A stretch of DNA of 64,000 nt, taken from NCBI GenBank assembly GCA_945862165.1, contig CAMAXI010000005.1, positions 62,001 through 126,000 of the forward strand, written 5' to 3'. The notes beneath the pieces are model-generated. The model worked only from the letters and a program-made list of their open reading frames with translations. It made no database searches and was not told where the DNA came from. Within the stretch, counting starts at the first letter, position 1; the number at the start of each line of letters is the position of its first letter. Of this stretch, positions 1 through 64,000 are shown in pieces. Source of the DNA: Chryseobacterium gleum (lineage in GTDB: Bacteria > Bacteroidota > Bacteroidia > Flavobacteriales_D > Crocinitomicaceae). The position numbers and the translations under genes are program-made.

Positions 1-555
1 AATGAATACTCCTTAGTGCAAACCATGGCTATACGATCGATGGCAAAAGCGAGTTATGAAACGAATAACATCGGACACTTTGGATTAGCCTTTGATTATT
101 ATGCGCATTTTACCTCACCAATACGTAGGTATGCCGATTTATTGGTGCATCGTATTTTATTAGAAGAATTGACCCATAAAAAACATTCCTACGGAAAAGA
201 GCTAGGAATGGTTTGTAAACATATTTCTAAGATGGAACGTAAAGCAGTGGAAGCTGAACGTGAGTCGACCAAATATTTCCAAGCCTTATTTATGAAAGAT
301 CATTTAGGCGAGGTATTTGAAGGGACAGTTTCGGGAGTTTCGGATTTCGGAATGTTTGTGAAATTGAATGAAACACATTGTGAAGGCATGATTTCGTTGC
401 AGGATATACCAGGCGATCGTTTTGTTTTTGATGCAGAACATTTTTGTATTGTTGGGACTCGAAGTAAGAAACAGTATAATTTTGGGGATGCAGTAGAAGT
501 TCAAGTGATTGCAGTTGATACACGTAAACGTCAAATCACACTGGAATTAGTTTGA
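1..555 (+). CDS. rnr: Ribonuclease R, C-terminal part (5' end outside window)
   Basis: This is a 3'-to-5' exoribonuclease that degrades structured RNA. The reading frame is open from base 1, so the true start lies upstream. The first 60 residues carry the end of the RNB catalytic domain, with the conserved HFTSPIRRYADLLVHR block. About 80 residues at the C-terminus form an S1 RNA-binding domain (GTVSGVSDFGMFV). The protein ends at the S1 domain, without the basic tail of the E. coli enzyme. It converges on the next gene and their 3' ends overlap by 9 bases. Confidence 0.93.
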   Translation, partial: NEYSLVQTMAIRSMAKASYETNNIGHFGLAFDYYAHFTSPIRRYADLLVHRILLEELTHKKHSYGKELGMVCKHISKMERKAVEAERESTKYFQALFMKDHLGEVFEGTVSGVSDFGMFVKLNETHCEGMISLQDIPGDRFVFDAEHFCIVGTRSKKQYNFGDAVEVQVIAVDTRKRQITLELV

Positions 556-876
556 TTCTTTCGATTGTTTTTTGAGTAATTTAAGGTGTTCCTCCATCAA
601 TTGATAATATTTTTCTTTCCAGGATTCTTCTTCTTTTGATTTTTCATCTTGGGAGTCATTTAAATTATGCTTTCCAGCGGATAATCCATGGATTTCATCC
701 TTAAAATCGTAGTAAATTATCTTACCAATTTGTACAACAATGTGTAAAGGTACATTTGGATTTTGAAATAATAGATAGATCCATTGTCTACTTTTGCCTA
801 TCCTACGAGCGATAGAAGTTAGAGGTATACCACTATTTCGTAGAGCCTTTTCAATTATTTCACCTCTATGTTCCAT
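547..876 (-). CDS. Small XRE-like HTH regulator with charged C-terminal tail
   Basis: A 109-residue protein. Residues 5-50 fit a helix-turn-helix (GIPLTSIARRIGKSRQWIYLLF), where the GKSRQWIY segment would be the recognition helix. Residues 70-109 are highly charged and probably coiled coil. I do not know a named family for it. Its start faces a 60-bp AT-rich region with a helically phased TTACA repeat (898-960), a plausible self-regulatory operator. The operator role is inference; the HTH is a pattern match by eye. Confidence 0.7.
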   Translation of the reverse strand: MEHRGEIIEKALRNSGIPLTSIARRIGKSRQWIYLLFQNPNVPLHIVVQIGKIIYYDFKDEIHGLSAGKHNLNDSQDEKSKEEESWKEKYYQLMEEHLKLLKKQSKESN

Positions 877-897
877 GAGGCAAGTATACGAACGAAA

Positions 898-960
898 GTG
901 TAAATAAGTAAATTACATTAATTCAACATTATTTTACATTATTTTACATATAATTTACAC
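898..960. promoter_or_regulatory. Phased TTACA repeat, candidate operator
   Basis: TTACA occurs at 913, 934, 944 and 955, with a degenerate CAACA at 924, so copies fall every 10-11 bp on one face of the helix. The array is bounded by GTGTAAAT (898-905) and its inverse ATTTACAC (953-960). It lies directly upstream of the HTH gene ending at 876, so it may be that regulator's own binding array. Binding is inferred. Confidence 0.4.
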
Positions 961-1072
961 TAAAAAGCAATTAATTGACTATCAGTTTGCTATTAATTAA
1001 CAAATTTATAGGGAGATTACACAAAAGAGTAAAGCTGGTTTTGGATTAATTCGTTAAATTATATTTACTTTA

Positions 1073-1891
1073 TTAAAATCCTTTTGCTACTAATATGTTT
1101 GCCATTTCAGTTTGCACTTTTTGCGCTTCTTCTCTTGCTTTTTGCGCAAAATCTTGCCCACTCGATGCGTACAATATTGCGCGTGAAGAGTTTACTAATA
1201 ATCCACAGTCTTTGTTCCAACCATACTGACAAACATCCTCTAAACTTCCACCTTGTGCACCAACTCCAGGCACTAAAAAGAAACTATCTGGAACGATCGC
1301 GCGAACTTCTCCAATTTGTTCAGCACGTGTAGCTCCAACGACATACATCATGTTTTCAGGAGTTCCCCAAGTACTTGTTTTACGTAGTACCGATTTATAA
1401 AACGCTTCCCCGTTTTCATCTTTGATGGTTTGGAAATCCATGGCACCTTTGTTAGAAGTGAGTGCAAGAACAATTGCCCATTTTCCTGGAAATTCCAAAA
1501 AAGGCGTTACACTATCTTCCCCCATGTATGGCGCAATTGTTACAGAGTCAAAGGGTAAATATTCAAAAAATGTTTTAGCGTAATAGGTGGAAGTATTTCC
1601 AATATCTCCGCGTTTTGCATCTGCAATGGTGAAGATATCTTTTGGAATATAGTTTACTGTTTTTTCTAATGAAGCCCAGCCCTTTTCCCCATATTGTTCG
1701 TAAAAGGCGATGTTGGGTTTATATGCCACACAAAAATCTTTGGTTGCATCAATAATTGCTTTATTGAACTCAAAAATGGGGTCTTCGGTATCTAATAAGC
1801 GTGCTGGAATTTTGTTAATATCTGTGTCTAGTCCAACACAAAGGAAAGATTTTTTAGTGCGTATTTGTTCAATTAATTCGTGACGTGTCAT
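1073..1891 (-). CDS. pyrF: Orotidine 5'-phosphate decarboxylase (type 2)
   Basis: Converts OMP to UMP, the last step of de novo pyrimidine synthesis, in the cytosol. The active-site block [10 protein letters not shown] is present, with its catalytic Lys near residue 93. FLCVGLDTD lies near the N-terminus and the phosphate-binding [10 protein letters not shown] near the C-terminus. The length of 272 residues fits the longer PyrF-2 family. An in-frame start four codons upstream (1903) exists, but it lies only about 10 bp from a TATCTTTG -7 box. I chose 1891 because it leaves a short leader and matches the usual MTRxEL family start. Confidence 0.93.
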
Positions 1892-1913
1892 TAGATTGGG
1901 CATTTATTTGTGG

Positions 1914-1921
1914 CAAAGATA
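1914..1921 (-). promoter_or_regulatory. -7 box (TATCTTTG) for pyrF
   Basis: On the minus strand this reads TATCTTTG, matching the Bacteroidota -7 consensus TAnnTTTG. It lies 22 bases upstream of the chosen pyrF start. No convincing -33 TTG was found at the usual distance. Confidence 0.55.
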
Positions 1922-1950
1922 CCAAAAGAAAGAAATTCTGGGGCATAAAA

Positions 1951-1977
1951 AAAGCGAACATTTCTGCTCGCTTTCTT
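1951..1977 (-). terminator. Rho-independent terminator
   Basis: AAAGCGA (1951-1957) pairs with TCGCTTT (1968-1974). Read on the minus strand, the stem is followed by a run of seven T. It ends transcription of the minus-strand gene at 1994-2353 and sits between it and pyrF. Confidence 0.75.
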
Positions 1978-1993
1978 CTCATTAAAGTTGCAA

Positions 1994-2353
1994 TTAATAT
2001 AACTCTTCTTTCAAAGCCGTTCTATAATCTTTAATTTCTTCTCGGTTAATTTTATGATCTGCATTTTTCAGCAAGTTCAATAAATATAAAAAGTTGTCTT
2101 TATCTTCAATTTCGATAGGATATTCACTACCCTCTTCGTCTTCATCGTATTGTGCTTGCACGTTAAACGCTTCTTTTTCAGTTAAGAATTCATAAGATAA
2201 ACGAATAACTTTAGTTACTAATGGATCTGCTTCTTTCAACGCAAATTCACGTAATTCTTTTAAATCTTCAATTAGTCCAGCAGCTGTAATTCCTTCTTTC
2301 TCTACTGTTTCGATGATTGCATCTAATTTTTTATTTGCAGCAGCAATTTTCAT
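1994..2353 (-). CDS. Conserved-looking acidic protein, unknown function
   Basis: A 119-residue, helix-rich, strongly acidic protein with no signal peptide or membrane segment. It has an acidic stretch (YDEDEEGSEYP) near the middle and a C-terminal KINREEIKDYRTALKEELY segment. I do not recognise the family. It has its own terminator and stands alone between pyrF and lipB. Codon use resembles the neighbours, so it looks like a resident gene. Confidence 0.7.
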   Translation of the reverse strand: MKIAAANKKLDAIIETVEKEGITAAGLIEDLKELREFALKEADPLVTKVIRLSYEFLTEKEAFNVQAQYDEDEEGSEYPIEIEDKDNFLYLLNLLKNADHKINREEIKDYRTALKEELY

Positions 2354-2464
2354 AAACTGTTTTTTTTATATGTTCAAATTTTGGACGAAAAATCATCCGA
2401 CGCAAATGTAATCACTTATTGCTATAATTGAACAATCTACAAACCCTTTTTTAGCTAATTTATG

Positions 2465-2472
2465 TACATTTG
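2465..2472 (+). promoter_or_regulatory. -7 box (TACATTTG) for lipB
   Basis: TACATTTG fits TAnnTTTG and ends 16 bases before the lipB ATG. No clear -33 TTG is at the usual spacing. Confidence 0.45.
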
Positions 2473-2488
2473 ATAACTATTTAATAAA

Positions 2489-3181
2489 ATGACAGAGGTA
2501 CACTACACCAATTTAGGGCTTGTTGACTACAAAGAGGCTTGGGATTTGCAAGAATCCTTATTTGCGGAAACGATTGCACTGAAAATAGCGCGTCGTAATG
2601 GAGAAGCGGAGGAACCAACTAAAAATCGCATCTTGTTTTGTGAACACCCGCATGTATATACCTTGGGTAAAAGTGGCAATGAAAACCATTTTTTATTGAA
2701 TGAAAAAACCTTGGCATTATATAATGCAACCTACTATAAAATTAATCGTGGGGGAGATATTACCTACCACGGACCAGGTCAATTGGTAGTATACCCAATT
2801 TTAGATTTAGATTATTTTTTTTCAGACATTCATAAGTATTTACGTTATTTAGAAGAAGCTGTAATTCAGACAATTGCTGAATATGGGGTGATAGGCGAAC
2901 GAATGGATGGTTTGACTGGTGTTTGGATTGAACCAAATACGCCTCGTGAACGTAAAATATGTGCTTTTGGTGTAAAATGTTCGCGTTGGGTGACCATGCA
3001 CGGTATTGGGTTTAATATCAATACCGATTTGACCTATTTTAATCATATTATCCCTTGTGGAATTGAAGATAAATCTGTAACTTCCTTACAAAAGGAATTA
3101 GGAACGCCTGTCGACATTGAAGAGGTTTCTTCCATTCTAAAAGAAAAATTAGCTTCATTATTTGGTTTTCAATATATCTAA
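2489..3181 (+). CDS. lipB: Lipoyl(octanoyl) transferase
   Basis: Transfers octanoyl from acyl carrier protein to lipoyl domains of E2 subunits and GcvH, the first step of endogenous lipoate synthesis. The signature RGGDITYHGPGQ is at about residues 89-100. The catalytic Lys is K163 in GVKCSRWVTMHG and the catalytic Cys is C190 in PCGI. The length of 230 residues is normal. It appears monocistronic, and no lipA is seen in the window. Confidence 0.95.
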   Translation: MTEVHYTNLGLVDYKEAWDLQESLFAETIALKIARRNGEAEEPTKNRILFCEHPHVYTLGKSGNENHFLLNEKTLALYNATYYKINRGGDITYHGPGQLVVYPILDLDYFFSDIHKYLRYLEEAVIQTIAEYGVIGERMDGLTGVWIEPNTPRERKICAFGVKCSRWVTMHGIGFNINTDLTYFNHIIPCGIEDKSVTSLQKELGTPVDIEEVSSILKEKLASLFGFQYI

Positions 3182-3225
3182 AACACACAATTCCATTCAA
3201 ATATAACCTACAAAGTGATTTTTAC

Positions 3226-4071
3226 ATGAAAAATGAGATTATTTTATATCGTCCAAATGAAATTACAGAGCATATTGAGGTAAAATTTGAAGAAGATACT
3301 GTTTGGTTATCCCAACAACAAATGGCAACTCTTTTTAGTCAGACAAAACAAAATATAAGTTTACACATCAATAATTGTTTTAAGGAAAACGAGTTAGATT
3401 CAAATTCAGTTGTCAAGGAATCCTTGACAACTGCAAAAGATGGTAAAACATATAGTGTTAAATATTATAATTTGGATGTTATAATATCTGTAGGATATCG
3501 TGTAAAATCTAAAGAAGGAACGCAATTTCGTATTTGGGCGAATAGAATATTAAAGGAATATTTGTTAAAGGGATATGCTGTTAATTCTAGGATGAATCTG
3601 CTTGAAAATAAGTTGGAAATACTTAGTAACAAAGTAAGTGAAATAGATATTCAAATTAGTAGTCATTTAATTCCTAATCAAGGAGTATTTTTTGATGGTC
3701 AAGTATTTGATGCATATGAACTCACATCAAGATTAATTCGTTCTGCAAAATATTCAATCGTCTTAATCGATAATTATATGGATGAAAATACATTAACACA
3801 ACTAAGCAAAAAACAAAAAGGAGTAAAAGTGACTCTATTTACCAAAAAAGTGACACAACAACTTGGTCTAGACCTTAAAAAAGCAAACGAACAATATGGT
3901 AATTTTGAGGTAAAAGAATTTCATAAAAGTCATGATCGTTTCTTGATAATTGACAATACGGAAATATTCCATTTAGGTGCTTCACTGAAAGATTTAGGAA
4001 AAAAGTGGTTTGCATTTTCTAAAATGGATAAAAATTCAGTATCTTCCATATTAAATGAAATTATTAACTAA
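3226..4071 (+). CDS. RhuM-family protein fused to a PLD-like domain
   Basis: Residues 1-125 match the RhuM (virulence protein) family, with WLSQQQMATLFSQTKQNIS followed by KYYNLDVIISVGYRVKS and FRIWANRILKEYLLKGYAVN. After a coiled linker (about 122-150), residues 165-275 look like a phospholipase-D-like nuclease fold: SIVLIDNYMD, then SHDRFLIIDN, then HLGASLKDLGKK. The HxK of classical PLD is HDR here. RhuM proteins are often found with defence or mobile genes; the biochemical role is unknown. It stands alone between lipB and the serine-hydrolase operon. Confidence 0.75.
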   Translation: MKNEIILYRPNEITEHIEVKFEEDTVWLSQQQMATLFSQTKQNISLHINNCFKENELDSNSVVKESLTTAKDGKTYSVKYYNLDVIISVGYRVKSKEGTQFRIWANRILKEYLLKGYAVNSRMNLLENKLEILSNKVSEIDIQISSHLIPNQGVFFDGQVFDAYELTSRLIRSAKYSIVLIDNYMDENTLTQLSKKQKGVKVTLFTKKVTQQLGLDLKKANEQYGNFEVKEFHKSHDRFLIIDNTEIFHLGASLKDLGKKWFAFSKMDKNSVSSILNEIIN

Positions 4072-4077
4072 ATAACT

Positions 4078-5331
4078 ATGAATCGCTTCTCTACTTGGAT
4101 AACTTTTTTACGGAAGACCGTAAAATACCTTTCCTTAACGATCCTAGTTTTATTGGTTTTAGCAAATCTTTTTATCTTAATTTCTGGTAGAACCTATTTA
4201 TATAAAGGGGTATATAACACCTATCTTCAAGGAAGAACAGCTCCAGGAATTTTTGATAAAGAGGTATTTTATAATGCTACATTACATAAATCTTCCAAAA
4301 GTTTAGCATGGAAACATAATTCGAACAAATTTAAACCGCAATTAACCCCAAGTGAGATTGAAACTTTGGAGAAATTGGATATTTCGTCCTTTTTAGTTTT
4401 CCATGGAGATACACTTGTTTTTGAAAAATATTGGGGGAAACATAGCCCGCAAACGGTTACGAATAGTTTTTCAGCAGCTAAATCCTTTGTTGGATTATTG
4501 GTTGGTTGTGCACTTGGAGACGGAAAAATTAAAAGTTTAGATGAATCCGTTGGAAACTATCTCCCCGCGTTTGCAAATGGCAAGAAAAAAGCGATTACGA
4601 TTCGTCATTTATTAATGATGTCCGCAGGTTTGGATTGGGAAGAAAGTGGAAAAAATCCATTATCGGATAATGCGGAATCTTATTATGGTACCGATTTATA
4701 TACCCATGTTACAGGACAAGAAGCTATTGAAAAACCAGGGGTGCGTTTTGAATACCAAAGTGGGAATACCGAATTATTAGGTTTTGTACTAGAAAAAGCG
4801 ACAGGAAAACAGTTATCTGCCTATGCAGAAGAGAAATTGTGGAAACAAATTGGTACAGAGCACGATGCATATTGGAGTTTAGACAAGGAAAATGGTGATG
4901 AAAAGTCTTTTTGTTGTTTGTATAGTACCTCTCGCGATTTTGCGCGATTAGGCAAATTAATTAATCAACAAGGAAAATGGAACGGTAAACAGCTTGTTCC
5001 AGAAGCATATATGCAAGAATTTGTTTCCAATCCATCCATGACAACGGAGGATAAGGTGCCAAACTATCGTTACGGCTTACATATATGGACGTATTTAGGA
5101 AATACATCACATCCAGTATATTATTGTCGAGGAATTCTTGGACAATTTATCATTTCTATCCCATCCAAAAATTTAGTTATTGTTCGAACTGGCTCTAAAC
5201 GTGGAAAAAATATTTATTTGCCGAAAGAAAAAGAGCACGACAAAGCCTATATTGAAAAATATAAATTTAAATTTGGACATCCAGATGATTTGTTCACCTA
5301 CCTTAAAATTGGTGATCGAATGATAAAATAA
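4078..5331 (+). CDS. Beta-lactamase-fold serine hydrolase, membrane anchored
   Basis: Class C beta-lactamase/esterase family (DD-peptidase fold). A membrane helix at residues 17-38 anchors the enzyme facing the periplasm. The nucleophile motif SxxK is S132-A-A-K135, and YQSGN near residue 225 takes the YxN position. Such proteins hydrolyse esters, amides or D-amino-acid peptides; the substrate cannot be read from sequence. It is the first of five closely packed genes (gaps of 5, 4 and 1 bases, then a 4-base overlap) ending at 7485. Confidence 0.82.
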   Translation: MNRFSTWITFLRKTVKYLSLTILVLLVLANLFILISGRTYLYKGVYNTYLQGRTAPGIFDKEVFYNATLHKSSKSLAWKHNSNKFKPQLTPSEIETLEKLDISSFLVFHGDTLVFEKYWGKHSPQTVTNSFSAAKSFVGLLVGCALGDGKIKSLDESVGNYLPAFANGKKKAITIRHLLMMSAGLDWEESGKNPLSDNAESYYGTDLYTHVTGQEAIEKPGVRFEYQSGNTELLGFVLEKATGKQLSAYAEEKLWKQIGTEHDAYWSLDKENGDEKSFCCLYSTSRDFARLGKLINQQGKWNGKQLVPEAYMQEFVSNPSMTTEDKVPNYRYGLHIWTYLGNTSHPVYYCRGILGQFIISIPSKNLVIVRTGSKRGKNIYLPKEKEHDKAYIEKYKFKFGHPDDLFTYLKIGDRMIK

Positions 5332-5336
5332 TAGCA

Positions 5337-5747
5337 ATGAGAGAAGAATTATTAGGTCCTAAAGTGGAAGGAGTTGCTGTAGCAATTGTGAAACAGCTTG
5401 ATGAAGAGAATAATACGAATTACTACGCCTATTTATTGAATTTACGCGATGATATTATGGAAGGCATCATCATCACAAGTTGTGGGTATGGTGAAAATGT
5501 GGTTACCGGTGAGAAAATAAATACTTCTACATTACGACACTGCATTGAATTGATGTTACCTAACGAAGCGGCAAAAATTGAACCTGTGATGGAAGATGTT
5601 TTTGGATTAACCAATGAATATTGGGTAAGTTTTTGGGTAAACGATGTCATGTACGACAAGAAATTTTTGTTTTTACCAGAAACGATTTTGGACAAAAACA
5701 TGAAAGAGATTCCACAATTAGGTGTAAAAGGGGTAGTAATATATTAA
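5337..5747 (+). CDS. Conserved-looking protein, unknown function
   Basis: A soluble 136-residue protein without signal peptide, rich in beta strands and acidic residues. I do not recognise the family. It begins 5 bases after the serine hydrolase and ends 4 bases before the ArsC-like gene, so it is co-transcribed with both. No catalytic motif is evident. Confidence 0.7.
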   Translation: MREELLGPKVEGVAVAIVKQLDEENNTNYYAYLLNLRDDIMEGIIITSCGYGENVVTGEKINTSTLRHCIELMLPNEAAKIEPVMEDVFGLTNEYWVSFWVNDVMYDKKFLFLPETILDKNMKEIPQLGVKGVVIY

Positions 5748-5751
5748 TAGG

Positions 5752-6102
5752 ATGGAGCAAATTATAATTTGGCATAACAATCGCTGTTCAAAAAGTCGCG
5801 ATTCATTATGTTATCTGCAAGAAAATAATCAAAATACTACTGTTTTTGAATACATAAAAACACCTCCAACATTAGAGGATGTCAAGCACGTATTAGAAAA
5901 ATTACAAATTCCAGCGGAGGCATTGATTCGTAAAGGAGAAGAAGTGTACAAGTCGAATTTCAAAGACAAAAAATTCAGCGAAGAGGAATGGCGTAAGATT
6001 TTGGTGCAACATCCAGTTTTGATTGAGCGTCCGATTGTTATTAGAGGAAATCAAGCGGTTATTGGTCGTCCTTTAGAGAAAGTAATCGATTTATTAGCCT
6101 AA
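5752..6102 (+). CDS. arsC: ArsC/Spx-family thioredoxin-fold reductase
   Basis: 116 residues, the normal length for glutaredoxin-linked arsenate reductases. The N-terminal active site is NNRCSKSRDSL (Cys11-x-x-Ser); near the C-terminus, PVLIERPIVIRGNQAVIGRP matches the family's cis-Pro region and second signature. Members reduce arsenate through glutaredoxin, but many ArsC-like proteins have other roles. No ars operon genes (transporter, regulator) are nearby, so the substrate is uncertain. Confidence 0.85.
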   Translation: MEQIIIWHNNRCSKSRDSLCYLQENNQNTTVFEYIKTPPTLEDVKHVLEKLQIPAEALIRKGEEVYKSNFKDKKFSEEEWRKILVQHPVLIERPIVIRGNQAVIGRPLEKVIDLLA

Positions 6103-6103
6103 G

Positions 6104-6973
6104 ATGAAAGTTAGTGGATTTACCTTTATTCGCAATGCAATCAAATACGATTACCCAATAGTAGAGGCAATTCGTTCCATTCTTCCATTATGTGATGAAG
6201 TTGTTGTTGCAGTAGGTAATTCAGAAGATGAGACCTATGCATTGATTCAAGGGATTGATCCTAAAGTTCGGATTATAGAAACCACTTGGGACGATAGTGT
6301 ACGTGAAGGGGGAAGGACGTTAGCGTTAGAAACAGATAAAGCCTTTAAAGCAATAGATCCTGCAAGCGATTGGGCATTCTACATTCAAGGGGATGAGGTC
6401 ATTCATGAAAAATACCTACCAGCAATTCGTGAAGCAATGGAACGTTTTAAAGATGATTCGCGCGTTGAAGGATTATTGTTTAATTACCAACATTTTTATG
6501 GTTCTTATGACTACGTAGGGACATCGATTAGTTGGTATTTGGATGAGATTCGAATTATTCGTAACCGTCCAGATATCTTTTCCTACCGGGATGCACAAGG
6601 ATTTCGTAAGTTACCAAATGCTAAACTTTCCATAAAAAAAATAGATGCACATGTGTATCATTATGGTTGGGTAAAACCACCAGAAAAGATGCAGAAAAAA
6701 CAAGAGTCGTTTCATAAAATGTGGCACGATGATACCTGGGTGAAAGAAAATGTGCAACAGGTAGAAGCATTTGATTATTTTGCAAACATTGATGCCTTAG
6801 CAGTATTTAAAGAGTCGCATCCAGCAGTAATGAAAGACCGCATTGCAGCCAAGAATTGGTCTTTCGAGTATGACATCACCTTCAATAAAACAAAATTAAA
6901 AGATCGTTTTAAACGTTTTTTACGCACGTATGTGGGTATCGATATCCGCTATAAAAACTACAAGAAGTTATGA
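6104..6973 (+). CDS. Glycosyltransferase, GT2-like (GT-A fold)
   Basis: The N-terminus KVSGFTFIRNAIKYDYP and CDEVVVAVGNSEDET resemble GT2-type nucleotide-sugar binding regions. QGDEVIHEKY near residue 105 fits the metal-binding DxD position in degenerate form. No membrane segment is seen, so it is probably a cytosolic or peripheral enzyme. Donor and acceptor cannot be inferred. It starts 1 base after arsC-like and overlaps the thioesterase by 4 bases (ATGA). Confidence 0.8.
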   Translation: MKVSGFTFIRNAIKYDYPIVEAIRSILPLCDEVVVAVGNSEDETYALIQGIDPKVRIIETTWDDSVREGGRTLALETDKAFKAIDPASDWAFYIQGDEVIHEKYLPAIREAMERFKDDSRVEGLLFNYQHFYGSYDYVGTSISWYLDEIRIIRNRPDIFSYRDAQGFRKLPNAKLSIKKIDAHVYHYGWVKPPEKMQKKQESFHKMWHDDTWVKENVQQVEAFDYFANIDALAVFKESHPAVMKDRIAAKNWSFEYDITFNKTKLKDRFKRFLRTYVGIDIRYKNYKKL

Positions 6974-7485
6974 AATCAAAAAAAGCATCAGAAACAGTAG
7001 CGATTACGACACATATCGTACTTCCCAACGACACAAACACCTTGGGTAATTTATTTGGGGGACAACTCCTTGCATGGATGGATGTTATTGCAAGTGTTTC
7101 TGCGCAAAGACATTGTCGTCGTGTAGTAGTAACCGCTTCAGTAAATAATGTTTCGTTTCAAGAACCAATATTACATTCATCGATAGTTACATTAGAGGCA
7201 AAGGTTTCCCGTGCATTTAGTTCTTCTATGGAGATATTTGTAGATGTTTTTGTGGAAGATCCAGTTTCAGGCATTCGAAGAAAATGCAATGAAGCGATCT
7301 ATACCTTTGTAGCAGTAGACCAATTAGGCGGACCAATTCAAGTGCCAGAATTGATTCCTGAAACCGAAGAAGAAATTAAGCGATATGAGGGAGCTTTGCT
7401 ACGTAGACAATTAAGTTTGATTTTAGCAGGTAAGATGAAACCAAGTGATGCTACGGAAATTAAGGCCTTATTTTTGGGGGAATGA
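6970..7485 (+). CDS. Acyl-CoA thioesterase (hotdog fold)
   Basis: Hydrolyses acyl-CoA to fatty acid and CoA. The block PNDTNTLGNLFGGQLLAWMD is the YciA/BACH active-site region with the conserved Asn and Asp. VTASVNNVSFQEPI follows as the second strand region. 171 residues is typical. It is the last gene of the 4078-7485 operon, and the sharp change to AT-rich operator sequence after 7490 marks the operon end. Confidence 0.9.
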   Translation: MKSKKASETVAITTHIVLPNDTNTLGNLFGGQLLAWMDVIASVSAQRHCRRVVVTASVNNVSFQEPILHSSIVTLEAKVSRAFSSSMEIFVDVFVEDPVSGIRRKCNEAIYTFVAVDQLGGPIQVPELIPETEEEIKRYEGALLRRQLSLILAGKMKPSDATEIKALFLGE

Positions 7486-7505
7486 GTTAACTTAGACATT
7501 ATATT

Positions 7506-7604
7506 TATACCCGAAAAGGTATAATAACATTTAAAATTTAAATTTTATACCTTTTAAGGTATAATTAAATTATAAATCATTATATTTATACCCGAAAAGG
7601 TATA
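7506..7604 (+). promoter_or_regulatory. Three hipBST operators (TATACC-N6-GGTATA)
   Basis: Three 18-bp palindromes lie at 7506-7523, 7546-7563 and 7587-7604. The outer two have identical CGAAAA centres; the middle one has TTTTAA. Their spacing is 40 and 41 bp, about four helical turns, and the third ends 5 bases before the hipB ATG. The layout parallels E. coli hipBA operators (TATCC-N8-GGATA, also 18 bp). Cooperative autorepression by HipB is the natural inference. Confidence 0.8.
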
Positions 7605-7609
7605 TATTA

Positions 7610-7822
7610 ATGAATAAACTGAGTCAATTTGTAAAAAGTAAACGCAAGTCTGTTGGTTTAACTCAAGAAGAGTTGTCCTATAAATCAGGTGTAGGCTTAC
7701 GTTTTATCCGAGAATTAGAACAAGGTAAAGTAAGTTTACAAATGCATAAAGTTAATCAAGTATTGGCTTTATTTGGTCATGAATTAAGTCCAACACCAAT
7801 TGATCGAAATGAGACGTGCTAG
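7610..7822 (+). CDS. hipB: HipB-like XRE antitoxin/repressor
   Basis: A 70-residue protein with an HTH at residues 8-60 (SVGLTQEELSYKSGVGLRFIRELEQG) and the common HipB tail FGHELSPTPI. In Hip systems the protein binds the operators and its toxin partner. Three operator palindromes sit directly upstream. Its stop codon lies inside the start of the next gene, showing translational coupling. Confidence 0.87.
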   Translation: MNKLSQFVKSKRKSVGLTQEELSYKSGVGLRFIRELEQGKVSLQMHKVNQVLALFGHELSPTPIDRNETC

Positions 7823-8129
7823 GGTATTATTTCAAGATAAGATTGCAGGCATCTTATCGGAAGATGAACATGGTTTTCACTTTCAATATGAGGAATTGTA
7901 TTTAAAAGATGAAAAATCATTGGCGATAAGTTTAACCCTACCTTTAACGGATATACCCTACGAGAGTAAAATGTTATTTCCCTTTTTTGATGGATTAATA
8001 CCTGAAGGTTGGTTATTAAATATCGCACAAAAAAATTGGAAGATAAATCCACGTGATCGAATGGGCATTTTACTAAAAACTTGCACAGATTGTATTGGTG
8101 CAGTATCCATTATTGAAATAGATGGATGA
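7809..8129 (+). CDS. hipS: HipS-like protein (stand-alone HipA N-terminal subdomain)
   Basis: 106 residues matching only the N-terminal subdomain of HipA (RVLFQDKIAGILSED, then PFFDGLIPEGWLL near the C-terminus). In known HipBST systems this split-off domain is the antitoxin of HipT. A TTG start at 7800 is possible in frame, but ATG 7809 is preferred. It overlaps hipB by 14 bases and hipT by 4 (ATGA). It is too short to hold kinase residues. Confidence 0.82.
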   Translation: MRRARVLFQDKIAGILSEDEHGFHFQYEELYLKDEKSLAISLTLPLTDIPYESKMLFPFFDGLIPEGWLLNIAQKNWKINPRDRMGILLKTCTDCIGAVSIIEIDG

Positions 8130-9082
8130 TGGAGAATAGGTGTTTATATTGTTATCAATTGATTGAAGAAACAAGTAATTTGAGTAGTTTAATTTCGTTT
8201 CATACATCTTGTAGTAAAAAGTTTTTTGGAGCAACTACTCCACCAATCATCGATTTTGAAGAAAGTCAATTAGCAGATTTAGCGGAGAAAATAATTCAAG
8301 GTCAAAAAACAGTAACAGGTGTTCAACCGAAACTTTCACTTGGATTGACATCCAATATAAACCAACCCAAACGTTTAACCATTGTTGGACTGTTAGGTGC
8401 ATATATTTTAAAACCACAGACAGAAGAATATGTATTCCTTCCAGAAAATGAAGACTTAACAATGCATTTAGCAACGTTAAGTAAACTCCAAACTGTTCCA
8501 CATACGCTAATTAAGCTAACCTCAGGAAATAAGGCATATCTAACAAAACGAATAGACAGAAAAAATGGGTTGAAAGTGCACATGGAAGATATGTGTCAAT
8601 TAACAGAACGATTAACAGAACAAAAATACCAAGGTTCATACGAACAGATTGCTAACGTAATTAAAAAGTATTCAATAAATCCTATGTTGGATTTAATCAA
8701 TTTTTATGAGTTAGTTTTATTTTGTTTTTTAACAGGAAATAATGATATGCATCTAAAAAACTTTTCACTTGTAAATGAAGGGTTTGGTTATACTTTATGT
8801 CCTGCTTATGATCTTGTGGCAACACAATTAATTCTGGAAGACGATAACGAAGATCTTGCTTTACACTTGAACGGGAAAAAGAAAAAAATTAAAAAAGATG
8901 ATTTTATTATAGCAATGAAAGTTGCTGGTATTGAGCAAAAAGTAATTGATAATATTTTTATTAAATTCAATAAATTAATTCAAAATTGGTTTAATTTTAT
9001 TGAAGTTAGTTTTCTTTCAAAAGAATTAAAAATGAAATACATTGAATTAATTAAAATGAAAGTAACACAAATAGAACTTTAA
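8126..9082 (+). CDS. hipT: HipT-like serine/threonine kinase toxin
   Basis: 318 residues, the kinase part of a HipA. The N-terminus has a zinc-finger-like CLYC...FHTSC pair. VTGVQPKLSLGL at about residues 66-77 is the Gly-rich/autophosphorylation loop with candidate serines. YLTKRID supplies the ATP Lys, GNNDMHLKNFSL the catalytic Asp/Asn, and CPAYDLVAT the metal Asp. Known HipA/HipT toxins phosphorylate aminoacyl-tRNA synthetases (GltX, TrpS); the target here is unknown. The genes overlap as one operon under the three operators. Confidence 0.85.
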   Translation: MMENRCLYCYQLIEETSNLSSLISFHTSCSKKFFGATTPPIIDFEESQLADLAEKIIQGQKTVTGVQPKLSLGLTSNINQPKRLTIVGLLGAYILKPQTEEYVFLPENEDLTMHLATLSKLQTVPHTLIKLTSGNKAYLTKRIDRKNGLKVHMEDMCQLTERLTEQKYQGSYEQIANVIKKYSINPMLDLINFYELVLFCFLTGNNDMHLKNFSLVNEGFGYTLCPAYDLVATQLILEDDNEDLALHLNGKKKKIKKDDFIIAMKVAGIEQKVIDNIFIKFNKLIQNWFNFIEVSFLSKELKMKYIELIKMKVTQIEL

Positions 9083-9094
9083 CTACAATTATCC

Positions 9095-9568
9095 ATGAAA
9101 TCATACTTCACACGTCTCTCGTCTCTCATAACTATTCTCTTATTTCTTTCTTCCTGTTCTTTCTTTCAGGATATACAAATCAAAAATGTAACAGATTTTG
9201 CACCAGCATTTCAGGATAAACAACTACTAATTAAAGCAAATGTATCTGTCCAAAATGATAATTTATATGCGATTAAATTAAAGCAGTCAGATTTGACAAT
9301 CAGTATCGATGATAAAACACTTGGAAATGTTACATTGGCCGAAAAAGTGATTTTTAAACGTAAAAGCGATACAAGTTATCCGGTGAAATTAAAACTGAAT
9401 TTGGCAGATGGAGCATTATTTACGCTTTTGCGAAACGCATTTAAAAAAGAAGTTACAATAACCATAAAAGGATCAATCAAAGGTTCTGCTTTGGGAATTC
9501 CAAAAACGATAACTATTAATGAAACAAAGATCATTGATGGAAATCTATTGAAAGCATTGAATAATTAA
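9095..9568 (+). CDS. LEA14-like lipoprotein
   Basis: Lipoprotein signal with lipobox LSSC (Cys at about residue 21). The remaining 130 residues match the LEA type 2/WHy beta-sandwich pattern (IKNVTDFAPAF, ANVSVQNDNLYAIKLKQSDLTISID). It is probably attached to the envelope. The function of bacterial LEA14-like lipoproteins is not established. It follows hipT by 12 bases but may be transcribed independently. Confidence 0.75.
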   Translation: MKSYFTRLSSLITILLFLSSCSFFQDIQIKNVTDFAPAFQDKQLLIKANVSVQNDNLYAIKLKQSDLTISIDDKTLGNVTLAEKVIFKRKSDTSYPVKLKLNLADGALFTLLRNAFKKEVTITIKGSIKGSALGIPKTITINETKIIDGNLLKALNN

Positions 9569-9578
9569 ATAAAAGGGT

Positions 9579-10199
9579 ATGCAAGATATCTACGAACTAA
9601 AAGAACAACTCGCACAAACCATACGTGCCTATCATGCTAAAGGATGGTCGCCAGCAACATCCACCAACTATTCCTTCCGAGAAAATGCGGATGCTGATGT
9701 GATTTATGTTTCGCGTTCTGGTATTGACAAATCTCAATTTCACGAAGAGGATTTCATGCGAGTAGCGATGGATGGTCACCCGGTATTGGAAGATCGGGAG
9801 ATAAAGCCATCTGCAGAAACGTTAATACATTGTGTGTTGTATCGCTTATTCCCTGAAAATACCGTGATATTACATAGTCATTCGGTGTATTCGGTGTTGA
9901 ATTCTCAAATCTATGAAAATAACATTCCGTTTGAAGGATACGAGATACAAAAAGGTTTTGCAGGACAAACAACCCACGACAACAAAATTCATATACCAAT
10001 CTTGTCAAATTCGCAAGATATGGTTGAATTTTCTAAATGGATGGAAGCACGAAAAGACGAATTTCAGCACCATGCATTTGTTATTCGCAACCACGGAACT
10101 TATGCTTGGGGGAAAAATTTGTTTGAAGCGAAAAGACATTTGGAAACTTTGGAGTATTTGTTGGAAGTGAATTATAAATTGAAAGCGATAAATAAGTAA
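9579..10199 (+). CDS. mtnB: Methylthioribulose-1-phosphate dehydratase
   Basis: Class II aldolase fold enzyme of the methionine salvage pathway. GWSPATSTNYSFR at the N-terminus, the zinc ligands in HSHS (near residue 91) and in RNHGTYAWG (near residue 166) are all present. KPSAET matches the active-site region. 206 residues is normal. No other mtn genes are in the window, so pathway partners must be elsewhere; a related class II aldolase is the alternative. Confidence 0.87.
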   Translation: MQDIYELKEQLAQTIRAYHAKGWSPATSTNYSFRENADADVIYVSRSGIDKSQFHEEDFMRVAMDGHPVLEDREIKPSAETLIHCVLYRLFPENTVILHSHSVYSVLNSQIYENNIPFEGYEIQKGFAGQTTHDNKIHIPILSNSQDMVEFSKWMEARKDEFQHHAFVIRNHGTYAWGKNLFEAKRHLETLEYLLEVNYKLKAINK

Positions 10200-10224
10200 A
10201 TTCGATAACGATAATATTTAATTT

Positions 10225-10315
10225 ACCATTAAGAAATTAAGAAGTTGAGGTAATAGTTTAGTCACTCTGTTTCTCAACCCTACACACGCTATTTCGTCCT
10301 AAATTTCTTAATGGT
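10225..10315. repeat. Inverted-repeat element between mtnB and pccB
   Basis: A perfect 14-bp inverted repeat (ACCATTAAGAAATT at 10225-10238 and its reverse complement at 10302-10315) encloses 63 bp. A nested GTTGAG/CTCAAC stem (10244-10249, 10273-10278) lies inside. It has no T-run, so it resembles a small palindromic or MITE-like unit more than a terminator. It overlaps the 5' extension of the next reading frame. Confidence 0.45.
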
Positions 10316-10334
10316 GAAAACCCGTCAACCAACT

Positions 10335-11882
10335 ATGAACAACAACATCAAAAGACAAGAATTATTAGTACGTCGCGAAGAATCTCAATTGGGAGGTGGA
10401 CAAACGCGTATCGACAAGCAACATAGTCAAGGAAAATTAACCGCGCGTGAGCGTATTGAATTGTTATTGGATGAAGGTTCTTTTCAAGAAATTGGGATGT
10501 TTATTACGCATCGTTCGACCTATTTTGGCTTGGATGAACAACATTATCCTGGAGATGGGGTAGTAACAGGGTATGGTACCATCCATGGTCGTATGGTCTA
10601 TCTTTTTTCGCAAGACTTTACCGTACTTGGCGGGTCTTTATCTGAAACACATGCGGAGAAGATTTGTAAAATCATGGATTTAGCATTGAAAAATGGTGCG
10701 CCAGTGATCGGTTTGAACGATTCTGGAGGTGCGCGTATCCAAGAAGGGGTTGTTTCCTTAGCTGGTTATGCAGATATTTTTTACCGGAATACACGTGCAT
10801 CTGGTGTAATTCCACAGATAAGTGTCATCATGGGACCTTGTGCCGGTGGTGCAGTGTATAGTCCAGCATTGACAGACTTTGTTTTCATGGTAGAAGATAC
10901 TTCCTATATGTTTGTAACGGGTCCCAATGTGGTTAAAACCGTAACGCACGAAGAGGTTACCTCCGAAGATTTAGGTGGTGCTAAAACCCATGCGGAAAAA
11001 TCAGGGGTAACACACTTTACGTCTGCGAATGATGTTACGACTTTAAGAGAAGTGCGGGACTTCATGACCTATTTACCGCAGAATTATGGCGAATATGCAC
11101 CAACAACTTCCTTTGAATTTTCTAAAAATAAATTAAACCAAATACAAACTATATTACCAGACAATGCTTCTTTTCCATACGATATCCGCGAGGTGATTGA
11201 TTGTATTATTGATGATACATCTTTCCGGGAGGTACATGCCGATTTTGCGACAAATATTGTAGTTGGTATGGCGCGTTTGGAAGGTAGAACCATTGGTGTT
11301 ATTGCCAATCAACCACAATCCATGGCAGGGGTATTAGATATCGACTCTTCTCGAAAAGGCGCACGTTTTGTACGTTTCTGTGATTCATTTAATATTCCAT
11401 TATTGGTATTGGAAGATGTACCAGGATTTTTACCAGGAACGGATCAAGAATGGAGAGGTATTATTTCGCATGGTGCGAAGTTGCTATATGCATTTTCAGA
11501 AGCGACAGTTCCGCGTGTTACTGTAATTACGCGTAAAGCATACGGAGGTGCATACGATGTGATGAACTCTAAAAATATTGGTGCAGATATGAATTTTGCA
11601 TGGCCAACTGCAGAGATTGCTGTGATGGGAGCAAAAGGTGCAGCAGAAATTATCTTTAAACGTGAAATTTCGAGTGCACCAGATCCACAAGCGAAATGGT
11701 TGGAGAAAGAAGCAGAATACGCTGAAATGTTTGCTAATCCGTATCGTGCAGCAGAGCGTGGGTTTGTGGATGAGGTGATTTTACCAGAAGAAACACGTGC
11801 AAAATTGATTCATGCTTTTAAAATGTTAGAAAATAAGGCAGAACATTTACCACAGAAAAAACACGGGAATATACCTTTATAA
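10335..11882 (+). CDS. pccB: Acyl-CoA carboxylase carboxyltransferase (PccB type)
   Basis: Transfers the carboxyl from biotin to propionyl- or a related acyl-Co[18 protein letters not shown] at the N-terminus, [11 protein letters not shown] (N-terminal oxyanion hole) and [22 protein letters not shown] (C-terminal half) are all present in about 515 residues. I start at ATG 10335 because the in-frame upstream ATG (10311) lies inside an inverted repeat. No biotin carboxylase or BCCP subunit is adjacent, so the complex partner is encoded elsewhere. Acetyl- or methylcrotonyl-CoA specificity cannot be excluded. Confidence 0.92.
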
Positions 11883-11892
11883 GAAGAAAGAT

Positions 11893-11990
11893 GAAAAGAC
11901 AAAAGAAGAAAGACTATGTTTGGTCTTTGCTCTTTTGTCTAAAAGTCTTTTGTCTAATGTCTTTTGTCTAACAGTCTAATGTCTCATCTC
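11893..11990. repeat. Short-repeat cluster with hairpin
   Basis: TCTTTTGTCT occurs at 11931, 11946 and 11960, and its inverse AGACAAAAGA at 11897-11906 can pair with any copy. The element sits in the gap between pccB and the acyltransferase. It may stop transcription after pccB or be a degenerate repeat; no gene lies here. Confidence 0.4.
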
Positions 11991-11994
11991 TAAC

Positions 11995-13311
11995 ATGCGT
12001 TTTTTATATCTACTAGTTAAAATCTTTGCTCAGTATTCGATTCGAATCTATTTCCCAAGAATTTTAAAAATCAATGCGCCTAAAAAATTCTATGGTAGAA
12101 CAATCTATGTAAGTAATCACCCTGCTTCCTTTATGGATCCTGTTTTGCTAGGAACGCTTCAAAGACCTATCGTATTCTTCATGACGCGTTCAGATATTTT
12201 TACACCAATGATGAAACCAATTTTGTGGTTGGCACAGATGTTACCGATCTACCGACAATTGGATGGGGATGGTGCAGTTGGAAAAAATGCGGAGGTATTT
12301 AAAGCAACTTCGAATGTACTTAAAGGTGGTCGTAACTTATTGATTTTCGGAGAAGGGTTTACGGATGATGTATTTATTCGTCGCTTGAAACCAATCAAAA
12401 AGGGTCCTGCGCGCATCGGGTTTATTGCTTTAGAGGCAATGAACTGGGAGGAAAAGGTATATGTTTCCATGATCGGAATTAATTACGGTCAGCCGAATTA
12501 TTTAGGAGGTGATGTGGTGATTGCGAACTCCGAACGTTTTTGTTTGAACGATTACCATGAAGTGTATAAGGAAAATCCTAACAAAGCGATTACAGAAGTT
12601 ACACGTCGTATTGAAGTAATGTTGAAACCCTTGATTACCCATGTGGAGAATAAAGAGTGGGCAGAATTCCACGAGCAAGTAATGCAAATTCGTCGGGATG
12701 GATTACATCCAGAAAATACGGATTTGTCTATTCCTCTTCAGCAACGTTATGAAAATTCAAAACAGTTAGCAGCATGGATTAATCAACAAAACCTTGAAAA
12801 CGAAGAGCTAATCGCTTTAAAGAAGCAAGCAGATACCTATTTCCGTTTACAAAAACGCTTGGGACTTTCCGAAAAATTCGTATTTGAAAAAGCAAGTACT
12901 GGTAAATTAAATGTAAGTAAAGAACTCTTTTATTTAATAACTGCTTTACCAATTGCTTTATTAGGCGCTGCACATTTGCTAGTTCCCTATTTATTGGTAA
13001 AGAAATTTACCGAAAAGACTTTCAAACGTCGGGTGTTTTGGTCGTCCGTAAAAATGATGGTCGGCATGTTAGTCATGGCTTTATTTACCTGGCCGATAGT
13101 CGTACTTTTAAATGCCTATTTAATACATAACGCTTGGTTAGCCTTGACCTACTTTTTCACGATTCCTTTGTTTGGTTTAGTTGCATATATATGGAAACGT
13201 ACTTATGTTGATTTTCAAACAAAACGAAAACTCAATAAAATGGATTTGAAAGAGTTTATCCAGAAACGAAAAGCGTTGGAAGAAAAGATTAATTTACTTA
13301 TCTTTAAATAA
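11995..13311 (+). CDS. PlsC-type acyltransferase, membrane protein
   Basis: 1-acyl-sn-glycerol-3-phosphate acyltransferase-like. The catalytic NHxxxxxD box is SNHPASFMDP near residue 37, followed by a FGEGFTDD substrate-binding region near 117. Two or three hydrophobic segments at residues 310-400 anchor the C-terminus. At 438 residues it is longer than PlsC (about 250), the usual form of the Bacteroidetes PlsC-like membrane variant. It starts a closely spaced group with the orphan HigA and GT4 genes. Confidence 0.83.
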   Translation: MRFLYLLVKIFAQYSIRIYFPRILKINAPKKFYGRTIYVSNHPASFMDPVLLGTLQRPIVFFMTRSDIFTPMMKPILWLAQMLPIYRQLDGDGAVGKNAEVFKATSNVLKGGRNLLIFGEGFTDDVFIRRLKPIKKGPARIGFIALEAMNWEEKVYVSMIGINYGQPNYLGGDVVIANSERFCLNDYHEVYKENPNKAITEVTRRIEVMLKPLITHVENKEWAEFHEQVMQIRRDGLHPENTDLSIPLQQRYENSKQLAAWINQQNLENEELIALKKQADTYFRLQKRLGLSEKFVFEKASTGKLNVSKELFYLITALPIALLGAAHLLVPYLLVKKFTEKTFKRRVFWSSVKMMVGMLVMALFTWPIVVLLNAYLIHNAWLALTYFFTIPLFGLVAYIWKRTYVDFQTKRKLNKMDLKEFIQKRKALEEKINLLIFK

Positions 13312-13313
13312 TA

Positions 13314-13616
13314 ATGGAAAAATTAAACAATATTCATCCAGGAGAGATATTACTTGAAGAGTTTTTAATTCCCTTAGAAATTTCTGCTTATCGTTTAGCG
13401 AAAGATACTTTTATTCCTCAAACAAGAATTAGTGAAATAATCAAAGGTAAACGAAGAATTACTGCCGACACTGCATTACGTTTTGCCAAATATTTTGGAA
13501 CAAGTCCTAAATTTTGGCTGAGTTTACAAGATGATTTTGATTTAGAAGAAGAAGCTTTTCAAAAATCAAACGAATTGAGTAATATCATTCCTTCAACAAA
13601 AAGTTCAGCTGCTTAA
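13314..13616 (+). CDS. higA: HigA-family antitoxin without HigB
   Basis: 100 residues with the hallmark start NIHPGEILLEEFL and the HTH SAYRLAKDTFIPQTRISEIIKG, then FGTSPKFWLSLQ. HigA neutralises the HigB mRNase and represses its own operon. Here only 2 bases separate it from the acyltransferase upstream and 3 bases from the glycosyltransferase downstream, so no higB is present. It may act as a stand-alone repressor or be a relic whose toxin was lost. Confidence 0.88.
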   Translation: MEKLNNIHPGEILLEEFLIPLEISAYRLAKDTFIPQTRISEIIKGKRRITADTALRFAKYFGTSPKFWLSLQDDFDLEEEAFQKSNELSNIIPSTKSSAA

Positions 13617-13619
13617 TTA

Positions 13620-14738
13620 ATGATAATCGCCATCAACACTCGTTTCTTGCTTCCTACAAAAATGGAAGGCTTCGGTTGGTTTACCTACGAAGTGGTGAAG
13701 CGCATGGTAGAAAATCACCCGGAGCATACCTTTTTGTTTTTCTTTGATCGTGCCTACGACAATCGTTACTTATTTGCACCAAATGTTGTTCCGGTAGTAT
13801 TACGTCCACCTGCACGACATCCCATATTGTTTATTCTTTGGTTTGAAATAGCAGTCAAACGCGCTTTAAAAAAACACAAAGCAGATGTGTTTTTTTCTCC
13901 AGATGGTTATTTGAGTTTACGTAGTCAAGTTCCGCAAGTGAATGTCATCCACGATTTAAATTTTGTACATTACCCGAAAGATTTACCTTGGAGTTCGCGG
14001 GTGTATTACAATTATTTCTTCCCGAAATTTGCAAAGAAAGCCAAACATATCGTGACAGTATCTAATTATACCAAACAGGATTTAATCGATACCTATCAAG
14101 TTTCTGAAAGTAAAATAACGGTTGCTTGGAATGGAGCGAATAATGTTTTTATACCGCTTTCACAACACGACGTAGAACATGTGCGCGGTAATTTAACCCA
14201 TGGAAAACCTTACTTCTTATTTGTTGGTTCGATTCATCCACGCAAAAATGTAAAGCGTTTAATAGAATCCTATCTAAATTACCGGGAGAAAGACGCTACA
14301 TTTGACTTAGTTGTTGTAGGTGAACCAATGTGGAAACACAACCAAGAATTGTTAGCATTACAACACGAAAGTATACATTATACAGGGCATTTATCCATAC
14401 AAAAATTAGTACGTGTAATGGGAGCAGCAGCTTGTTTTGTATATGTTCCATACTTTGAAGGTTTTGGAATTCCTTTAGTTGAGGCCATGCGCTGTGGTGT
14501 GCCGATTATTGCAGGAAATCGCACGTCCATTCCAGAAGTAGTAGGAGATGCTGGTCTATTAGTAGATCCATTTTCCACCGAAGCAATTACAGACGCATTA
14601 GTGAAAGTTGCGCAAAACGAGGATTTACGAAATGAATTAGCAAAAAAATCCTTGGAAAGACGTAATTATTTCAGTTGGGATGCTAGTGCGGAAAAAATTT
14701 GGGAAGTACTTATTCAACAAGCTTATTTAACTAAATAA
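13620..14738 (+). CDS. Glycosyltransferase family 4
   Basis: GT-B fold retaining glycosyltransferase of 372 residues. The donor-binding half shows FVGSIHPRKNVKRLIESY and the E-x7-E motif EGFGIPLVEAM, followed by GDAGLLVDPFS. The N-terminal half carries HDLNFVHYPKDLPW. GT4 enzymes build lipopolysaccharide, exopolysaccharide or glycolipids; specificity cannot be read. It is the last gene of the 11995-14738 group and is followed by a 130-bp gap. Confidence 0.87.
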   Translation: MIIAINTRFLLPTKMEGFGWFTYEVVKRMVENHPEHTFLFFFDRAYDNRYLFAPNVVPVVLRPPARHPILFILWFEIAVKRALKKHKADVFFSPDGYLSLRSQVPQVNVIHDLNFVHYPKDLPWSSRVYYNYFFPKFAKKAKHIVTVSNYTKQDLIDTYQVSESKITVAWNGANNVFIPLSQHDVEHVRGNLTHGKPYFLFVGSIHPRKNVKRLIESYLNYREKDATFDLVVVGEPMWKHNQELLALQHESIHYTGHLSIQKLVRVMGAAACFVYVPYFEGFGIPLVEAMRCGVPIIAGNRTSIPEVVGDAGLLVDPFSTEAITDALVKVAQNEDLRNELAKKSLERRNYFSWDASAEKIWEVLIQQAYLTK

Positions 14739-14870
14739 GACTGTTTCAAAACTAACTTCCGGTTCTATACACGTATAAATACGCAGATCTTTCTTTTTAT
14801 TTTTATTCCTAAAAATTTGTTTATATAAATATGAATGTCTATATTCAAAAAAACTTAAAAACAAATCGTT

Positions 14871-15266
14871 ATGAAAAATTTGACACTTACCCTAGCAATA
14901 CTAATTATTTCAGGTTTCTCTTTTTCCCAAGATAAAGAGGCAAAAAAAGCAATAATTAAAGAAGATAAAGCAGCAATCGCATCCGATAAAGCAGCGCTCA
15001 AGGAAGATGACAAAACATTGGCGACTGATCAAGAAGCATTGAAAGCTGAAAAAGACAAAGCTGCGAAAAAAGCATTGACTGAAAAGTTAAAAGCAGACAA
15101 AGCTAAATTAAAAGCGGATCAGAAAAAGCTGAAAGAGGATGAAGCGAAGCTAGAAAAAGACAAAGCAATGAAAGTCGAAAAAGCGAAAAAAGAAGAGAAA
15201 GAGAAAAAAGAGGAGGTGAAGAAAGAAGAAGAGAAAAAAGAGGATAAACCAGAAGAAAAAAAATAA
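14871..15266 (+). CDS. Secreted Lys/Glu/Ala-rich coiled-coil protein
   Basis: Signal peptide (residues 1-20, cleaved near SFSQ/DKE), then 110 residues made almost only of K, E, A, D and L with repeats of the type KADKAKLKADQKKLKEDEAK. A long charged helix or coiled coil is expected. No catalytic domain is visible. The C-terminal tail is nearly pure KE. Function unknown. A strong terminator follows, so it forms its own transcript. Confidence 0.72.
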   Translation: MKNLTLTLAILIISGFSFSQDKEAKKAIIKEDKAAIASDKAALKEDDKTLATDQEALKAEKDKAAKKALTEKLKADKAKLKADQKKLKEDEAKLEKDKAMKVEKAKKEEKEKKEEVKKEEEKKEDKPEEKK

Positions 15267-15274
15267 AATAGCAT

Positions 15275-15303
15275 AAGGACCGTGTAATATCGGTCCTTTT
15301 TTT
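15275..15303 (+). terminator. Rho-independent terminator
   Basis: AAGGACCG (15275-15282) pairs perfectly with CGGTCCTT (15291-15298) around an 8-base loop and runs into seven T. It ends the coiled-coil protein transcript. Confidence 0.88.
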
Positions 15304-15388
15304 GCGCTATTTTAGCCTTGTGTTTTTAGTATTAATGCTAGTTTGTTAAGTGTTAATAAATTCCAATAACTTTTTAGCATTCAAATAG

Positions 15389-15418
15389 TTTGCTGTTAAA
15401 TTTATTTACGTATTTTTG
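15389..15418 (+). promoter_or_regulatory. Bacteroidota-type promoter
   Basis: TTTG (15389-15392) and TATTTTTG (15411-15418) are separated by 18 bp, matching the TTTG/TAnnTTTG pattern. The next gene starts 56 bases downstream. Confidence 0.55.
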
Positions 15419-15473
15419 CGTCAAATTTAATGTCTGCCCCTTATTTTCTAGGGAAAGTCTATAATTATTACTT

Positions 15474-16061
15474 ATGTTGAGAATTAAATTTTTATGCTTG
15501 TTCTTGTTCGTTTCATTAACAATGCAAGCGCAAGACATCTCAGGAGAACATACATTTCGCAGTATTGATGTAAGAAATGTAGAAATTGTTGCTGAAAATT
15601 TTGTTGCAGAAATTGATTTCGGTCCAATTATTAAAGTGGTTTCTGCTAAATCTAATAAAAGACACAAAAGTGCTAGTCTAGCAAAAGATGAGGCATATTT
15701 TAATGCGATTGTAGATAATGAGATCGATGTATTAATTGACCCAATCTACGCCGTGCGAAAAAAAGGAAAGTTTTTATTCTTTTTTGGCGGTTATGCCGAA
15801 GCAACTGTTGTTGGTTTTGCAGGATACTATAAAAACGTGTTACCAGAAAGTCAAGCAAATTCCATTATAATCGATAATTATTTAAATGATTTTATAGATT
15901 TCTCTGTTGCTAATCATTTGAAACCTAAAACGGTAGAAACAGAAACTATTATTGAAGACAAAGATTGTAAGAATTGTAAGGAAAAAACAAAGCTTAAGTT
16001 GGTTACAACGAAACAACAATCTGTAATTGATTTGTATGAAAAATCAAAGGTAAATGATTAA
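15474..16061 (+). CDS. Exported protein, paralog of the 17080-17799 product
   Basis: Signal peptide at residues 1-19 (cleaved after MQA/Q). The mature part shares with the downstream lipoprotein the block DEAYFNAIVDNEIDVLIDPIY, the following AT-VxGFAGYYK segment, a C-terminal CxxC pair (DCKNC) and an SVIDLYEK ending. A short hydrophobic FLFFFGG stretch interrupts the middle. I do not know the family. It opens a three-gene run (15474-17799) that may encode an envelope assembly. Confidence 0.7.
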   Translation: MLRIKFLCLFLFVSLTMQAQDISGEHTFRSIDVRNVEIVAENFVAEIDFGPIIKVVSAKSNKRHKSASLAKDEAYFNAIVDNEIDVLIDPIYAVRKKGKFLFFFGGYAEATVVGFAGYYKNVLPESQANSIIIDNYLNDFIDFSVANHLKPKTVETETIIEDKDCKNCKEKTKLKLVTTKQQSVIDLYEKSKVND

Positions 16062-16104
16062 GCAAGTGTTGCTATTTATTTTTAGAAAATATCCCTTGAA
16101 ACCT

Positions 16105-17028
16105 ATGAATCATTTTTACTTCTCTTTGTTAACGCTAATCACACTTTCCCCTTTTGTAAGTTTTTCCCAAGCACATAAAAAAGAAACTTCTTTGGAAAGA
16201 ATAGAGGATTCGACTTCCAATGTGAAACGTTTTGATGCGGTAAACTATCAAATTCTTGCAGATCAAAAATATTATAAAAATAATCCAGAAGCGAAAAACA
16301 TAGCAAATCTAACAGCTTTAGACGAACAAATTGGTACAGGAAAAAGCGCGGAACATCTTGCAGATGCGCAAAAAGCTTCTAAAGAAGAAATACCGTATGA
16401 CCAACGTGCTACTTATACGATGGATAATGAGGTAGCATTAGATACTAAATTAAAAATATCTGCAGAAGATAAAGCTTCCTCAAAAGGAATGGATACCTAT
16501 ACGGATAATAGTAGTTACGAAAAACAGGCGAGCAAACATTCTTCCATAGAACAGGATACGCAAGAAACAACGAAAGTTGAAACTGTCGAAGTAATACCCC
16601 TTGTAAAAGAAACTGTCGAAGTAACACAAGAAAAATTAGTTGTAGCTACAGTAAATGAGACAACGATAGTTTCATCACCAACGACTACGGATTCCTTAAA
16701 AGTCATTGTTAAACAAACAACCTTTCCATCAACGATTGATTTTAAGGATAATAACAATGTTGTTCCTACAGAAAAACTGGTGCCAGCACCAAAAAAGGTG
16801 GAACCAACGCCAGTAGTAATTGAACCAACGCCAGTAGTAATTGAACCAACACCAGTAGTAGTTGAACCAACACCAATTCCTACACCAAAAGAAACCGTTA
16901 AATCCACTCCTAATCCTGCAATTAATAGAGAACAACAGGTGATTGATGGATTAATTAATAGTGGTAATTACGATGTGTACGACGATGGTAAATACATCAA
17001 AATAGCTAGAAAGAAAAAAATTAAATAA
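16105..17028 (+). CDS. Exported Pro/Thr-rich repeat protein
   Basis: I choose ATG 16105 because it begins a standard signal peptide (NHFYFSLLTLITLSPFVSFS). An in-frame start at 16054 overlapping the upstream gene would place 17 extra residues before it. The mature protein is low complexity and Thr/Glu-rich with an EPTPVVI repeat (three or four copies, about residues 237-265). It ends in a basic GNYDVYDDGKYIKIARKKK segment. Probably a periplasm-spanning linker; function unknown. Confidence 0.62.
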   Translation: MNHFYFSLLTLITLSPFVSFSQAHKKETSLERIEDSTSNVKRFDAVNYQILADQKYYKNNPEAKNIANLTALDEQIGTGKSAEHLADAQKASKEEIPYDQRATYTMDNEVALDTKLKISAEDKASSKGMDTYTDNSSYEKQASKHSSIEQDTQETTKVETVEVIPLVKETVEVTQEKLVVATVNETTIVSSPTTTDSLKVIVKQTTFPSTIDFKDNNNVVPTEKLVPAPKKVEPTPVVIEPTPVVIEPTPVVVEPTPIPTPKETVKSTPNPAINREQQVIDGLINSGNYDVYDDGKYIKIARKKKIK

Positions 17029-17079
17029 ATGGTGTATGCTGAAAAACCCAAGAGTAAGCGTTATTTTAAATTTTACAAT

Positions 17080-17799
17080 ATGAATAAATTAGTCAAAAAA
17101 TCAATGTTAGTAGTTGCTGTAGCAGCTTCTTTGACGTCTTGTAGTACGTACCAACATTCTTACAGATCTATTGAAGTAGATCAAAAAAACAGTGTTACAG
17201 CTAAAATCCAAGTGGATGTAGTAGTTACGCCAGATTTTTCTAAAAGAATGAAAGCACAATCTACTAAAAATCACAAAACTCCACAAGGAGCGAAAGATGA
17301 GGCTTACTACAATGCAATCGTTGAAAACCAAATTGATGTATTAATCTCACCTATCTATAGTGTTACTGTAAGAGGAGGATCTTGCGAAGCAACAGTTCAC
17401 GGATATGCTGGTTTTTACAAAGTAATCCCGAAAGAAGAAGAATCAAGTGCTTCTGCTGGAGATGCTAAAAAAGGAGCAAATGGCGCTAACGGAGCTGCTG
17501 GAGCTGCAGGTGAATCTAAAAAAGCAGAAGCTGATTTCGATAAAAAAGTAGAAGATTTGAAAAAATTAGCTAAAATTGACGGAGTATTAGCTTCTGAAGA
17601 GCAAAAAGTTTACAAAATCAACCAAACATGTGGAGATTGTAAAGCGAGTGAGCCATTATCTTTATTAACAGTTACTACGAATAAATCATCTTTAGTGGAT
17701 GTATACGAAAAAGTGTTAAATATTGGATCTGGAAACAAAAGTTTAATTTCTTCTAACGGATTAAGCATTAAAGGTTTTTTAGGAAAATCTAAAAAATAA
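17080..17799 (+). CDS. Lipoprotein, paralog of the 15474-16061 product
   Basis: Start set at ATG 17080, which opens the lipoprotein signal ending in LTSC; the longer frame from 17029 would bury it. It shares KDEAYYNAIVENQIDVLISPIY, VHGYAGFYK, the CxxC (TCGDC) and SLVDVYEK with its paralog. It also has a short Gly/Ala/Asn-rich insert (GANGANGAAGAAG) near residue 135. Family unknown. The two paralogs flank the Pro-rich protein, suggesting one assembly. Confidence 0.7.
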   Translation: MNKLVKKSMLVVAVAASLTSCSTYQHSYRSIEVDQKNSVTAKIQVDVVVTPDFSKRMKAQSTKNHKTPQGAKDEAYYNAIVENQIDVLISPIYSVTVRGGSCEATVHGYAGFYKVIPKEEESSASAGDAKKGANGANGAAGAAGESKKAEADFDKKVEDLKKLAKIDGVLASEEQKVYKINQTCGDCKASEPLSLLTVTTNKSSLVDVYEKVLNIGSGNKSLISSNGLSIKGFLGKSKK

Positions 17800-17819
17800 T
17801 TGATTTTTATCATTTCGAA

Positions 17820-17859
17820 AGGGGTTGTAATAAACGTAAGTTTAGATCAACCTCTTTTT
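17820..17859 (+). terminator. Rho-independent terminator
   Basis: AGGGGTTG (17820-17827) pairs, with one mismatch, with CAACCTCT (17848-17855), followed by a T-run. It separates the lipoprotein from the OmpA-like gene. Confidence 0.7.
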
Positions 17860-17875
17860 TAATTTATCAAGCAAA

Positions 17876-18559
17876 ATGAAACATATACTACATTTCTTAT
17901 TTTTAGTTATTTTATCTACTTCTTTTGGACAAGAACTAGAACATGTTATTGTTAAAGATAAGGAAACAGGTCTTGCTTTAAGTGATGTTAAAATCGAATT
18001 TAAAGACAGATTTACAGGTAAAATTATTGTTTCCAATTCGGATGTAAATGGTAGCGTAAAAGCTGTTTTACCGCTTAATCAAAAATACATTGTAACAAGC
18101 GAAAAAATAGGCTATGATCCTATTATGTTGGATTATGTTACATCCTCGAAAGGCTTAGTTCCTTTAGAAATGAAAATCAGAAAAACATCGCCAGATATTA
18201 TGGTGCGTTTAGATAATGTATTGTACGAGTACAATAAGTTTGACTTAAGTAGTGCTGGTAAAAACCAATTAACAATCTTGTACAAGTTTTTGAAAGAAAA
18301 TCCAAAGTTTTTAGTGGAAATTGATTCCCATACCGATGCAAGAGGGCCAGATGCATACAATATGAGTTTATCTGCAAAACGTAGTTTAAGTTGTTTTAAT
18401 TATTTGAGAACAAAAAACTTAAAGACAGGAAGATTAGTCATGCAAAATTTTGGCGAAACACAATTATTAAATGATTGTGGCGATGGTACAGAATGTTCGG
18501 AAGACCTTCACCAAGTGAATCGTAGAACAGAATTTGTATTGATGTTTCCAAAAGAATAA
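17876..18559 (+). CDS. OmpA-family peptidoglycan-binding protein
   Basis: Signal peptide (1-19), an N-terminal beta-sandwich of carboxypeptidase-regulatory type (VIVKDKETGLALSDVKIEF, residues 20-105), then an OmpA C-terminal domain. That domain shows NKFDLSSAGKNQL, SHTDARGPDAYNMSLSAKRS and NRRTEFVLMF, the peptidoglycan diaminopimelate-binding fold with conserved Asp and Arg. It should tether outer membrane or surface components to the cell wall. 227 residues. Confidence 0.88.
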   Translation: MKHILHFLFLVILSTSFGQELEHVIVKDKETGLALSDVKIEFKDRFTGKIIVSNSDVNGSVKAVLPLNQKYIVTSEKIGYDPIMLDYVTSSKGLVPLEMKIRKTSPDIMVRLDNVLYEYNKFDLSSAGKNQLTILYKFLKENPKFLVEIDSHTDARGPDAYNMSLSAKRSLSCFNYLRTKNLKTGRLVMQNFGETQLLNDCGDGTECSEDLHQVNRRTEFVLMFPKE

Positions 18560-18580
18560 AACATATTCTAAAAAAATACA

Positions 18581-18612
18581 AAAGCGGGTTTTTTATCGAA
18601 CTCGCTTTTTTT
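18581..18612 (+). terminator. Rho-independent terminator
   Basis: AAAGCGGGTT (18581-18590) pairs with AACTCGCTTT (18599-18608) with one G-T pair, followed by a T-run. It ends the OmpA-like transcript. Confidence 0.82.
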
Positions 18613-18614
18613 TA

Positions 18615-18991
18615 TGTAAAATTTTTAAAAGCACGAAATAAATTTAACGAAATTTTTTCACTAGCTATTTCTCCTACTTGTGCCCAATACGAGTAATATC
18701 AAAGTATGTAAAAGTAAGTAAGATCTATTATTAAAGAACTACTAAATTTTTTCGCCAAATTGTTTAAAAAAAAGTTTGGAGTGTATTTGTAAATGTATTA
18801 TATTGCTTAATTAATTGGTTTTTTGCGTTTTAAATAGCGCATATTGTTTAGCGTAAAAGCTTTAGTAGTATTCTATTTTTAATCCTTAAACCCAGTTAAC
18901 ACCTATTTATCGTGCTATACGCCTAATTTTTTAGACGTATAATTGGTATTATAGCGTGTATAATTGAATTTTTAACAACTAACAATACCAA
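18615..18991. other. Long AT-rich leader region without a gene
   Basis: About 375 bp with no convincing reading frame, upstream of the collagen-like gene cluster. An 11-bp inverted repeat with one mismatch (18916-18926 and 18931-18941) lies 50 bp before the first ATG, a possible operator or mRNA hairpin. No clear TAnnTTTG box was identified. Confidence 0.4.
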
Positions 18992-20977
18992 ATGAAAAAA
19001 ACACTACTAAACACATTAACATTCGTTTCCTTATTCCTTGTAAGCACTGCAAATGCGCAAGTAGGTATTGGTGTACCAGCTGGTGACATCCATCCTTCTG
19101 CAGAATTGGAAGTAAAGTCTACGGAAAAAGGGTTCTTACTACCACGTATGACTAAAGCACAACGTATTGCAATAGGATCTCCTGCTACTGGTTTGATTGT
19201 CTACCAAACAGATGGGGATGTACCAAATCCAGCAGGTTTGTACTATTTTGATGGTTTGATTTGGAAAAATGGAATCGGAGCACAAGGTGTTCAAGGACTT
19301 ACAGGACCCCAAGGTTTAGTAGGCCCTGCTGGCGCTAACGGAACAAATGGTTCGCAAGGTTTACCAGGTGCAAAAGGCGATACAGGAGACCAAGGGATAC
19401 AAGGTATTCAAGGACTTACCGGACCCCAAGGTTTAGTAGGCCCTGCTGGCGCTAACGGAACAAATGGCGCACAAGGTTTACCAGGTGCAAAAGGCGATAC
19501 AGGAGACCAAGGGATACAAGGTATTCAAGGACTTACCGGACCTCAAGGTCCAATAGGTCCTGCAGGCGCTAATGGAACAAATGGTGCGCAAGGTTTACAA
19601 GGTGCAAAAGGTGATACAGGAGACCAAGGTATTCAAGGTATTCAAGGTCCAAAAGGGGAAGTTGGACCAGCTGGTCCAAAAGGAGATCCAGGAACATCAA
19701 CAGGTGCAACACAATTAACAATTAGTAGTACAGTTGCTAATACTAATAATTTATTGAGTTTTACCAATGCTGTTTCAGGTTCTGCCATTTCTTCGTTGCA
19801 AACAAATAACCAATTAAAATTTAACCCTGGCACAGGTACGCTTACTGCACCAGACTTTACAGGAAGATTGACAGGAGATGTTACAGGAAATGCTTCAAGT
19901 GCTTCAAAAGTAGCACTTAATAACTCATTTACTACTTCAACTAATTATTTGAGTTTTTCACCTTCTACAAATGGTGTTTCTGACCTTAAAACAAACCCAT
20001 CATTAACATTTAACCCTGGTACAGGTAATCTTTCTGCACCAGACTTTACAGGAAGATTGACAGGAAATGTTAATGGAAACGCTACAAGTGCTACTCAAGT
20101 AGCAGTTACAAACTCATTTTCTACTGGAACTAATTATTTGAGTTTTTCACCTTCTACAAATGGTGTTTCTGACCTTAAAACAAACCCATCATTAACATTT
20201 AACCCTGGTACTGGTGTTCTTACTGCACCAGACTTTACTGGAAGATTAACAGGAGATGTTACAGGAAACGCTACAAGTGCTTCAAAAGTAGCAGTTACTA
20301 GCACAACTGTACCTGCTGATAGATATTTGTGTTTTACACCGAATACCTCCTCTGGAAATGCTGATCTTCAAATCAATTCACTTTCTCAAGGATTAAAATA
20401 TAACCCTGGTACTGGTGTTCTTACTGTACCAAGTATTAAAACTCCAACAGGTACTTCTTCACAATATTTAATGGCGGACGGTAGTGTGAGTTCGGCTGCC
20501 CCTCAAGGGCAAACAGTATTATTTACACCAACTACCCCTCCAACCAATGGAATGGTTGTTTATAAATACTTTCAAAATAATACAACAGCTACTCTTTACG
20601 ACGATGGTCAAATCCGTTTACGATTAAACCTGGGGTCTAATAAACTATACTTAACCAATGTCAATAAAAACATCCCAAATATTTTGTCAAATATTGGCAC
20701 CTTGAGTAGTTCAGGCGCTGCGAGCATGAGTATGGCTGTAGGTAACGGTTATTTTCAGAATTTCGGTACGGCAGCAGTAGCTATGGGTACAGAAATGAAT
20801 GTTTACAGCAATTTATCTACTTCGAACAATTATGTAATGACCATGTATATTTCAGCACCAGATAATCCTTCCTATGGGTTGTATGTGATTAACATTTATT
20901 TTAATGGTCCAACATCTTCGCTAAATTACAGTAACATGACTGTAAACTATTATAAAGATCCAACAGCGGCACCTTAA
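18992..20977 (+). CDS. Collagen-like surface protein 1 with 63-residue repeats
   Basis: Signal peptide (1-22), then the head shared by all four cluster members ([19 protein letters not shown], then GLIVYQTD and AGLYYFDG). Residues 98-232 are collagen-like Gly-X-Y triplets, coded by a 117-bp DNA unit repeated three times (from 19295, 19412 and 19529). Then a 63-residue unit containing FNPGTG, PDFTGRLTGDVTGN and NYLSFSPST repeats about 3.5 times (189-bp period). The last 150 residues are a distinct globular domain ending in YKDPTAAP. No T9SS sorting signal is seen. Confidence 0.85.
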   Translation: MKKTLLNTLTFVSLFLVSTANAQVGIGVPAGDIHPSAELEVKSTEKGFLLPRMTKAQRIAIGSPATGLIVYQTDGDVPNPAGLYYFDGLIWKNGIGAQGVQGLTGPQGLVGPAGANGTNGSQGLPGAKGDTGDQGIQGIQGLTGPQGLVGPAGANGTNGAQGLPGAKGDTGDQGIQGIQGLTGPQGPIGPAGANGTNGAQGLQGAKGDTGDQGIQGIQGPKGEVGPAGPKGDPGTSTGATQLTISSTVANTNNLLSFTNAVSGSAISSLQTNNQLKFNPGTGTLTAPDFTGRLTGDVTGNASSASKVALNNSFTTSTNYLSFSPSTNGVSDLKTNPSLTFNPGTGNLSAPDFTGRLTGNVNGNATSATQVAVTNSFSTGTNYLSFSPSTNGVSDLKTNPSLTFNPGTGVLTAPDFTGRLTGDVTGNATSASKVAVTSTTVPADRYLCFTPNTSSGNADLQINSLSQGLKYNPGTGVLTVPSIKTPTGTSSQYLMADGSVSSAAPQGQTVLFTPTTPPTNGMVVYKYFQNNTTATLYDDGQIRLRLNLGSNKLYLTNVNKNIPNILSNIGTLSSSGAASMSMAVGNGYFQNFGTAAVAMGTEMNVYSNLSTSNNYVMTMYISAPDNPSYGLYVINIYFNGPTSSLNYSNMTVNYYKDPTAAP

Positions 20978-21014
20978 CTTAAAACCTAAAACATTTAAAT
21001 ATAACCTAAAATCT

Positions 21015-22829
21015 ATGAAAAAAAAACTACTAAACACATTAACATTCGTTTCCTTATTCCTTGTAAGCACTGCAAACGCACAGGTAGGAATTGGTGTACC
21101 AGCTGGTGACATCCATCCTTCTGCGGAGTTGGAAGTAAAATCTACTAAGAAAGGTTTCTTACCTCCACGCATGACCAATGTAGAACGTAATTCTATTATC
21201 TCTCCTGCAACTGGTTTGTTAATTTATCAAACAGATGCGGTTGCTAACAATCCGGCTGGCTTGTACTTTTATGATGGTACAACTTGGAAAAATGGAATAG
21301 GAGCACAAGGGGAAGTTGGCCCAAAAGGAGATAAAGGAGAGACGGGTGCTGCAGGAAATATGCCTTCTGGAACTACCTTGGGTGAAATGAAATATTGGGA
21401 TGGTACAAAATGGGCATCATTGGTAACTAATACTAATGGTCAAATCCTAACCAATTGTGATGGTTTACCTACTTGGACAACGGGAGGTATTTGTCTTGGA
21501 AAAATTGCTTCGTTAAACTGCGATGGAGTTTCAGTAAATGGTGCATTGAATCATGATGCAGTATCTAATGTTTCTTGCGTGTTTAGTTATTTAGGCGGAA
21601 ATGGTGGGGGCTATTCCTCACAAAACATTAGATCTACAGGTGTAACAGGTTTAACTGCTACATTAAGTTCTGGTAAATTTACAAATGGCAATGGTACAGT
21701 GACCTATATAATTGGAGGTATACCAAGTGCAAGCGGAACAGCAAGTTTTGAGGTAAATGTTGGAGGTAAAACATGTACATTAACCCTAACAGTTAATACA
21801 CCAAGCTATATAGTAACGTTAGATCCATTAGGAGGCACAGTCAGTGTAACATCACAAACACTAAAGTATGGTTCCACTTATGGTACCTTACCAATACCAA
21901 TAAAAGAAGGGTATACTTTTACAGGATGGAGTTTAAATGCAACTATAATTACAGAAACAACAAATGTTTCAACAGCGAGTGATCATACACTTGTTGCGCA
22001 ATGGCAAGCGAATAGCTATTTAGTTACTTTTGATTCAAATGGAGGTACCGTAAGTACATCATCACAAACACTAAAGTATGGTTCCACTTATGGTACCTTA
22101 CCAACACCAATAAAAGAAGGATATACTTTTACAGGATGGAGTTTAAATGCTACTAGAATTACAGAAACAACAAATGTTGCAACAGCAAGTAATCATACAC
22201 TTGTTGCGCAATGGAAACTATTTGAGCCAACTATTTTAGATATAGATGGTAATATATATAATACAGTGTACATAGGCACCCAGCATTGGATGGCAGAAAA
22301 TTTAAGTGTCTCAAAATACAGCGATGGAACAGCTATACCATACATTACGGATGATACGCAATGGAGACAGGTATTAACAGGTGCTTGGTGTTATTACAAT
22401 AATGATAAAGAACAAGGTTTTGGAAAGTTATACAATTGGCGTGCAGTGAGTAAAACAACCAATGGCAATAAAAATGTTTGTCCAACAGGTTGGCACGTGC
22501 CTACAGACGGTGAATGGACGGTTTTAACAGAGTATTTAGGCGGCGCAAGTGTAGCAGGAGGTAAAATGAAAGTAATGTATACATGGTACTGGCAACACCC
22601 AAACATAGACGCTACAAATACATCATTATTTTCGGCGCTTCCGGGCGGGAACCGCTCCTTCCTCTTTGGGAATTACAGCTCCATGAACAACCTCGGTAAC
22701 TGGTGGAGTTCGACAGAGAGCGATCAAGAAAATGCTTGGTACCGCTACCTGAACTCCAGCAATGGCGTTGCATCCAGAGGCAACTACAATAAGAATCAAG
22801 GTTTTTCTGTACGTTGTTTAAAAGATTAA
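21015..22829 (+). CDS. Collagen-like surface protein 2 with InlB-type repeats and Fib_succ_major domain
   Basis: Shared signal peptide and head domain (1-95), a short Gly-X-Y stretch (95-115), then a Cys-containing region. Two tandem InlB B-type (Listeria-Bacteroides) repeats follow at about 270-400 ([19 protein letters not shown]). The end is a Fibrobacter-succinogenes major paralogous domain ([20 protein letters not shown], then [20 protein letters not shown]). Its last 60 residues, from LPGGNR to SVRCLKD, are unusually rich in NNC codons and resemble a DGR variable region. Probably a surface adhesin. Confidence 0.85.
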
Positions 22830-22887
22830 CTATATAATAATTAGGGTGTTAATTTTAAAACAAACAATTAAATTTAAACTAAAATCT

Positions 22888-24138
22888 ATGAAAAAAACAC
22901 TACTAAACACATTAGCCCTAGCTACCTTATTCTTTGCTAGCGCTGCAAATGCACAAGTTGGGGTAGGTGTACCAGCTGGTGACATTCATCCTTCTGCGGA
23001 GTTGGAAGTGAAATCTACTACGAAAGGTTTTTTGCCTCCACGTTTGACCTATGCAGAACGTAATTCTATTGCTACTCCTGCAACTGGTTTGTTAATTTAT
23101 CAAACAGATGCGGTTGCTAATAATCCAGCAGGTTTGTACTTTTATGATGGTATAACTTGGAAAAGTGGATTGGGTGTTGTAGGTGCAAATGGTGCTACCG
23201 GACCAGCAGGTACTGCAGGAATAAATGGAACAACTGGTGCTACAGGACCAGCAGGTCCAAAAGGAGATAGAGGTGAAACTGGTTTAACTGGAACTGCAGG
23301 TGCTATCGGACCAAAAGGAGATAGAGGTGAAACTGGACCAGCAGGTGCAACTGGTGCTACAGGACCAGCAGGTCCTAAAGGAGATGCAGGAAATGGTTTT
23401 AACAATGGAACAGCAAAAAACCAAATAATGTATTGGAATGGAAGCGCATGGGTTACATTAAACCCGGGCTCAGATGATCAATTTTTAAAAATTTCTAATG
23501 GAAATTTAATTTGGTCTTTGATAGAAGGATATGGTAAGCCCATTACAGATATAGATGGTAACGTATATAGAACAGTAAATATCGGTAACCAACAATGGAT
23601 GGCAGAAAACTTAAAAGTAAGTAAATACAACGATGGTACTGACATCCCAAACATCATAGATGCTGCCGAATGGTCAAGCTTAACAACAGGTGCTTGGGCA
23701 TATTACAACAACAATGAAGCAAATAATGATAAATATGGTAAGTTATACAACTGGTATGCTGTAAGCCCTGACAAAAAAAATGTTTGCCCTACAGGTTGGC
23801 ACGTACCAACGGATGCTGAATGGACAGTTTTAACAGAGTATTTAGGAGGTGGAACAGTTGCCGGAGGTAGAATGAAAGAAGTAGGCATAACAAGCTGGAT
23901 TAGCCCGAATACAGACGCAACTAATTCGTCATTATTTACAGGTCTACCTGGAGGTATTCGTGGTGATAATGGATCTTGCTACGTCTTTGGCATAAACGGT
24001 TACTGGTGGAGTTCTTCTGAGTACGAGGGTTACACAAACTATGCTTGGAACCGAGGCCTGAGCAAAGAAATTGGAACTGTGTACACAAACTCCTTCGGTA
24101 AGAAAGAAGGCTTGTCTGTTAGATGCCTTAAAGATTGA
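22888..24138 (+). CDS. Collagen-like surface protein 3 with Fib_succ_major domain
   Basis: Start at ATG 22888, which gives the shared [10 protein letters not shown] signal peptide; an in-frame ATG 42 bases upstream lies before it. Shared head domain, then Gly-X-Y triplets ([16 protein letters not shown] and similar, about 90-170). A Fib_succ_major domain follows ([40 protein letters not shown]). It ends like protein 2 (LPGGIR...SVRCLKD) but with different residues at the DGR-type variable positions. The upstream leader is near-identical to those of its neighbours. Confidence 0.85.
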
Positions 24139-24160
24139 CTTCGACTCCGCTCAGTCTGAC
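24137..24160. repeat. REP-like interspersed element
   Basis: CTTCGACTCCGCTCAGTCTG-type sequence directly after the stop of collagen-like protein 3. It is GC-richer than its surroundings and of the same general kind as the CCTTCGACAAGCTCAGG units at 31889-31962, a class of palindromic repeats common in Bacteroidota. Confidence 0.5.
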
Positions 24161-24228
24161 AATGGCGTTGACAAATTGACTTTTAAAACAAAAAATTAAA
24201 ACAAACAATTAAATTTTAACTAAAATCT

Positions 24229-25365
24229 ATGAAAAAAAAAGTATTAAACACATTAGCCCTAGCTACCTTATTCTTTGCGAGCACTGCAAATGCACAAGTT
24301 GGGGTAGGAGTACCAGCTGGTGACATTCATCCTTCTGCAGAGTTGGAAGTAAAATCTACTACGAAAGGTTTCTTACCTCCACGTATGACCTATGCAGAGC
24401 GTAATTCTATTGCTACTCCTGCAGCTGGTTTGTTAATTTATCAAACAGATGCGGTTGCTAACAATCCAGCAGGTTTGTACTTTTATGATGGTACAGCTTG
24501 GAAAAATGGATTGGGTGTTGTAGGTGCAACTGGTGCAACAGGACCAGCAGGTGCAAAAGGAGATAGAGGTGAAACTGGTTTAAATGGAGCAGCAGGTGCT
24601 ATTGGTCCAAAAGGAGATAAAGGTGAAACTGGTATGCAAGGCGAAATCGGTTTAAAAGGAGATACTGGCGCACAAGGTGAAACTGGTGCTGTTGGCCAAA
24701 ATGGAGACAAAGGAGACCAAGGAATTCAAGGCGCAGTTGGAGCTCAAGGAATTCAAGGCCCACAAGGCCCAGCAGGCGCTACCGGTCCAGCAGGTCCTCA
24801 AGGCCCAGCAGGTACACAAGGAGCAGTAGGCCCTCAAGGTCCTGCAGGGATTTCTTTTGGTACAGATGGTCAACCGCTTCACTATATTGGTGAAAACTAT
24901 GGCGGTGGTACAGTATTTTTTGTGTACGATAATGGACAACATGGTTTAATAGCAGCACCTACCGATCAAAGTACATCCATAAAATGGTGGAACGGAACAG
25001 GAAGATATACTGGCTCAAAAGGCGACGGTTTACGCGCAGGCGAAATGAATACTGCTATGATTGTTGCTACACAAGTACCAGATAACCAAACTTTAAATTT
25101 TGCTGCAAGAGTTTGCGCGGATTATTCAGTAAGTTTAGGAGGTATAACTTATGGTGACTGGTATTTGCCTTCAAAATATGAGTTGAATCTTTTATATCAG
25201 AATAGAGATAAGGTTCCAAATCTAGCTTCAGCTGTCTATTGGAGTAGTACAGAGTTTAACCAAATCGTTGCTTGGTACATCGACTTCTCCAATGGTAATG
25301 TTGATTATAACGACTTCAACAAGAGTGCTGCAAACTACTACGTGCGTGCAATTCGTTCTTTTTAG
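24229..25365 (+). CDS. Collagen-like surface protein 4 with Lcl_C/DUF1566 domain
   Basis: Shared signal peptide and head domain (1-95), then the longest uninterrupted collagen stretch of the set (about 98-205, with [18 protein letters not shown] and GPAGPQGPAG). The C-terminus is a DUF1566/Lcl_C domain (GGGTVFFVYDNGQHGLIAA, YGDWYLPSKYELNLLY, VYWSSTEF, YYVRAIRSF). This order matches the Legionella Lcl adhesin. The stretch 25238-25345 shows DGR-type variable-region character. Likely a surface adhesin. Confidence 0.85.
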   Translation: MKKKVLNTLALATLFFASTANAQVGVGVPAGDIHPSAELEVKSTTKGFLPPRMTYAERNSIATPAAGLLIYQTDAVANNPAGLYFYDGTAWKNGLGVVGATGATGPAGAKGDRGETGLNGAAGAIGPKGDKGETGMQGEIGLKGDTGAQGETGAVGQNGDKGDQGIQGAVGAQGIQGPQGPAGATGPAGPQGPAGTQGAVGPQGPAGISFGTDGQPLHYIGENYGGGTVFFVYDNGQHGLIAAPTDQSTSIKWWNGTGRYTGSKGDGLRAGEMNTAMIVATQVPDNQTLNFAARVCADYSVSLGGITYGDWYLPSKYELNLLYQNRDKVPNLASAVYWSSTEFNQIVAWYIDFSNGNVDYNDFNKSAANYYVRAIRSF

Positions 25366-25437
25366 TCTTTTGCTAAAAAAGGATAACTTTTTTAAAAACA
25401 AGCAATTAAATAAAAATTAAATTTTTAATTTTAAACT

Positions 25438-28400
25438 ATGAAAAAAATAGTATTCACCCTTGCAATTACGATACTGAGTATTCTTAGTGGTAATGCGCAA
25501 ACTACAAAAAGTCTTATTTCTGTAGGAAACAACTCCGGTTTTAACATAAAAGCTGGTACAACCGTAAGTGCTAATCAATTAGAGGTAATTCCTACGAATG
25601 ATTTTAGTGTAACTACGAGTTTAAATTATAACTTAAAGACAGGTAAAACGATCGGAAACGATTTAGTAAATATTGTTAGTGGGTATACTTTTGACACACC
25701 AACAAATGCTTTTTCTGGAAGTGTTGGGTTTGTTTACAGTTCGGATGAATTGAACACAACTACTGAAAGTTCTTTGAAGTTATTGTATAACAATGGTGTA
25801 AAATGGCTAATCGACAAAACAGGAATCAATGCTTCTAAAAAAGTAACTACTTCACTATCCAACAAAAACTTAAAAGAATTAACGCTTGGAAATTGTGTTA
25901 CAACACCTTCGATTACACAGATAACAGCTTGTGGTTCATATTCTTGGAATGGAACAGTATATAACAAAACAGGCATATATGAATTTAAAACAACGAGTAA
26001 GCAAGGTTGTGATTCTATTGCTAAATTAGATTTAACCATTCCTGCGATAGGAACACTTACATTATTCTCTGCAGGTGGATCAAACGCACAGGTTAAATGT
26101 AATAAAACTGCAATTACACCAATTGTCTACACTACTTCTACCGGTACAACAAACGCAACAGTAACAGGTTTACCAGCAGGAGTTACAGGTGCTTGGGCAG
26201 CTGGTAAATTCACAATCAGTGGTACACCAACAGTAACAGGTGTGTTTAATTACACGGTTACATCAGTAGGAACATGTGCGACAGCAACTGGTAAAATCAC
26301 GGTTAATCAAAACACGATGCTACTAACGTCTGCTGTTAATTCAGACAAACAAACATTTTGTATCACTTCTACTAGTATACCTATTACCTATGCTACTGTA
26401 GGAGCAACAGGAGCAACCATTACAAATTTACCATTAGGAGTAACTGGTTATTTTGGACCGGCATTAAATACACCAGAAGGAAAAAATCAAGTCAATATCA
26501 GCGGAATACCTTCAGTTGCTGGTACGTATAACTATACGGTAACCTTAACAGGTGGATGTGGTGTTACAACTGCAAATGGGGTATATGTAGTTAATCCAAA
26601 AAACACGATTACATTAACTTCTGTCGCTGCAACAGCTTTACAAACAAAATGTATCAAAACAGCAATCACAGACATTATCTACACAACAACAACTGCAACT
26701 GGTGCAACGGTATCCGGTTTGCCAGCAGGTGTAACAGGCTCTTGGTCAGCTAATAAGTTTATTATTTCTGGAACACCAACTGTTGCTGGAATATTTAATT
26801 ATACAGTAACTACTGTTGGTGGTTGTTCAGTAGCAACAGCTAAAGGCACAATCAACTCTACGATTAACACCATCGCGCTATCTTCTGCAGCAGGTACAGA
26901 TGCACAAACAAAATGTATCGGTACAGCGATTGTTCCTGTAACGTATACAACAAGTATTGCAACTGGTGCAACTGTAAGCGGTTTACCAGCAGGTGTAAGT
27001 GGCGTTTGGGGAGCTAATAAATTAACGATTAGTGGTACACCAACCGTAGCAGGAAACTTTACTTACACGATTACCTTAACAGGAGGATGTGAAGTAATTA
27101 CGAAAACTGGTACATTAGTGGTTAGTCCGAATAACACAGTAACTTTAAGTTCAGGATTAAATTCTAACGTAAAAGAGGTGTGTGTTGGAGCAACTCTTGC
27201 TCCAATTACATATACTACAACCGGAGCAACCGGAGTAACCTTTACTGGTCTACCAGCAGGTGTAAAAGCTATTTGGGCAGCTAATACAATTACCATTAGT
27301 GGCATTCCAACTGCAGCGGGTGTATATCCTTATACAGTAACTGCTACAGGTGGTTGTTCGGTAGTACTTGCAAAAGGTACTATTACGGTGAATGCAATAA
27401 ATACGATTGCTTTGACTTCTGCAGCAGGTACAGATAAACAAACAATTTGTACAAATGGTTCTATTATTAATATAGGGTATAAAACTACAGGAGCAACAGC
27501 TGTTACCGTTGCAAATTTACCAGCAGGTTTAACACAATCGTCATCTGCTGGAGTTGTAACTATTAGTGGAAAACCAACAGCAACTGGTACCTATACAATC
27601 ACTGCATCTGGTAAATGTGAATCTAAAGTAGCTTCCGGTACTATTACCATAGCACCTTTAAACACTTTGACTTTAACAGCAGGAAATGCTAGTGTAAAAG
27701 AAGTGTGTGTTAATGCGGTTCTTTCCGATATTACGTATAATTCAACAGGAGCGACTGGCGCAACTTTTGCAGGTTTACCAGCAGGTGTAACAGGTAAATT
27801 TTTGAGTAATGTTATTACTTTAGCAGGTAAACCTACAACAAAAGGAGTATATGCATATACCGTAACTGGTACTGGAGGATGTCCAGGTGTTGCAGCAAAA
27901 GGAACGATTACGGTGAATGAACTAAATGCAATTACCTTAACTTCTGTAGCAGCAACAGCTAATCAAACTGTTTGTACAGGTAGTCCAATCACGCAAATCG
28001 GGTACAAAATTACAGGAACAACTTCCGTTCAGGTTTCAACTTTACCAGGTTTGTCGCAAACGAACACTGCAGGCGTAATTACAATCAGTGGTACACCAAG
28101 TGCATCTGTTAATTATTCCATCACAGCAAATGGTAAATGCCCATCTGTTACAGTTTTAGGTAAAATAACTGTGAATCCAGCTAATACCATTACATTAGAA
28201 CCTACATCTGCATCCAATGTACAAAATATTTGTGCTAAATCTGCTATTGGTAATATCTTATACAAAACGACTGGAGCTACAAATGCAACATTCACTGGTT
28301 TACCATTAGGAGTTAAAGGTACTTGGGTGAATAATTTAGTAACATTGAGCGGTAATCCTTATGTTTCGGGAACTTCTAAATATACGGTAACCTTAACAGG

Positions 28401-28998
28401 TGGATGTAAAGTAGTAACAGCGACAGGAACTATCACGATTGGAGCTGAGAATAAACTTACCTTGACATCCGCAGCAGCTACAACGAGCCAAACGGTAAAA
28501 GTAGGAGTGCCAATTGCGCCTATTACCTATACAACGCTAGGAGCAACAACTGTAAATGTTACAAATTTACCAGCAGGAGTAGGTAGCGCTTGGGCAGCTA
28601 ATAAATTAACGATAAGTGGAACACCAACAACAGTTGGAAATAAGACTTATAATGTAGAGTTAGTTAGTGTATGTCCTAGGGTAAATGGTACAGGTTTCAT
28701 CAATGTTACGGGTAGTGGACCAGGAACAGCTTTAAGACCGGTATCTGAATCGAATATTGAGGTTACTTCCTATCCTAACCCATTCAGTACTGCTTTTAGA
28801 ATGAATGTGGTTTCACAAAGTGAAGAACCAATTGCAGTTCAAATAACAGATATGGTTGGTCGCATCGTTGAGAATCATGTGATCAATAGCTTTGAACTTT
28901 CTGAAAAAGAAATAGGTGAGGCATATCCAGTAGGAGTTTACAACATTGTGTTAACACAAGGAAGTGAGACAACTACATTTAGAATTGTGAAACAATAA
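25438..28998 (+). CDS. Giant Ig-like repeat adhesin with T9SS sorting domain
   Basis: 1186 residues. Signal peptide (1-20), a unique N-terminal domain (20-200), then ten tandem repeats of about 80-90 residues. Each repeat has a conserved start (TITLTSVAAT), usually one Cys, GLPAGVTG, ISGTPT and YTVTLTGGC, the pattern of putative Ig/cadherin-like beta sandwiches. The last 75 residues are a T9SS type A sorting domain (SYPNPFSTAF, DMVGRIVE, GVYNIVL, RIVKQ). It should be exported by T9SS and fixed to the cell surface. Its leader resembles those of the collagen-like genes. Confidence 0.88.
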   Translation: MKKIVFTLAITILSILSGNAQTTKSLISVGNNSGFNIKAGTTVSANQLEVIPTNDFSVTTSLNYNLKTGKTIGNDLVNIVSGYTFDTPTNAFSGSVGFVYSSDELNTTTESSLKLLYNNGVKWLIDKTGINASKKVTTSLSNKNLKELTLGNCVTTPSITQITACGSYSWNGTVYNKTGIYEFKTTSKQGCDSIAKLDLTIPAIGTLTLFSAGGSNAQVKCNKTAITPIVYTTSTGTTNATVTGLPAGVTGAWAAGKFTISGTPTVTGVFNYTVTSVGTCATATGKITVNQNTMLLTSAVNSDKQTFCITSTSIPITYATVGATGATITNLPLGVTGYFGPALNTPEGKNQVNISGIPSVAGTYNYTVTLTGGCGVTTANGVYVVNPKNTITLTSVAATALQTKCIKTAITDIIYTTTTATGATVSGLPAGVTGSWSANKFIISGTPTVAGIFNYTVTTVGGCSVATAKGTINSTINTIALSSAAGTDAQTKCIGTAIVPVTYTTSIATGATVSGLPAGVSGVWGANKLTISGTPTVAGNFTYTITLTGGCEVITKTGTLVVSPNNTVTLSSGLNSNVKEVCVGATLAPITYTTTGATGVTFTGLPAGVKAIWAANTITISGIPTAAGVYPYTVTATGGCSVVLAKGTITVNAINTIALTSAAGTDKQTICTNGSIINIGYKTTGATAVTVANLPAGLTQSSSAGVVTISGKPTATGTYTITASGKCESKVASGTITIAPLNTLTLTAGNASVKEVCVNAVLSDITYNSTGATGATFAGLPAGVTGKFLSNVITLAGKPTTKGVYAYTVTGTGGCPGVAAKGTITVNELNAITLTSVAATANQTVCTGSPITQIGYKITGTTSVQVSTLPGLSQTNTAGVITISGTPSASVNYSITANGKCPSVTVLGKITVNPANTITLEPTSASNVQNICAKSAIGNILYKTTGATNATFTGLPLGVKGTWVNNLVTLSGNPYVSGTSKYTVTLTGGCKVVTATGTITIGAENKLTLTSAAATTSQTVKVGVPIAPITYTTLGATTVNVTNLPAGVGSAWAANKLTISGTPTTVGNKTYNVELVSVCPRVNGTGFINVTGSGPGTALRPVSESNIEVTSYPNPFSTAFRMNVVSQSEEPIAVQITDMVGRIVENHVINSFELSEKEIGEAYPVGVYNIVLTQGSETTTFRIVKQ

Positions 28999-29014
28999 TC
29001 ATTATTTGAATGAT

Positions 29015-29050
29015 AAATCAAGGTTATTTTAGTGTAAATAACCTTGATTT
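29015..29050 (+). terminator. Hairpin after the Ig-repeat gene
   Basis: A perfect 15-bp stem (29015-29029 with 29036-29050) and 6-base loop, 14 bases after the stop. The T-run is weak, so it may also protect the mRNA 3' end. Confidence 0.6.
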
Positions 29051-29129
29051 ATAAATTAATACATTAATTTTACAGGCCAAATAGTAAGCTGTAAAGCATT
29101 TTTTACATTTTAACCAAAAAACAATAAAA

Positions 29130-29738
29130 ATGAAAAAAAACAATTTAATTAAATCTATTTTAGTTCTTTCTGTGTTGTCTTTAGCAACATTAACAGCGTG
29201 TAAAAAAGAAACAGTTACACCTACACCTACAGCTGCACCAGTAGAAGATACTGATTATCAATTTACAGCAACCTTTAATGGTATAACGTATTCCTTTAAA
29301 GAAAAAACGTTTAATGAGCAAGGATTAATGGATAACTTAAATTATGGTGCTTTATGTAAAACGTTTCAAGACACTACAGCAATGTTGTTGTGTGGAGTAA
29401 ACGCAGCGAAAGATGATACATTAGCGATTTATTTTGTGGATAAAACCGGAGTATCTAAATCTTCTTTCGCAATTGGAAACACGACTTTTCCTTTAATAGA
29501 TCCTCAAGCTGGAGAGCCATCTAAATATGTTATGCTTAAGACGAGCAAAAAACAAGAAATGTATACTTGTTGTCAGTCAGACGATAACCTTACAATTAGT
29601 GTAACGAAATCCGATGATTATTCTGCAACAAGCGCAATCAAAGGTACTTTTACAGGAAAACTTTCTTCGTTTAATGCTCAAGTTGTTAAACAATATACTT
29701 TGTCTGGTAGTTTTAGAGCTAGAAAGGTCAAAGATTAA
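29130..29738 (+). CDS. Lipoprotein, unknown function
   Basis: 202 residues. Lipoprotein signal with lipobox LTAC (Cys24) followed by KKE, then a short PT-rich linker and a beta-rich domain. The domain has FTATFNGITYSFKEKTF near its start and a vicinal Cys pair (YTCCQSD). No named family is recognised. It follows the giant adhesin, from which a strong hairpin separates it, and carries its own terminator. Confidence 0.75.
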   Translation: MKKNNLIKSILVLSVLSLATLTACKKETVTPTPTAAPVEDTDYQFTATFNGITYSFKEKTFNEQGLMDNLNYGALCKTFQDTTAMLLCGVNAAKDDTLAIYFVDKTGVSKSSFAIGNTTFPLIDPQAGEPSKYVMLKTSKKQEMYTCCQSDDNLTISVTKSDDYSATSAIKGTFTGKLSSFNAQVVKQYTLSGSFRARKVKD

Positions 29739-29756
29739 TTCTAAGAAATTAAGTTT

Positions 29757-29795
29757 TAAAATAGGCTGTCTCGAAAGGACAGCCTATTTTTTTTG
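29757..29795 (+). terminator. Rho-independent terminator
   Basis: AAAATAGGCTGTC (29757-29769) pairs perfectly with GACAGCCTATTTT (29778-29790), then T-run. It ends the lipoprotein transcript. Confidence 0.9.
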
Positions 29796-29902
29796 CTAAA
29801 ATGGAATTTGCACGGTGTAAAATTTGGTAGGTTGCGACACTCGAATAACTAACTTAAATTTTTACATGTTTGAAATTAAAGTATTTCATTCGTTTGAAAT
29901 GC

Positions 29903-30196
29903 TCATAAAATAATGTGGGTTGTTTTTATTGCATCTCGAAGTTTATCCTCAATGTTGACTAAAATTGCGTAATCGTCCCAATTGGAAACGGCGATTGCCA
30001 CCTTGTCCATAATCTCTTCTGTGTTTTTTATGTTCATGCTTTTACCAATAGCCATTAAGTCTTTACGTGTTATATTCTTTCTTTTGCCATTCATACTTAG
30101 CGCATGTTGACTTACCCATTCGCTTCCAGGCCTATAAGCATGGCAAACATCGTATGCAGGTGACAATTTCCATGCACCGGATGTATTTATTTCAAT
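29903..30196 (-). pseudogene. HipA toxin relic (C-terminal third only)
   Basis: The frame reads GAWKLSPAYDVCHAY, the HipA activation segment, then WVSQHALSMNGKR, a HipA C-terminal signature. An in-frame TAA at 30197-30199 and unrelated sequence upstream show that the ATP-binding and catalytic-loop parts are missing. The longest frame uses a TTG start at 30166. No hipB is adjacent. It belongs to the undivided HipA type, unlike the split hipST at 7.8 kb. Confidence 0.75.
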
Positions 30197-30199
30197 TTA

Positions 30200-30457
30200 A
30201 TTAAACAATAGATGATGGAATAAACCATCTTTATAGCTAAAGAATGCCATTTGTGCTGGTTTTATACCTCTTAAATATAAATTAAAATCTATTTACGACT
30301 ATTTAGAAGGAATAATGTGGTAAAATCAGATTAAGCTTATAGGACGATTAATGTAGGTATTACCTGTCGTTGGATTAAATATAACGGTAATCCAAACTTT
30401 TGGTATTGATTGCTATTTTTATCCGTTTGGTTCGCAGTAAGGGTGAATTTCATTTTG
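30200..30457. other. Degenerate region between HipA relic and tRNA element
   Basis: No intact gene. On the minus strand, 30326-30453 reads like a short coding remnant (MKFTLTANQTDKNSNQYQKF, then after a frame shift VWITVIFNPTTGNTYINRP), and 30200-30265 gives a GIKPAQMAFFSYKDGLF segment. Both are too short to name. This looks like a graveyard of fragments. Confidence 0.35.
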
Positions 30458-30528
30458 ATAAAAACAAAAAAGGAACCTATTTCTAGATTCCTTTTGTTTT
30501 GGTAGCGGGGGCCCGACTCGAACGGACG
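30458..30528. repeat. 71-bp direct repeat, distal copy (tRNA 3' end plus terminator)
   Basis: Identical to 30799-30869, offset 341 bp. It contains the tRNA-fMet terminator hairpin and the last 29 bases of the tRNA (CCA end, acceptor and T-arm). It marks the far side of the inserted GIY-YIG element. A further short match (TATGAGCC at 30545) echoes the anticodon region. Confidence 0.85.
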
Positions 30529-30532
30529 TCCG

Positions 30533-30796
30533 TCAGCTGACGGATATGAGCCACTCCTGAATTTGATTTTTACAAAATTGTCTTCCTTTGGAAGATTTTA
30601 ATTGTTTTTCTCTCCACATAGCTTGACTTTTGGAATCATGAAATTCAAGATAAACTACTATCCAGGGTCTGAATTTAATTGTATGACCTTTTTTAGCAAG
30701 TGAATTATGCGAATGAAAACGACTTATTAAATCAGAAGTATATCCAATATACAATTGATCAAATTTTTCGGAATATAAAAGGTAAGTAACAAACAT
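30533..30796 (-). CDS. Small GIY-YIG nuclease-like protein
   Basis: 87 residues. The GIY-YIG motif is present as TYLLYSEKFDQLYIGYTSDL, followed by SRFHSHN and the catalytic-type Glu region MWREKQLKSSKGRQF. Proteins of this size in Bacteroidota are single-domain GIY-YIG members of unclear function. The gene fills the 341-bp interval between the two copies of the tRNA-fMet 3' end. Its last codons read GGCTCATA, resembling the tRNA anticodon segment. It is probably the cargo or agent of a minimal mobile element. Confidence 0.82.
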   Translation of the reverse strand: MFVTYLLYSEKFDQLYIGYTSDLISRFHSHNSLAKKGHTIKFRPWIVVYLEFHDSKSQAMWREKQLKSSKGRQFCKNQIQEWLISVS

Positions 30797-30798
30797 CT

Positions 30799-30916
<118 letters not shown>

Positions 30917-31011
30917 CTATATTCAAATAAAGTAGTAAACTTTAATTGCGGTACAAAGATATAATTTGTTTCTTTGTACTCCAAACTTTATTTAATAAAT
31001 AATTCACATTC

Positions 31012-31887
31012 ATGTCACATAAAGCAGGATTTGTAAACATCGTAGGTAGTCCAAACGTAGGTAAGTCTACGTTAATGAACCAGTTGGTTGGTGAAAAACT
31101 TTCTATTGTTACTTCCAAAGCACAGACTACAAGACACAGAATTCATGGTATTGTTAACGAAGAAGACTACCAAATCGTCTTTTCTGACACTCCTGGAGTG
31201 GTAAATGCATCCTATAAATTGCATGAACAGATGATGAGTTACGTAGAATCATCCTTCAAAGACGCAGATATTTTACTTTTTATCACGGATATTTACGAAA
31301 GTGAAATGAATCATGCTGCAACTTTAGAGCGTATAAAAAAATTAAAAATTCCAGTTCTTTGCATTGTCAACAAAGTAGATCTTGGAAAACAAGACCAAGT
31401 AGAAACCCGTTTGGCGTATTGGAAAGAAAAAGTGCCGAATGCGGAAGTTATCGCAGTTTCTGCCTTACATGGTTTTGGGAAAGACTGGGTGTGGCAACGT
31501 ATTTTAGAATTATTACCTGTTTCTCCGCCATATTTTGACAAAGATGATTTATCGGATCGACCAGTTCGTTTCTTCGTTTCAGAGATGATCCGCGAGAAAA
31601 TCTTTTTACATTGTGAGAAAGAAGTTCCGTATTCATGTCAAGTCGAAGTCGATACGTATGAAGTCGAAGAACACATTATTCGTATTCGCGCAGTGATCGT
31701 TGTTGAACGCGATTCTCAAAAAGGTATTATCATTGGAAAAGGTGGAATGATGCTAAAACGTATCGGTCGTGAAGCACGAAAAGACATCGAAGGATTTGTA
31801 GGGAAACAAGTTTTTCTAGAAACCTTTGTGAAAGTGGATAAGGATTGGAGAGAGTCGGAAGTGAAGTTGAAGAAGTACGGGTATTAG
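31012..31887 (+). CDS. era: GTPase Era
   Basis: Ras-like GTPase needed for 16S rRNA maturation and 30S assembly. G1 is GSPNVGKS (near residue 12), G3 is DTPG, G4 is NKVD, and the C-terminal KH domain includes GIIIGKGGMMLKRIG for 16S 3'-end binding. 291 residues is normal. It heads a cluster of three GTPases (era, der, mnmE), each from its own start with gaps between. Confidence 0.96.
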   Translation: MSHKAGFVNIVGSPNVGKSTLMNQLVGEKLSIVTSKAQTTRHRIHGIVNEEDYQIVFSDTPGVVNASYKLHEQMMSYVESSFKDADILLFITDIYESEMNHAATLERIKKLKIPVLCIVNKVDLGKQDQVETRLAYWKEKVPNAEVIAVSALHGFGKDWVWQRILELLPVSPPYFDKDDLSDRPVRFFVSEMIREKIFLHCEKEVPYSCQVEVDTYEVEEHIIRIRAVIVVERDSQKGIIIGKGGMMLKRIGREARKDIEGFVGKQVFLETFVKVDKDWRESEVKLKKYGY

Positions 31888-31888
31888 T

Positions 31889-31962
31889 CCTTCGACAAGC
31901 TCAGGAACCAAGTGACGATCCTTCGACATATTTCGGCAGGCTCAATGGAGCAGCTCAGGAAC
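31889..31962. repeat. REP-like repeat pair after era
   Basis: CCTTCGACAAGCTCAGGAAC (31889-31908) is followed by a second, interrupted copy (31920-31962) with the same ends. Rest of the gap to der (to 32114) is AT-rich with no gene seen. Confidence 0.6.
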
Positions 31963-32114
31963 AGGAAAATATAAATAGTAATTAAAAAGTTTGAAGGGAA
32001 AATAGATTAGGGTTTTTTGAGGAAAATAAAAAGTTTACTGGAGTAAATGATAAAGTAAATTTTGAAGTTGAACGAAGAAATAGCAATTCATTTTGCCTTC
32101 AACAAATAAAGATA

Positions 32115-33422
32115 ATGAGCAATATAATAGCAATCGTAGGTAGACCAAATGTAGGTAAATCTACAATTTTCAATCGATTAACGGAATCGCAAAATGCGAT
32201 CGTGAAAGAGGTGAGTGGGGTAACACGTGACCGTATTTACGGACGTGGTGAGTGGAATGGCGTACCTTTCTCGGTAATCGATACAGGAGGATATGTACAT
32301 GGTTCGGAAGATATCTTCGAAGGGGAAATCCGTAAACAAGTAAAATTAGCGATTGAAGAAGCAAACGTGATTCTATTTGTATTGGACGTTACAACCGGTA
32401 TCGTGGATTTAGACGAGACAGTTGCTGCCATGCTTCGTAAGTCTAAAAAGAAAGTGTTTATCGTTGCAAACAAAGTAGATAGCGCTTTACGTTTTGGAAT
32501 GTCTGCCGAATTCTGGTCGCTAGGATTAGGAGAAGTATACGATATTTCTGCTTCGAATGGAAGTGGTACCGGAGAGTTATTAGACGATTTAGTAAAAGTA
32601 TTTGATAAAAACGCTCCGTTTCTAGACGATACCGATACACCGCGTATTGCCATTGTTGGAAAACCAAATGTGGGCAAATCCTCGTTTGTAAACGCGATTA
32701 CGGGTCAAGACCGAAACATTGTAACCGATATCTCTGGAACGACGCGAGACGCGATTAATACGCGTTATAAAGCCTTTGGATTCGACTTTATCTTGGTAGA
32801 TACTGCAGGAATTCGTAAAAAAGCGAAAGTAACCGAAGATATTGAATATTATTCTACGCTTCGCGCGGTACGTACCATCGAAAATTCGGACGTTTGTATT
32901 TTAATGATTGATGCAACGGAAGGAATTCAAAAGCAAGACTTGGTTATTTATTATATGATTGAGAAAAATCACAAAGGAGTGGTTGTTTTAGTCAATAAAT
33001 GGGATTTAGTGGAGAAAGACCACATGACCATGAATGAGTATGAGGAGAAAATCCGTGAACAATTGGCACCATACAACGATGTTCCGATCATCTTTACCTC
33101 TACGGTAACCAAACAACGTATTCACAAAGCATTGGAAACAGCAATGGAAGTTTATTCCAACCGTATCAAGAAAGTTTCTACTTCGGATTTGAACGACTTG
33201 TTATTGCCAATCATTGATGCAACTCCACCTCCATCTGTAAAAAGTAAATACGTGCAAATTAAGTATGTGACACAATTACCAACACATGCGCCAGCATTTG
33301 CATTTTTCTGTAATTTACCACAATATGTTGCGGAAAGTTACAAGCGTTTCTTGGAGAATAAAATTCGTGAAAACTTTAACTTTTCTGGGATTCCAATTCG
33401 TATATTCTTTAGAAAAAAGTAA
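32115..33422 (+). CDS. der: GTPase Der (EngA)
   Basis: Double-GTPase for 50S ribosome assembly. Two G domains in tandem: G1 at GRPNVGKS (residue 8) and GKPNVGKS (about 182), with DTGG and DTAG, and NKVD and NKWD. The C-terminal KH-like domain ends the protein (435 residues, normal). It lies in the era-der-mnmE cluster. Confidence 0.96.
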
Positions 33423-33461
33423 TCAATTTGAAAATTTGAAAATTGGTTAATTTGAAGATAA

Positions 33462-34844
33462 ATGAACTATTTTAGTAAGAATAACGATACAATTTGTGCA
33501 CTTTCTACAGCTAATGGGATCGGAGCAATAGCTGTCATCCGAGTTTCTGGTGTGCAAGCATTGGGGATTGTTTCGGCAATTTTTTCGAAGGATTTAAGTG
33601 TTGTTGCAACACATACTGCTCATTTTGGTCGCATTCGTAATGGAGAAGAAATTATCGATGAAGTATTGTTGACAGTACTGCATGGCGGAAAGAGTTTTAC
33701 AGGCGAACCAACCGTAGAGATTGCGTGTCACGGTTCGACTTACATTCAACAACAAATTTTACAATTACTGATAGCAAAGGGATGTCGTACTGCGCAGCCA
33801 GGTGAATTCACGATGCGTGCGTTTATGAACGGAAAGATGGATTTGTCGCAAGCAGAAGCGGTGGCAGATTTGATTTCGTCCCAAAGCAAGCGTGCACACC
33901 AGGTTGCGATGAACCAATTACGTGGTTCGTTTTCCAATGAATTGCGCGATTTGCGTGAGAAGTTAATTCACTTTGCGAGTTTGGTAGAGTTGGAGTTAGA
34001 TTTCGCGGAAGAAGACGTAGAATTTGCAGATCGTACAGAATTAAAAGCCTTGGTAAAAGAGGTGTTGACCTATATTCAAAAATTAATTCGTTCGTTTGAT
34101 TTAGGGAATGCCTTGAAAAATGGTGTTCCAGTGGCTATTGTTGGCGCACCAAATACGGGTAAAAGTACCTTATTGAACCAATTATTGGGCGAAGAACGTG
34201 CGATTGTGAGTGATATCGCTGGTACAACACGTGACGTGATTGAAGAAACCTTAAACATCGATGGGATTTTGTTCCGTTTGATCGATACCGCAGGAATTCG
34301 TGAGGGATTAAGTGATTCCGACAGCGACAAAATTGAAGCGATTGGTATCGAACGTTCCAAACAAAAAATACAGCAAGCACAATTGGTGTTGGTTCTTGCA
34401 GATGCAACACGTAGTGATGTCCAGGAAGTAGCTCAGTGGGCAGGTGAGATTCAAACAAACAATCCCGATAAACATGTGTTGTTGCTTATCAATAAATCCG
34501 ATGTTAATCAACAAAAAAATCAACTTTTTGTACCTTATTTGTACCTCTCTGCCTTAACAGGCGCAGGAATTTCCGAATTATCTTCGTGGATGGTAGCGCA
34601 AATCACCCAAGGTGTGGATATCCAACAAGAAGTGATTGTCACCAATGCGCGTCACGTGGAAGAGTTACAAAAAACGGCGGTGGCTTTACAAGCAGCTTCG
34701 GAAGGACTAGAAAATGGAACGACAGGGGATTTTATAGCGATGGATATTCGTCAAGGGATGTACCATTTGGGGAATATTACGGGGGATATATCTACCGATG
34801 ACTTGTTGGGTAATATATTTAGTAAGTTTTGTATTGGGAAGTAA
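33462..34844 (+). CDS. mnmE: tRNA modification GTPase MnmE
   Basis: Works with MnmG to form 5-carboxymethylaminomethyl-uridine at wobble U34. N-terminal tetrahydrofolate-binding domain (NDTICALSTANGIGAIAVIR), helical domain, G domain inserted near residues 220-380 (GAPNTGKS, DTAGIRE), and the universal FCIGK C-terminus. The last 16 bases form the left attachment site of a genomic island, and the coding sequence stays intact after insertion. Confidence 0.96.
   Translation: MNYFSKNNDTICALSTANGIGAIAVIRVSGVQALGIVSAIFSKDLSVVATHTAHFGRIRNGEEIIDEVLLTVLHGGKSFTGEPTVEIACHGSTYIQQQILQLLIAKGCRTAQPGEFTMRAFMNGKMDLSQAEAVADLISSQSKRAHQVAMNQLRGSFSNELRDLREKLIHFASLVELELDFAEEDVEFADRTELKALVKEVLTYIQKLIRSFDLGNALKNGVPVAIVGAPNTGKSTLLNQLLGEERAIVSDIAGTTRDVIEETLNIDGILFRLIDTAGIREGLSDSDSDKIEAIGIERSKQKIQQAQLVLVLADATRSDVQEVAQWAGEIQTNNPDKHVLLLINKSDVNQQKNQLFVPYLYLSALTGAGISELSSWMVAQITQGVDIQQEVIVTNARHVEELQKTAVALQAASEGLENGTTGDFIAMDIRQGMYHLGNITGDISTDDLLGNIFSKFCIGK
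34829..34844 (+). other. attL (mnmE 3' end)
   Basis: 16-bp core TTGTATTGGGAAGTAA, which also encodes the end of the MnmE CIGK C-terminus and its stop. Confidence 0.85.
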
Positions 34845-34966
34845 CCACCGCAAAACAACACAAAACAGCACAAACAATTTCTTTGCAAATGTAACATAAT
34901 CAACACTTTAAAGGCTTTTTATGTTGAAAAGTTAATTGTGTTATATTGTAATTTTTGGATATCCTT

Positions 34967-35003
34967 GTGGCACAAATGTGGCACACAAAGGTATGTGTGC
35001 CAC
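34967..35003. promoter_or_regulatory. GTGGCAC repeats, candidate integrase arm sites
   Basis: GTGGCAC at 34967 and 34978 in direct orientation and GTGTGCCAC inverted at 34995-35003, all just before the integrase start. A matching GTGGCACAC lies at 43925-43933 near the right end. Arm-site role is inferred from position and recurrence. Confidence 0.45.
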
Positions 35004-35028
35004 TAGTGTGTCACTAAAATATTCAAAA

Positions 35029-36144
35029 ATGATAGCAAGCATTAAACAACGAAAATTAGCAGGAGGTAAATCAGCATTGTATCTCCATACATTTAACAAT
35101 GGTAAAAGAGAAAGAAGGTCTTTGGAACTTTCGATTTATACTTTACCAATCAATGCTGACCAAAAAAGAGAAAACAAATTAACGCTCGAACTTGCTGAAC
35201 GCAAGAGAGCAGAAGCCCTAATAGGTCTTCAGGATAAAAAAGCGGGCATTAGCCGAAAGGACTATAGCAAAGATAATTTTGTAGATTACTTTGAACGTAA
35301 AGGGCAGGAGCGTTTTGAATCAAAAGGCAATTTTGGAAATTGGGATGCTAGTTTAAAACACTTTATAAAGTGTTTTGGCAAAATAGTTCGGGTTCAAGAA
35401 GTTGACCTTGATTTGGCTAGTAGATTTCGAAATTATTTAGAATTTGAAGCCGAAACTAGACATGGAACACCCTTGTTACAAAATAGCAGGCACACCTATT
35501 TTAATAAATTCAAGGCATGCGTTGGACAAGCCTTCCGAGAGAAAGTACTTAAAGATAATATTGCAGAATACATAGAAGGATTTAAGCAAGGAGAAACACA
35601 CCGAGAGCATTTGACATTTGAAGAATTACAAACTTTGGCAAATACCGAGTGTAGATACCCAATATTGAAAAAAGCCTTTCTATTTTCATGCCTTACTGGA
35701 ATGCGTTGGTCAGATGTAAATAATCTGCTATGGAATGATATCCGTCATTCGGAAGCAAGAGGACACCAAATTGACTTTAAGCAAAAAAAGACAGGAGGAC
35801 AGGAATATTTGCCAGTTAGTGAAACTGCACTTGCCTTGTTACCTGAAAAAACTGATTTGAATGAGCGAGTTTTTAAAGGATTAAAATATAGTGCGTATCA
35901 TAATGTTGCATTATTTCGATGGATGGTAGATGCAGGAATAAAAAAACACATAACATTCCATTGTGCGCGACACACCAATGCGGTTTTATTATTGGAAAAC
36001 GGAACGGACATTTATACCGTAAGTAAACTCTTAGGTCATAAGTCCATAAACACCACTCAAATTTATGGCCATGTTGTCGATCGTAAGAAAATTGAAGCGG
36101 TTAATTCTATTCCAAAACTAAATTTTAAATTTATTATTGACTAA
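35029..36144 (+). CDS. Tyrosine recombinase/integrase
   Basis: Start at ATG 35029; the frame is open to 34936, but that part overlaps the repeated arm-like sites. N-terminal arm-binding region (KQRKLAGGKSALYLHTFNNG), SAM-like core-binding domain, and catalytic residues R226 (TGMRWSDV), H311 and R314 (HCARH), H337 (LLGHKS) and Y346 (QIYGHV). It belongs to the Bacteroidetes phage/transposon integrase group. It presumably catalyses recombination between the 16-bp sites in mnmE and on the island. Confidence 0.93.
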   Translation: MIASIKQRKLAGGKSALYLHTFNNGKRERRSLELSIYTLPINADQKRENKLTLELAERKRAEALIGLQDKKAGISRKDYSKDNFVDYFERKGQERFESKGNFGNWDASLKHFIKCFGKIVRVQEVDLDLASRFRNYLEFEAETRHGTPLLQNSRHTYFNKFKACVGQAFREKVLKDNIAEYIEGFKQGETHREHLTFEELQTLANTECRYPILKKAFLFSCLTGMRWSDVNNLLWNDIRHSEARGHQIDFKQKKTGGQEYLPVSETALALLPEKTDLNERVFKGLKYSAYHNVALFRWMVDAGIKKHITFHCARHTNAVLLLENGTDIYTVSKLLGHKSINTTQIYGHVVDRKKIEAVNSIPKLNFKFIID

Positions 36145-36309
36145 GTTACCCCTCGAAACGAATAGGAATGAGACTAAAGTTGACTTCAAAAGTCAATAAT
36201 AAGACTTTTTTAATTCCAAAACTAAATATTACTTTTATTATTGACTAAGAGAACCCTCTAAACAACTAGAAATACGGCTAAAGTTGACTTCAAAAGTCAA
36301 CTTTAGCAC
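36108..36309. repeat. Tandem duplication of the integrase 3' end with hairpins
   Basis: Copy 1 (36108-36205) contains the last integrase codons; copy 2 (36212-36309) repeats them out of the gene with a 104-bp offset and about 20-25% divergence. Each copy ends in a TTGACTT-CAA-AAGTCAA hairpin. In copy 2 this is a perfect 14-bp stem with 3-base loop (36277-36307), which may act as the integrase terminator. Confidence 0.65.
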
Positions 36310-36355
36310 ATTGTTAATCAGTGTTTTATATTAAAAAAATACTGAAATTTGTAAC

Positions 36356-36688
36356 ATGTATTCAGAAGAAAATAAAAGCAAACCCATTTGGCAATTCACG
36401 ATAGGAGAATTTGAAGCCCATCTTAAAAGGATGGTTTCGACACTTATTGAACAGTCCGTAAAAAGGGCGTTTGAAGAGAGAGCAAGTTTGGTTACGGACT
36501 CCTCTTCAGACACCTTCGATATTAAAAAGGCTTCCGAATTAACAGGGTTGAGTCATTCAACCATTTATTCTAAAGTCAGTAGATTTCAAATGCCTTCTTT
36601 AACAAGAGGCAGACCCTTGCTATTTAGCAAAAAAGAACTAATGACTTGGTTGTCATCAGGTCGTCCAAAAAATTATTTTAAAAAATAA
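36356..36688 (+). CDS. Excisionase-like HTH protein
   Basis: 110 residues. The C-terminal half is a MerR/HTH_17-type winged helix (FDIKKASELTGLSHSTIYSKVSRFQMPS, then RPLLFSKKELMTWLSSGR), the usual form of recombination directionality factors in Bacteroidetes islands. The N-terminal half is helical. Position directly after the integrase fits an Xis role; direct regulation of the integrase is also possible. Confidence 0.8.
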   Translation: MYSEENKSKPIWQFTIGEFEAHLKRMVSTLIEQSVKRAFEERASLVTDSSSDTFDIKKASELTGLSHSTIYSKVSRFQMPSLTRGRPLLFSKKELMTWLSSGRPKNYFKK

Positions 36689-36706
36689 CTCTTTAAAGCA
36701 AAAATA

Positions 36707-37306
36707 ATGATTTTAGAATCTTTCGTGATTGATGCGCTCAATCCATTTTTAAGACAGTGCCCTTATTGTGGTCGTGAATTTCTAGCGGACAATATGATCC
36801 GAAAATATTGTATTGAATTCGATGGCATATTCGATTATTGTAAAGATCGTTTTAACAAACCTCGATTGCATGAAAAAATTCTTTTTCGAAATGAGATAGT
36901 AAAGTTCTTAAGAGAAACCGAAGTACCTGGACCGATAAAAGACCACAAAGAAGTTCAAGAAATGCTCATAATGTTTTTAAGTTCCACTTTTTACAATGTC
37001 ATTTCTGAATTTGCTATAGGAGGGGAGTTTCTTAAACGTATTGACCTTTGCGTGAAACAGAACAAACTTAAAGTAGGAATTGAGATTAAACTAATCAGTG
37101 AATTGGAGGGCGATTATTCTCAACATGTTAATGGATTGTTGGGGCAACTTTCTTACTACGAAAATATTTTTAAAAATAATCTTATCGTTGTCTATGCTGG
37201 GGACTTATCTTATAGGACAAGAGCTCAATACGAAAAAGTTACATCCTTACTTAAGGATAAGGGGATAATCGTCGTGAATATCCCTGAAAACTGGGAAGAA
37301 CTCTAG
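36707..37306 (+). CDS. Zinc-ribbon plus PD-(D/E)XK nuclease-like protein
   Basis: 199 residues of no family I can name. The N-terminus has a zinc-ribbon-like CPYCGREF knuckle (C19, C22 region) with further Cys at YC and YCKDRF. The C-terminal half fits a PD-(D/E)XK fold: D113 in KRIDLCV, E126-x-K128 in VGIEIKLI, and GQLSYYE as a RecB-type Q..Y motif. It lies between excisionase and R-M operon. Nuclease activity is an inference from motif spacing. Confidence 0.65.
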   Translation: MILESFVIDALNPFLRQCPYCGREFLADNMIRKYCIEFDGIFDYCKDRFNKPRLHEKILFRNEIVKFLRETEVPGPIKDHKEVQEMLIMFLSSTFYNVISEFAIGGEFLKRIDLCVKQNKLKVGIEIKLISELEGDYSQHVNGLLGQLSYYENIFKNNLIVVYAGDLSYRTRAQYEKVTSLLKDKGIIVVNIPENWEEL

Positions 37307-37646
37307 TAATTCTCAAGTACACCCGATGAGGACACAATTATCCTCGTGATGAAACGAAACTAATCGGGGATTCACGGGGATAATTATTTTATAAAATAAT
37401 GGGATATTATATTGGTTTTAAAATTATTTATGTGGAAGATTTACCTTTTAGACAAATTTAATAGAACTGCAAGCAAAAACACAAGCCAACGCTTTTGTTG
37501 CATATTTAATTTTACCCAAATCGCACCCAAATCCCATCTACCACTTCTAACTCTTGATTGAATATTGATAACTTTTTATCTTAAAAAATGAGATAATAAA
37601 TACAATAGAGTATATTTGAACTATCAAATAATTTGACAAATGCTTT
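37307..37646. other. Intergenic region with strong secondary structure
   Basis: No gene seen. A 14-bp stem with one mismatch (37336-37349 and 37372-37385) encloses a GAAACGAAAC loop. It overlaps a perfect 18-bp AT palindrome (37383-37400). The last 40 bases hold the promoter and operator of the R-M operon. The hairpin could be an RNA element or the end of the upstream transcript. Confidence 0.5.
37611..37630 (+). promoter_or_regulatory. -7 box overlapped by inverted repeat (controller site)
   Basis: TATATTTG (37611-37618) fits TAnnTTTG. It overlaps the inverted repeat TATTTGA-acta-TCAAATA (37613-37630), which ends 16 bases before the HTH start. The overlap suggests autorepression by the HTH protein, as for C proteins of R-M systems. 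Confidence 0.5.
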
Positions 37647-37844
37647 ATGAACAGAATTAAAGAAGTTTTGGAAGAAAAAGGAATTAAGCAAAAATGGCTC
37701 GCCGAACAATTAGGTAAAAGCTATAATATGGTTAATTCATACATTCAAAACAGACAACAACCAAGATTAGAAGTATTATTTGAAATTGCGAAAATTTTGG
37801 GCGTAGATGCAAAAGAACTTTTAAAAAGCAAAACTAATGTATAA
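37647..37844 (+). CDS. XRE-type controller of the R-M operon
   Basis: 65 residues, an entire HTH domain (KGIKQKWLAEQLGKSYNMVNSYIQNR) with a short LLKSKTNV tail. Size and position directly upstream of the methyltransferases fit an R-M controller (C) protein. It overlaps the first methyltransferase by 8 bases. All five genes to 43655 overlap by 1-8 bases, so they form one translationally coupled operon. Confidence 0.82.
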   Translation: MNRIKEVLEEKGIKQKWLAEQLGKSYNMVNSYIQNRQQPRLEVLFEIAKILGVDAKELLKSKTNV

Positions 37845-38700
37845 AGAGGCTATAGGTACTGATAATATTTATGTAGTTGAAGAGCCACAATTGGATTTGT
37901 TTGCTTATTCAGAAGAAAATAATTTAAAAGATGAGTTTAAAATAGTTTCTAAAAATAAAGAACTCGAATTTGAATCAATAGGAAGAAATACTTTGTTGGG
38001 AAAAGGTAATTGTGTTGCCTTTCTGAAATTTGTAAAATCTGCCAGTGTTAATTTGATTTTAACAGACCCTCCATATAATTTAGGAAATTTTATGCATAAC
38101 AGAAATACTAATCTTGTAAAAATGAGAGAAAATCAATTTGCATATGCAGGTTGGGATAATTTATCTCAAGAAGATTGGGAAATGGAAATGGACGTTTTTT
38201 TTAGTGAAAGTAGTAGGATTCTTAAAAAAAGAGGTACGCTACTTTTGTTTATGTCATTGATTAAAATAGAAACAATAATAAAACTTGCTTCAAAGTATAA
38301 ATTCTATTACAAAACAACAGGAATATGGCATAAAACCAACCCTATGCCTAGAAATATGAATATCCATTTTGTCAATTCTACAGAAGCCTGGGTTTACTTT
38401 GTAAAGGACGATACTTCTGGAACATTTAATAATGATGGCAAGTTGGAACACGATTTTATTGAAACATCCTTAACAACAGGTAAAGAGAAACAATTTGGTA
38501 AACATCCAACACAAAAACCAACGAAAGTTATTGGTCATTTTATTAAATTATTATCCAACAAAGAAGATGTTGTTTTAGACCCATTTATGGGAAGTGGAAC
38601 GACAGGTGTATGTTCTCGAAAATTAAAAAGAAAGTTCATTGGTATAGAACTAGACAATAATTATTACGAACTTTCAAAAACAAGAATGCTAAATGAGTAA
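37837..38700 (+). CDS. DNA methyltransferase, N6-adenine or N4-cytosine, beta class
   Basis: 287 residues. Catalytic motif IV is TDPPYNLG (D77-P-P-Y80) and motif I is DPFMGSGTTG (248-257), followed by FIGIELDNNYY. IV before I is the beta-class order. DPPY fits N6-adenine better than N4-cytosine, which usually shows SPP. The target-recognition region lies between 100 and 240. It modifies one strand or base of the site protected against the downstream nuclease. Confidence 0.9.
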   Translation: MYKEAIGTDNIYVVEEPQLDLFAYSEENNLKDEFKIVSKNKELEFESIGRNTLLGKGNCVAFLKFVKSASVNLILTDPPYNLGNFMHNRNTNLVKMRENQFAYAGWDNLSQEDWEMEMDVFFSESSRILKKRGTLLLFMSLIKIETIIKLASKYKFYYKTTGIWHKTNPMPRNMNIHFVNSTEAWVYFVKDDTSGTFNNDGKLEHDFIETSLTTGKEKQFGKHPTQKPTKVIGHFIKLLSNKEDVVLDPFMGSGTTGVCSRKLKRKFIGIELDNNYYELSKTRMLNE

Positions 38701-39754
38701 GTTAAAAGTTGCAGATTTATTTGCTGGCGTTGGTGGATTGTCGCAGGGTTTTATTTCAAAAGGATTTGATATAGAATTTGCAATTGAACACAATAAAGAA
38801 ATAGCATATTCTTACAAATTGAATCATCCTAATACAACTGTTTATGATGAAGACATTTCCAAAATAGATTTAAAAGTACTCAAAGAAAAGCATCCTAAAA
38901 TTGATGTTATTGTTGGAGGCCCTCCTTGTCAAGGGTTTTCTCAAAAAGGTAAAAGATTAAGTATTGATGATGAAAGAAATTACCTTTTTAAAAAATTTAT
39001 TGATACAGTTGAGATATTTAAACCAAAATATTTTGTTTTAGAAAATGTGCCAAATATTTTGACAACAGCAAATGGGTTTTTTAAAGATGAAATTATAAAA
39101 GGTTTTGAAAAATTAGGTTACAAAGTCAACGCAAGGACATTAAATGCAGCAGATTTTGGAGTACCTCAAAATAGAAAAAGAGCTTTTTTTATTGGTTCTT
39201 TAAATGGAGATTTGTTAGAATTTCCGAAGCCCTACAATTTTAAGACTACTATAAAAGAAGCCATTTATGACCTTCCTTTTCTTGAATCAGGTCAAGGTGA
39301 AGAGTTTTTTGAATATGATAAAAAACCTTTGTCAGAGTATCAAAAAAAATTACGAAGTAAATCAAAAGGAATATATAATCATCAATCGACTAAACATTCT
39401 GATATAGCAATTGAAAGATTGAAGTTAATCCCAAAAGGAATGGGAAAGGAAGTTTTACCGCCAGAACATAGAACAAAATCAATATATAGTGGGACTTGGT
39501 CAAGATTATTAGAAGATGGAGTTGCTGCTACAATTACAACAAGATTCGACACTCCATCATCTGGACTTTTTACACACCCAATTTTAAACAGATGTTTAAC
39601 AGTTCGTGAAGCGGCAAGGATTCAATCTTTTTCAGATGATTTTATATTCTACGGAACAAAAACAGTACAGATGAAACAAGTTGGAAATGCTGTACCTCCT
39701 ATGTTAGCATCAGAAATAGCATCAATAATTTTAATTAATAATAATAACTTATGA
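38693..39754 (+). CDS. DNA (cytosine-5) methyltransferase
   Basis: 353 residues with all main m5C motifs: I VADLFAGVGGLSQGF, IV GGPPCQGFSQKG with catalytic C79, VI VLENVPNI, VIII near RKRAFFIG, IX/X RCLTVREAARIQSF and VGNAVPP. The target-recognition domain lies at about 190-290. A second, different chemistry in the same operon suggests an asymmetric recognition site with one modification type per strand. Confidence 0.95.
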   Translation: MSKLKVADLFAGVGGLSQGFISKGFDIEFAIEHNKEIAYSYKLNHPNTTVYDEDISKIDLKVLKEKHPKIDVIVGGPPCQGFSQKGKRLSIDDERNYLFKKFIDTVEIFKPKYFVLENVPNILTTANGFFKDEIIKGFEKLGYKVNARTLNAADFGVPQNRKRAFFIGSLNGDLLEFPKPYNFKTTIKEAIYDLPFLESGQGEEFFEYDKKPLSEYQKKLRSKSKGIYNHQSTKHSDIAIERLKLIPKGMGKEVLPPEHRTKSIYSGTWSRLLEDGVAATITTRFDTPSSGLFTHPILNRCLTVREAARIQSFSDDFIFYGTKTVQMKQVGNAVPPMLASEIASIILINNNNL

Positions 39755-41982
39755 GACTTCCTCAGCAGATAATTAAAAGAAATTCAATAGACCCCAAATT
39801 AGCGGTAGGTTCATCTTTACCGAATCCAAAAGGTCTTTTTTCAATCGTTTTTGTATTGTATCTAGTAAATGATGAAAAAGATCATTTGGACTATTCTATT
39901 AAAAATGGAACGGGAATTAATCTTAAACCTAGTTTTATTCCTATGTTAAAATCTTTTTTTTCTGGAATAAATGGTTATAGTGAAGCGGAAATAGAATCAT
40001 TAGAAACTGATAACCCTTTACTTGAAATGCAAATTGAACCTCTTCAAGTTCCTTTACAATTATTTTGGAAGATTGCAAAAATCAATATTGTTGGTACAGA
40101 TTCGTCAAGTGGTGAAAGAACTGGCGGAGTTAGATTTCCAAAAGAACTTTTCTTTACAACAAATATGGATATTGTAAAATATTCTATTTCAGATGAAAAC
40201 GATATGATTTCTAATAATAGTAAAGAACTAATTTACTCTTGGCTATTCAATAAAGCAATTCAACCCTCTTTACAAAATATTGAACTAAAACTTATAAAAA
40301 CCCTAACGATATTTTCAGAAGAAACATTATTTAAGACTTGGGATAATACAACTGAAATAATATTTCAACAGGAAGGAATCTATCAATCTTTTGATTCAAC
40401 CAATCCAAAAATAAATATAAAAGGAACTAAAGAAATCAAAGGTACTTTGCGCAATCTGAAATCTGCAATAGACAAAAATCTACATCCTTTTTTAATTACA
40501 AATGGTGATGATGTAGAACTTAAAAACACTACTAAAGCAAATATTTTCAGTTACTATAAAAATAAAGTTTCTAACTATCTTGATTTAAGTCCAAAATCTA
40601 TGGAAATTAAAACTATTGATGGAATAGACGAAGCCAAAATATTTGAATATTTACCTGATAATCAAGAGGTTGTTTTTAGTAAAAGTTTAAGGACAATAAT
40701 TTTCGAATCATTTAAATATGTAAAAAGCACACTAGATGAAAGTAATGTACTTGCTAATTATGAAATAAAAGATAGCAAAATAGGAGACCGTTCATATAAA
40801 GGGTTAACACTCCCTAAGTACTTTAATTTTGAGGTTTTTATAGGTTTGTTTAATGATGAACAAACTATTAATAATTTGAAATCTAGTGGTACAATTAGGT
40901 TCATTGATGAAAAAATTAAGACATTAGATTTTGAAAATTCTTATTTTACATCTCAGTGGAATGAATCAAATAATCGAGGTCTCTCTTTGGGCAACTTTAA
41001 TAATTTCCTAAAAGATGTTTCAAATAATACTCTAGAAATTATTAAAGAGAATGAGGTATTTAAATTAATCAAAAAAAACAGACAGAAAATTAATTCTCAA
41101 AACAAAATCTTCTATGGAGCACCAGGAACTGGAAAATCACATAAAGTAAAAGAATTAGTTACAGGTAAAGAGGTTAGAACAGAAAGGGTAACATTCCATC
41201 CAGAATATGATTACGCTGCTTTTGTGGGTGGTTATAAGCCAACTATGGACGGAAAAGATATCAGATATGAATTCGTCCCTCAAGCATTTTCTAACATCTA
41301 TATAAAGGCTTGGAATGATTTAGACAATGATTACTATTTAGTAATTGAAGAAATAAACAGAGGTAATTGTGCTGAAATATTTGGTGATATTTTTCAATTA
41401 TTAGATAGATCGAATGATTACCATATAACACCATCTAAAGAATTAAAGGAGTATTTAACATCACAATTTTCTGATAATTCAAATATTGATGGTCAAAAAC
41501 TTATTCTACCTCCGAACCTTAATATTTTGGCAACAATGAATACTTCTGATCAATCTTTATTTCCAATGGATAGTGCATTTAAAAGAAGATGGGATTGGGA
41601 GTATATTCCTATAAATGATAGCTTTTCAGACGAAAACAAGTCTTCAAAATTCAAAGTTAAAATATCAGAAACAGAATATTTCTCCTGGCTTTCATTTATT
41701 CTTTCCGTTAATTTTTTAATCAAACAAAATGACAATTTGGGAATGGATAAATGTTTAGGAAATTATTTTATAAAACCTACTTCAGATATCATTGACATAG
41801 ACGTATTTATTAATAAAGTGATTTTCTATTTATGGAATGATGTTTTCAAAGATGAAATGGAAGAAAATAATATCTTCTTAAACAAAACTACATACGAAGA
41901 CTTTTTCCCTATTCAGTCAGATGGAATTGTAAAATTAAAGGAGATTCTTGAAATCCTTAAAATTGAAATAACTGCGGAATAA
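39751..41982 (+). CDS. McrB-like AAA+ NTPase restriction subunit
   Basis: 743 residues. The N-terminal 430 residues carry no motif I can name and probably bind DNA. The C-terminal part is an McrB-type AAA+ motor: Walker A GAPGTGKS (456-463), FHPEYDYAAFVGGYKP, Walker B LVIEEINRGN, then LATMNTSDQSLFPMDSAFKRRW. It resembles LlaJI R1. It should translocate DNA with the McrC-like nuclease. Nucleotide choice (GTP as in McrB) is not certain. Confidence 0.88.
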   Translation: MRLPQQIIKRNSIDPKLAVGSSLPNPKGLFSIVFVLYLVNDEKDHLDYSIKNGTGINLKPSFIPMLKSFFSGINGYSEAEIESLETDNPLLEMQIEPLQVPLQLFWKIAKINIVGTDSSSGERTGGVRFPKELFFTTNMDIVKYSISDENDMISNNSKELIYSWLFNKAIQPSLQNIELKLIKTLTIFSEETLFKTWDNTTEIIFQQEGIYQSFDSTNPKINIKGTKEIKGTLRNLKSAIDKNLHPFLITNGDDVELKNTTKANIFSYYKNKVSNYLDLSPKSMEIKTIDGIDEAKIFEYLPDNQEVVFSKSLRTIIFESFKYVKSTLDESNVLANYEIKDSKIGDRSYKGLTLPKYFNFEVFIGLFNDEQTINNLKSSGTIRFIDEKIKTLDFENSYFTSQWNESNNRGLSLGNFNNFLKDVSNNTLEIIKENEVFKLIKKNRQKINSQNKIFYGAPGTGKSHKVKELVTGKEVRTERVTFHPEYDYAAFVGGYKPTMDGKDIRYEFVPQAFSNIYIKAWNDLDNDYYLVIEEINRGNCAEIFGDIFQLLDRSNDYHITPSKELKEYLTSQFSDNSNIDGQKLILPPNLNILATMNTSDQSLFPMDSAFKRRWDWEYIPINDSFSDENKSSKFKVKISETEYFSWLSFILSVNFLIKQNDNLGMDKCLGNYFIKPTSDIIDIDVFINKVIFYLWNDVFKDEMEENNIFLNKTTYEDFFPIQSDGIVKLKEILEILKIEITAE

Positions 41983-43655
41983 TGAAAATTCTAATTGAAG
42001 GAGAAAGATACCCATTAGAGTTGCTCCAAGATATTTTTGATGACCCCAAATTTTATCATCAGGAAAATCAAGAAGGAACCATTTTATCTGTTGGATATTA
42101 TCATTCTTATGTAAAGGGAGAATTGGTATATATGCTACCCAAAGTTTTTATGGCTGACAGCCAAGAAACGGTTTTTGGTATTACTAAAACAGACCTTTTA
42201 GATTTAGAATATTCAGAAACCTTTAAACATAAAGACGAATATAATTGGATAAGACAAGTTTCGGTTTATTTTTATAATAGTTTGTTGGAGTTCAGAAGAA
42301 GAAATAGTTCTACTTCAATAATTCAAAGTTCTCTTTCTTTTAATTTGAATACGAATTTTGGTAAACAAGAATATTCCTATTTAGATTTACTTTTGAGTTT
42401 TGTGAATTTTTTCAAGAAAAACAAGAGCATTATTTTATTCAAACACATTGAATTTAAGTCTAAACAAGTTAGAAACCCTAATTGGGAGCGAACTATAAGC
42501 AAATCAATACCTTTAATCACCCAAGACAAACAACCAATTTACACTATTTACAGAAACAAGAAGAAAGTTGTAAATAATGAAGAAGAACTTTTGATATACT
42601 TTTTTTCAATTTTAAATCGCTTTAATGAGGATCATAATTTATATCTTCAAATAGATAAGTCATACGAAATAATAAAAGGTTCACGGTTTAGATTATTACA
42701 AAAAAATGGGTTATCAAAATTGAGAAAAATAAAATATCGCTATTTTAACGACACACTAAAAAAAATGTATCACTTATGTGAAATTTATTTCTCTCAGACG
42801 GATACAAGTAGCGTCAATAAAAAGAGAGAGGAATTTATTTCAGTCAATAATTACAATCTAGTTTTTGAAGATATGATTGACAAACTATTTTCTGACCCAA
42901 TAATTGAAAAGAAAACAGCAGATGGGACAACGTTGAAAAATTTGAAATACAATGATGATGGAAAAATAATTGACCACATTTTTGATTACCAATCACTTTT
43001 AGACACGAGTGATATTTTCTATATTGGAGACTCTAAATATTACAAATCGGACAACATAGCTGGTAAAGTTTCTAAATACAAACAGTTTACTTATGCAAAA
43101 AATGTTATTCAGTATAACATTGATTTATTAAACGACACAGGAAAATATTACACTGAAAATTTAAGATATAGAGATGATTTAACCGAAGGCTATAATATAA
43201 CCCCAAATTTTTTCATTTACGGTTATATAAGCGATTACAAGAATTTTGATGAGACAGAATTAAAAGCAAAAGGTGATATTGTTAAATCATTCCATTTTGA
43301 GAACAGATTGTTTGATAGAGATACATTGTTTGTTCATCAATATAAAATTAATTTTCTTTACGTTTTAAAATCCTATACTCAATTTGGTAAACAGTCTATT
43401 GAAAAATTTAGAACTGAAACCAAGACAATGTTTAGGAATAATTTTGTTGATTTTTTTTCAAAAAAAGACAAATCTCAATTTGAACTTTACGAATATCAAG
43501 AAGAAAATATTGAATACTTTATAGAGACAAACTTTAGATTGGTAAATGGAAAGTGTTTTAAAACAATTGATAACAAATTAATACTAGCAAAGTATTACAG
43601 TGACACAAATTTAGATACACTATTAAATGATTTTAAACCTTTGAAACTAAAATAA
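41982..43655 (+). CDS. LlaJI-type (McrC-like) restriction endonuclease subunit
   Basis: 557 residues. It ends with a PD-(D/E)XK nuclease core: D331 in KIIDHIFDYQ and D350-S-K352 in YIGDSKYYK, preceded by VFEDMIDKLF. N-terminal MKILIEGERYPLELLQDIFDD and GYYHS-LVYMLPKVF segments match the LlaJI endonuclease pattern. Its ATG overlaps the stop codon of the McrB-like gene. Together they form the cleavage machine of the island's R-M system. Confidence 0.85.
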   Translation: MKILIEGERYPLELLQDIFDDPKFYHQENQEGTILSVGYYHSYVKGELVYMLPKVFMADSQETVFGITKTDLLDLEYSETFKHKDEYNWIRQVSVYFYNSLLEFRRRNSSTSIIQSSLSFNLNTNFGKQEYSYLDLLLSFVNFFKKNKSIILFKHIEFKSKQVRNPNWERTISKSIPLITQDKQPIYTIYRNKKKVVNNEEELLIYFFSILNRFNEDHNLYLQIDKSYEIIKGSRFRLLQKNGLSKLRKIKYRYFNDTLKKMYHLCEIYFSQTDTSSVNKKREEFISVNNYNLVFEDMIDKLFSDPIIEKKTADGTTLKNLKYNDDGKIIDHIFDYQSLLDTSDIFYIGDSKYYKSDNIAGKVSKYKQFTYAKNVIQYNIDLLNDTGKYYTENLRYRDDLTEGYNITPNFFIYGYISDYKNFDETELKAKGDIVKSFHFENRLFDRDTLFVHQYKINFLYVLKSYTQFGKQSIEKFRTETKTMFRNNFVDFFSKKDKSQFELYEYQEENIEYFIETNFRLVNGKCFKTIDNKLILAKYYSDTNLDTLLNDFKPLKLK

Positions 43656-43683
43656 AGCCAAAGAACCAAAGACACAGAAAACA

Positions 43684-43848
43684 ATGGACGACAGTACCTC
43701 GTTAGAAAGAACACCAGATTATAATAGTACCAATCCAAAAGGCGGTTTATCTTATTCAGCATATAGTTTTGTGGTTAAAGAAATTTCTGTTCTCCGCATC
43801 AAGTTTCATGTCAAAATTCCCGTTCTTCGCCAAGCCCGAAAACGTTAA
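43684..43848 (+). CDS. Possible 54-residue ORF, weak
   Basis: ATG-to-TAA frame 28 bases after the nuclease gene (MDDSTSLERTPDYNSTNPKG at its start, basic C-terminus). I recognise no family, and the codon use is not decisive. The remaining sequence up to the right end of the island (43849-43993) holds no gene. Confidence 0.25.
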   Translation: MDDSTSLERTPDYNSTNPKGGLSYSAYSFVVKEISVLRIKFHVKIPVLRQARKR

Positions 43849-43993
43849 TCATTTTAAACTTATCAACACCCTAAAATATTCCTAAATACCCCTTCAATAT
43901 CTACCTTTATTCCATGACACATTAGTGGCACACGAACAAAATAGCACCTCTAAAACCCAATGAAATCAAGGGTTGTAGAGATGTTTAAAGATA

Positions 43994-44009
43994 TTGTATT
44001 GGGAAGTAA
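43994..44009 (+). other. attR of the mnmE island
   Basis: Exact 16-bp copy of the mnmE 3' end, here outside any gene. It defines the right boundary. The 190 bp from here to the next gene hold no feature I can name. Confidence 0.85.
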
Positions 44010-44197
44010 GTAAGTAAGAATTTCCCCAATCTTCCTAAAGTCCATCTAATTGATAAGATTGAGTTGTTCTAGATTCACTGTTATTCTTTTTAACCTTGAA
44101 AATGAAATAAAAACAAAGAATGAACAAAACTTCTTCCATTTCTCCACAGGCTCGATGTCCGTTGATGACGGTTTTTTATGTTCTCTAAGGATGATGA

Positions 44198-44887
44198 TTA
44201 TTTCTTTTTCGTGAAAATCGCATCACTCAAGCCAGTATTGACTTTGTAATCCGTCAACGTTACTGTAATCACCCCTTTTTTATTCGGTTTGGTTTTCTTT
44301 TCAGTTGTTGATTTATTGATATCGGCAGCAACACTTTTCGGCAGTTTGAAGGCTTTCACGTCAATCTCGAAAACCAGTTCACTCGGTAAACCATACGTCA
44401 CATTGTCGCCATACGAATACGTAGTGGTGACGGAACCGTTGCTTTTGGTGGTAATTTGCGATTTCATGATAAGCGAACGTTTTGTGTCTATCCATAATTT
44501 TGCAAGTATAATTTCATTGCTTTCCCCATTTGGAATAACGGTAATCAATTTTGTCATGACGTTACCAATTTTGGTTGTATCTCCAGCAACAGCCAAGAAG
44601 GATTTCTTGTTAGCCAGAAAGCTATTGATTTCCGTGAATCCTTGTTTGGGGAGGATGACAATCCCCTTCGAAACCACTTTGAACTTATCTTTCTGCTTGA
44701 AATAGATAGTCGCTTTAGAGGGTAAGATTTTAATCATAGGAATGTTTGCTTTCAAACGCGCAGTCACCGTGTAATCGTTCACTGTATTCAGCTTCGTTAC
44801 AACTTTGCTTAGAATATCATTCGCTTCTTGCGCTATAACGCCAAATTGAATTGCGATGATTAAGAGGGTAAGAAATTTTTTCATCAT
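44198..44887 (-). CDS. LolA-like outer-membrane lipoprotein-sorting protein
   Basis: 229 residues with a signal peptide (1-19, cleaved near VIA/QEA). The NDILSKVVTKLNTVNDYTVTARL start and beta-strand pattern (ATIYFKQKDKFKVVSKG, AKLWIDTKRSLIMKSQIT) fit the LolA/LolB-like barrel half. It is co-transcribed with the ABC exporter genes upstream, overlapping the permease by 4 bases. A direct cargo link with that exporter is inference. Confidence 0.7.
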   Translation of the reverse strand: MMKKFLTLLIIAIQFGVIAQEANDILSKVVTKLNTVNDYTVTARLKANIPMIKILPSKATIYFKQKDKFKVVSKGIVILPKQGFTEINSFLANKKSFLAVAGDTTKIGNVMTKLITVIPNGESNEIILAKLWIDTKRSLIMKSQITTKSNGSVTTTYSYGDNVTYGLPSELVFEIDVKAFKLPKSVAADINKSTTEKKTKPNKKGVITVTLTDYKVNTGLSDAIFTKKK

Positions 44888-45726
44888 GATGTAATGTCTT
44901 TTTTGTTGAATTTGTATACAGCAATTGCTACGAGTACGATGTTGTGAACTACTAGAATTACAATCGATTGAATAATCGAAGAAAAAGGAACAGGATCCTC
45001 AAAGAAACTGCGCCAGGATGCCATGTGTGTGGTGAAAAGATAGGGTTTAATATTATCGAATATGGTAACATCCAGACTGCCAATGATGGTAAATAAAATG
45101 ATGATGGCCATCGTGGAGACAATTGGTCCTATTGAGTTTTCTGCAAATGCAGACAATGCAATGGATAGTGTTGAAACGGTTAAAAGTGACAAGAACGCAA
45201 CACAGAACCCAAGTCCAAAACGCCATAAAATATCAGCGTCTTTCAAGATGACTAAACCATCACTATTGAGTACAATTAAATCACCCGTTCCAAAAATTTG
45301 CCGTGAAACGAACAATGCAAAAAAGCCAAGCCATAATGTCAAAAACAAGGTGTACATTGCACCAGCAATGAATTTCGATAGAACAATGTTCGTGCGCGAA
45401 ATTGGTTTTGTCGCTAACATTCGAATTGTTCCCATTGCTGCTTCACCGGAGATGAGATCGCCTGTAACTAAAGCCACCAATAAAGGAATGTGTACAATCA
45501 ACATTTGTAAAATAATGAAGGCGATTAGATTGCCATTCAAAATATCTCCATTGAACGTCAAAGTCTGTTCGAAAGAAGAAGTAACAAATGAAATAATCGA
45601 CCGTCCATCTGCTTTCATTGCAAAAATGATGATTCCGACAAGCAAGGTCAAAGCGCCGATTCCTAAATAACTTCTAGGTTTCGAAAGTATTTTAATAAAC
45701 TCGTTGTATGTATTTTTTAGTAACAT
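44884..45726 (-). CDS. ABC-2 type transporter permease
   Basis: 280 residues with six predicted membrane helices (for example LGIGALTLLVGIIIFAM, LIAFIILQMLIVHIPLLVAL and ISIIIL-type segments). GEAAMGTIRMLATKPISRTNIVLSKF is the conserved cytoplasmic coupling region of the ABC-2 family. It starts 1 base after the ATPase gene ends. Substrate unknown. Confidence 0.88.
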   Translation of the reverse strand: MLLKNTYNEFIKILSKPRSYLGIGALTLLVGIIIFAMKADGRSIISFVTSSFEQTLTFNGDILNGNLIAFIILQMLIVHIPLLVALVTGDLISGEAAMGTIRMLATKPISRTNIVLSKFIAGAMYTLFLTLWLGFFALFVSRQIFGTGDLIVLNSDGLVILKDADILWRFGLGFCVAFLSLLTVSTLSIALSAFAENSIGPIVSTMAIIILFTIIGSLDVTIFDNIKPYLFTTHMASWRSFFEDPVPFSSIIQSIVILVVHNIVLVAIAVYKFNKKDITS

Positions 45727-45727
45727 A

Positions 45728-46642
45728 TTATGCTTGTATGATTTTCATGAAATAATCCTCTAGTTTGCGTGTTGGTTCGATGGCGTGCACACGCATGTTG
45801 TTGCTGACCAATAGACGAGCGAGTTCAGGAACCAATTCTTTGATGAACGTAACTTCTAATTCGCTATCTGAATTGATTTTTAAAATCGTTTCTGGATATG
45901 CCTTTTGCAAAAGTTCGCCAGTAGCACGTGCATTGTCTACTTCGATGCGCACGAGCAGTTCTTGTGTATTCAACAAATTGCTCACACTGCCTTCCACAAT
46001 TGAACGACCTTGGTTGATAATCACCATTCTATTGGCTATCAATTCTATTTCCGATAATTGATGCGAAGACAAAAGGATTGTTTTGTTTTGTTCATTTTTG
46101 AGTCGTAAAATCAAATTACGAATTTCAACGATTCCTTGCGGATCCAAACCAGTAGTTGGTTCGTCTAAAATGATTAAATCAGGTTTGTGTAAAAGTGTCT
46201 GTGCAATGCCTAAACGTTGCTTCATCCCATGAGAGAAACCACCCAATTTGTGTTTGCCACGATCGCCCAAACCAACAAATTCCAGCATTTCTTGAATTTC
46301 TTTTTTGGAAACATCCGCTCCAGACACACGTGCAAAGATTTCAAGGTTCTTCTGTGCAGACAAGTATTTATAAAAATCAGGTTTTTCAATGATGCTGCCA
46401 ATATTCGATAAAATTGCTGACCGATCCGTTTTGAATGACTTCCCAAACAATTTGATTGATCCAGCATCCGGTGTGATTAAGGATAAAAGACAACGAATTG
46501 TTGTACTTTTTCCAGCACCGTTCGGACCAAGAAATCCAAACACATCTCCCTTATTCACACTGAAAGAAACGTCCTTCACCGCTTCAAACGTGCCAAAGCG
46601 TTTAGCCAAATGTTCAACTTTGATTATTGTTTCACCTTCCAT
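45728..46642 (-). CDS. ABC transporter ATP-binding protein
   Basis: 304 residues. Walker A GPNGAGKS (near 40), Q-loop, signature GFSHGMKQR, Walker B LIILDEPTTGLDP and the H-loop LLSSHQLSE are all present. A C-terminal extension of about 80 residues is typical of ABC-2 drug/lipid exporter ATPases. It heads the minus-strand operon (46642 to 44198) with permease and LolA-like protein. Confidence 0.93.
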   Translation of the reverse strand: MEGETIIKVEHLAKRFGTFEAVKDVSFSVNKGDVFGFLGPNGAGKSTTIRCLLSLITPDAGSIKLFGKSFKTDRSAILSNIGSIIEKPDFYKYLSAQKNLEIFARVSGADVSKKEIQEMLEFVGLGDRGKHKLGGFSHGMKQRLGIAQTLLHKPDLIILDEPTTGLDPQGIVEIRNLILRLKNEQNKTILLSSHQLSEIELIANRMVIINQGRSIVEGSVSNLLNTQELLVRIEVDNARATGELLQKAYPETILKINSDSELEVTFIKELVPELARLLVSNNMRVHAIEPTRKLEDYFMKIIQA

Positions 46643-46694
46643 ATAAATATTATAAAACTACAGCTATTTTTTAAAAAAATCAATAGGAGAAAAA

Positions 46695-46993
46695 GCTGGT
46701 TTATCTTATCTCACAAGACAAGAACTCAATACAAAAAAGTTAAGCCTTACCCAATAAGAATTTGCGGAAAAAGCAGGGGTAGCACTTACCGTGATACGTA
46801 AGATTGAGCAAGGGAAAGAAAATCTTAATCTATCTAAAGAAAATCAATTACTTCTTATGTTTGGTCATGAGGTAGGACCAATAAGTATAAACCATGAGAC
46901 AAGTAATTAATAAATGATTCTTTTCTTTCTGATGATTTAAAAACGAAATATATCCAGTTGATACAAGATCGAACCGCAATTTTCTTACAATGA
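46695..46993 (+). pseudogene. Decayed hipBST locus
   Basis: 46695-46910 reads as HipB (TRQELNTKKLSLTQ-stop-EFAEKAGVALTVIRKIEQGK, ending FGHEVGPISI) with an in-frame TAA at 46755-46757. Immediately after, 46916-46993 reads SFLSDDLKTKYIQLIQ and a stop. This matches the C-terminus of the intact HipT at 8.1-9.1 kb (SFLSKELKMKYIELIK). hipS and nearly all of hipT are deleted. It is a relic of a second HipBST locus. Confidence 0.7.
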
Positions 46994-47012
46994 AAGTAAT
47001 TATCTAAGTTTT

Positions 47013-47122
47013 TTATTCCCCACCATTCACTTCCCGCATCGCCTCCGCAAAAGCTCCACCGATTTAATACGGTCTTTCACGTCAAACACATGCGTAGCAA
47101 CAATTAATTCATCCACATTGTT
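47013..47122 (-). pseudogene. Duplicated 3' relic of the luciferase-like oxidoreductase gene
   Basis: About 90% identical to 48530-48620, the 3' end of the LLM gene. It encodes VDELIVATHVFDVKDRIKSVEL; then one base is missing from an A-run, and FAEAMREVNGGE continues in another frame. No upstream part is present. The DUF1016 gene lies between relic and intact gene. Confidence 0.75.
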
Positions 47123-47285
47123 GTATTAAAGAATATTCTTGGAAGATTAAAAATCCAGAATTCTCTAAATATTTAAATTTTAATCGTAAATTAGATTAAT
47201 AAATAATCAAAATATCGATTGAATGACTTCTATAAGACCAAATCCATTTACTTCGTATGATGGTTTAGTTTCACAAATGTTATCC

Positions 47286-47312
47286 AATTTGTGAGACAGT
47301 GTCTCACAAATT
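47286..47312. repeat. 27-bp near-perfect palindrome
   Basis: AATTTGTGAGACA - G - TGTCTCACAAATT, perfect arms with 1-base centre, 107 bp before the DUF1016 gene. Two palindromes of the same build lie inside that gene (47592-47624 and 47704-47728). The rest of 47123-47418 has no gene. Confidence 0.6.
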
Positions 47313-47418
47313 AAATAGGTCTCATATTATTAAGTTATTTCCTTTAAAATCAAAAGAAGCAAAACTATATTATGCGCAAAATTGCATATAAACATCAATC
47401 TTTAAACGACTTAGAAAA

Positions 47419-48450
47419 ATGACAGAATTAGAAAAAAGCGAAAAATTATACTTCGAACTTTCAGAAATAATTTCTCAAAGTCGACAAAGAGTAGCTGTAA
47501 TAGTTAATTCTACTCTTACAGAAATGTATTGGACTATTGGTAAACATATTCACAACTATTTCTTAACTAATGGAAGAGCCGATTATGGTAAGTCAATTTT
47601 GCAGAAGGTGTCTGCAAAATTGACAAATGAATTTGGAAAGGGTTTTAGACAAAGAAATTTAGCGAATATGATTAAATTCTATGAACTTTTTCCGGATATA
47701 AATATTTTGCAGACATTGTCTGCAAAATTGAGTTGGAGTCATTTTGTTGAAAGTTTTTCAGTAAAGGAGCATGTAAAGAGAGAGTTCTATTTACAAATGG
47801 CTATTGTGCAACAATGGGATGTAAGAACACTTCGAGAACAGGTAGACAAAATGTTATATGAACGTACGTTGATAGCTAACAAATCTGAAGAAGAAATTTC
47901 AGCAGAACTTCAACTATTGAAACAAAATGAAAAATTATCACCTGATTTAGTTTTTAAAAACACCTATGTATTAGACTTTTTTAACCTACCACACCTCTAT
48001 TCAGAAAGGGACTTGGAAAATGCTCTAATTTCAAACATTCAAGAATTTATTTTAGAATTAGGTGTCGGTTTTGCATTTGTAGATCGTCAAAAAAGAATTT
48101 GTATAGATACAACTGATTATCATTTAGACTTACTTTTTTACCACAGAAAATTGAGAAGACTAATTGCAATTGATCTAAAACTAGGGAAATTTAAACCTGA
48201 GCATAAAGCCCAAATGGAATTATATCTAAAATGGCTTACCAAAAATGAAATGCAAGAAAATGAAGAAAAACCAATCGGTTTAATTTTATGCAGTGAGGGA
48301 AATACGGAACATATCGAATTATTGATGTTAGACGAAAAAGATATAAAAGTTGCTCAATATCTTACCGAATTACCTAGTAAAGAATGGTTCGCTGAAAAAT
48401 TACATAGAGCAATTGAAATAGCAAAGATGAATTCGATGAATGATAATTAA
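47419..48450 (+). CDS. DUF1016/YhcG-family PD-(D/E)XK nuclease-like protein
   Basis: 343 residues. N-terminal DUF1016-N helical part (YWTIGKHIHNYF, ADYGKSILQKVSAKL, FSERNL-like FRQRNLANMIKF and LSWSHFVE). The C-terminal YhcG_C nuclease fold shows HLDLLFYHRKLRRLIAIDLKLGKFKPEH, where D and D-x-K take the catalytic positions, and PIGLILC. Members often accompany restriction or mobile genes. Its flanks (relics, palindromes) suggest it came by transfer. Confidence 0.88.
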   Translation: MTELEKSEKLYFELSEIISQSRQRVAVIVNSTLTEMYWTIGKHIHNYFLTNGRADYGKSILQKVSAKLTNEFGKGFRQRNLANMIKFYELFPDINILQTLSAKLSWSHFVESFSVKEHVKREFYLQMAIVQQWDVRTLREQVDKMLYERTLIANKSEEEISAELQLLKQNEKLSPDLVFKNTYVLDFFNLPHLYSERDLENALISNIQEFILELGVGFAFVDRQKRICIDTTDYHLDLLFYHRKLRRLIAIDLKLGKFKPEHKAQMELYLKWLTKNEMQENEEKPIGLILCSEGNTEHIELLMLDEKDIKVAQYLTELPSKEWFAEKLHRAIEIAKMNSMNDN

Positions 48451-48501
48451 AACAGAAGAAGCGTAGAATCAAAAAAACACTTCCATTTGGGTTACGAAAA
48501 C

Positions 48502-49527
48502 TTAAAACTCCCAATTCAACTCCCCATTCAACTCCCGCATCACCTCCGCAAAAAGCTCCACCGATGTAATACGATCTTTCACGTCAAATACATGCGTAGC
48601 AACGATTAATTCATCGACTCCTGTTTGTTCAATAAAGGTATTCACTTTCTTTTTTACCGTTGCTTTACTACCGATAAATGCATATTTGGACATCTGTTGC
48701 ACTGCAGGATGTTGGATCATGTTTCGAAATTCGTTTGTTATTTTAAAAGGCGGTTCTAATGGACTTCTGTCTCCTGTTAAAATTCCGATTACTCTTGAGT
48801 AGTAAGAAGAGGAAAGAAATTCTGCTTCTTCATCCCTATCAGCAATAATGATGGAAATTCCGGCTATTGTATACGATTTAGCTAATGTAGTTGAAGGTCG
48901 AAATTGCGTTTGATAAATCTTTAGTGCGTCTAATAATTGTGCACTCGAAAAATGACTTGCAAATGCGTAGGGCAATCCTTTTTCTGCCGCTAAATAGGCA
49001 CTTGTTGTACTTGAACCTAGAATGTAAAGCGGTACGTCCACTCCTTCTGCCACGTTTGCACGAACGGATTGGTGATTATTATCCACCGAAAAATAGTTTT
49101 GAATTTTCTGAACTTCAGCAGGAAATTGCATCGCAGCTTCGTAAAAATCAGAACGTATGGCACTTGCAGTAGCTTGATCTGTTCCAGGTGCTCTCCCCAA
49201 CCCTAAATCGATTCGGTTTGGATACAACGTGCCTAAGGTGCCAAATTGTTCGGCTACAATAAGTGGAGAATGATTTGGTAACATGATTCCTCCCGAACCT
49301 ACCCGAATATGTTGTGTTTCCTCTGCAATTTTCCCAATTAAAATAGAAGTAGCGCTACTGCCGATAGCATCCATATTATGGTGTTCGGCCAACCAATATC
49401 TTGTGTATCCAGTACGTTCAGCAAGTTTCGCAATTGCCACAGAATCATCAAAGGTTTGACGAAACGATTTCCCTTGTGAAACAACTGCAAGGTCAAGAAT
49501 GGAATAAGCAATTTCTTTTTTAAGCAT
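48502..49527 (-). CDS. LLM-class flavin-dependent oxidoreductase
   Basis: 341 residues, luciferase-like monooxygenase fold of the YhbW type. AERTGYTRYWLAEHHNM, HIRVGSGGIMLPNHSPLIVAEQF and RIDLGLGRAPGTD are the family blocks binding reduced FMN. Substrate unknown. It stands alone. A 3'-terminal fragment of a close copy is found at 47013-47122, on the other side of the DUF1016 gene. Confidence 0.9.
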   Translation of the reverse strand: MLKKEIAYSILDLAVVSQGKSFRQTFDDSVAIAKLAERTGYTRYWLAEHHNMDAIGSSATSILIGKIAEETQHIRVGSGGIMLPNHSPLIVAEQFGTLGTLYPNRIDLGLGRAPGTDQATASAIRSDFYEAAMQFPAEVQKIQNYFSVDNNHQSVRANVAEGVDVPLYILGSSTTSAYLAAEKGLPYAFASHFSSAQLLDALKIYQTQFRPSTTLAKSYTIAGISIIIADRDEEAEFLSSSYYSRVIGILTGDRSPLEPPFKITNEFRNMIQHPAVQQMSKYAFIGSKATVKKKVNTFIEQTGVDELIVATHVFDVKDRITSVELFAEVMRELNGELNWEF

Positions 49528-49634
49528 AATTCAGAACAATCTAGTGCAAAAGTAATAGAATCCAAAAAGCAAGGGTGAAATAAATTGAAGCAAAACAAAA
49601 TCATGGATTGAAAATCCAATCCTAGAACTTTGTG

Positions 49635-49642
49635 TAACTTTG
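49635..49642 (+). promoter_or_regulatory. -7 box (TAACTTTG)
   Basis: TAACTTTG fits TAnnTTTG and ends 27 bases before the ATG at 49670. The nearest TTG upstream (49608) is slightly far. Confidence 0.5.
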
Positions 49643-49669
49643 CCGGAAGATAAATAAATCGATTTGGTT

Positions 49670-51532
49670 ATGTCGAAAGCTACTATTATGGAACAGACTA
49701 AAATGCTAAGCTACGTTAAAAATGTATTGGAAAATATGCCAACGGATTGGCTAAATCTTACCACACACCGTTTAGATATTTATGATGAAAAATTAGCTAA
49801 AACTGAATTTTTAGACCAATTTGAACGTTTATTTAGTGCGAATAATACAACAACTGTTTCCCTTAGTGAATTACGTACTGCGTATGATTACATCCGTTTA
49901 GGTCACCCCTTATCGTGTGTGTTGGAATGGGCGATAGCTAAATTGTATGACATCAAAACAGAAAATGTGATCAGTTTTTCTTCTAAAACAACGCCAATTT
50001 TAGCTGTTTTAAGAAAGAACTTATTAGCGCATAAAAACACCCAGATTGCCTATGTTGGAGCATTACCTGCGTTTTTTGATGCGGAAATAGTTAAAAACGT
50101 GTATGGGTATCATTTTGACTTAGTACAAGTGAACAATGTACAGGAAGTTACTCCGATAGATGGATCTACTATTTTTCTTTCTCAACCAGCTTCGATGTGT
50201 CATTTTGAGTTTGTTCCAACGGTTGATTTTTATATCCATATCGATAATCAATTCGGAAGTATTCTACTTGTAAACGGAGACAAAAACGACAACTACGTTT
50301 CAGAAATTCAACACGTACGAAGAAGAGAGACGATTGCTATGACTCCGGCAAATACCTTGAAGGTGCTGCAATGTTTAACGAATACGAACGCAACTCAACT
50401 AGAAGAAAGCAATTTTGAACAGAATAAATCGATTGTTTTAAATTCCATTAAAGAAATTACCAATACGAATATCAAAGCCTTGGTTGCTTCTAGTGGGCTT
50501 TCAACGCAATATGCGATTGTGATGGGATTGATTCACGATGCAGTTGTTAATCACCCTGGAAAAGCCATCAAAATTGTCGTTCCTCCGAATTGTTATGGTG
50601 GTACAAATGACCAAGCTAGAAGAGTTGCTGCATGTTTACAAAATGTGGAGGTGTTAGATTTACCAGTGGATGGTGGAAATAACATGGTAGCTTGTATCGA
50701 TGAGTTATTAGAAAAGATCGCGCAGGAAGATGCTATACCATACATTATCGCGGAGATTCCAACCAATCCGCGTGTTGAAGTTCCAGACTTAAACCAATTA
50801 AGAGATGTATTAAGCAAAGAACGTAGAACAGCTAGGGGTGCATTGGCGATTGATCCAGTGTTTATTTTAGACCAAACGTTTTGTCCAAATGTTCACTTTT
50901 TAGGAGAAAATAATATCCTGTCAACTGTTCGGACGATTGCCTATGTAAGTGGTTCTAAATTTCCGAGTGGAGGAAAATGTACCGCAGGATATTGCATATC
51001 CAACGAGAAAGCAAAAGAGTTGATGGAGAAAATCGAACTTCATTTACATTTATGTGATAATGAAGCTACATCGCTACAAATGGAAATCTTAGCAAAACAA
51101 TTGCCTTCGATGAATCAACGAATTCAAGATGCGTATATAAATACACGTGAATTTGTGAACTTTATCAGCGAAACATTGCCAGCAGCGAAAATCAATTTTG
51201 TTTCGGAAGAATTAGCGCAGCAAGGATTCACACCTTCCGTTTTTTCTTTGGATCTTCCTACAAAAGGAACTACGCACGAAGAAAAAGAGGCGTATAAAAG
51301 GGAATTGAATTTGAAGTTGATTAATCGAATGATTACTGAAATCCCAACGGAAAGTAAGTACTGTGTAAGTTATGGACAATTAAAGGGTTGTTATTGGACC
51401 ATTCCAGCAACTTCCACACAAGGAACAACAAAAGAAGGCGATAAAGATTATATCGCGCGCGTTGCACTTTCACCTTCCTTGGATTTGGAATTGCACAAGA
51501 AAGTATTTTTAGATTTCGTGAAAGAAATATAA
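49670..51532 (+). CDS. PLP-dependent Cys/Met-metabolism-like enzyme, long form
   Basis: About 620 residues, longer than cystathionine lyases (about 400). The C-terminal half has the fold-type I PLP features: EIPTNPRVEVPDL, then SGSKFPSGGKCTAGYC with the Schiff-base Lys. The N-terminal 200 residues (TVSLSELRTAYDYIRLGHPLS) also look like an aminotransferase-type domain. I start at ATG 49670; a TTG lies two codons earlier. A cystathionine synthase/lyase-like role is possible but not certain. Confidence 0.78.
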   Translation: MSKATIMEQTKMLSYVKNVLENMPTDWLNLTTHRLDIYDEKLAKTEFLDQFERLFSANNTTTVSLSELRTAYDYIRLGHPLSCVLEWAIAKLYDIKTENVISFSSKTTPILAVLRKNLLAHKNTQIAYVGALPAFFDAEIVKNVYGYHFDLVQVNNVQEVTPIDGSTIFLSQPASMCHFEFVPTVDFYIHIDNQFGSILLVNGDKNDNYVSEIQHVRRRETIAMTPANTLKVLQCLTNTNATQLEESNFEQNKSIVLNSIKEITNTNIKALVASSGLSTQYAIVMGLIHDAVVNHPGKAIKIVVPPNCYGGTNDQARRVAACLQNVEVLDLPVDGGNNMVACIDELLEKIAQEDAIPYIIAEIPTNPRVEVPDLNQLRDVLSKERRTARGALAIDPVFILDQTFCPNVHFLGENNILSTVRTIAYVSGSKFPSGGKCTAGYCISNEKAKELMEKIELHLHLCDNEATSLQMEILAKQLPSMNQRIQDAYINTREFVNFISETLPAAKINFVSEELAQQGFTPSVFSLDLPTKGTTHEEKEAYKRELNLKLINRMITEIPTESKYCVSYGQLKGCYWTIPATSTQGTTKEGDKDYIARVALSPSLDLELHKKVFLDFVKEI

Positions 51533-51538
51533 TTGTTT

Positions 51539-51569
51539 CTCCCCTTGAGAGGAGATTAAGAGGGGTGAC
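51539..51569. repeat. REP-like element
   Basis: CTCCCCTTGAGAGGAG followed by AAGAGGGGTG, a short palindromic unit of a type dispersed in Bacteroidota genomes. It lies between the PLP gene and the broken methyltransferase gene. Confidence 0.45.
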
Positions 51570-51606
51570 AACCTTTGAATTTGATAAAGAGAATTCTAAA
51601 GTGTAA

Positions 51607-52266
51607 CAATCTCCAAAAGTAAAAATCCCCTGGCATACCAAAGCTGCCATGTCATAGATTTATGAAAAGAATCTATGGGGTGGAAATCCGAGTGAATTTT
51701 ATTCGGGGGAAGGTTCGCATGATCCTGGTTTAGTAATTCCATACATCGACGTTGTTTCCAATTTTTTAAAGTCCTTTGAAGCACCAATCACCGTATGCGA
51801 TTTGGGTTGTGGTGATTTTAATATTGGAAAGGATTTGGTTGAATTTACATCTTATTATCATGCAGTTGACATCGTTCCTGCCTTGATTAAGCTCAACCAA
51901 GCGAAATTTCAATTGCCAAATTTAACCTTTCACTGCTTGGATGTGGCGTTGGATGAACTTCCTTCAGGTGATTGTGCTTTGGTACGACAAGTTCTGCAAC
52001 ACGTATCCAATCAAGAAGTACACCAGATTTTGGAGAAATTATCGCACTATCGTTATGTCATCATTACCGAACATATCCCTTCTGGAGATTTTGAACCAAA
52101 TAAAGACAAAATTTCGGGGCAGGGGATACGCTTAAAACAAAACAGCGGGATAGATGTATTAGCAGCTCCTTTTTATTGGAAGGTGAATGAGGTAAAGCAA
52201 TTGTTGTCTTTGGAATTAAGTAATGGAAGAGGAAGGATTGTAACTATTTTATATGAAAATCACTAA
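51607..52266 (+). pseudogene. SAM-dependent methyltransferase broken by a nonsense codon
   Basis: The frame reads KIPWHTKAAMS-stop-IYEKNLWGGNPSEFYSGEG, then VCDLGCGDFNIG (SAM-binding motif I) and continues intact to 52266. The stop is TAG at 51655-51657, where a Gln (CAG) would be expected, and no ATG is in frame after it until late. The start region is also degraded (TAA at 51604). The 154-residue frame from TTG 51802 starts inside motif I, so it cannot be a complete enzyme. Substrate unknown. Confidence 0.7.
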
Positions 52267-52388
52267 TGCCATAATTAATTCTATTTTCAAAGGGTTTTAG
52301 TGTATAATGGAAAAAATATATAGTTTATTTTCCGTTATAGTGGAAAAAGTACTACTTTTTTTGTTTTAGATAGATATTCATAAAACTC

Positions 52389-52424
52389 AGTAGATCCGCA
52401 ATGCGTTGTGGCTCTACTTTTTTT
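52389..52424 (+). terminator. Hairpin with T-run, GTAGAGCCACAA repeat family
   Basis: AGTAGATCCGCAA (52389-52401) pairs with TTGTGGCTCTACT (52406-52418), then eight T. The stem is a diverged copy of the palindrome at 54955-55006. The gap 52267-52691 is otherwise AT-rich with no gene seen. Confidence 0.65.
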
Positions 52425-52691
52425 ATGCAATGCGGATATAATTATGGTTTAGTTTTGTCAAATAACACCCTAATTTCTTCAAATTAACTAATTGATAAAA
52501 TTATTTTTAGAAAAATTTTATGTAAAATTTTAATGGCTGAAATTGATCTGAAACGTCTGTTAAATCTATGGTTTAGCAAAATATTTTTTTGTAAAGCGCA
52601 CTAATTTAGCCCACTAAAATAAAAAGATAATAGCAACCATCTGAAATTTGTTGGGTCTATGTTTTCACAGAAACAACCAAAACAAATTATT

Positions 52692-54914
52692 ATGAAAAAA
52701 TTACTGATATTATTTTGCTTGCTATCGATGAATACAATGGCGCAATATTTAGATGGATCGATTTATGGAGATCAAATGAATTTATTATGTGCCAACCAAG
52801 AAGGTTGTGTAAAAGTAAGATTCCAAGCTTGGGGAGAAGCAAAGGGACCATTTACATTTGTATTTGAAGTGAATAACAAAATTGATACAATTAGTACTAC
52901 TGAAATTTATGATTGTTTTTCTAACAACCCCATCATTGACACGGTTTATCCAAGAAATGAAGTCATTAAATATTACAAGAAAAATGAGATGTTTTCTATG
53001 TATGGAAACAATGGTTTTATAAATTTTAACCTAATTAGTATTTCAAATAAAGATACTATTGTTGTACTTAATAAGAAATTTGATACACAAATGTTCCATC
53101 AAAATTCAATTTATATGCCAACTATATCTGCATGTTTAGGCGATGAAGTTACCTTGGACCCATCAACTAATTCTCAAAATCAACTTCCTCTAAGATCAAT
53201 CGTTTGGATTTATAACAACCCAAATCCAAACGCCACAGTTTTAAAAGTTAAAGTAGAAAAATCGGAGGTTATTTATTTTCAAGGAGAGAATATTGGTGGA
53301 TGTGCTGTAAATGGGGCTGCAACAATAAATATGTACGACAAAATTTTGCAACCAGCTGCAATCATTGATAGTGCGGCGTGCAATAATGGTTCTATCGAAC
53401 TAAAAAATATCGATTCAACGTACAAGTTCAACTGGGCTACAGGTCAACAAAAAAACAAATTAGAAAATATTATTGCGGGTAATTACAAACTTAATATCTC
53501 CGATAAAAATGGTTGCTCAGAATCATTTATATATCATGTACCTAAAAAAGCAAGTTCAGAAGCATGTGGTAAGATAGCAGGGAATGTATATTATGATTTA
53601 AATAAAAACTGTGCAAAAGATGTAGACGATAAACCTGGAACTTACAGAACTTTAGTAGCAAATCCTGGTGAATACCTAGCCATTACCAACAAAAAAGGAG
53701 AATATGAATTTGCCCTTCCTTTTGGAAATTATACGATAACAGAAATAAATTCAGATAATGATATTGCAAGTTGTATAAAAGAACAAAAAGTAACATTGGA
53801 TTCGCTAAGTACGCAACAGTTCGATGTGAACTTTTACGATACAGCGCATATTCAATACGATGTAATGTCAGATTTAGTAATAAATGAAGTTCGACCAGGT
53901 TTTACATTTAATGTTTACCCAAAATACAGTGATAAATTTGGCGAAGGAGATTTTACTACTGAAAAAACTTGGTTTACTTTTCCTGATTCTATCACAATTC
54001 TAACCTGTAATTTTCCGTATACTATTTCAAATGATACCGTATATTTTAAATTAGATTCCACGTATTCAAATCATAACCCAATTATTTTACAAGTAAAAGC
54101 GGCACGTAGAATTAAATTAGGTGGTGATGTCACTTTTTGCGCTGGTATTGAAGGAAGTAAAAGTGAGAGTAACACACAAAATAATATTACTTGTATCACT
54201 TTAAAAGTGACAGGGTCTTATGACCCAAATGATAAAAAGTTATTTGTAAATGGGATTGAAAAGTCAGGGGATATTTTAGTAAAAGATACCATTTTAGATT
54301 ACCAAATTCGTTTTCAAAATACAGGAAATGCCGATGCAATTAATATCTATGTTTTGGATACAATTAGTAAAAACTTAGATTTATCTTCGTTTGAATTTAT
54401 TTCTTCCAGTCATGCCTGCGATGTTATTTACTTGGGAGATAGAGTTTACAAATTTGATTTCCCTAACATTCATTTAATTGATTCCATTACAAACGAACCT
54501 TTAAGTCATGGATATATCAAATACAGAATCAAACAAAATAAAGTAAACGTATTAGGTACCGAAATCAAAAATACAGCATACATCTATTTTGATTTTAATG
54601 ACCCAGTAGTTACGAATACAACCCTAAATACAGTATCTATTGAAACAAAATCATTGGGAATTCATACAAATTCGTTCAATCCACTGAAAGCATATCCAAA
54701 TCCAGTTAATTCTCAATTAACTATCGAAAATAACGAAGCTATTTTAGGAATAAATATTGTTAGTTTAGATGGTAAAATTATGCAACAAATAACGGATTTA
54801 AATGGCTCGACGGTTTATACGATCCATGTAGGTGATTTACAAAATGGTCTTTATGTACTTGAAATTGTAGGTGCTTCTTCTACGCATAACACACGAATAA
54901 TTAAACAAGATTAA
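52692..54914 (+). CDS. T9SS-secreted surface protein with SdrD-like domain
   Basis: Start at ATG 52692 gives a clean signal peptide (KKLLILFCLLSMNTMA); an in-frame ATG 33 bases earlier exists. Domains: an N-terminal beta-rich part, a Cys-containing gliding-like region, an SdrD B-like module (AGNVYYDLNKNCAKDVDDK with Ca-binding-type Asp, about 295-390). A DUF11/DUF7619-like module follows (GSYDPNDKKLFVNG, YQIRFQNTGNADA, IKNTAYIYFDFNDPVVTN). A T9SS type A sorting domain closes it (AYPNPVNSQLTIEN, NGLYVLEI, RIIKQD). Probably an adhesin. Confidence 0.85.
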   Translation: MKKLLILFCLLSMNTMAQYLDGSIYGDQMNLLCANQEGCVKVRFQAWGEAKGPFTFVFEVNNKIDTISTTEIYDCFSNNPIIDTVYPRNEVIKYYKKNEMFSMYGNNGFINFNLISISNKDTIVVLNKKFDTQMFHQNSIYMPTISACLGDEVTLDPSTNSQNQLPLRSIVWIYNNPNPNATVLKVKVEKSEVIYFQGENIGGCAVNGAATINMYDKILQPAAIIDSAACNNGSIELKNIDSTYKFNWATGQQKNKLENIIAGNYKLNISDKNGCSESFIYHVPKKASSEACGKIAGNVYYDLNKNCAKDVDDKPGTYRTLVANPGEYLAITNKKGEYEFALPFGNYTITEINSDNDIASCIKEQKVTLDSLSTQQFDVNFYDTAHIQYDVMSDLVINEVRPGFTFNVYPKYSDKFGEGDFTTEKTWFTFPDSITILTCNFPYTISNDTVYFKLDSTYSNHNPIILQVKAARRIKLGGDVTFCAGIEGSKSESNTQNNITCITLKVTGSYDPNDKKLFVNGIEKSGDILVKDTILDYQIRFQNTGNADAINIYVLDTISKNLDLSSFEFISSSHACDVIYLGDRVYKFDFPNIHLIDSITNEPLSHGYIKYRIKQNKVNVLGTEIKNTAYIYFDFNDPVVTNTTLNTVSIETKSLGIHTNSFNPLKAYPNPVNSQLTIENNEAILGINIVSLDGKIMQQITDLNGSTVYTIHVGDLQNGLYVLEIVGASSTHNTRIIKQD

Positions 54915-54939
54915 TCCTAGAAATTATTTGATAAAACAA

Positions 54940-55006
54940 GTAGAGCCACAATGCCATATAAACCCAGTAGAGCCACAATGCATTGTGGCTCTACTGGGTT
55001 TATATG
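54940..55006. repeat. Perfect 52-bp palindrome with extra half-site
   Basis: 54955-54980 is the exact reverse complement of 54981-55006 with no spacer (core GTAGAGCCACAATG). A further direct half-copy (TAGAGCCACAATGC) lies just before, at 54941. It sits between the convergent ends of the T9SS gene and lysS and may terminate both, although no T-run is attached. Confidence 0.85.
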
Positions 55007-55033
55007 TTATGATTGTTTATTTATTATGATTTT

Positions 55034-56749
55034 TCACTTCGCATACCACGCTTCCACCTCTTCAATCAACAAAGCTGGAATTTCTAATTTATTCTTTTTT
55101 CTGTAACCGTTCAATTTTTGGTGAACAGCCGTAGGTTTTGCTTCTAACAATTCGTCTACGCTAGCGAAACCTGCTTTTGCCATGTGTTCTGCCCAAGTTC
55201 CTGGTACTCCAAGCGATTGGAAAGCTTTCAAATCTGGTCCTGTTTGAAATTTTTCTGGACGCATTTGCGGGAAGAACAATACTTCTTGAATCGATGAATT
55301 GTTCGTTAATAACATCACCAAACGGTCTATACCAATTCCCATTCCCGATGTTGGTGGCATACCGTATTCTAAGGCACGTAAGAAATCTTGATCAATAAAC
55401 ATCGCTTCGTCGTCTCCTTTTTCAGACAAACGCAATTGCTCTTCAAAACGCTCACGTTGGTCGATTGGGTCGTTCAACTCCGAATACGCATTTGCTACTT
55501 CTTTCCCGTTGATCATCAACTCAAAACGCTCTGTCAATTCAGGATTATCACGATGTTTTTTACACAAAGGCGACATTTCAATTGGGTAATCCGTAATGAA
55601 CGTTGGTTGGATGTAGTTTCCTTCACATTTTTCCCCAAAGATTTCATCGATTAATTTTCCTTTCCCCATCGATTCAGTTACCTCGATGCCCATTCCTTTT
55701 GCAGCCGTACGTAATGCATCTTCGTCTTTTCCATTGATGTCAAATCCAGTGAATTCCAAAATAGAATCACGCATCGAAATACGCTTGAAAGGTGCTTTTA
55801 AGGATATTTTATTTGGTCCAACGGTGATTTCTGTGTCGCCACAAACATCTGTTGCTACTTTCTCAATCATTTGTTCGGTGAAATCCATCATCCAGTTGTA
55901 GTCTTTGTAGGCTACATAAATTTCCATTACGGTAAACTCTGGATTATGCGTTCTGTCCATTCCTTCGTTACGGAAATCTTTCGCGAATTCATACACACCA
56001 TCAAATCCACCAACAATCAATCGTTTTAAGTATAATTCATTCGCGATACGTAAGTACAACGGAATGTCTAAGGCATTGTGGTGACTCATAAATGGTCGAG
56101 CAGATGCTCCACCTGGAATTGGTTGTAAAATAGGAGTTTCCACTTCTAAATACCCTTTTTCATTGAAGAAATTACGCATCGAAGTCATTGCTTTCGTACG
56201 TTTGATGAACGTATCTTTTACATGTGGGTTTACCACTAAATCTACATACCGTTGTCTGTAACGCAATTCTGGATCGGTAAATGCATCGTGTGTATTTCCA
56301 TCTGCATCCGTTTTTGGAAGCGGAAGTGGTTTCAATGCTTTCGATAACAAGGTAAATTCTTGCACGTGTACCGAAATTTCACCTACTTGTGTTTTGAATA
56401 CATATCCTTTTACCCCTACGAAATCTCCTAGGTCTAACAATTTCTTAAATACATCGTTGTATAAGGTTTTATCTTCACCAGGACACAATTCATCGCGGTT
56501 GAAGTATACTTGTACACGACCAGTACTGTCTAATAATTCCGCAAAAGAAGCTTTCCCCATGATACGTTGACTCATCAAACGACCAGCGATACAAACCGTT
56601 TTACCGTCTTCGAAGTTTTCAGAAATAGCACTTGCTGTGTCTGTTACCGGATATAAATCTGCAGGATATGGATTGATTCCTAACGCGCGTAATTTGTCTA
56701 ATTTATCTCTACGTTGAATTTCTTGTTCTGAAAGTTCGATTGCACTCAT
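55034..56749 (-). CDS. lysS: Lysyl-tRNA synthetase, class II
   Basis: Charges tRNA-Lys. OB-fold anticodon domain first, then class II motifs: 2 [20 protein letters not shown] and 3 [15 protein letters not shown]-terminal extension of about 70 residues after motif 3 ([20 protein letters not shown]) looks like a helix-hairpin domain absent from E. coli LysS. Start set at ATG 56749, because the longer frame (56776) begins inside the -7 box TATCTTTG. 571 residues. Confidence 0.95.
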
Positions 56750-56773
56750 GGGTTTTTTGCTAAAAATTTGGAG

Positions 56774-56781
56774 CAAAGATA
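56774..56781 (-). promoter_or_regulatory. -7 box (TATCTTTG) for lysS
   Basis: Minus-strand TATCTTTG, 25 bases upstream of the chosen lysS ATG, lying in the 3' gap after the flippase-like gene. Confidence 0.55.
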
Positions 56782-56788
56782 ATCTTTT

Positions 56789-57937
56789 TCAGGCTTTTTT
56801 CTGCAACCATTTGGGCAATAATATCGAACCTAGGATGAGGTAGGGGAAATACGAGATGAGTCGCCAAATAACTGCTAGTGCAACAATTAACAAAATAGAG
56901 GAACTAAACTCGCCCATGAGTTCTCCAAAAGCGAATTCTGCGATACCACTTGCACCAGGAGTAGGACTGATTAACATGAAAATCCAAAGTACCAATTGTT
57001 TGCCTAAAATAAAGATGTGGTTAAAAAACGAAATGGGTAAGAACGCCGCCAATACACAGTTAATCACCAAATAACGACAGGTCCAAGATAGGATTGTAGC
57101 ACCAAAACTTCCGACCCAAAAACGCTTGTTTTCTTGTTTCATTTCTTGGGATGTCCATTGAAGATCATGCTGTAATTGGAGCATTTTCCCTTGAAATTTT
57201 CGCAAAAATGGGAGCTGACATAATTTGTATAATAGTTGTCCAATTGCTTTTGGATATAGAAATACACTCATAAATAACAATACACACACCAAGGCAATAA
57301 TTCCAAATCCACCCCAAAATACCAAGGCAATACTTTTGTCGACCCAGGTTGCATTTGGAAAGAGCATGTCGGAAGAAATAAAGCAAAACACAAAAGGTAT
57401 AAGTAGGATGAAAAACAGGTTGTCTAACAATGCTGTTATCATAACGATGGATGTCGAGCGACCCAAATTGATTTTTTCTTTATTGAGAATAAACATCGCA
57501 ACGGTAGCGCCCCCAACCACTCCAGGAGAAAGGGCAGAGGCAAATTCCCACAATAAAATGACATTAAATGCTTTTTTCCAAGTCAGTTTTTTTTTGGTTA
57601 AAATTCTTATGCGCAACATATAGAAGAAGTCACGCCCAACCATGCATAGCATCGCTAGAAAAATCCAAAAAATAGAAGCAGGATTCCAAGAGATTTCGGT
57701 AAGAATATCGCTTAATTCTTCTTGTTTGTATGTGCCATTTATACAGGGATAAAACTCCTTTGTATCCGCATAATCGATTTGATGGTTGTGATTTACATCT
57801 TTCCAGCAGTGCGTTGCATGTTGCTTGGATGCAATAAAGTGTGTTTGATTCAAACTATGGAATAACAAATATCCGGTGATGCTCAAACCAAAGAGAATGG
57901 CAAGGTAAATTTTCCAAGATGCGAACGCGGAATTCAT
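56789..57937 (-). CDS. Flippase-like membrane protein (LPG-synthase TM type) with EF-hand loop
   Basis: About 382 residues with eight or so membrane helices and the ALSPGVVGGATVAMFIL and SPTPGASGIAEFAFGE motifs of the UPF0104/lysylphosphatidylglycerol synthase TM family. Between TM1 and TM2 is a periplasmic insert with DVNHNHQIDYAD, which fits an EF-hand calcium loop. Start chosen at ATG 57937; an in-frame ATG at 57991 adds 18 residues. It is followed by lysS, but it lacks the aminoacyl-transferase half of MprF. Substrate unknown. Confidence 0.78.
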   Translation of the reverse strand: MNSAFASWKIYLAILFGLSITGYLLFHSLNQTHFIASKQHATHCWKDVNHNHQIDYADTKEFYPCINGTYKQEELSDILTEISWNPASIFWIFLAMLCMVGRDFFYMLRIRILTKKKLTWKKAFNVILLWEFASALSPGVVGGATVAMFILNKEKINLGRSTSIVMITALLDNLFFILLIPFVFCFISSDMLFPNATWVDKSIALVFWGGFGIIALVCVLLFMSVFLYPKAIGQLLYKLCQLPFLRKFQGKMLQLQHDLQWTSQEMKQENKRFWVGSFGATILSWTCRYLVINCVLAAFLPISFFNHIFILGKQLVLWIFMLISPTPGASGIAEFAFGELMGEFSSSILLIVALAVIWRLISYFPYLILGSILLPKWLQKKA

Positions 57938-58112
57938 GGGGTAAAAGTAAGGAAATAGTTGAAATGAGCAGAGACATAAAAGAGGAAACAAAAAAGAAAA
58001 AAGACTAGATTGATCGTTTTTGCAACGATTATACCAGTTGCGTCAAAATCCTAAAAATAAATGTCCCAAAGACTCTGCCATTCGTGACATTAACGAATTT
58101 ATACTGCTAAAA

Positions 58113-58138
58113 AAAGGCTATCGTTTCGGATAGCCTTT
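58113..58138 (-). terminator. Rho-independent terminator
   Basis: AAAGGCTATC (58113-58122) pairs perfectly with GATAGCCTTT (58129-58138). On the minus strand a T-run follows. It ends the lipoprotein transcript at 58160-59458. Confidence 0.85.
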
Positions 58139-58159
58139 ATATTTTACAGGAATATTTAA

Positions 58160-59458
58160 TTATATCTTATAATTATTTTCCATGGAATTTATGAAATTTT
58201 CGAATTCGTTTTCAAGTTTATCAAATCCATTAGAGAAGTATGTTTCTAAATCTATTTTTGATCCATCATCAAAAACGATTCGTATACTTGTGTCTTCTTT
58301 ATTTTCTGTTTTTTGAACAGCAACGCCATTTTCCCAAACAGTATATGTTTCCGTATAAGGTTTCATGTACATTTCACCGCTACCAATTTTCGCGTTTTTG
58401 TCTGTGTAAAATATAGAAGTAATTAGATATTTATTGATTAAACTAGTCCATTCACTATCATTATTAATATTGTCAGAACCACCTTTCGCTTTAATAGCAT
58501 CTGTAAATGCTTGAACATCTGCTGAAGACTCAAGTTTAACATTTAAGATTTGAAAATAGGCACTCATGGAAGTCACTAATTTGTTGGCATCCTCGGTTTT
58601 TGTAATGTTATCCTCTAAATTTTCTAGATTAGATTTTAGAAAATCACCTTTGAATGTGCAACCCATCGCAACAACAATTTTATCTAGGTGCGTAAATGAG
58701 AATTTGGAACTTACCTCACTAGCGGAAGAAGTCATTGCAAGACCAAAATTGAAATTTTCTACTTTAAGGTTCGAAGTAATAGCTGTTGGAATCCCCTCGG
58801 AGTCATAATTTGCATTAAAACCAAAGGTTAAATAATTCGTATTGTCTATATCTAATTTTGCAGTTAGTGAAGAAGGCATGTTTCCTTTTAATTCAGTTGC
58901 AGCAGCGTTTCCTGTATAGGGTGTGTAATCTATCGTATATGTTGCATTGTTACCACTATTTTGTTTTGTTGCAGGAAACTTAAAAATAAGACTATTACTT
59001 GTAGTTTTATCCCATTTTTTTTCGCTTTCATTCCAAGAATAAATTCCCTTGTTATTATTAAATAAAGATTCTACACTTGTATCGCTGCTTAACGATTTAG
59101 TTTGTTTCATTGCAGAATAAATGAACTCATGATTACCAGTCTCTTTGAATTTAGTTAAAGCGTTAACCATAATGATTGGCATTAGAGTAGAAGCCTTTGT
59201 ACTTTCCATAGGGTCATTAATATCTACTAATTCAGAAAAATAAATTAGATTATCAATAACCTTCATGTTTTTAGCTTCATCTATCTCTTTCATTGCATCC
59301 AAACCTGTCTGTTGCAGATTTGATTTGTTTTGTTCAGGAGTATAAGTTATTGCTGCGCCATTACCATTATTTGTAGTTGGATTTACGGCCTCCTTTTTAC
59401 AGGATGAAAGTGCTGACACTAAAGTCAAACAAGAAGCTAAATAGATTAGTTTTTTCAT
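58160..59458 (-). CDS. Lipoprotein, unknown function
   Basis: 432 residues from ATG 59458, chosen because it opens the signal KKLIYLASCLTLVSALSSC with Cys as lipidated residue; an upstream in-frame ATG at 59512 would add 18 residues. The mature part starts KKEAVNPTTNN and is mixed helix and strand with no recognisable motif. It is followed by its own terminator. Surface or periplasmic location is likely. Confidence 0.72.
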   Translation of the reverse strand: MKKLIYLASCLTLVSALSSCKKEAVNPTTNNGNGAAITYTPEQNKSNLQQTGLDAMKEIDEAKNMKVIDNLIYFSELVDINDPMESTKASTLMPIIMVNALTKFKETGNHEFIYSAMKQTKSLSSDTSVESLFNNNKGIYSWNESEKKWDKTTSNSLIFKFPATKQNSGNNATYTIDYTPYTGNAAATELKGNMPSSLTAKLDIDNTNYLTFGFNANYDSEGIPTAITSNLKVENFNFGLAMTSSASEVSSKFSFTHLDKIVVAMGCTFKGDFLKSNLENLEDNITKTEDANKLVTSMSAYFQILNVKLESSADVQAFTDAIKAKGGSDNINNDSEWTSLINKYLITSIFYTDKNAKIGSGEMYMKPYTETYTVWENGVAVQKTENKEDTSIRIVFDDGSKIDLETYFSNGFDKLENEFENFINSMENNYKI

Positions 59459-59543
59459 AAAATTGGTTATTTTTATTTTTTTCAAATTTATGTATATTTT
59501 GTTATTATACAATAGCTTATATTTATTTTTTTATTCACTAATA

Positions 59544-61100
59544 TCACCTCCCTTTCTTCAAGTCCAACACCACCTCAATATCCCAATTCGGACGCACAGT
59601 AATCGTCTCATTCCACCAGCGTGTTTCTTCTGCTTGCTTCTTAAGCGTCAAACTACCAGTGTCCCAGCGACCATTTTTGTTTGCATCCAAAATAAATCGA
59701 AAACGGTAATCGCCTTTGTCTAAATATCCGAAGGTGTAAGATTGTTCATTGGTTTGTTTAATATGTGAGACAATTAATTTTGTTCCTTGAAAAAGTTCGA
59801 CGATGGTTCCATCTGGCAATGAATCCAATTTGGCAAGTATATTTCCAATTTGTTTTTCTTCTACTTGGTTTATTGGAAGTTCTGTTTTATAATTTCCGGT
59901 AAAGTTTTTGAATTGTACGGATTGATTTAATAATTTAATTTTTAGATTTTTGTACTCATTTTTAGGCAATTGAAGCGTGATGGAATTTTCGGTGTTTTTG
60001 CTTACTTGGAATTTCAATGGAAGCGTATCGTTCGCATATACTTGGATAGAATCTGTATTGTAAGTGCTTACTAAATCGGAAAAACAGAGTACAATTGCTT
60101 GGTTTGGAAGTTGTTTTGCATTTAACCACATGCGTGGTGATTTTTGCTTTTCTTTCAAAGGTAAACGGATATAAGCACTATCCTTCGAACTCGCTGTTTG
60201 AATGTGCAATGGAAGCGTATCTAATTGTTGTAAGTCGGTAAACAAGCTCAAAGAATCGGTTCCGTGTGCTTGCACAAAAGGTTTAATTTCCTTGTCTTTC
60301 AAAAAAAATCGTGCGCTTTGTAGTTCGTTTGTTGCACCGAGTATGATTTGATTCGGACCAACAAAACTAGCCGAACGAATCAAGCGTTTAGGTGCTGGGG
60401 GAAACACTAAAATTGGAATGCTATCTTTTGTGTTTTGGGTAATAGTTACAGCTTGTTTCGTGAATCCAAGGTTTTCAAAGGCCTGTGGAATCATATCTTT
60501 ACTTTTATCATTAAATGCGATCACGTGGTATTTTCCTGGTTTTAAATAGGAGAAAGTAAATGCACCTTGTTCATCGGTGGTGGTAAAATAGTTGGCTTTT
60601 TGACTATAATTGCTTGCTGTATCTGCTAACAAACAAACATTTAATTTAGCTAAAGGCAAACGGCTTAAAGCATCTTTTACTACCCCGGTATAACTTAAAG
60701 AATCGATCCAATTTCCAGTAGAAAATACATACGTCATTAGGGTATCATTTCCTTCATGGATGTCCTGGATAGTTTTATTGAAATAGAGTGCGTAAGTTGT
60801 CTCTTTTTGGAGTTCTCCTTTGATTTTGACGATTAATTCTTTGTCCTTAGCAACAGTTTCTAATTTTACATGCGCTGGAACAATAAATAATGTGGTATTT
60901 GGATCATTTAATTTGTAAAACTCGTTCAGTTGGAAGTGAATTTCATTCGACTGAAAATTAGTCGACATTGGGTTTGGGGTACACGTAATTACTTGTGGAG
61001 CACGTGTGTCTTTCGGACCACCATCAATGGAACCTTGGAGCGCACAACCAAAGGTAATACTACCTAATAGGATTAAAAATACGAACTTAACCAATTGCAT
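59544..61100 (-). CDS. Ig-like-domain lipoprotein
   Basis: 518 residues. Lipoprotein signal with lipobox FGC, then SIDGGPKDTRAPQ and NPMSTNFQSNEIHFQLNEF, typical of Bacteroidetes SbsA/Big_5 Ig-like envelope proteins. A beta-sandwich of carboxypeptidase-regulatory type is seen near 140-200 (GVVKDALSRLPLAKLNVC, GAFTFSYLKPGKYHV). A C-terminal FILDANKNGRWDTGSL segment precedes the end. It overlaps the upstream GAF gene by 28 bases. Confidence 0.8.
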   Translation of the reverse strand: MQLVKFVFLILLGSITFGCALQGSIDGGPKDTRAPQVITCTPNPMSTNFQSNEIHFQLNEFYKLNDPNTTLFIVPAHVKLETVAKDKELIVKIKGELQKETTYALYFNKTIQDIHEGNDTLMTYVFSTGNWIDSLSYTGVVKDALSRLPLAKLNVCLLADTASNYSQKANYFTTTDEQGAFTFSYLKPGKYHVIAFNDKSKDMIPQAFENLGFTKQAVTITQNTKDSIPILVFPPAPKRLIRSASFVGPNQIILGATNELQSARFFLKDKEIKPFVQAHGTDSLSLFTDLQQLDTLPLHIQTASSKDSAYIRLPLKEKQKSPRMWLNAKQLPNQAIVLCFSDLVSTYNTDSIQVYANDTLPLKFQVSKNTENSITLQLPKNEYKNLKIKLLNQSVQFKNFTGNYKTELPINQVEEKQIGNILAKLDSLPDGTIVELFQGTKLIVSHIKQTNEQSYTFGYLDKGDYRFRFILDANKNGRWDTGSLTLKKQAEETRWWNETITVRPNWDIEVVLDLKKGR

Positions 61101-61552
61101 AATTTTTCTAAATATATAAGATCTGTTGAATTAAAATCAGCTAGTTTGTCGCTATCCACATCCAGTACGGCAACTACCTTATTTTCCTTCATAATTGGAA
61201 TTACGACTTCACTTTTGGAAGTATTGCTACACGCGATATGTCCTGGAAATGCATCGACATCTGGAACTAATTGTGAATTTGCTTTTTCCCATGCAGTACC
61301 ACATACACCTTTCCCTTTTGCTATGCGCATACAGGCGACCGTTCCTTGAAATGGACCAAGCATTAAATGTTCCGCTTCTACGATATAAAATCCAACCCAA
61401 AAATATCCAAATTGTTGTTTCAAAGCAGCAGCGGTATTCGATAGCACGGCAATCAGGTTATTCTCATTCCCTACCAATGCTTGTATTTGCGGAAGCAAAG
61501 AAGTGTATTGTTCTTCACGTGTAGTTCCAATAAGGGAGAAGTGTTCTGCCAT
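61073..61552 (-). CDS. msrC: Free methionine-R-sulfoxide reductase (GAF type)
   Basis: 159 residues. GAF fold with the family's conserved cysteines: CMRIAKGKGVCG (two Cys) and HIACSNTSKSEVVIPI (one Cys). FWVGFYIVE precedes. It reduces free Met-R-sulfoxide with thioredoxin. The start at 61552 is only 5 bases from a TATCTTTG box (61557-61564), so the mRNA may be almost leaderless; an in-frame start 33 bases upstream lies in the promoter. It shares a divergent promoter region with the helicase. Confidence 0.87.
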   Translation of the reverse strand: MAEHFSLIGTTREEQYTSLLPQIQALVGNENNLIAVLSNTAAALKQQFGYFWVGFYIVEAEHLMLGPFQGTVACMRIAKGKGVCGTAWEKANSQLVPDVDAFPGHIACSNTSKSEVVIPIMKENKVVAVLDVDSDKLADFNSTDLIYLEKLCNWLSSYF

Positions 61553-61556
61553 GAAA

Positions 61557-61564
61557 CAAAGATA
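61557..61564 (-). promoter_or_regulatory. -7 box (TATCTTTG) for msrC
   Basis: Minus-strand TATCTTTG ending 5 bases before the msrC ATG. It matches the pyrF and lysS boxes exactly. Confidence 0.5.
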
Positions 61565-61595
61565 AAGTTTATTCCTAGAACACACTATATTTTCT

Positions 61596-61603
61596 TACCT
61601 TTG
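61596..61603 (+). promoter_or_regulatory. -7 box (TACCTTTG) for the helicase gene
   Basis: TACCTTTG, plus strand, ending 27 bases before the helicase ATG (61630). Diverges from the msrC box. Confidence 0.5.
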
Positions 61604-61629
61604 ACGCTCCAATTTATGGCATATCGGAG

Positions 61630-64000
61630 ATGCATTCTACCTATGAAAAATCACATTTTCAAGCATATTTAGAAGAATTATTAGCAATTCCTTCTTCGGA
61701 TATTTTGGTACATTGCCCCCGTGAGCATCAACAACTGGTATTTATAGAGAAACAGTTAGTATCGCCGATTTCCTTCTCCTTAACACCAGCATGGAAACGT
61801 TTATTTGCATTTGCTTCCTCGGTACAAAAGTCTGCGGATACGCATACGCTTTGTTTAGCATTGGATACAATATCATTAAACGAGAAGCAACAAACGCCAG
61901 TTTGGCTGGTACCATTGCGTTATCGTAATGTTAAAAACACACATACGCTCGAAATTTCGTTTGAACTAGAAGATGCTTTCCTGAATCCATATTTGTCGCT
62001 TGAATTTAAAAAAATGCACAATCTATCTTTGGAAAATTCAGATCTGGATACATTTGAGGCTAAAAATGAATACGTTTACCAATGTTTAATCGCACATAAT
62101 TATCCAATTTCAGAAGTATCGATTATTGGAAATTTCCATCACCATCGCTTTTTGTTGGTGAAAGAATTGGAAGAACTGCAAACACAAGTTCCCAGCGAAT
62201 TAGTTCAATCCTTACTTGGAGAAGAAAGCGCTACATCCTTCCGGAATATTACATTGGATCCCGGAAATATTACTCCTTTAGATCGGGATCAACAATCTGT
62301 AATTCAACAACTTGCGTCGCATAATTTAGTGGTGGAAGGTCCTCCAGGAACAGGGAAATCGGAACTGATAACAAATATTTTAGGAAAACGTCTAACGTCA
62401 AATGCAAGTCAATTAGTTGTTTCAGAAAAGAAAACGGCCTTGGATGTAATCGCAAAAAAATTAGCGAAAAACGGATTAGATCCTTACATATTTGTACTCA
62501 CTAGTGAAACGCGTGCAAAAGATTTGGTTTCGCAGCTGATAAGTACCTGGAAATTATTGGAAAACAACCTAGAAGAGGTTCGTCCACCAATGTATGTCGG
62601 ACAACAAAAAAGGGCAAACCTGCAACTTTTATTGGATAAATTAACCGCCAAGGAACTGATTGGTGGGATTTCATATAGTGCGTTTTTGGGAATGCTTACT
62701 GGTAAAGATCTCGAATCGGTACCATACGTTTCCAATGTCCCATCCCTTAAAGATTGGTTGCAGGAAATAGAAGTAATTAAGGAATTTTACGCACAACAAC
62801 CCAGGACACATGCCTTGAAGTCATTTCAAAAGACCTGTTTCGATTCAAGCGTTCGTTTGGATGAGGTAATCGCTTCATTTATAATGGATAGTACTTTTTT
62901 ATACGCTACATTTGGTGTCACGTGTATCGCGGAAGTGGAAGAACTACTTTCAGAGGTAATTTATGCGCAAATCATCGAGAATGAAGTTGTTAAAAAACAA
63001 TATAGACTTTTTGAAAAAGATCCATTGCGAAAAAAGTTCAAGAAACTGTACCTAGAAATTCAAAAAAAGCAGAAAGAACAAAGATTGTTAGAACCTGAAA
63101 TGGCTTTATGGAAACTGTTTCCAACGGAATTACAATTAAAAACATGGGAAACTAATCTAACTACTGGTTCTTGGTGGACCCGCAGAATAACTAGAAAACA
63201 AATTTTATTAAATCTCCAAGATACCACCCTACCAGTTTTGGAGCTTCTTCAGAGCGCAAAAAAATACCTACAAGTAACTGCAGAATTAACTAAATTGGAA
63301 ATGGATTGTTTGAATTTAGGGGTTCAACCGATAACTTCCGAATTAGAAAGTATCTATGCATGGGTCATCCAATGGGAAAGTAGTGAAAGTTCAAAACTAA
63401 AAAGAGCCGCAAAACATTCGGTCGAATACCGTGTTCAATTAGTAGAGCATAACCACCGAATTAAACAATTTATTCAAAAAGCACGTACGTATTTTATACT
63501 TTCTCCTGAAGCATCTTTAATAGATTTTGGTCAACATATCCGCGATAATTATACAAATTTACTTTCTTTTTCAGGGTATTTGAAGCAACTTTCTTCGGCG
63601 ATGTATGGCTCCATACAATTCGCTCATTCTTTTGAAACACTAGAAAAGATTGTCTTAAAAGCACACCTTATTCAATTAGAGAACTTATTTCCTGTTTTAC
63701 GCACTTTTTCAGGAGAGGAATTAGGACGAAAATTGGATACAATTATTCAAAGTGAACACGAAGATAATCAAGCGTTTGTTTCTTTTATTCATGCGCACCG
63801 AGCAGCGCGTTTTCATGCGTTTCATCGTATCCTACAAACACCGAGCAACAAATTAGTTCCAAGTGATAAAGAATTAAAGGCACGGTTAAAAAAAGGAAAG
63901 TCCTTGTTAGTCAAAGAATTCGCTAAAACGAGACATACCAACTCCATACGCGAACTACTAAATTCAGACGCTAAAGCATGGATAGAACTTTTAATACCAA
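61630..64000 (+). CDS. Large superfamily 1 helicase (DNA2/UPF1-like), 5' part
   Basis: ATG 61630 opens a frame that runs without a stop to the end of the window, at least 790 codons. The P-loop is VVEGPPGTGKSELITNIL (near residue 240), preceded by PLDRDQQSVIQQL as in AAA_11/DUF4011-type helicases. After it come VVSEKKTALDVIAKKL (motif Ia) and a long helical insert. Later motifs II to VI lie beyond the window. Role in repair or defence cannot be decided from this half. Confidence 0.85.
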   Translation, partial: MHSTYEKSHFQAYLEELLAIPSSDILVHCPREHQQLVFIEKQLVSPISFSLTPAWKRLFAFASSVQKSADTHTLCLALDTISLNEKQQTPVWLVPLRYRNVKNTHTLEISFELEDAFLNPYLSLEFKKMHNLSLENSDLDTFEAKNEYVYQCLIAHNYPISEVSIIGNFHHHRFLLVKELEELQTQVPSELVQSLLGEESATSFRNITLDPGNITPLDRDQQSVIQQLASHNLVVEGPPGTGKSELITNILGKRLTSNASQLVVSEKKTALDVIAKKLAKNGLDPYIFVLTSETRAKDLVSQLISTWKLLENNLEEVRPPMYVGQQKRANLQLLLDKLTAKELIGGISYSAFLGMLTGKDLESVPYVSNVPSLKDWLQEIEVIKEFYAQQPRTHALKSFQKTCFDSSVRLDEVIASFIMDSTFLYATFGVTCIAEVEELLSEVIYAQIIENEVVKKQYRLFEKDPLRKKFKKLYLEIQKKQKEQRLLEPEMALWKLFPTELQLKTWETNLTTGSWWTRRITRKQILLNLQDTTLPVLELLQSAKKYLQVTAELTKLEMDCLNLGVQPITSELESIYAWVIQWESSESSKLKRAAKHSVEYRVQLVEHNHRIKQFIQKARTYFILSPEASLIDFGQHIRDNYTNLLSFSGYLKQLSSAMYGSIQFAHSFETLEKIVLKAHLIQLENLFPVLRTFSGEELGRKLDTIIQSEHEDNQAFVSFIHAHRAARFHAFHRILQTPSNKLVPSDKELKARLKKGKSLLVKEFAKTRHTNSIRELLNSDAKAWIELLIP

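Follow-up and report, generated by a model that had tools for sequence, protein, structure and literature searches.

A remote variable region of probable retroelement origin, apparently no longer diversified, at the end of a FISUMP-domain gene in a Bacteroidota genome

Introduction

When codon usage changes abruptly over the last codons of a gene for a secreted-looking protein, does this mark a diversity-generating retroelement (DGR) variable region (VR), and, if so, is that region still being written? In DGRs, the RNA of a template repeat (TR) is reverse-transcribed by the reverse transcriptase (RT) and Avd, with misincorporation at adenines. The question was raised by the initial annotation of the window, a 64,000-nucleotide stretch of DNA from the genome G000 (38 contigs, 2.89 Mb), in which the last 60 codons of a "collagen-like protein 2" (here P2) turn to C-ending codons. 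It read them as the product of adenine-directed mutagenesis of asparagine codons in a lectin-like scaffold, with a template that should lie beside an RT and an Avd gene elsewhere in the genome. Here we follow this reading through the genome, its genus and more distant relatives, and weigh it against three rival explanations.

P2 and its tandem paralogues

The features needed in what follows are, in window coordinates unless a contig is named:

21015..22829, + strand: P2, the VR-bearing gene; open reading frame of 604 amino acids with an apparent signal peptide (by eye) and Pfam matches
22266..22823, + strand: FISUMP (Fib_succ_major, PF09603) domain of P2; Pfam E 7.5e-37; modelled C-type-lectin-like fold, with the VR as its C-terminal part
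22638..22796, + strand: putative DGR VR core, the template-derived tract, from a codon alignment with the TR; one codon longer than the present TR
22797..22829, + strand: 3' tail beyond the rewritten tract, diverged from the TR; candidate IMH by its position
22888..24138, + strand: P3, collagen and FISUMP, tandem paralogue; the final ~60 codons carry a weak VR-like signal that falls short of significance in the strict test
24229..25365, + strand: P4, collagen and Lcl_C (DUF1566) domain by Pfam; VR signature not supported
G000:C24:24659-24845: TR, found by DNA search with the window VR
G000:C24:25516-25742: cis VR, found by the same search

A recount of the 60 codons from position 22638 returned 25 NNC and 17 NNT codons, exactly as first reported, against 58 NNC among the 541 codons elsewhere in P2 (Fisher p=1.3e-8) and with a GC content of 0.49 versus 0.38. 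The richest 60-codon stretch of P2 holds 26 NNC codons, those of four neighbouring genes 10 to 18. P2 belongs to an array of four tandem, secreted-looking paralogues (P1-P4) that, by eye, have their N-terminus in common. Pfam Collagen matches are found in P1, P3 and P4, with FISUMP at the C-terminus of P3 and Lcl_C at that of P4; in P2, Pfam found no Collagen match and recognised Listeria-Bacteroides repeats and FISUMP instead, so that the name "collagen-like" holds for a single short Gly-X-Y stretch seen by eye, P2's sole collagen-like part, but not at the level of Pfam. FISUMP forms the C-terminus of P2, so that the VR falls in the 3'-terminal part of a gene whose last domain is modelled as C-type-lectin-like. 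The DUF1566 domain of P4 represents the other known DGR target fold. Downstream of the array, positions 25438-28998 of the window encode a 1186-residue repeat protein with a T9SS sorting domain. The genus as a whole has ~230 FISUMP matches; single genomes contain between 9 and 32, frequently close-set in tandem.

That the end of P2 would form a lectin-like scaffold agrees with both its FISUMP assignment and its predicted structure. An AlphaFold2 model built from 51 sequences (pLDDT 93.2, pTM 0.90), in which the VR covers residues 137 to 199 and includes the last four strands, found its best VIA-align neighbour in InvE (Z 8.3; 3.3 Å over 113 residues), followed by the C-terminal domain of Legionella Lcl (Z 7.5; 2.6 Å over 97 residues), PorKN (Z 7.5), the formylglycine-generating enzyme (FGE; Z 7.1; 4.4 Å over 162 residues) and many C-type lectins (Z 5-6.6). 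Foldseek alone gave no match with E below 0.001, and the FISUMP profile had no match at E<=0.01 among the sequences of solved structures. As only one Z exceeds 8, no Foldseek E falls below 0.001 and non-lectin enzymes stand among the neighbours, the predicted C-type-lectin-like fold of the P2 domain leans on the consistency of middling Z scores.

A DGR cassette on a separate contig

Searched with the DNA of the window VR at E<=10, G000 returned 21 places. Three were strong: the VR itself and, as the only strong non-self matches, the TR and the cis VR on contig C24 (E 8e-27 and 3e-29; the next match had 0.013). The predicted template copy beside an RT and an Avd gene thus turned up (RVT_1, bAvd and TR, all on C24), in the order small T9SS-tail open reading frame, collagen-FISUMP target (583 amino acids), Avd (131), TR and RT (437). 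The RT carries the sole RVT_1 match of G000 (C24:23686-24381; 83.9 bits, cut-off 29.6) and the motif IGNLTSQ, which we take to be a DGR hallmark; in NCBIfam nothing exceeded its cut-off, the best model being a group II intron RT (101.7 versus 300 bits). Avd matches PF22296 (bAvd) at 58.4 bits, above the cut-off of 40, and NCBIfam NF033474 at 64.8 bits, below the cut-off of 80. Both the RT and the Avd reading frames are open in G000.

Between the cis VR and the TR, 33/76 adenines and 6/122 other bases are different (p=5e-11), five of the six non-adenine differences falling in four codons upstream of the repeat; counted separately, the core has 1/88 and the tail 0/25 non-adenine differences. By these features of its sequence, RT, Avd, TR and a near-identical cis VR differing at adenines, the C24 cassette is classed as a DGR, and the RVT_1 match, the adenine-specific TR-VR neighbours of related RTs and IGNLTSQ place its RT in the DGR clade. 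The window lies on C5 (191,408 bases), with the VR at C5 84,638-84,829, at least 84 kb from either contig end and hence from the cassette. One end of C24 (L022:11400-11514) appears by eye to be 5S-rRNA-like, so that the DGR may adjoin an rRNA operon break; such a position could make contigs of this kind prone to loss from draft genomes.

Mismatches to the template cluster at its adenines

Apart from the TR, G000 has 17 FISUMP domains, and each was codon-aligned to the TR, a template rich in asparagine codons with a 62-residue translation. The window VR differs at 34/76 adenines and 21/122 other bases (p=4e-5), with 5 of these 21 non-adenine differences in the four codons ahead of the repeat start. 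Two paralogues give intermediate values, P3 (35/76 and 30/122; p=0.003) and a FISUMP domain on contig C3 (40/76 and 34/122; p=5e-4), and the remaining 13 of the 15 other domains have p>=0.039, with 0.45 to 0.62 of the other bases different. The codon view is sharper: where the amino acid of an AAC template codon has changed, the codon still ends in C in 13/14 cases in the window VR (p=5e-10) and in 16/16 in the cis VR, but in 10/16 in the C3 domain and 8/15 in P3 (9/16 and 9/15 in a larger alignment), and in 0 to 4 of 15 to 19 in the other 13 domains (best p=0.03). Over 26 AAY template codons, P2 agrees with the TR at 0.46, 0.54 and 0.96 of first, second and third positions (third base 25/26), the reverse of the profile of the upstream flank, where P2 and the cis gene agree at 0.82, 0.82 and 0.62.

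This profile bears on the reading that dispenses with a DGR and explains the NNC bias by the common ancestry of FISUMP domains and diversifying selection at ligand-contact codons. Such a reading could draw on the translation of the TR as a FISUMP end whose asparagine codons fall on sites variable across FISUMP domains, and on the intermediate values of P3 and the C3 domain. Third bases of AAY codons nearly untouched (96% kept, versus 62% in the flank), with first and second bases changed, are an uneasy fit to selection on amino acids and fit template copying with errors at adenines; moreover, 13 other FISUMP domains of the same genome do not keep their third bases, and an RT-Avd-TR cassette exists in G000. 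The third-base and codon-position tests largely refute this reading, to which we attach very little credence. The identification of P2 as a DGR target accordingly stands, supported by the RT, Avd and TR in the same genome and by the adenine-concentrated differences, and the window VR is almost certainly of DGR origin, whatever the last step that brought it there.

The TR of G000 also fits the window VR best among 17 FISUMP TRs compared (17/110 non-adenine mismatches; second best 27/114), so that no alternative present-day template among these gave a better fit. Looser tests are passed by the ends of P3 (L024, window 23944-24126) and of the C3 domain (L030), with their intermediate adenine bias; at the corrected third-base threshold the C3 domain passes and P3 (p=1e-3) fails, and both fail the strict codon-position test. 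They may possibly be older, decayed VRs. A separate candidate picked by eye, the Lcl_C/DUF1566 end of P4, was rejected when compared with the template of the DGR locus L148 (18/42 adenines, 20/75 other bases; p=0.099; third base 6/11).

A probably old variable region with an altered candidate recognition end

Adenine-directed mutagenesis accounts for the concentration of differences in the window VR, but not for all of them: 8/88 non-adenine bases of the core and 8/25 of the last ten codons differ from the TR, and the tract holds one inserted codon. Nor does the VR extend quite as first drawn, to 22820; its start at 22638 holds, but the rewritten tract ends at 22796, and codons 22797-22826 are less template-like. 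Because the window VR exceeds the cis VR in non-adenine differences and carries an extra codon, the present TR alone did not write it as it now stands, and we read these differences as ageing or as the trace of an ancestral template.

The tail contains the stretch that would, by its position, be the IMH. The 12-mer encoding SVRC (22806-22817) reads TCTGTACGTTGT in the window and TCTGTTAGGTGT in both the TR and the cis VR, with the same amino acids, so that the candidate recognition stretch of the window VR fails to match the template. In related DGRs this 12-mer is identical between TR and VR in 17/17 FISUMP-like pairs, all of them cis pairs and two (L188, L208) only loosely of FISUMP type. 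We read the change as synonymous drift of the recognition end once writing had ceased. A yardstick is provided by 16 VRs, the clearest in three other species of the genus, which, compared with the TR of G000, have 1 to 6/88 non-adenine differences in the core and 1 to 8/25 in the tail, and in all of which (16/16) the non-adenine bases of TCT GTT AGG are unaltered. The window VR thus lies outside their range in the core and only at its edge in the tail, and it is the core, not the tail, that distinguishes it. From its sequence, the window VR, with its core differences (1/88 in the cis VR) and altered 12-mer, has probably been retired; most likely it is old and remote, and no longer being diversified.

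A live VR, still served in trans by the C24 cassette, would require the tail mismatches to be tolerated and a short homology to be enough. The open RT and Avd frames and the TR in the same genome would allow it, as would the 80/88 non-adenine bases that the window core retains; in phage BPP-1, homology of at least 8 bp suffices at the upstream integration end (PMC3240598). In a VR of another species, G034_L328, the tail has diverged just as far (8/25) although the core is clean (2/88), which makes tail divergence compatible with having been written. Set against this are the 12-mer, identical in 17/17 related pairs, though all cis, and the core, whose 8/88 differences would be expected to disappear if the present TR had rewritten it recently. 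We consider continued writing improbable.

In bins along the gene, the identity of P2 to the cis gene is 0.53-0.90 in six flank bins and reaches 1.00 over the four codons that precede the repeat, that to the TR is 0.62-1.00 within the tract and 0.76 and 0.50 after it, and the step at the tract start is weak. Downstream of the window VR no hairpin beyond chance was found (z 0.87; the cis VR itself has z 0.14), and among 20 stretches folded, the two with z below -2 follow a VR-like and a non-VR domain, respectively, and give no consistent signal. Among four relatives searched for an orthologue, the nearest to P2 is on contig C108 of G034 (77%), with identities of 0.75 in the VR, 0.81 upstream and 0.87 downstream, a dip so small that it decides nothing on the P2 VR.

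The weak step is among the points that favour a third alternative, which keeps the DGR origin but has the VR reach P2 by gene conversion or duplication of another VR gene, or by horizontal transfer, and not by retrohoming into P2. FISUMP genes stand in tandem arrays (P2-P3 in the window; C58 and C59 in G024), and the window and cis VRs have TTATTTTCGGCG in common immediately upstream of the TR homology. The two VRs nevertheless differ, by eye, at 24/27 AAY-derived codons, so at least one of them was rewritten after any event of this kind. We regard this route as unlikely, though less so than continued writing.

Our preferred reading is thus that the window VR is a remote DGR VR, written in trans from a forerunner of the present TR and since frozen. 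TR RNA would have been copied by the RT with Avd, with errors at adenines, and the cDNA would have been substituted in trans for the end of P2, as expected from the established mechanism of DGRs; the outcome would be a randomised ligand-facing end of a C-type-lectin-like adhesin. Comparison with the other VRs suggests that the writer was an ancestor of the present TR and that the VR froze later, its 3' recognition stretch drifting synonymously off the template. We give this full reading roughly two chances in three, and not more, because the step at the tract start is weak and other written VRs reach the same tail divergence at the limit of their range.

Related cassettes, leftover regions and remnants

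A scan of genome contigs with an alignment of four RTs yielded 129 RT relatives, of which 80 were kept. Repeat pairs with at least 80% of mismatches at the adenines of one copy were found at 63/80 loci, and the same rule applied to G, C and T returned 1, 0 and 0; a pair with at least 7 mismatches of any kind was present at 73/80. By regular expression, the targets of the 63 are DUF1566-like in 28 cases, FISUMP-like in 17 and fit neither pattern in 18. The nearest RT to that of G000, at L148 (79% in the best segment), has a DUF1566-like target, which indicates that closely related machines serve both folds. Viral contigs contained 89 RT relatives (80 kept), with best-segment identities of at most 57%. 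Some RT matches (G223 C43, G208 C24, G005 C34, G133 C122) have one internal stop or are split in two, and are either decaying DGRs or sequence errors; at G239 C78 (L053, L090), the repeat beside the RT is half VR-like and half template-like, perhaps an assembly chimera.

Within the genus, 13 genomes, one per species, were searched. RVT_1 matches occur in six of them, with eight matches outside G000 and none in G024, G025, G029 and G034. Four of the eight gave comparable YxDD open reading frames, at 23 to 25% identity over longer stretches and 38% over 48 residues; all four are without IGNLTSQ and none is close to the RT of G000. With that RT as query and at E<=1e-30, G000 alone of the 13 matches.

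VR-like domains are nonetheless found in species without an RVT_1 match. We examined 77 FISUMP domains (17 of 17 matches in G000, 21/31 in G024, 16/32 in G025, 17/20 in G034 and 6/10 in G029), of which 26 pass the third-base test at 0.05/77: three in G000 (cis, window and C3), 13/21 in G024, 3/16 in G025, 7/17 in G034 and 0/6 in G029. Together, the RVT_1-less G024, G025 and G034 account for 23 passes among 54 domains examined. In the 16 clearest of these VRs, non-adenine identity is 0.78-0.85 to the cis gene in seven pre-repeat bins and jumps to 0.98 at the bin where TR homology begins; along TR codons 5-58, six of nine bins lie at 0.97-0.99 and three at 0.87-0.89, and the last two bins at 0.79 and 0.86. 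By comparison, 49 non-VR FISUMP domains have no step and stay at 0.25 to 0.74 throughout, ten intermediate domains being left out of this comparison.

The gene adjoining the C24 cassette is matched in 13/13 genus genomes, and by this gene G024 and G034 are closest to G000 (95 and 93% DNA identity). At the same site, both have a target gene with an N-terminus like that of the G000 target (75 and 72% in aligned pieces; the G034 copy runs off its contig), together with part of an Avd gene interrupted by stop codons. This piece lies ~150 bases from the neighbour-gene match, which leaves no space between for a TR and an RT. The target genes end in a DUF1566 VR that fits the template of L148, a locus of another genus, at 17/42 adenines and 2/75 other bases different in G024 (third base 13/13) and 14/42 and 1/75 in G034 (12/12). 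The same chromosomal site thus carries a FISUMP target in G000 (L022) and a DUF1566 target in G024 C41 (L369) and G034 C100 (L370), which, as judged from these alignments, suggests an exchange of target fold at one DGR site. A further remnant, on a 5.9 kb contig of G025, comprises a VR (29/73 adenines, 2/114 other bases) in a gene that the contig end truncates, along with a damaged Avd and half a template, with the RT absent. The three genomes are drafts, with completeness of 99, 90 and 85%, and a second cassette may be missing from their assemblies.

Discussion

Targets of this kind have precedents. In the Treponema denticola DGR, target genes lie remote from the core and persist in isolates without RT and TR, and a remote VR better matched to another TR type was taken as a leftover (PMC4891356). 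Remote and leftover targets are found here too; unlike those of T. denticola, they are FISUMP/DUF1566 adhesins of probable Flavobacteriales, with many leftovers per genome (13 of the 21 domains examined in G024) and cassette remnants in three RT-less species. DGR target domains of the human microbiome include Fib_succ_major in 9 proteins and DUF1566 in 47, with the varied region of the Fib_succ_major example deduced from the position of the domain at the protein end (PMC4159848), whereas in the present case the adenine test links a remote FISUMP VR to a TR that lies on another contig. Single DGRs serving several target genes, often of DUF1566 type, are also on record, with VRs described within the DGR-containing sequence (PMC6642488); the second target here is on a different contig. 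The BPP-1 DGR, whose target is named as lectin-like in the T. denticola study (PMC4891356) and whose target-recognition rules are laid out in PMC3240598, resembles the present case in that a template is copied, with adenine-directed changes, into the last part of a gene whose product has a C-type-lectin-like, receptor-binding end, and differs in that we deal with a bacterial chromosome, a trans target and the FISUMP fold, and found no downstream hairpin at the window VR. The collagen stalk and C-terminal lectin-like domain of P3, P4 and the cis target recall Legionella Lcl (NF046116, PF07603; 8q4e), although their scores fall far below the equivalog cut-off. Our literature search found no paper joining DGRs with FISUMP by name, nor DGRs with collagen-like proteins. 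Since FISUMP and DUF1566 targets (PMC4159848) as well as remote and leftover targets (PMC4891356) have been described, the window VR is of a known type; the striking features of the case are its many leftover VRs and, at a single chromosomal site, the exchange of target fold.

We tentatively propose, at somewhat less than even odds, that the DGRs of this genus are hit-and-run writers: cassettes would randomise a large, dispersed set of FISUMP/DUF1566 adhesins in trans and be lost repeatedly, with the frozen library of binding domains written by the machine kept and perhaps reshuffled, and the window VR would represent a stage of this freezing in the only one of 13 genomes searched that yielded a cassette. 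A large DGR survey notes that its own approach would miss remote targets (PMC8144416), so the genome-wide reach of one cassette is poorly known. Here, a VR on one contig is tied to a TR on another by the adenine test, with 13 paralogues serving as near-negative controls, and the related genomes show what remains once the DGR machine is gone. Should these counts stand up, the influence of DGRs on surface proteins extends further than the presence of reverse transcriptases suggests.
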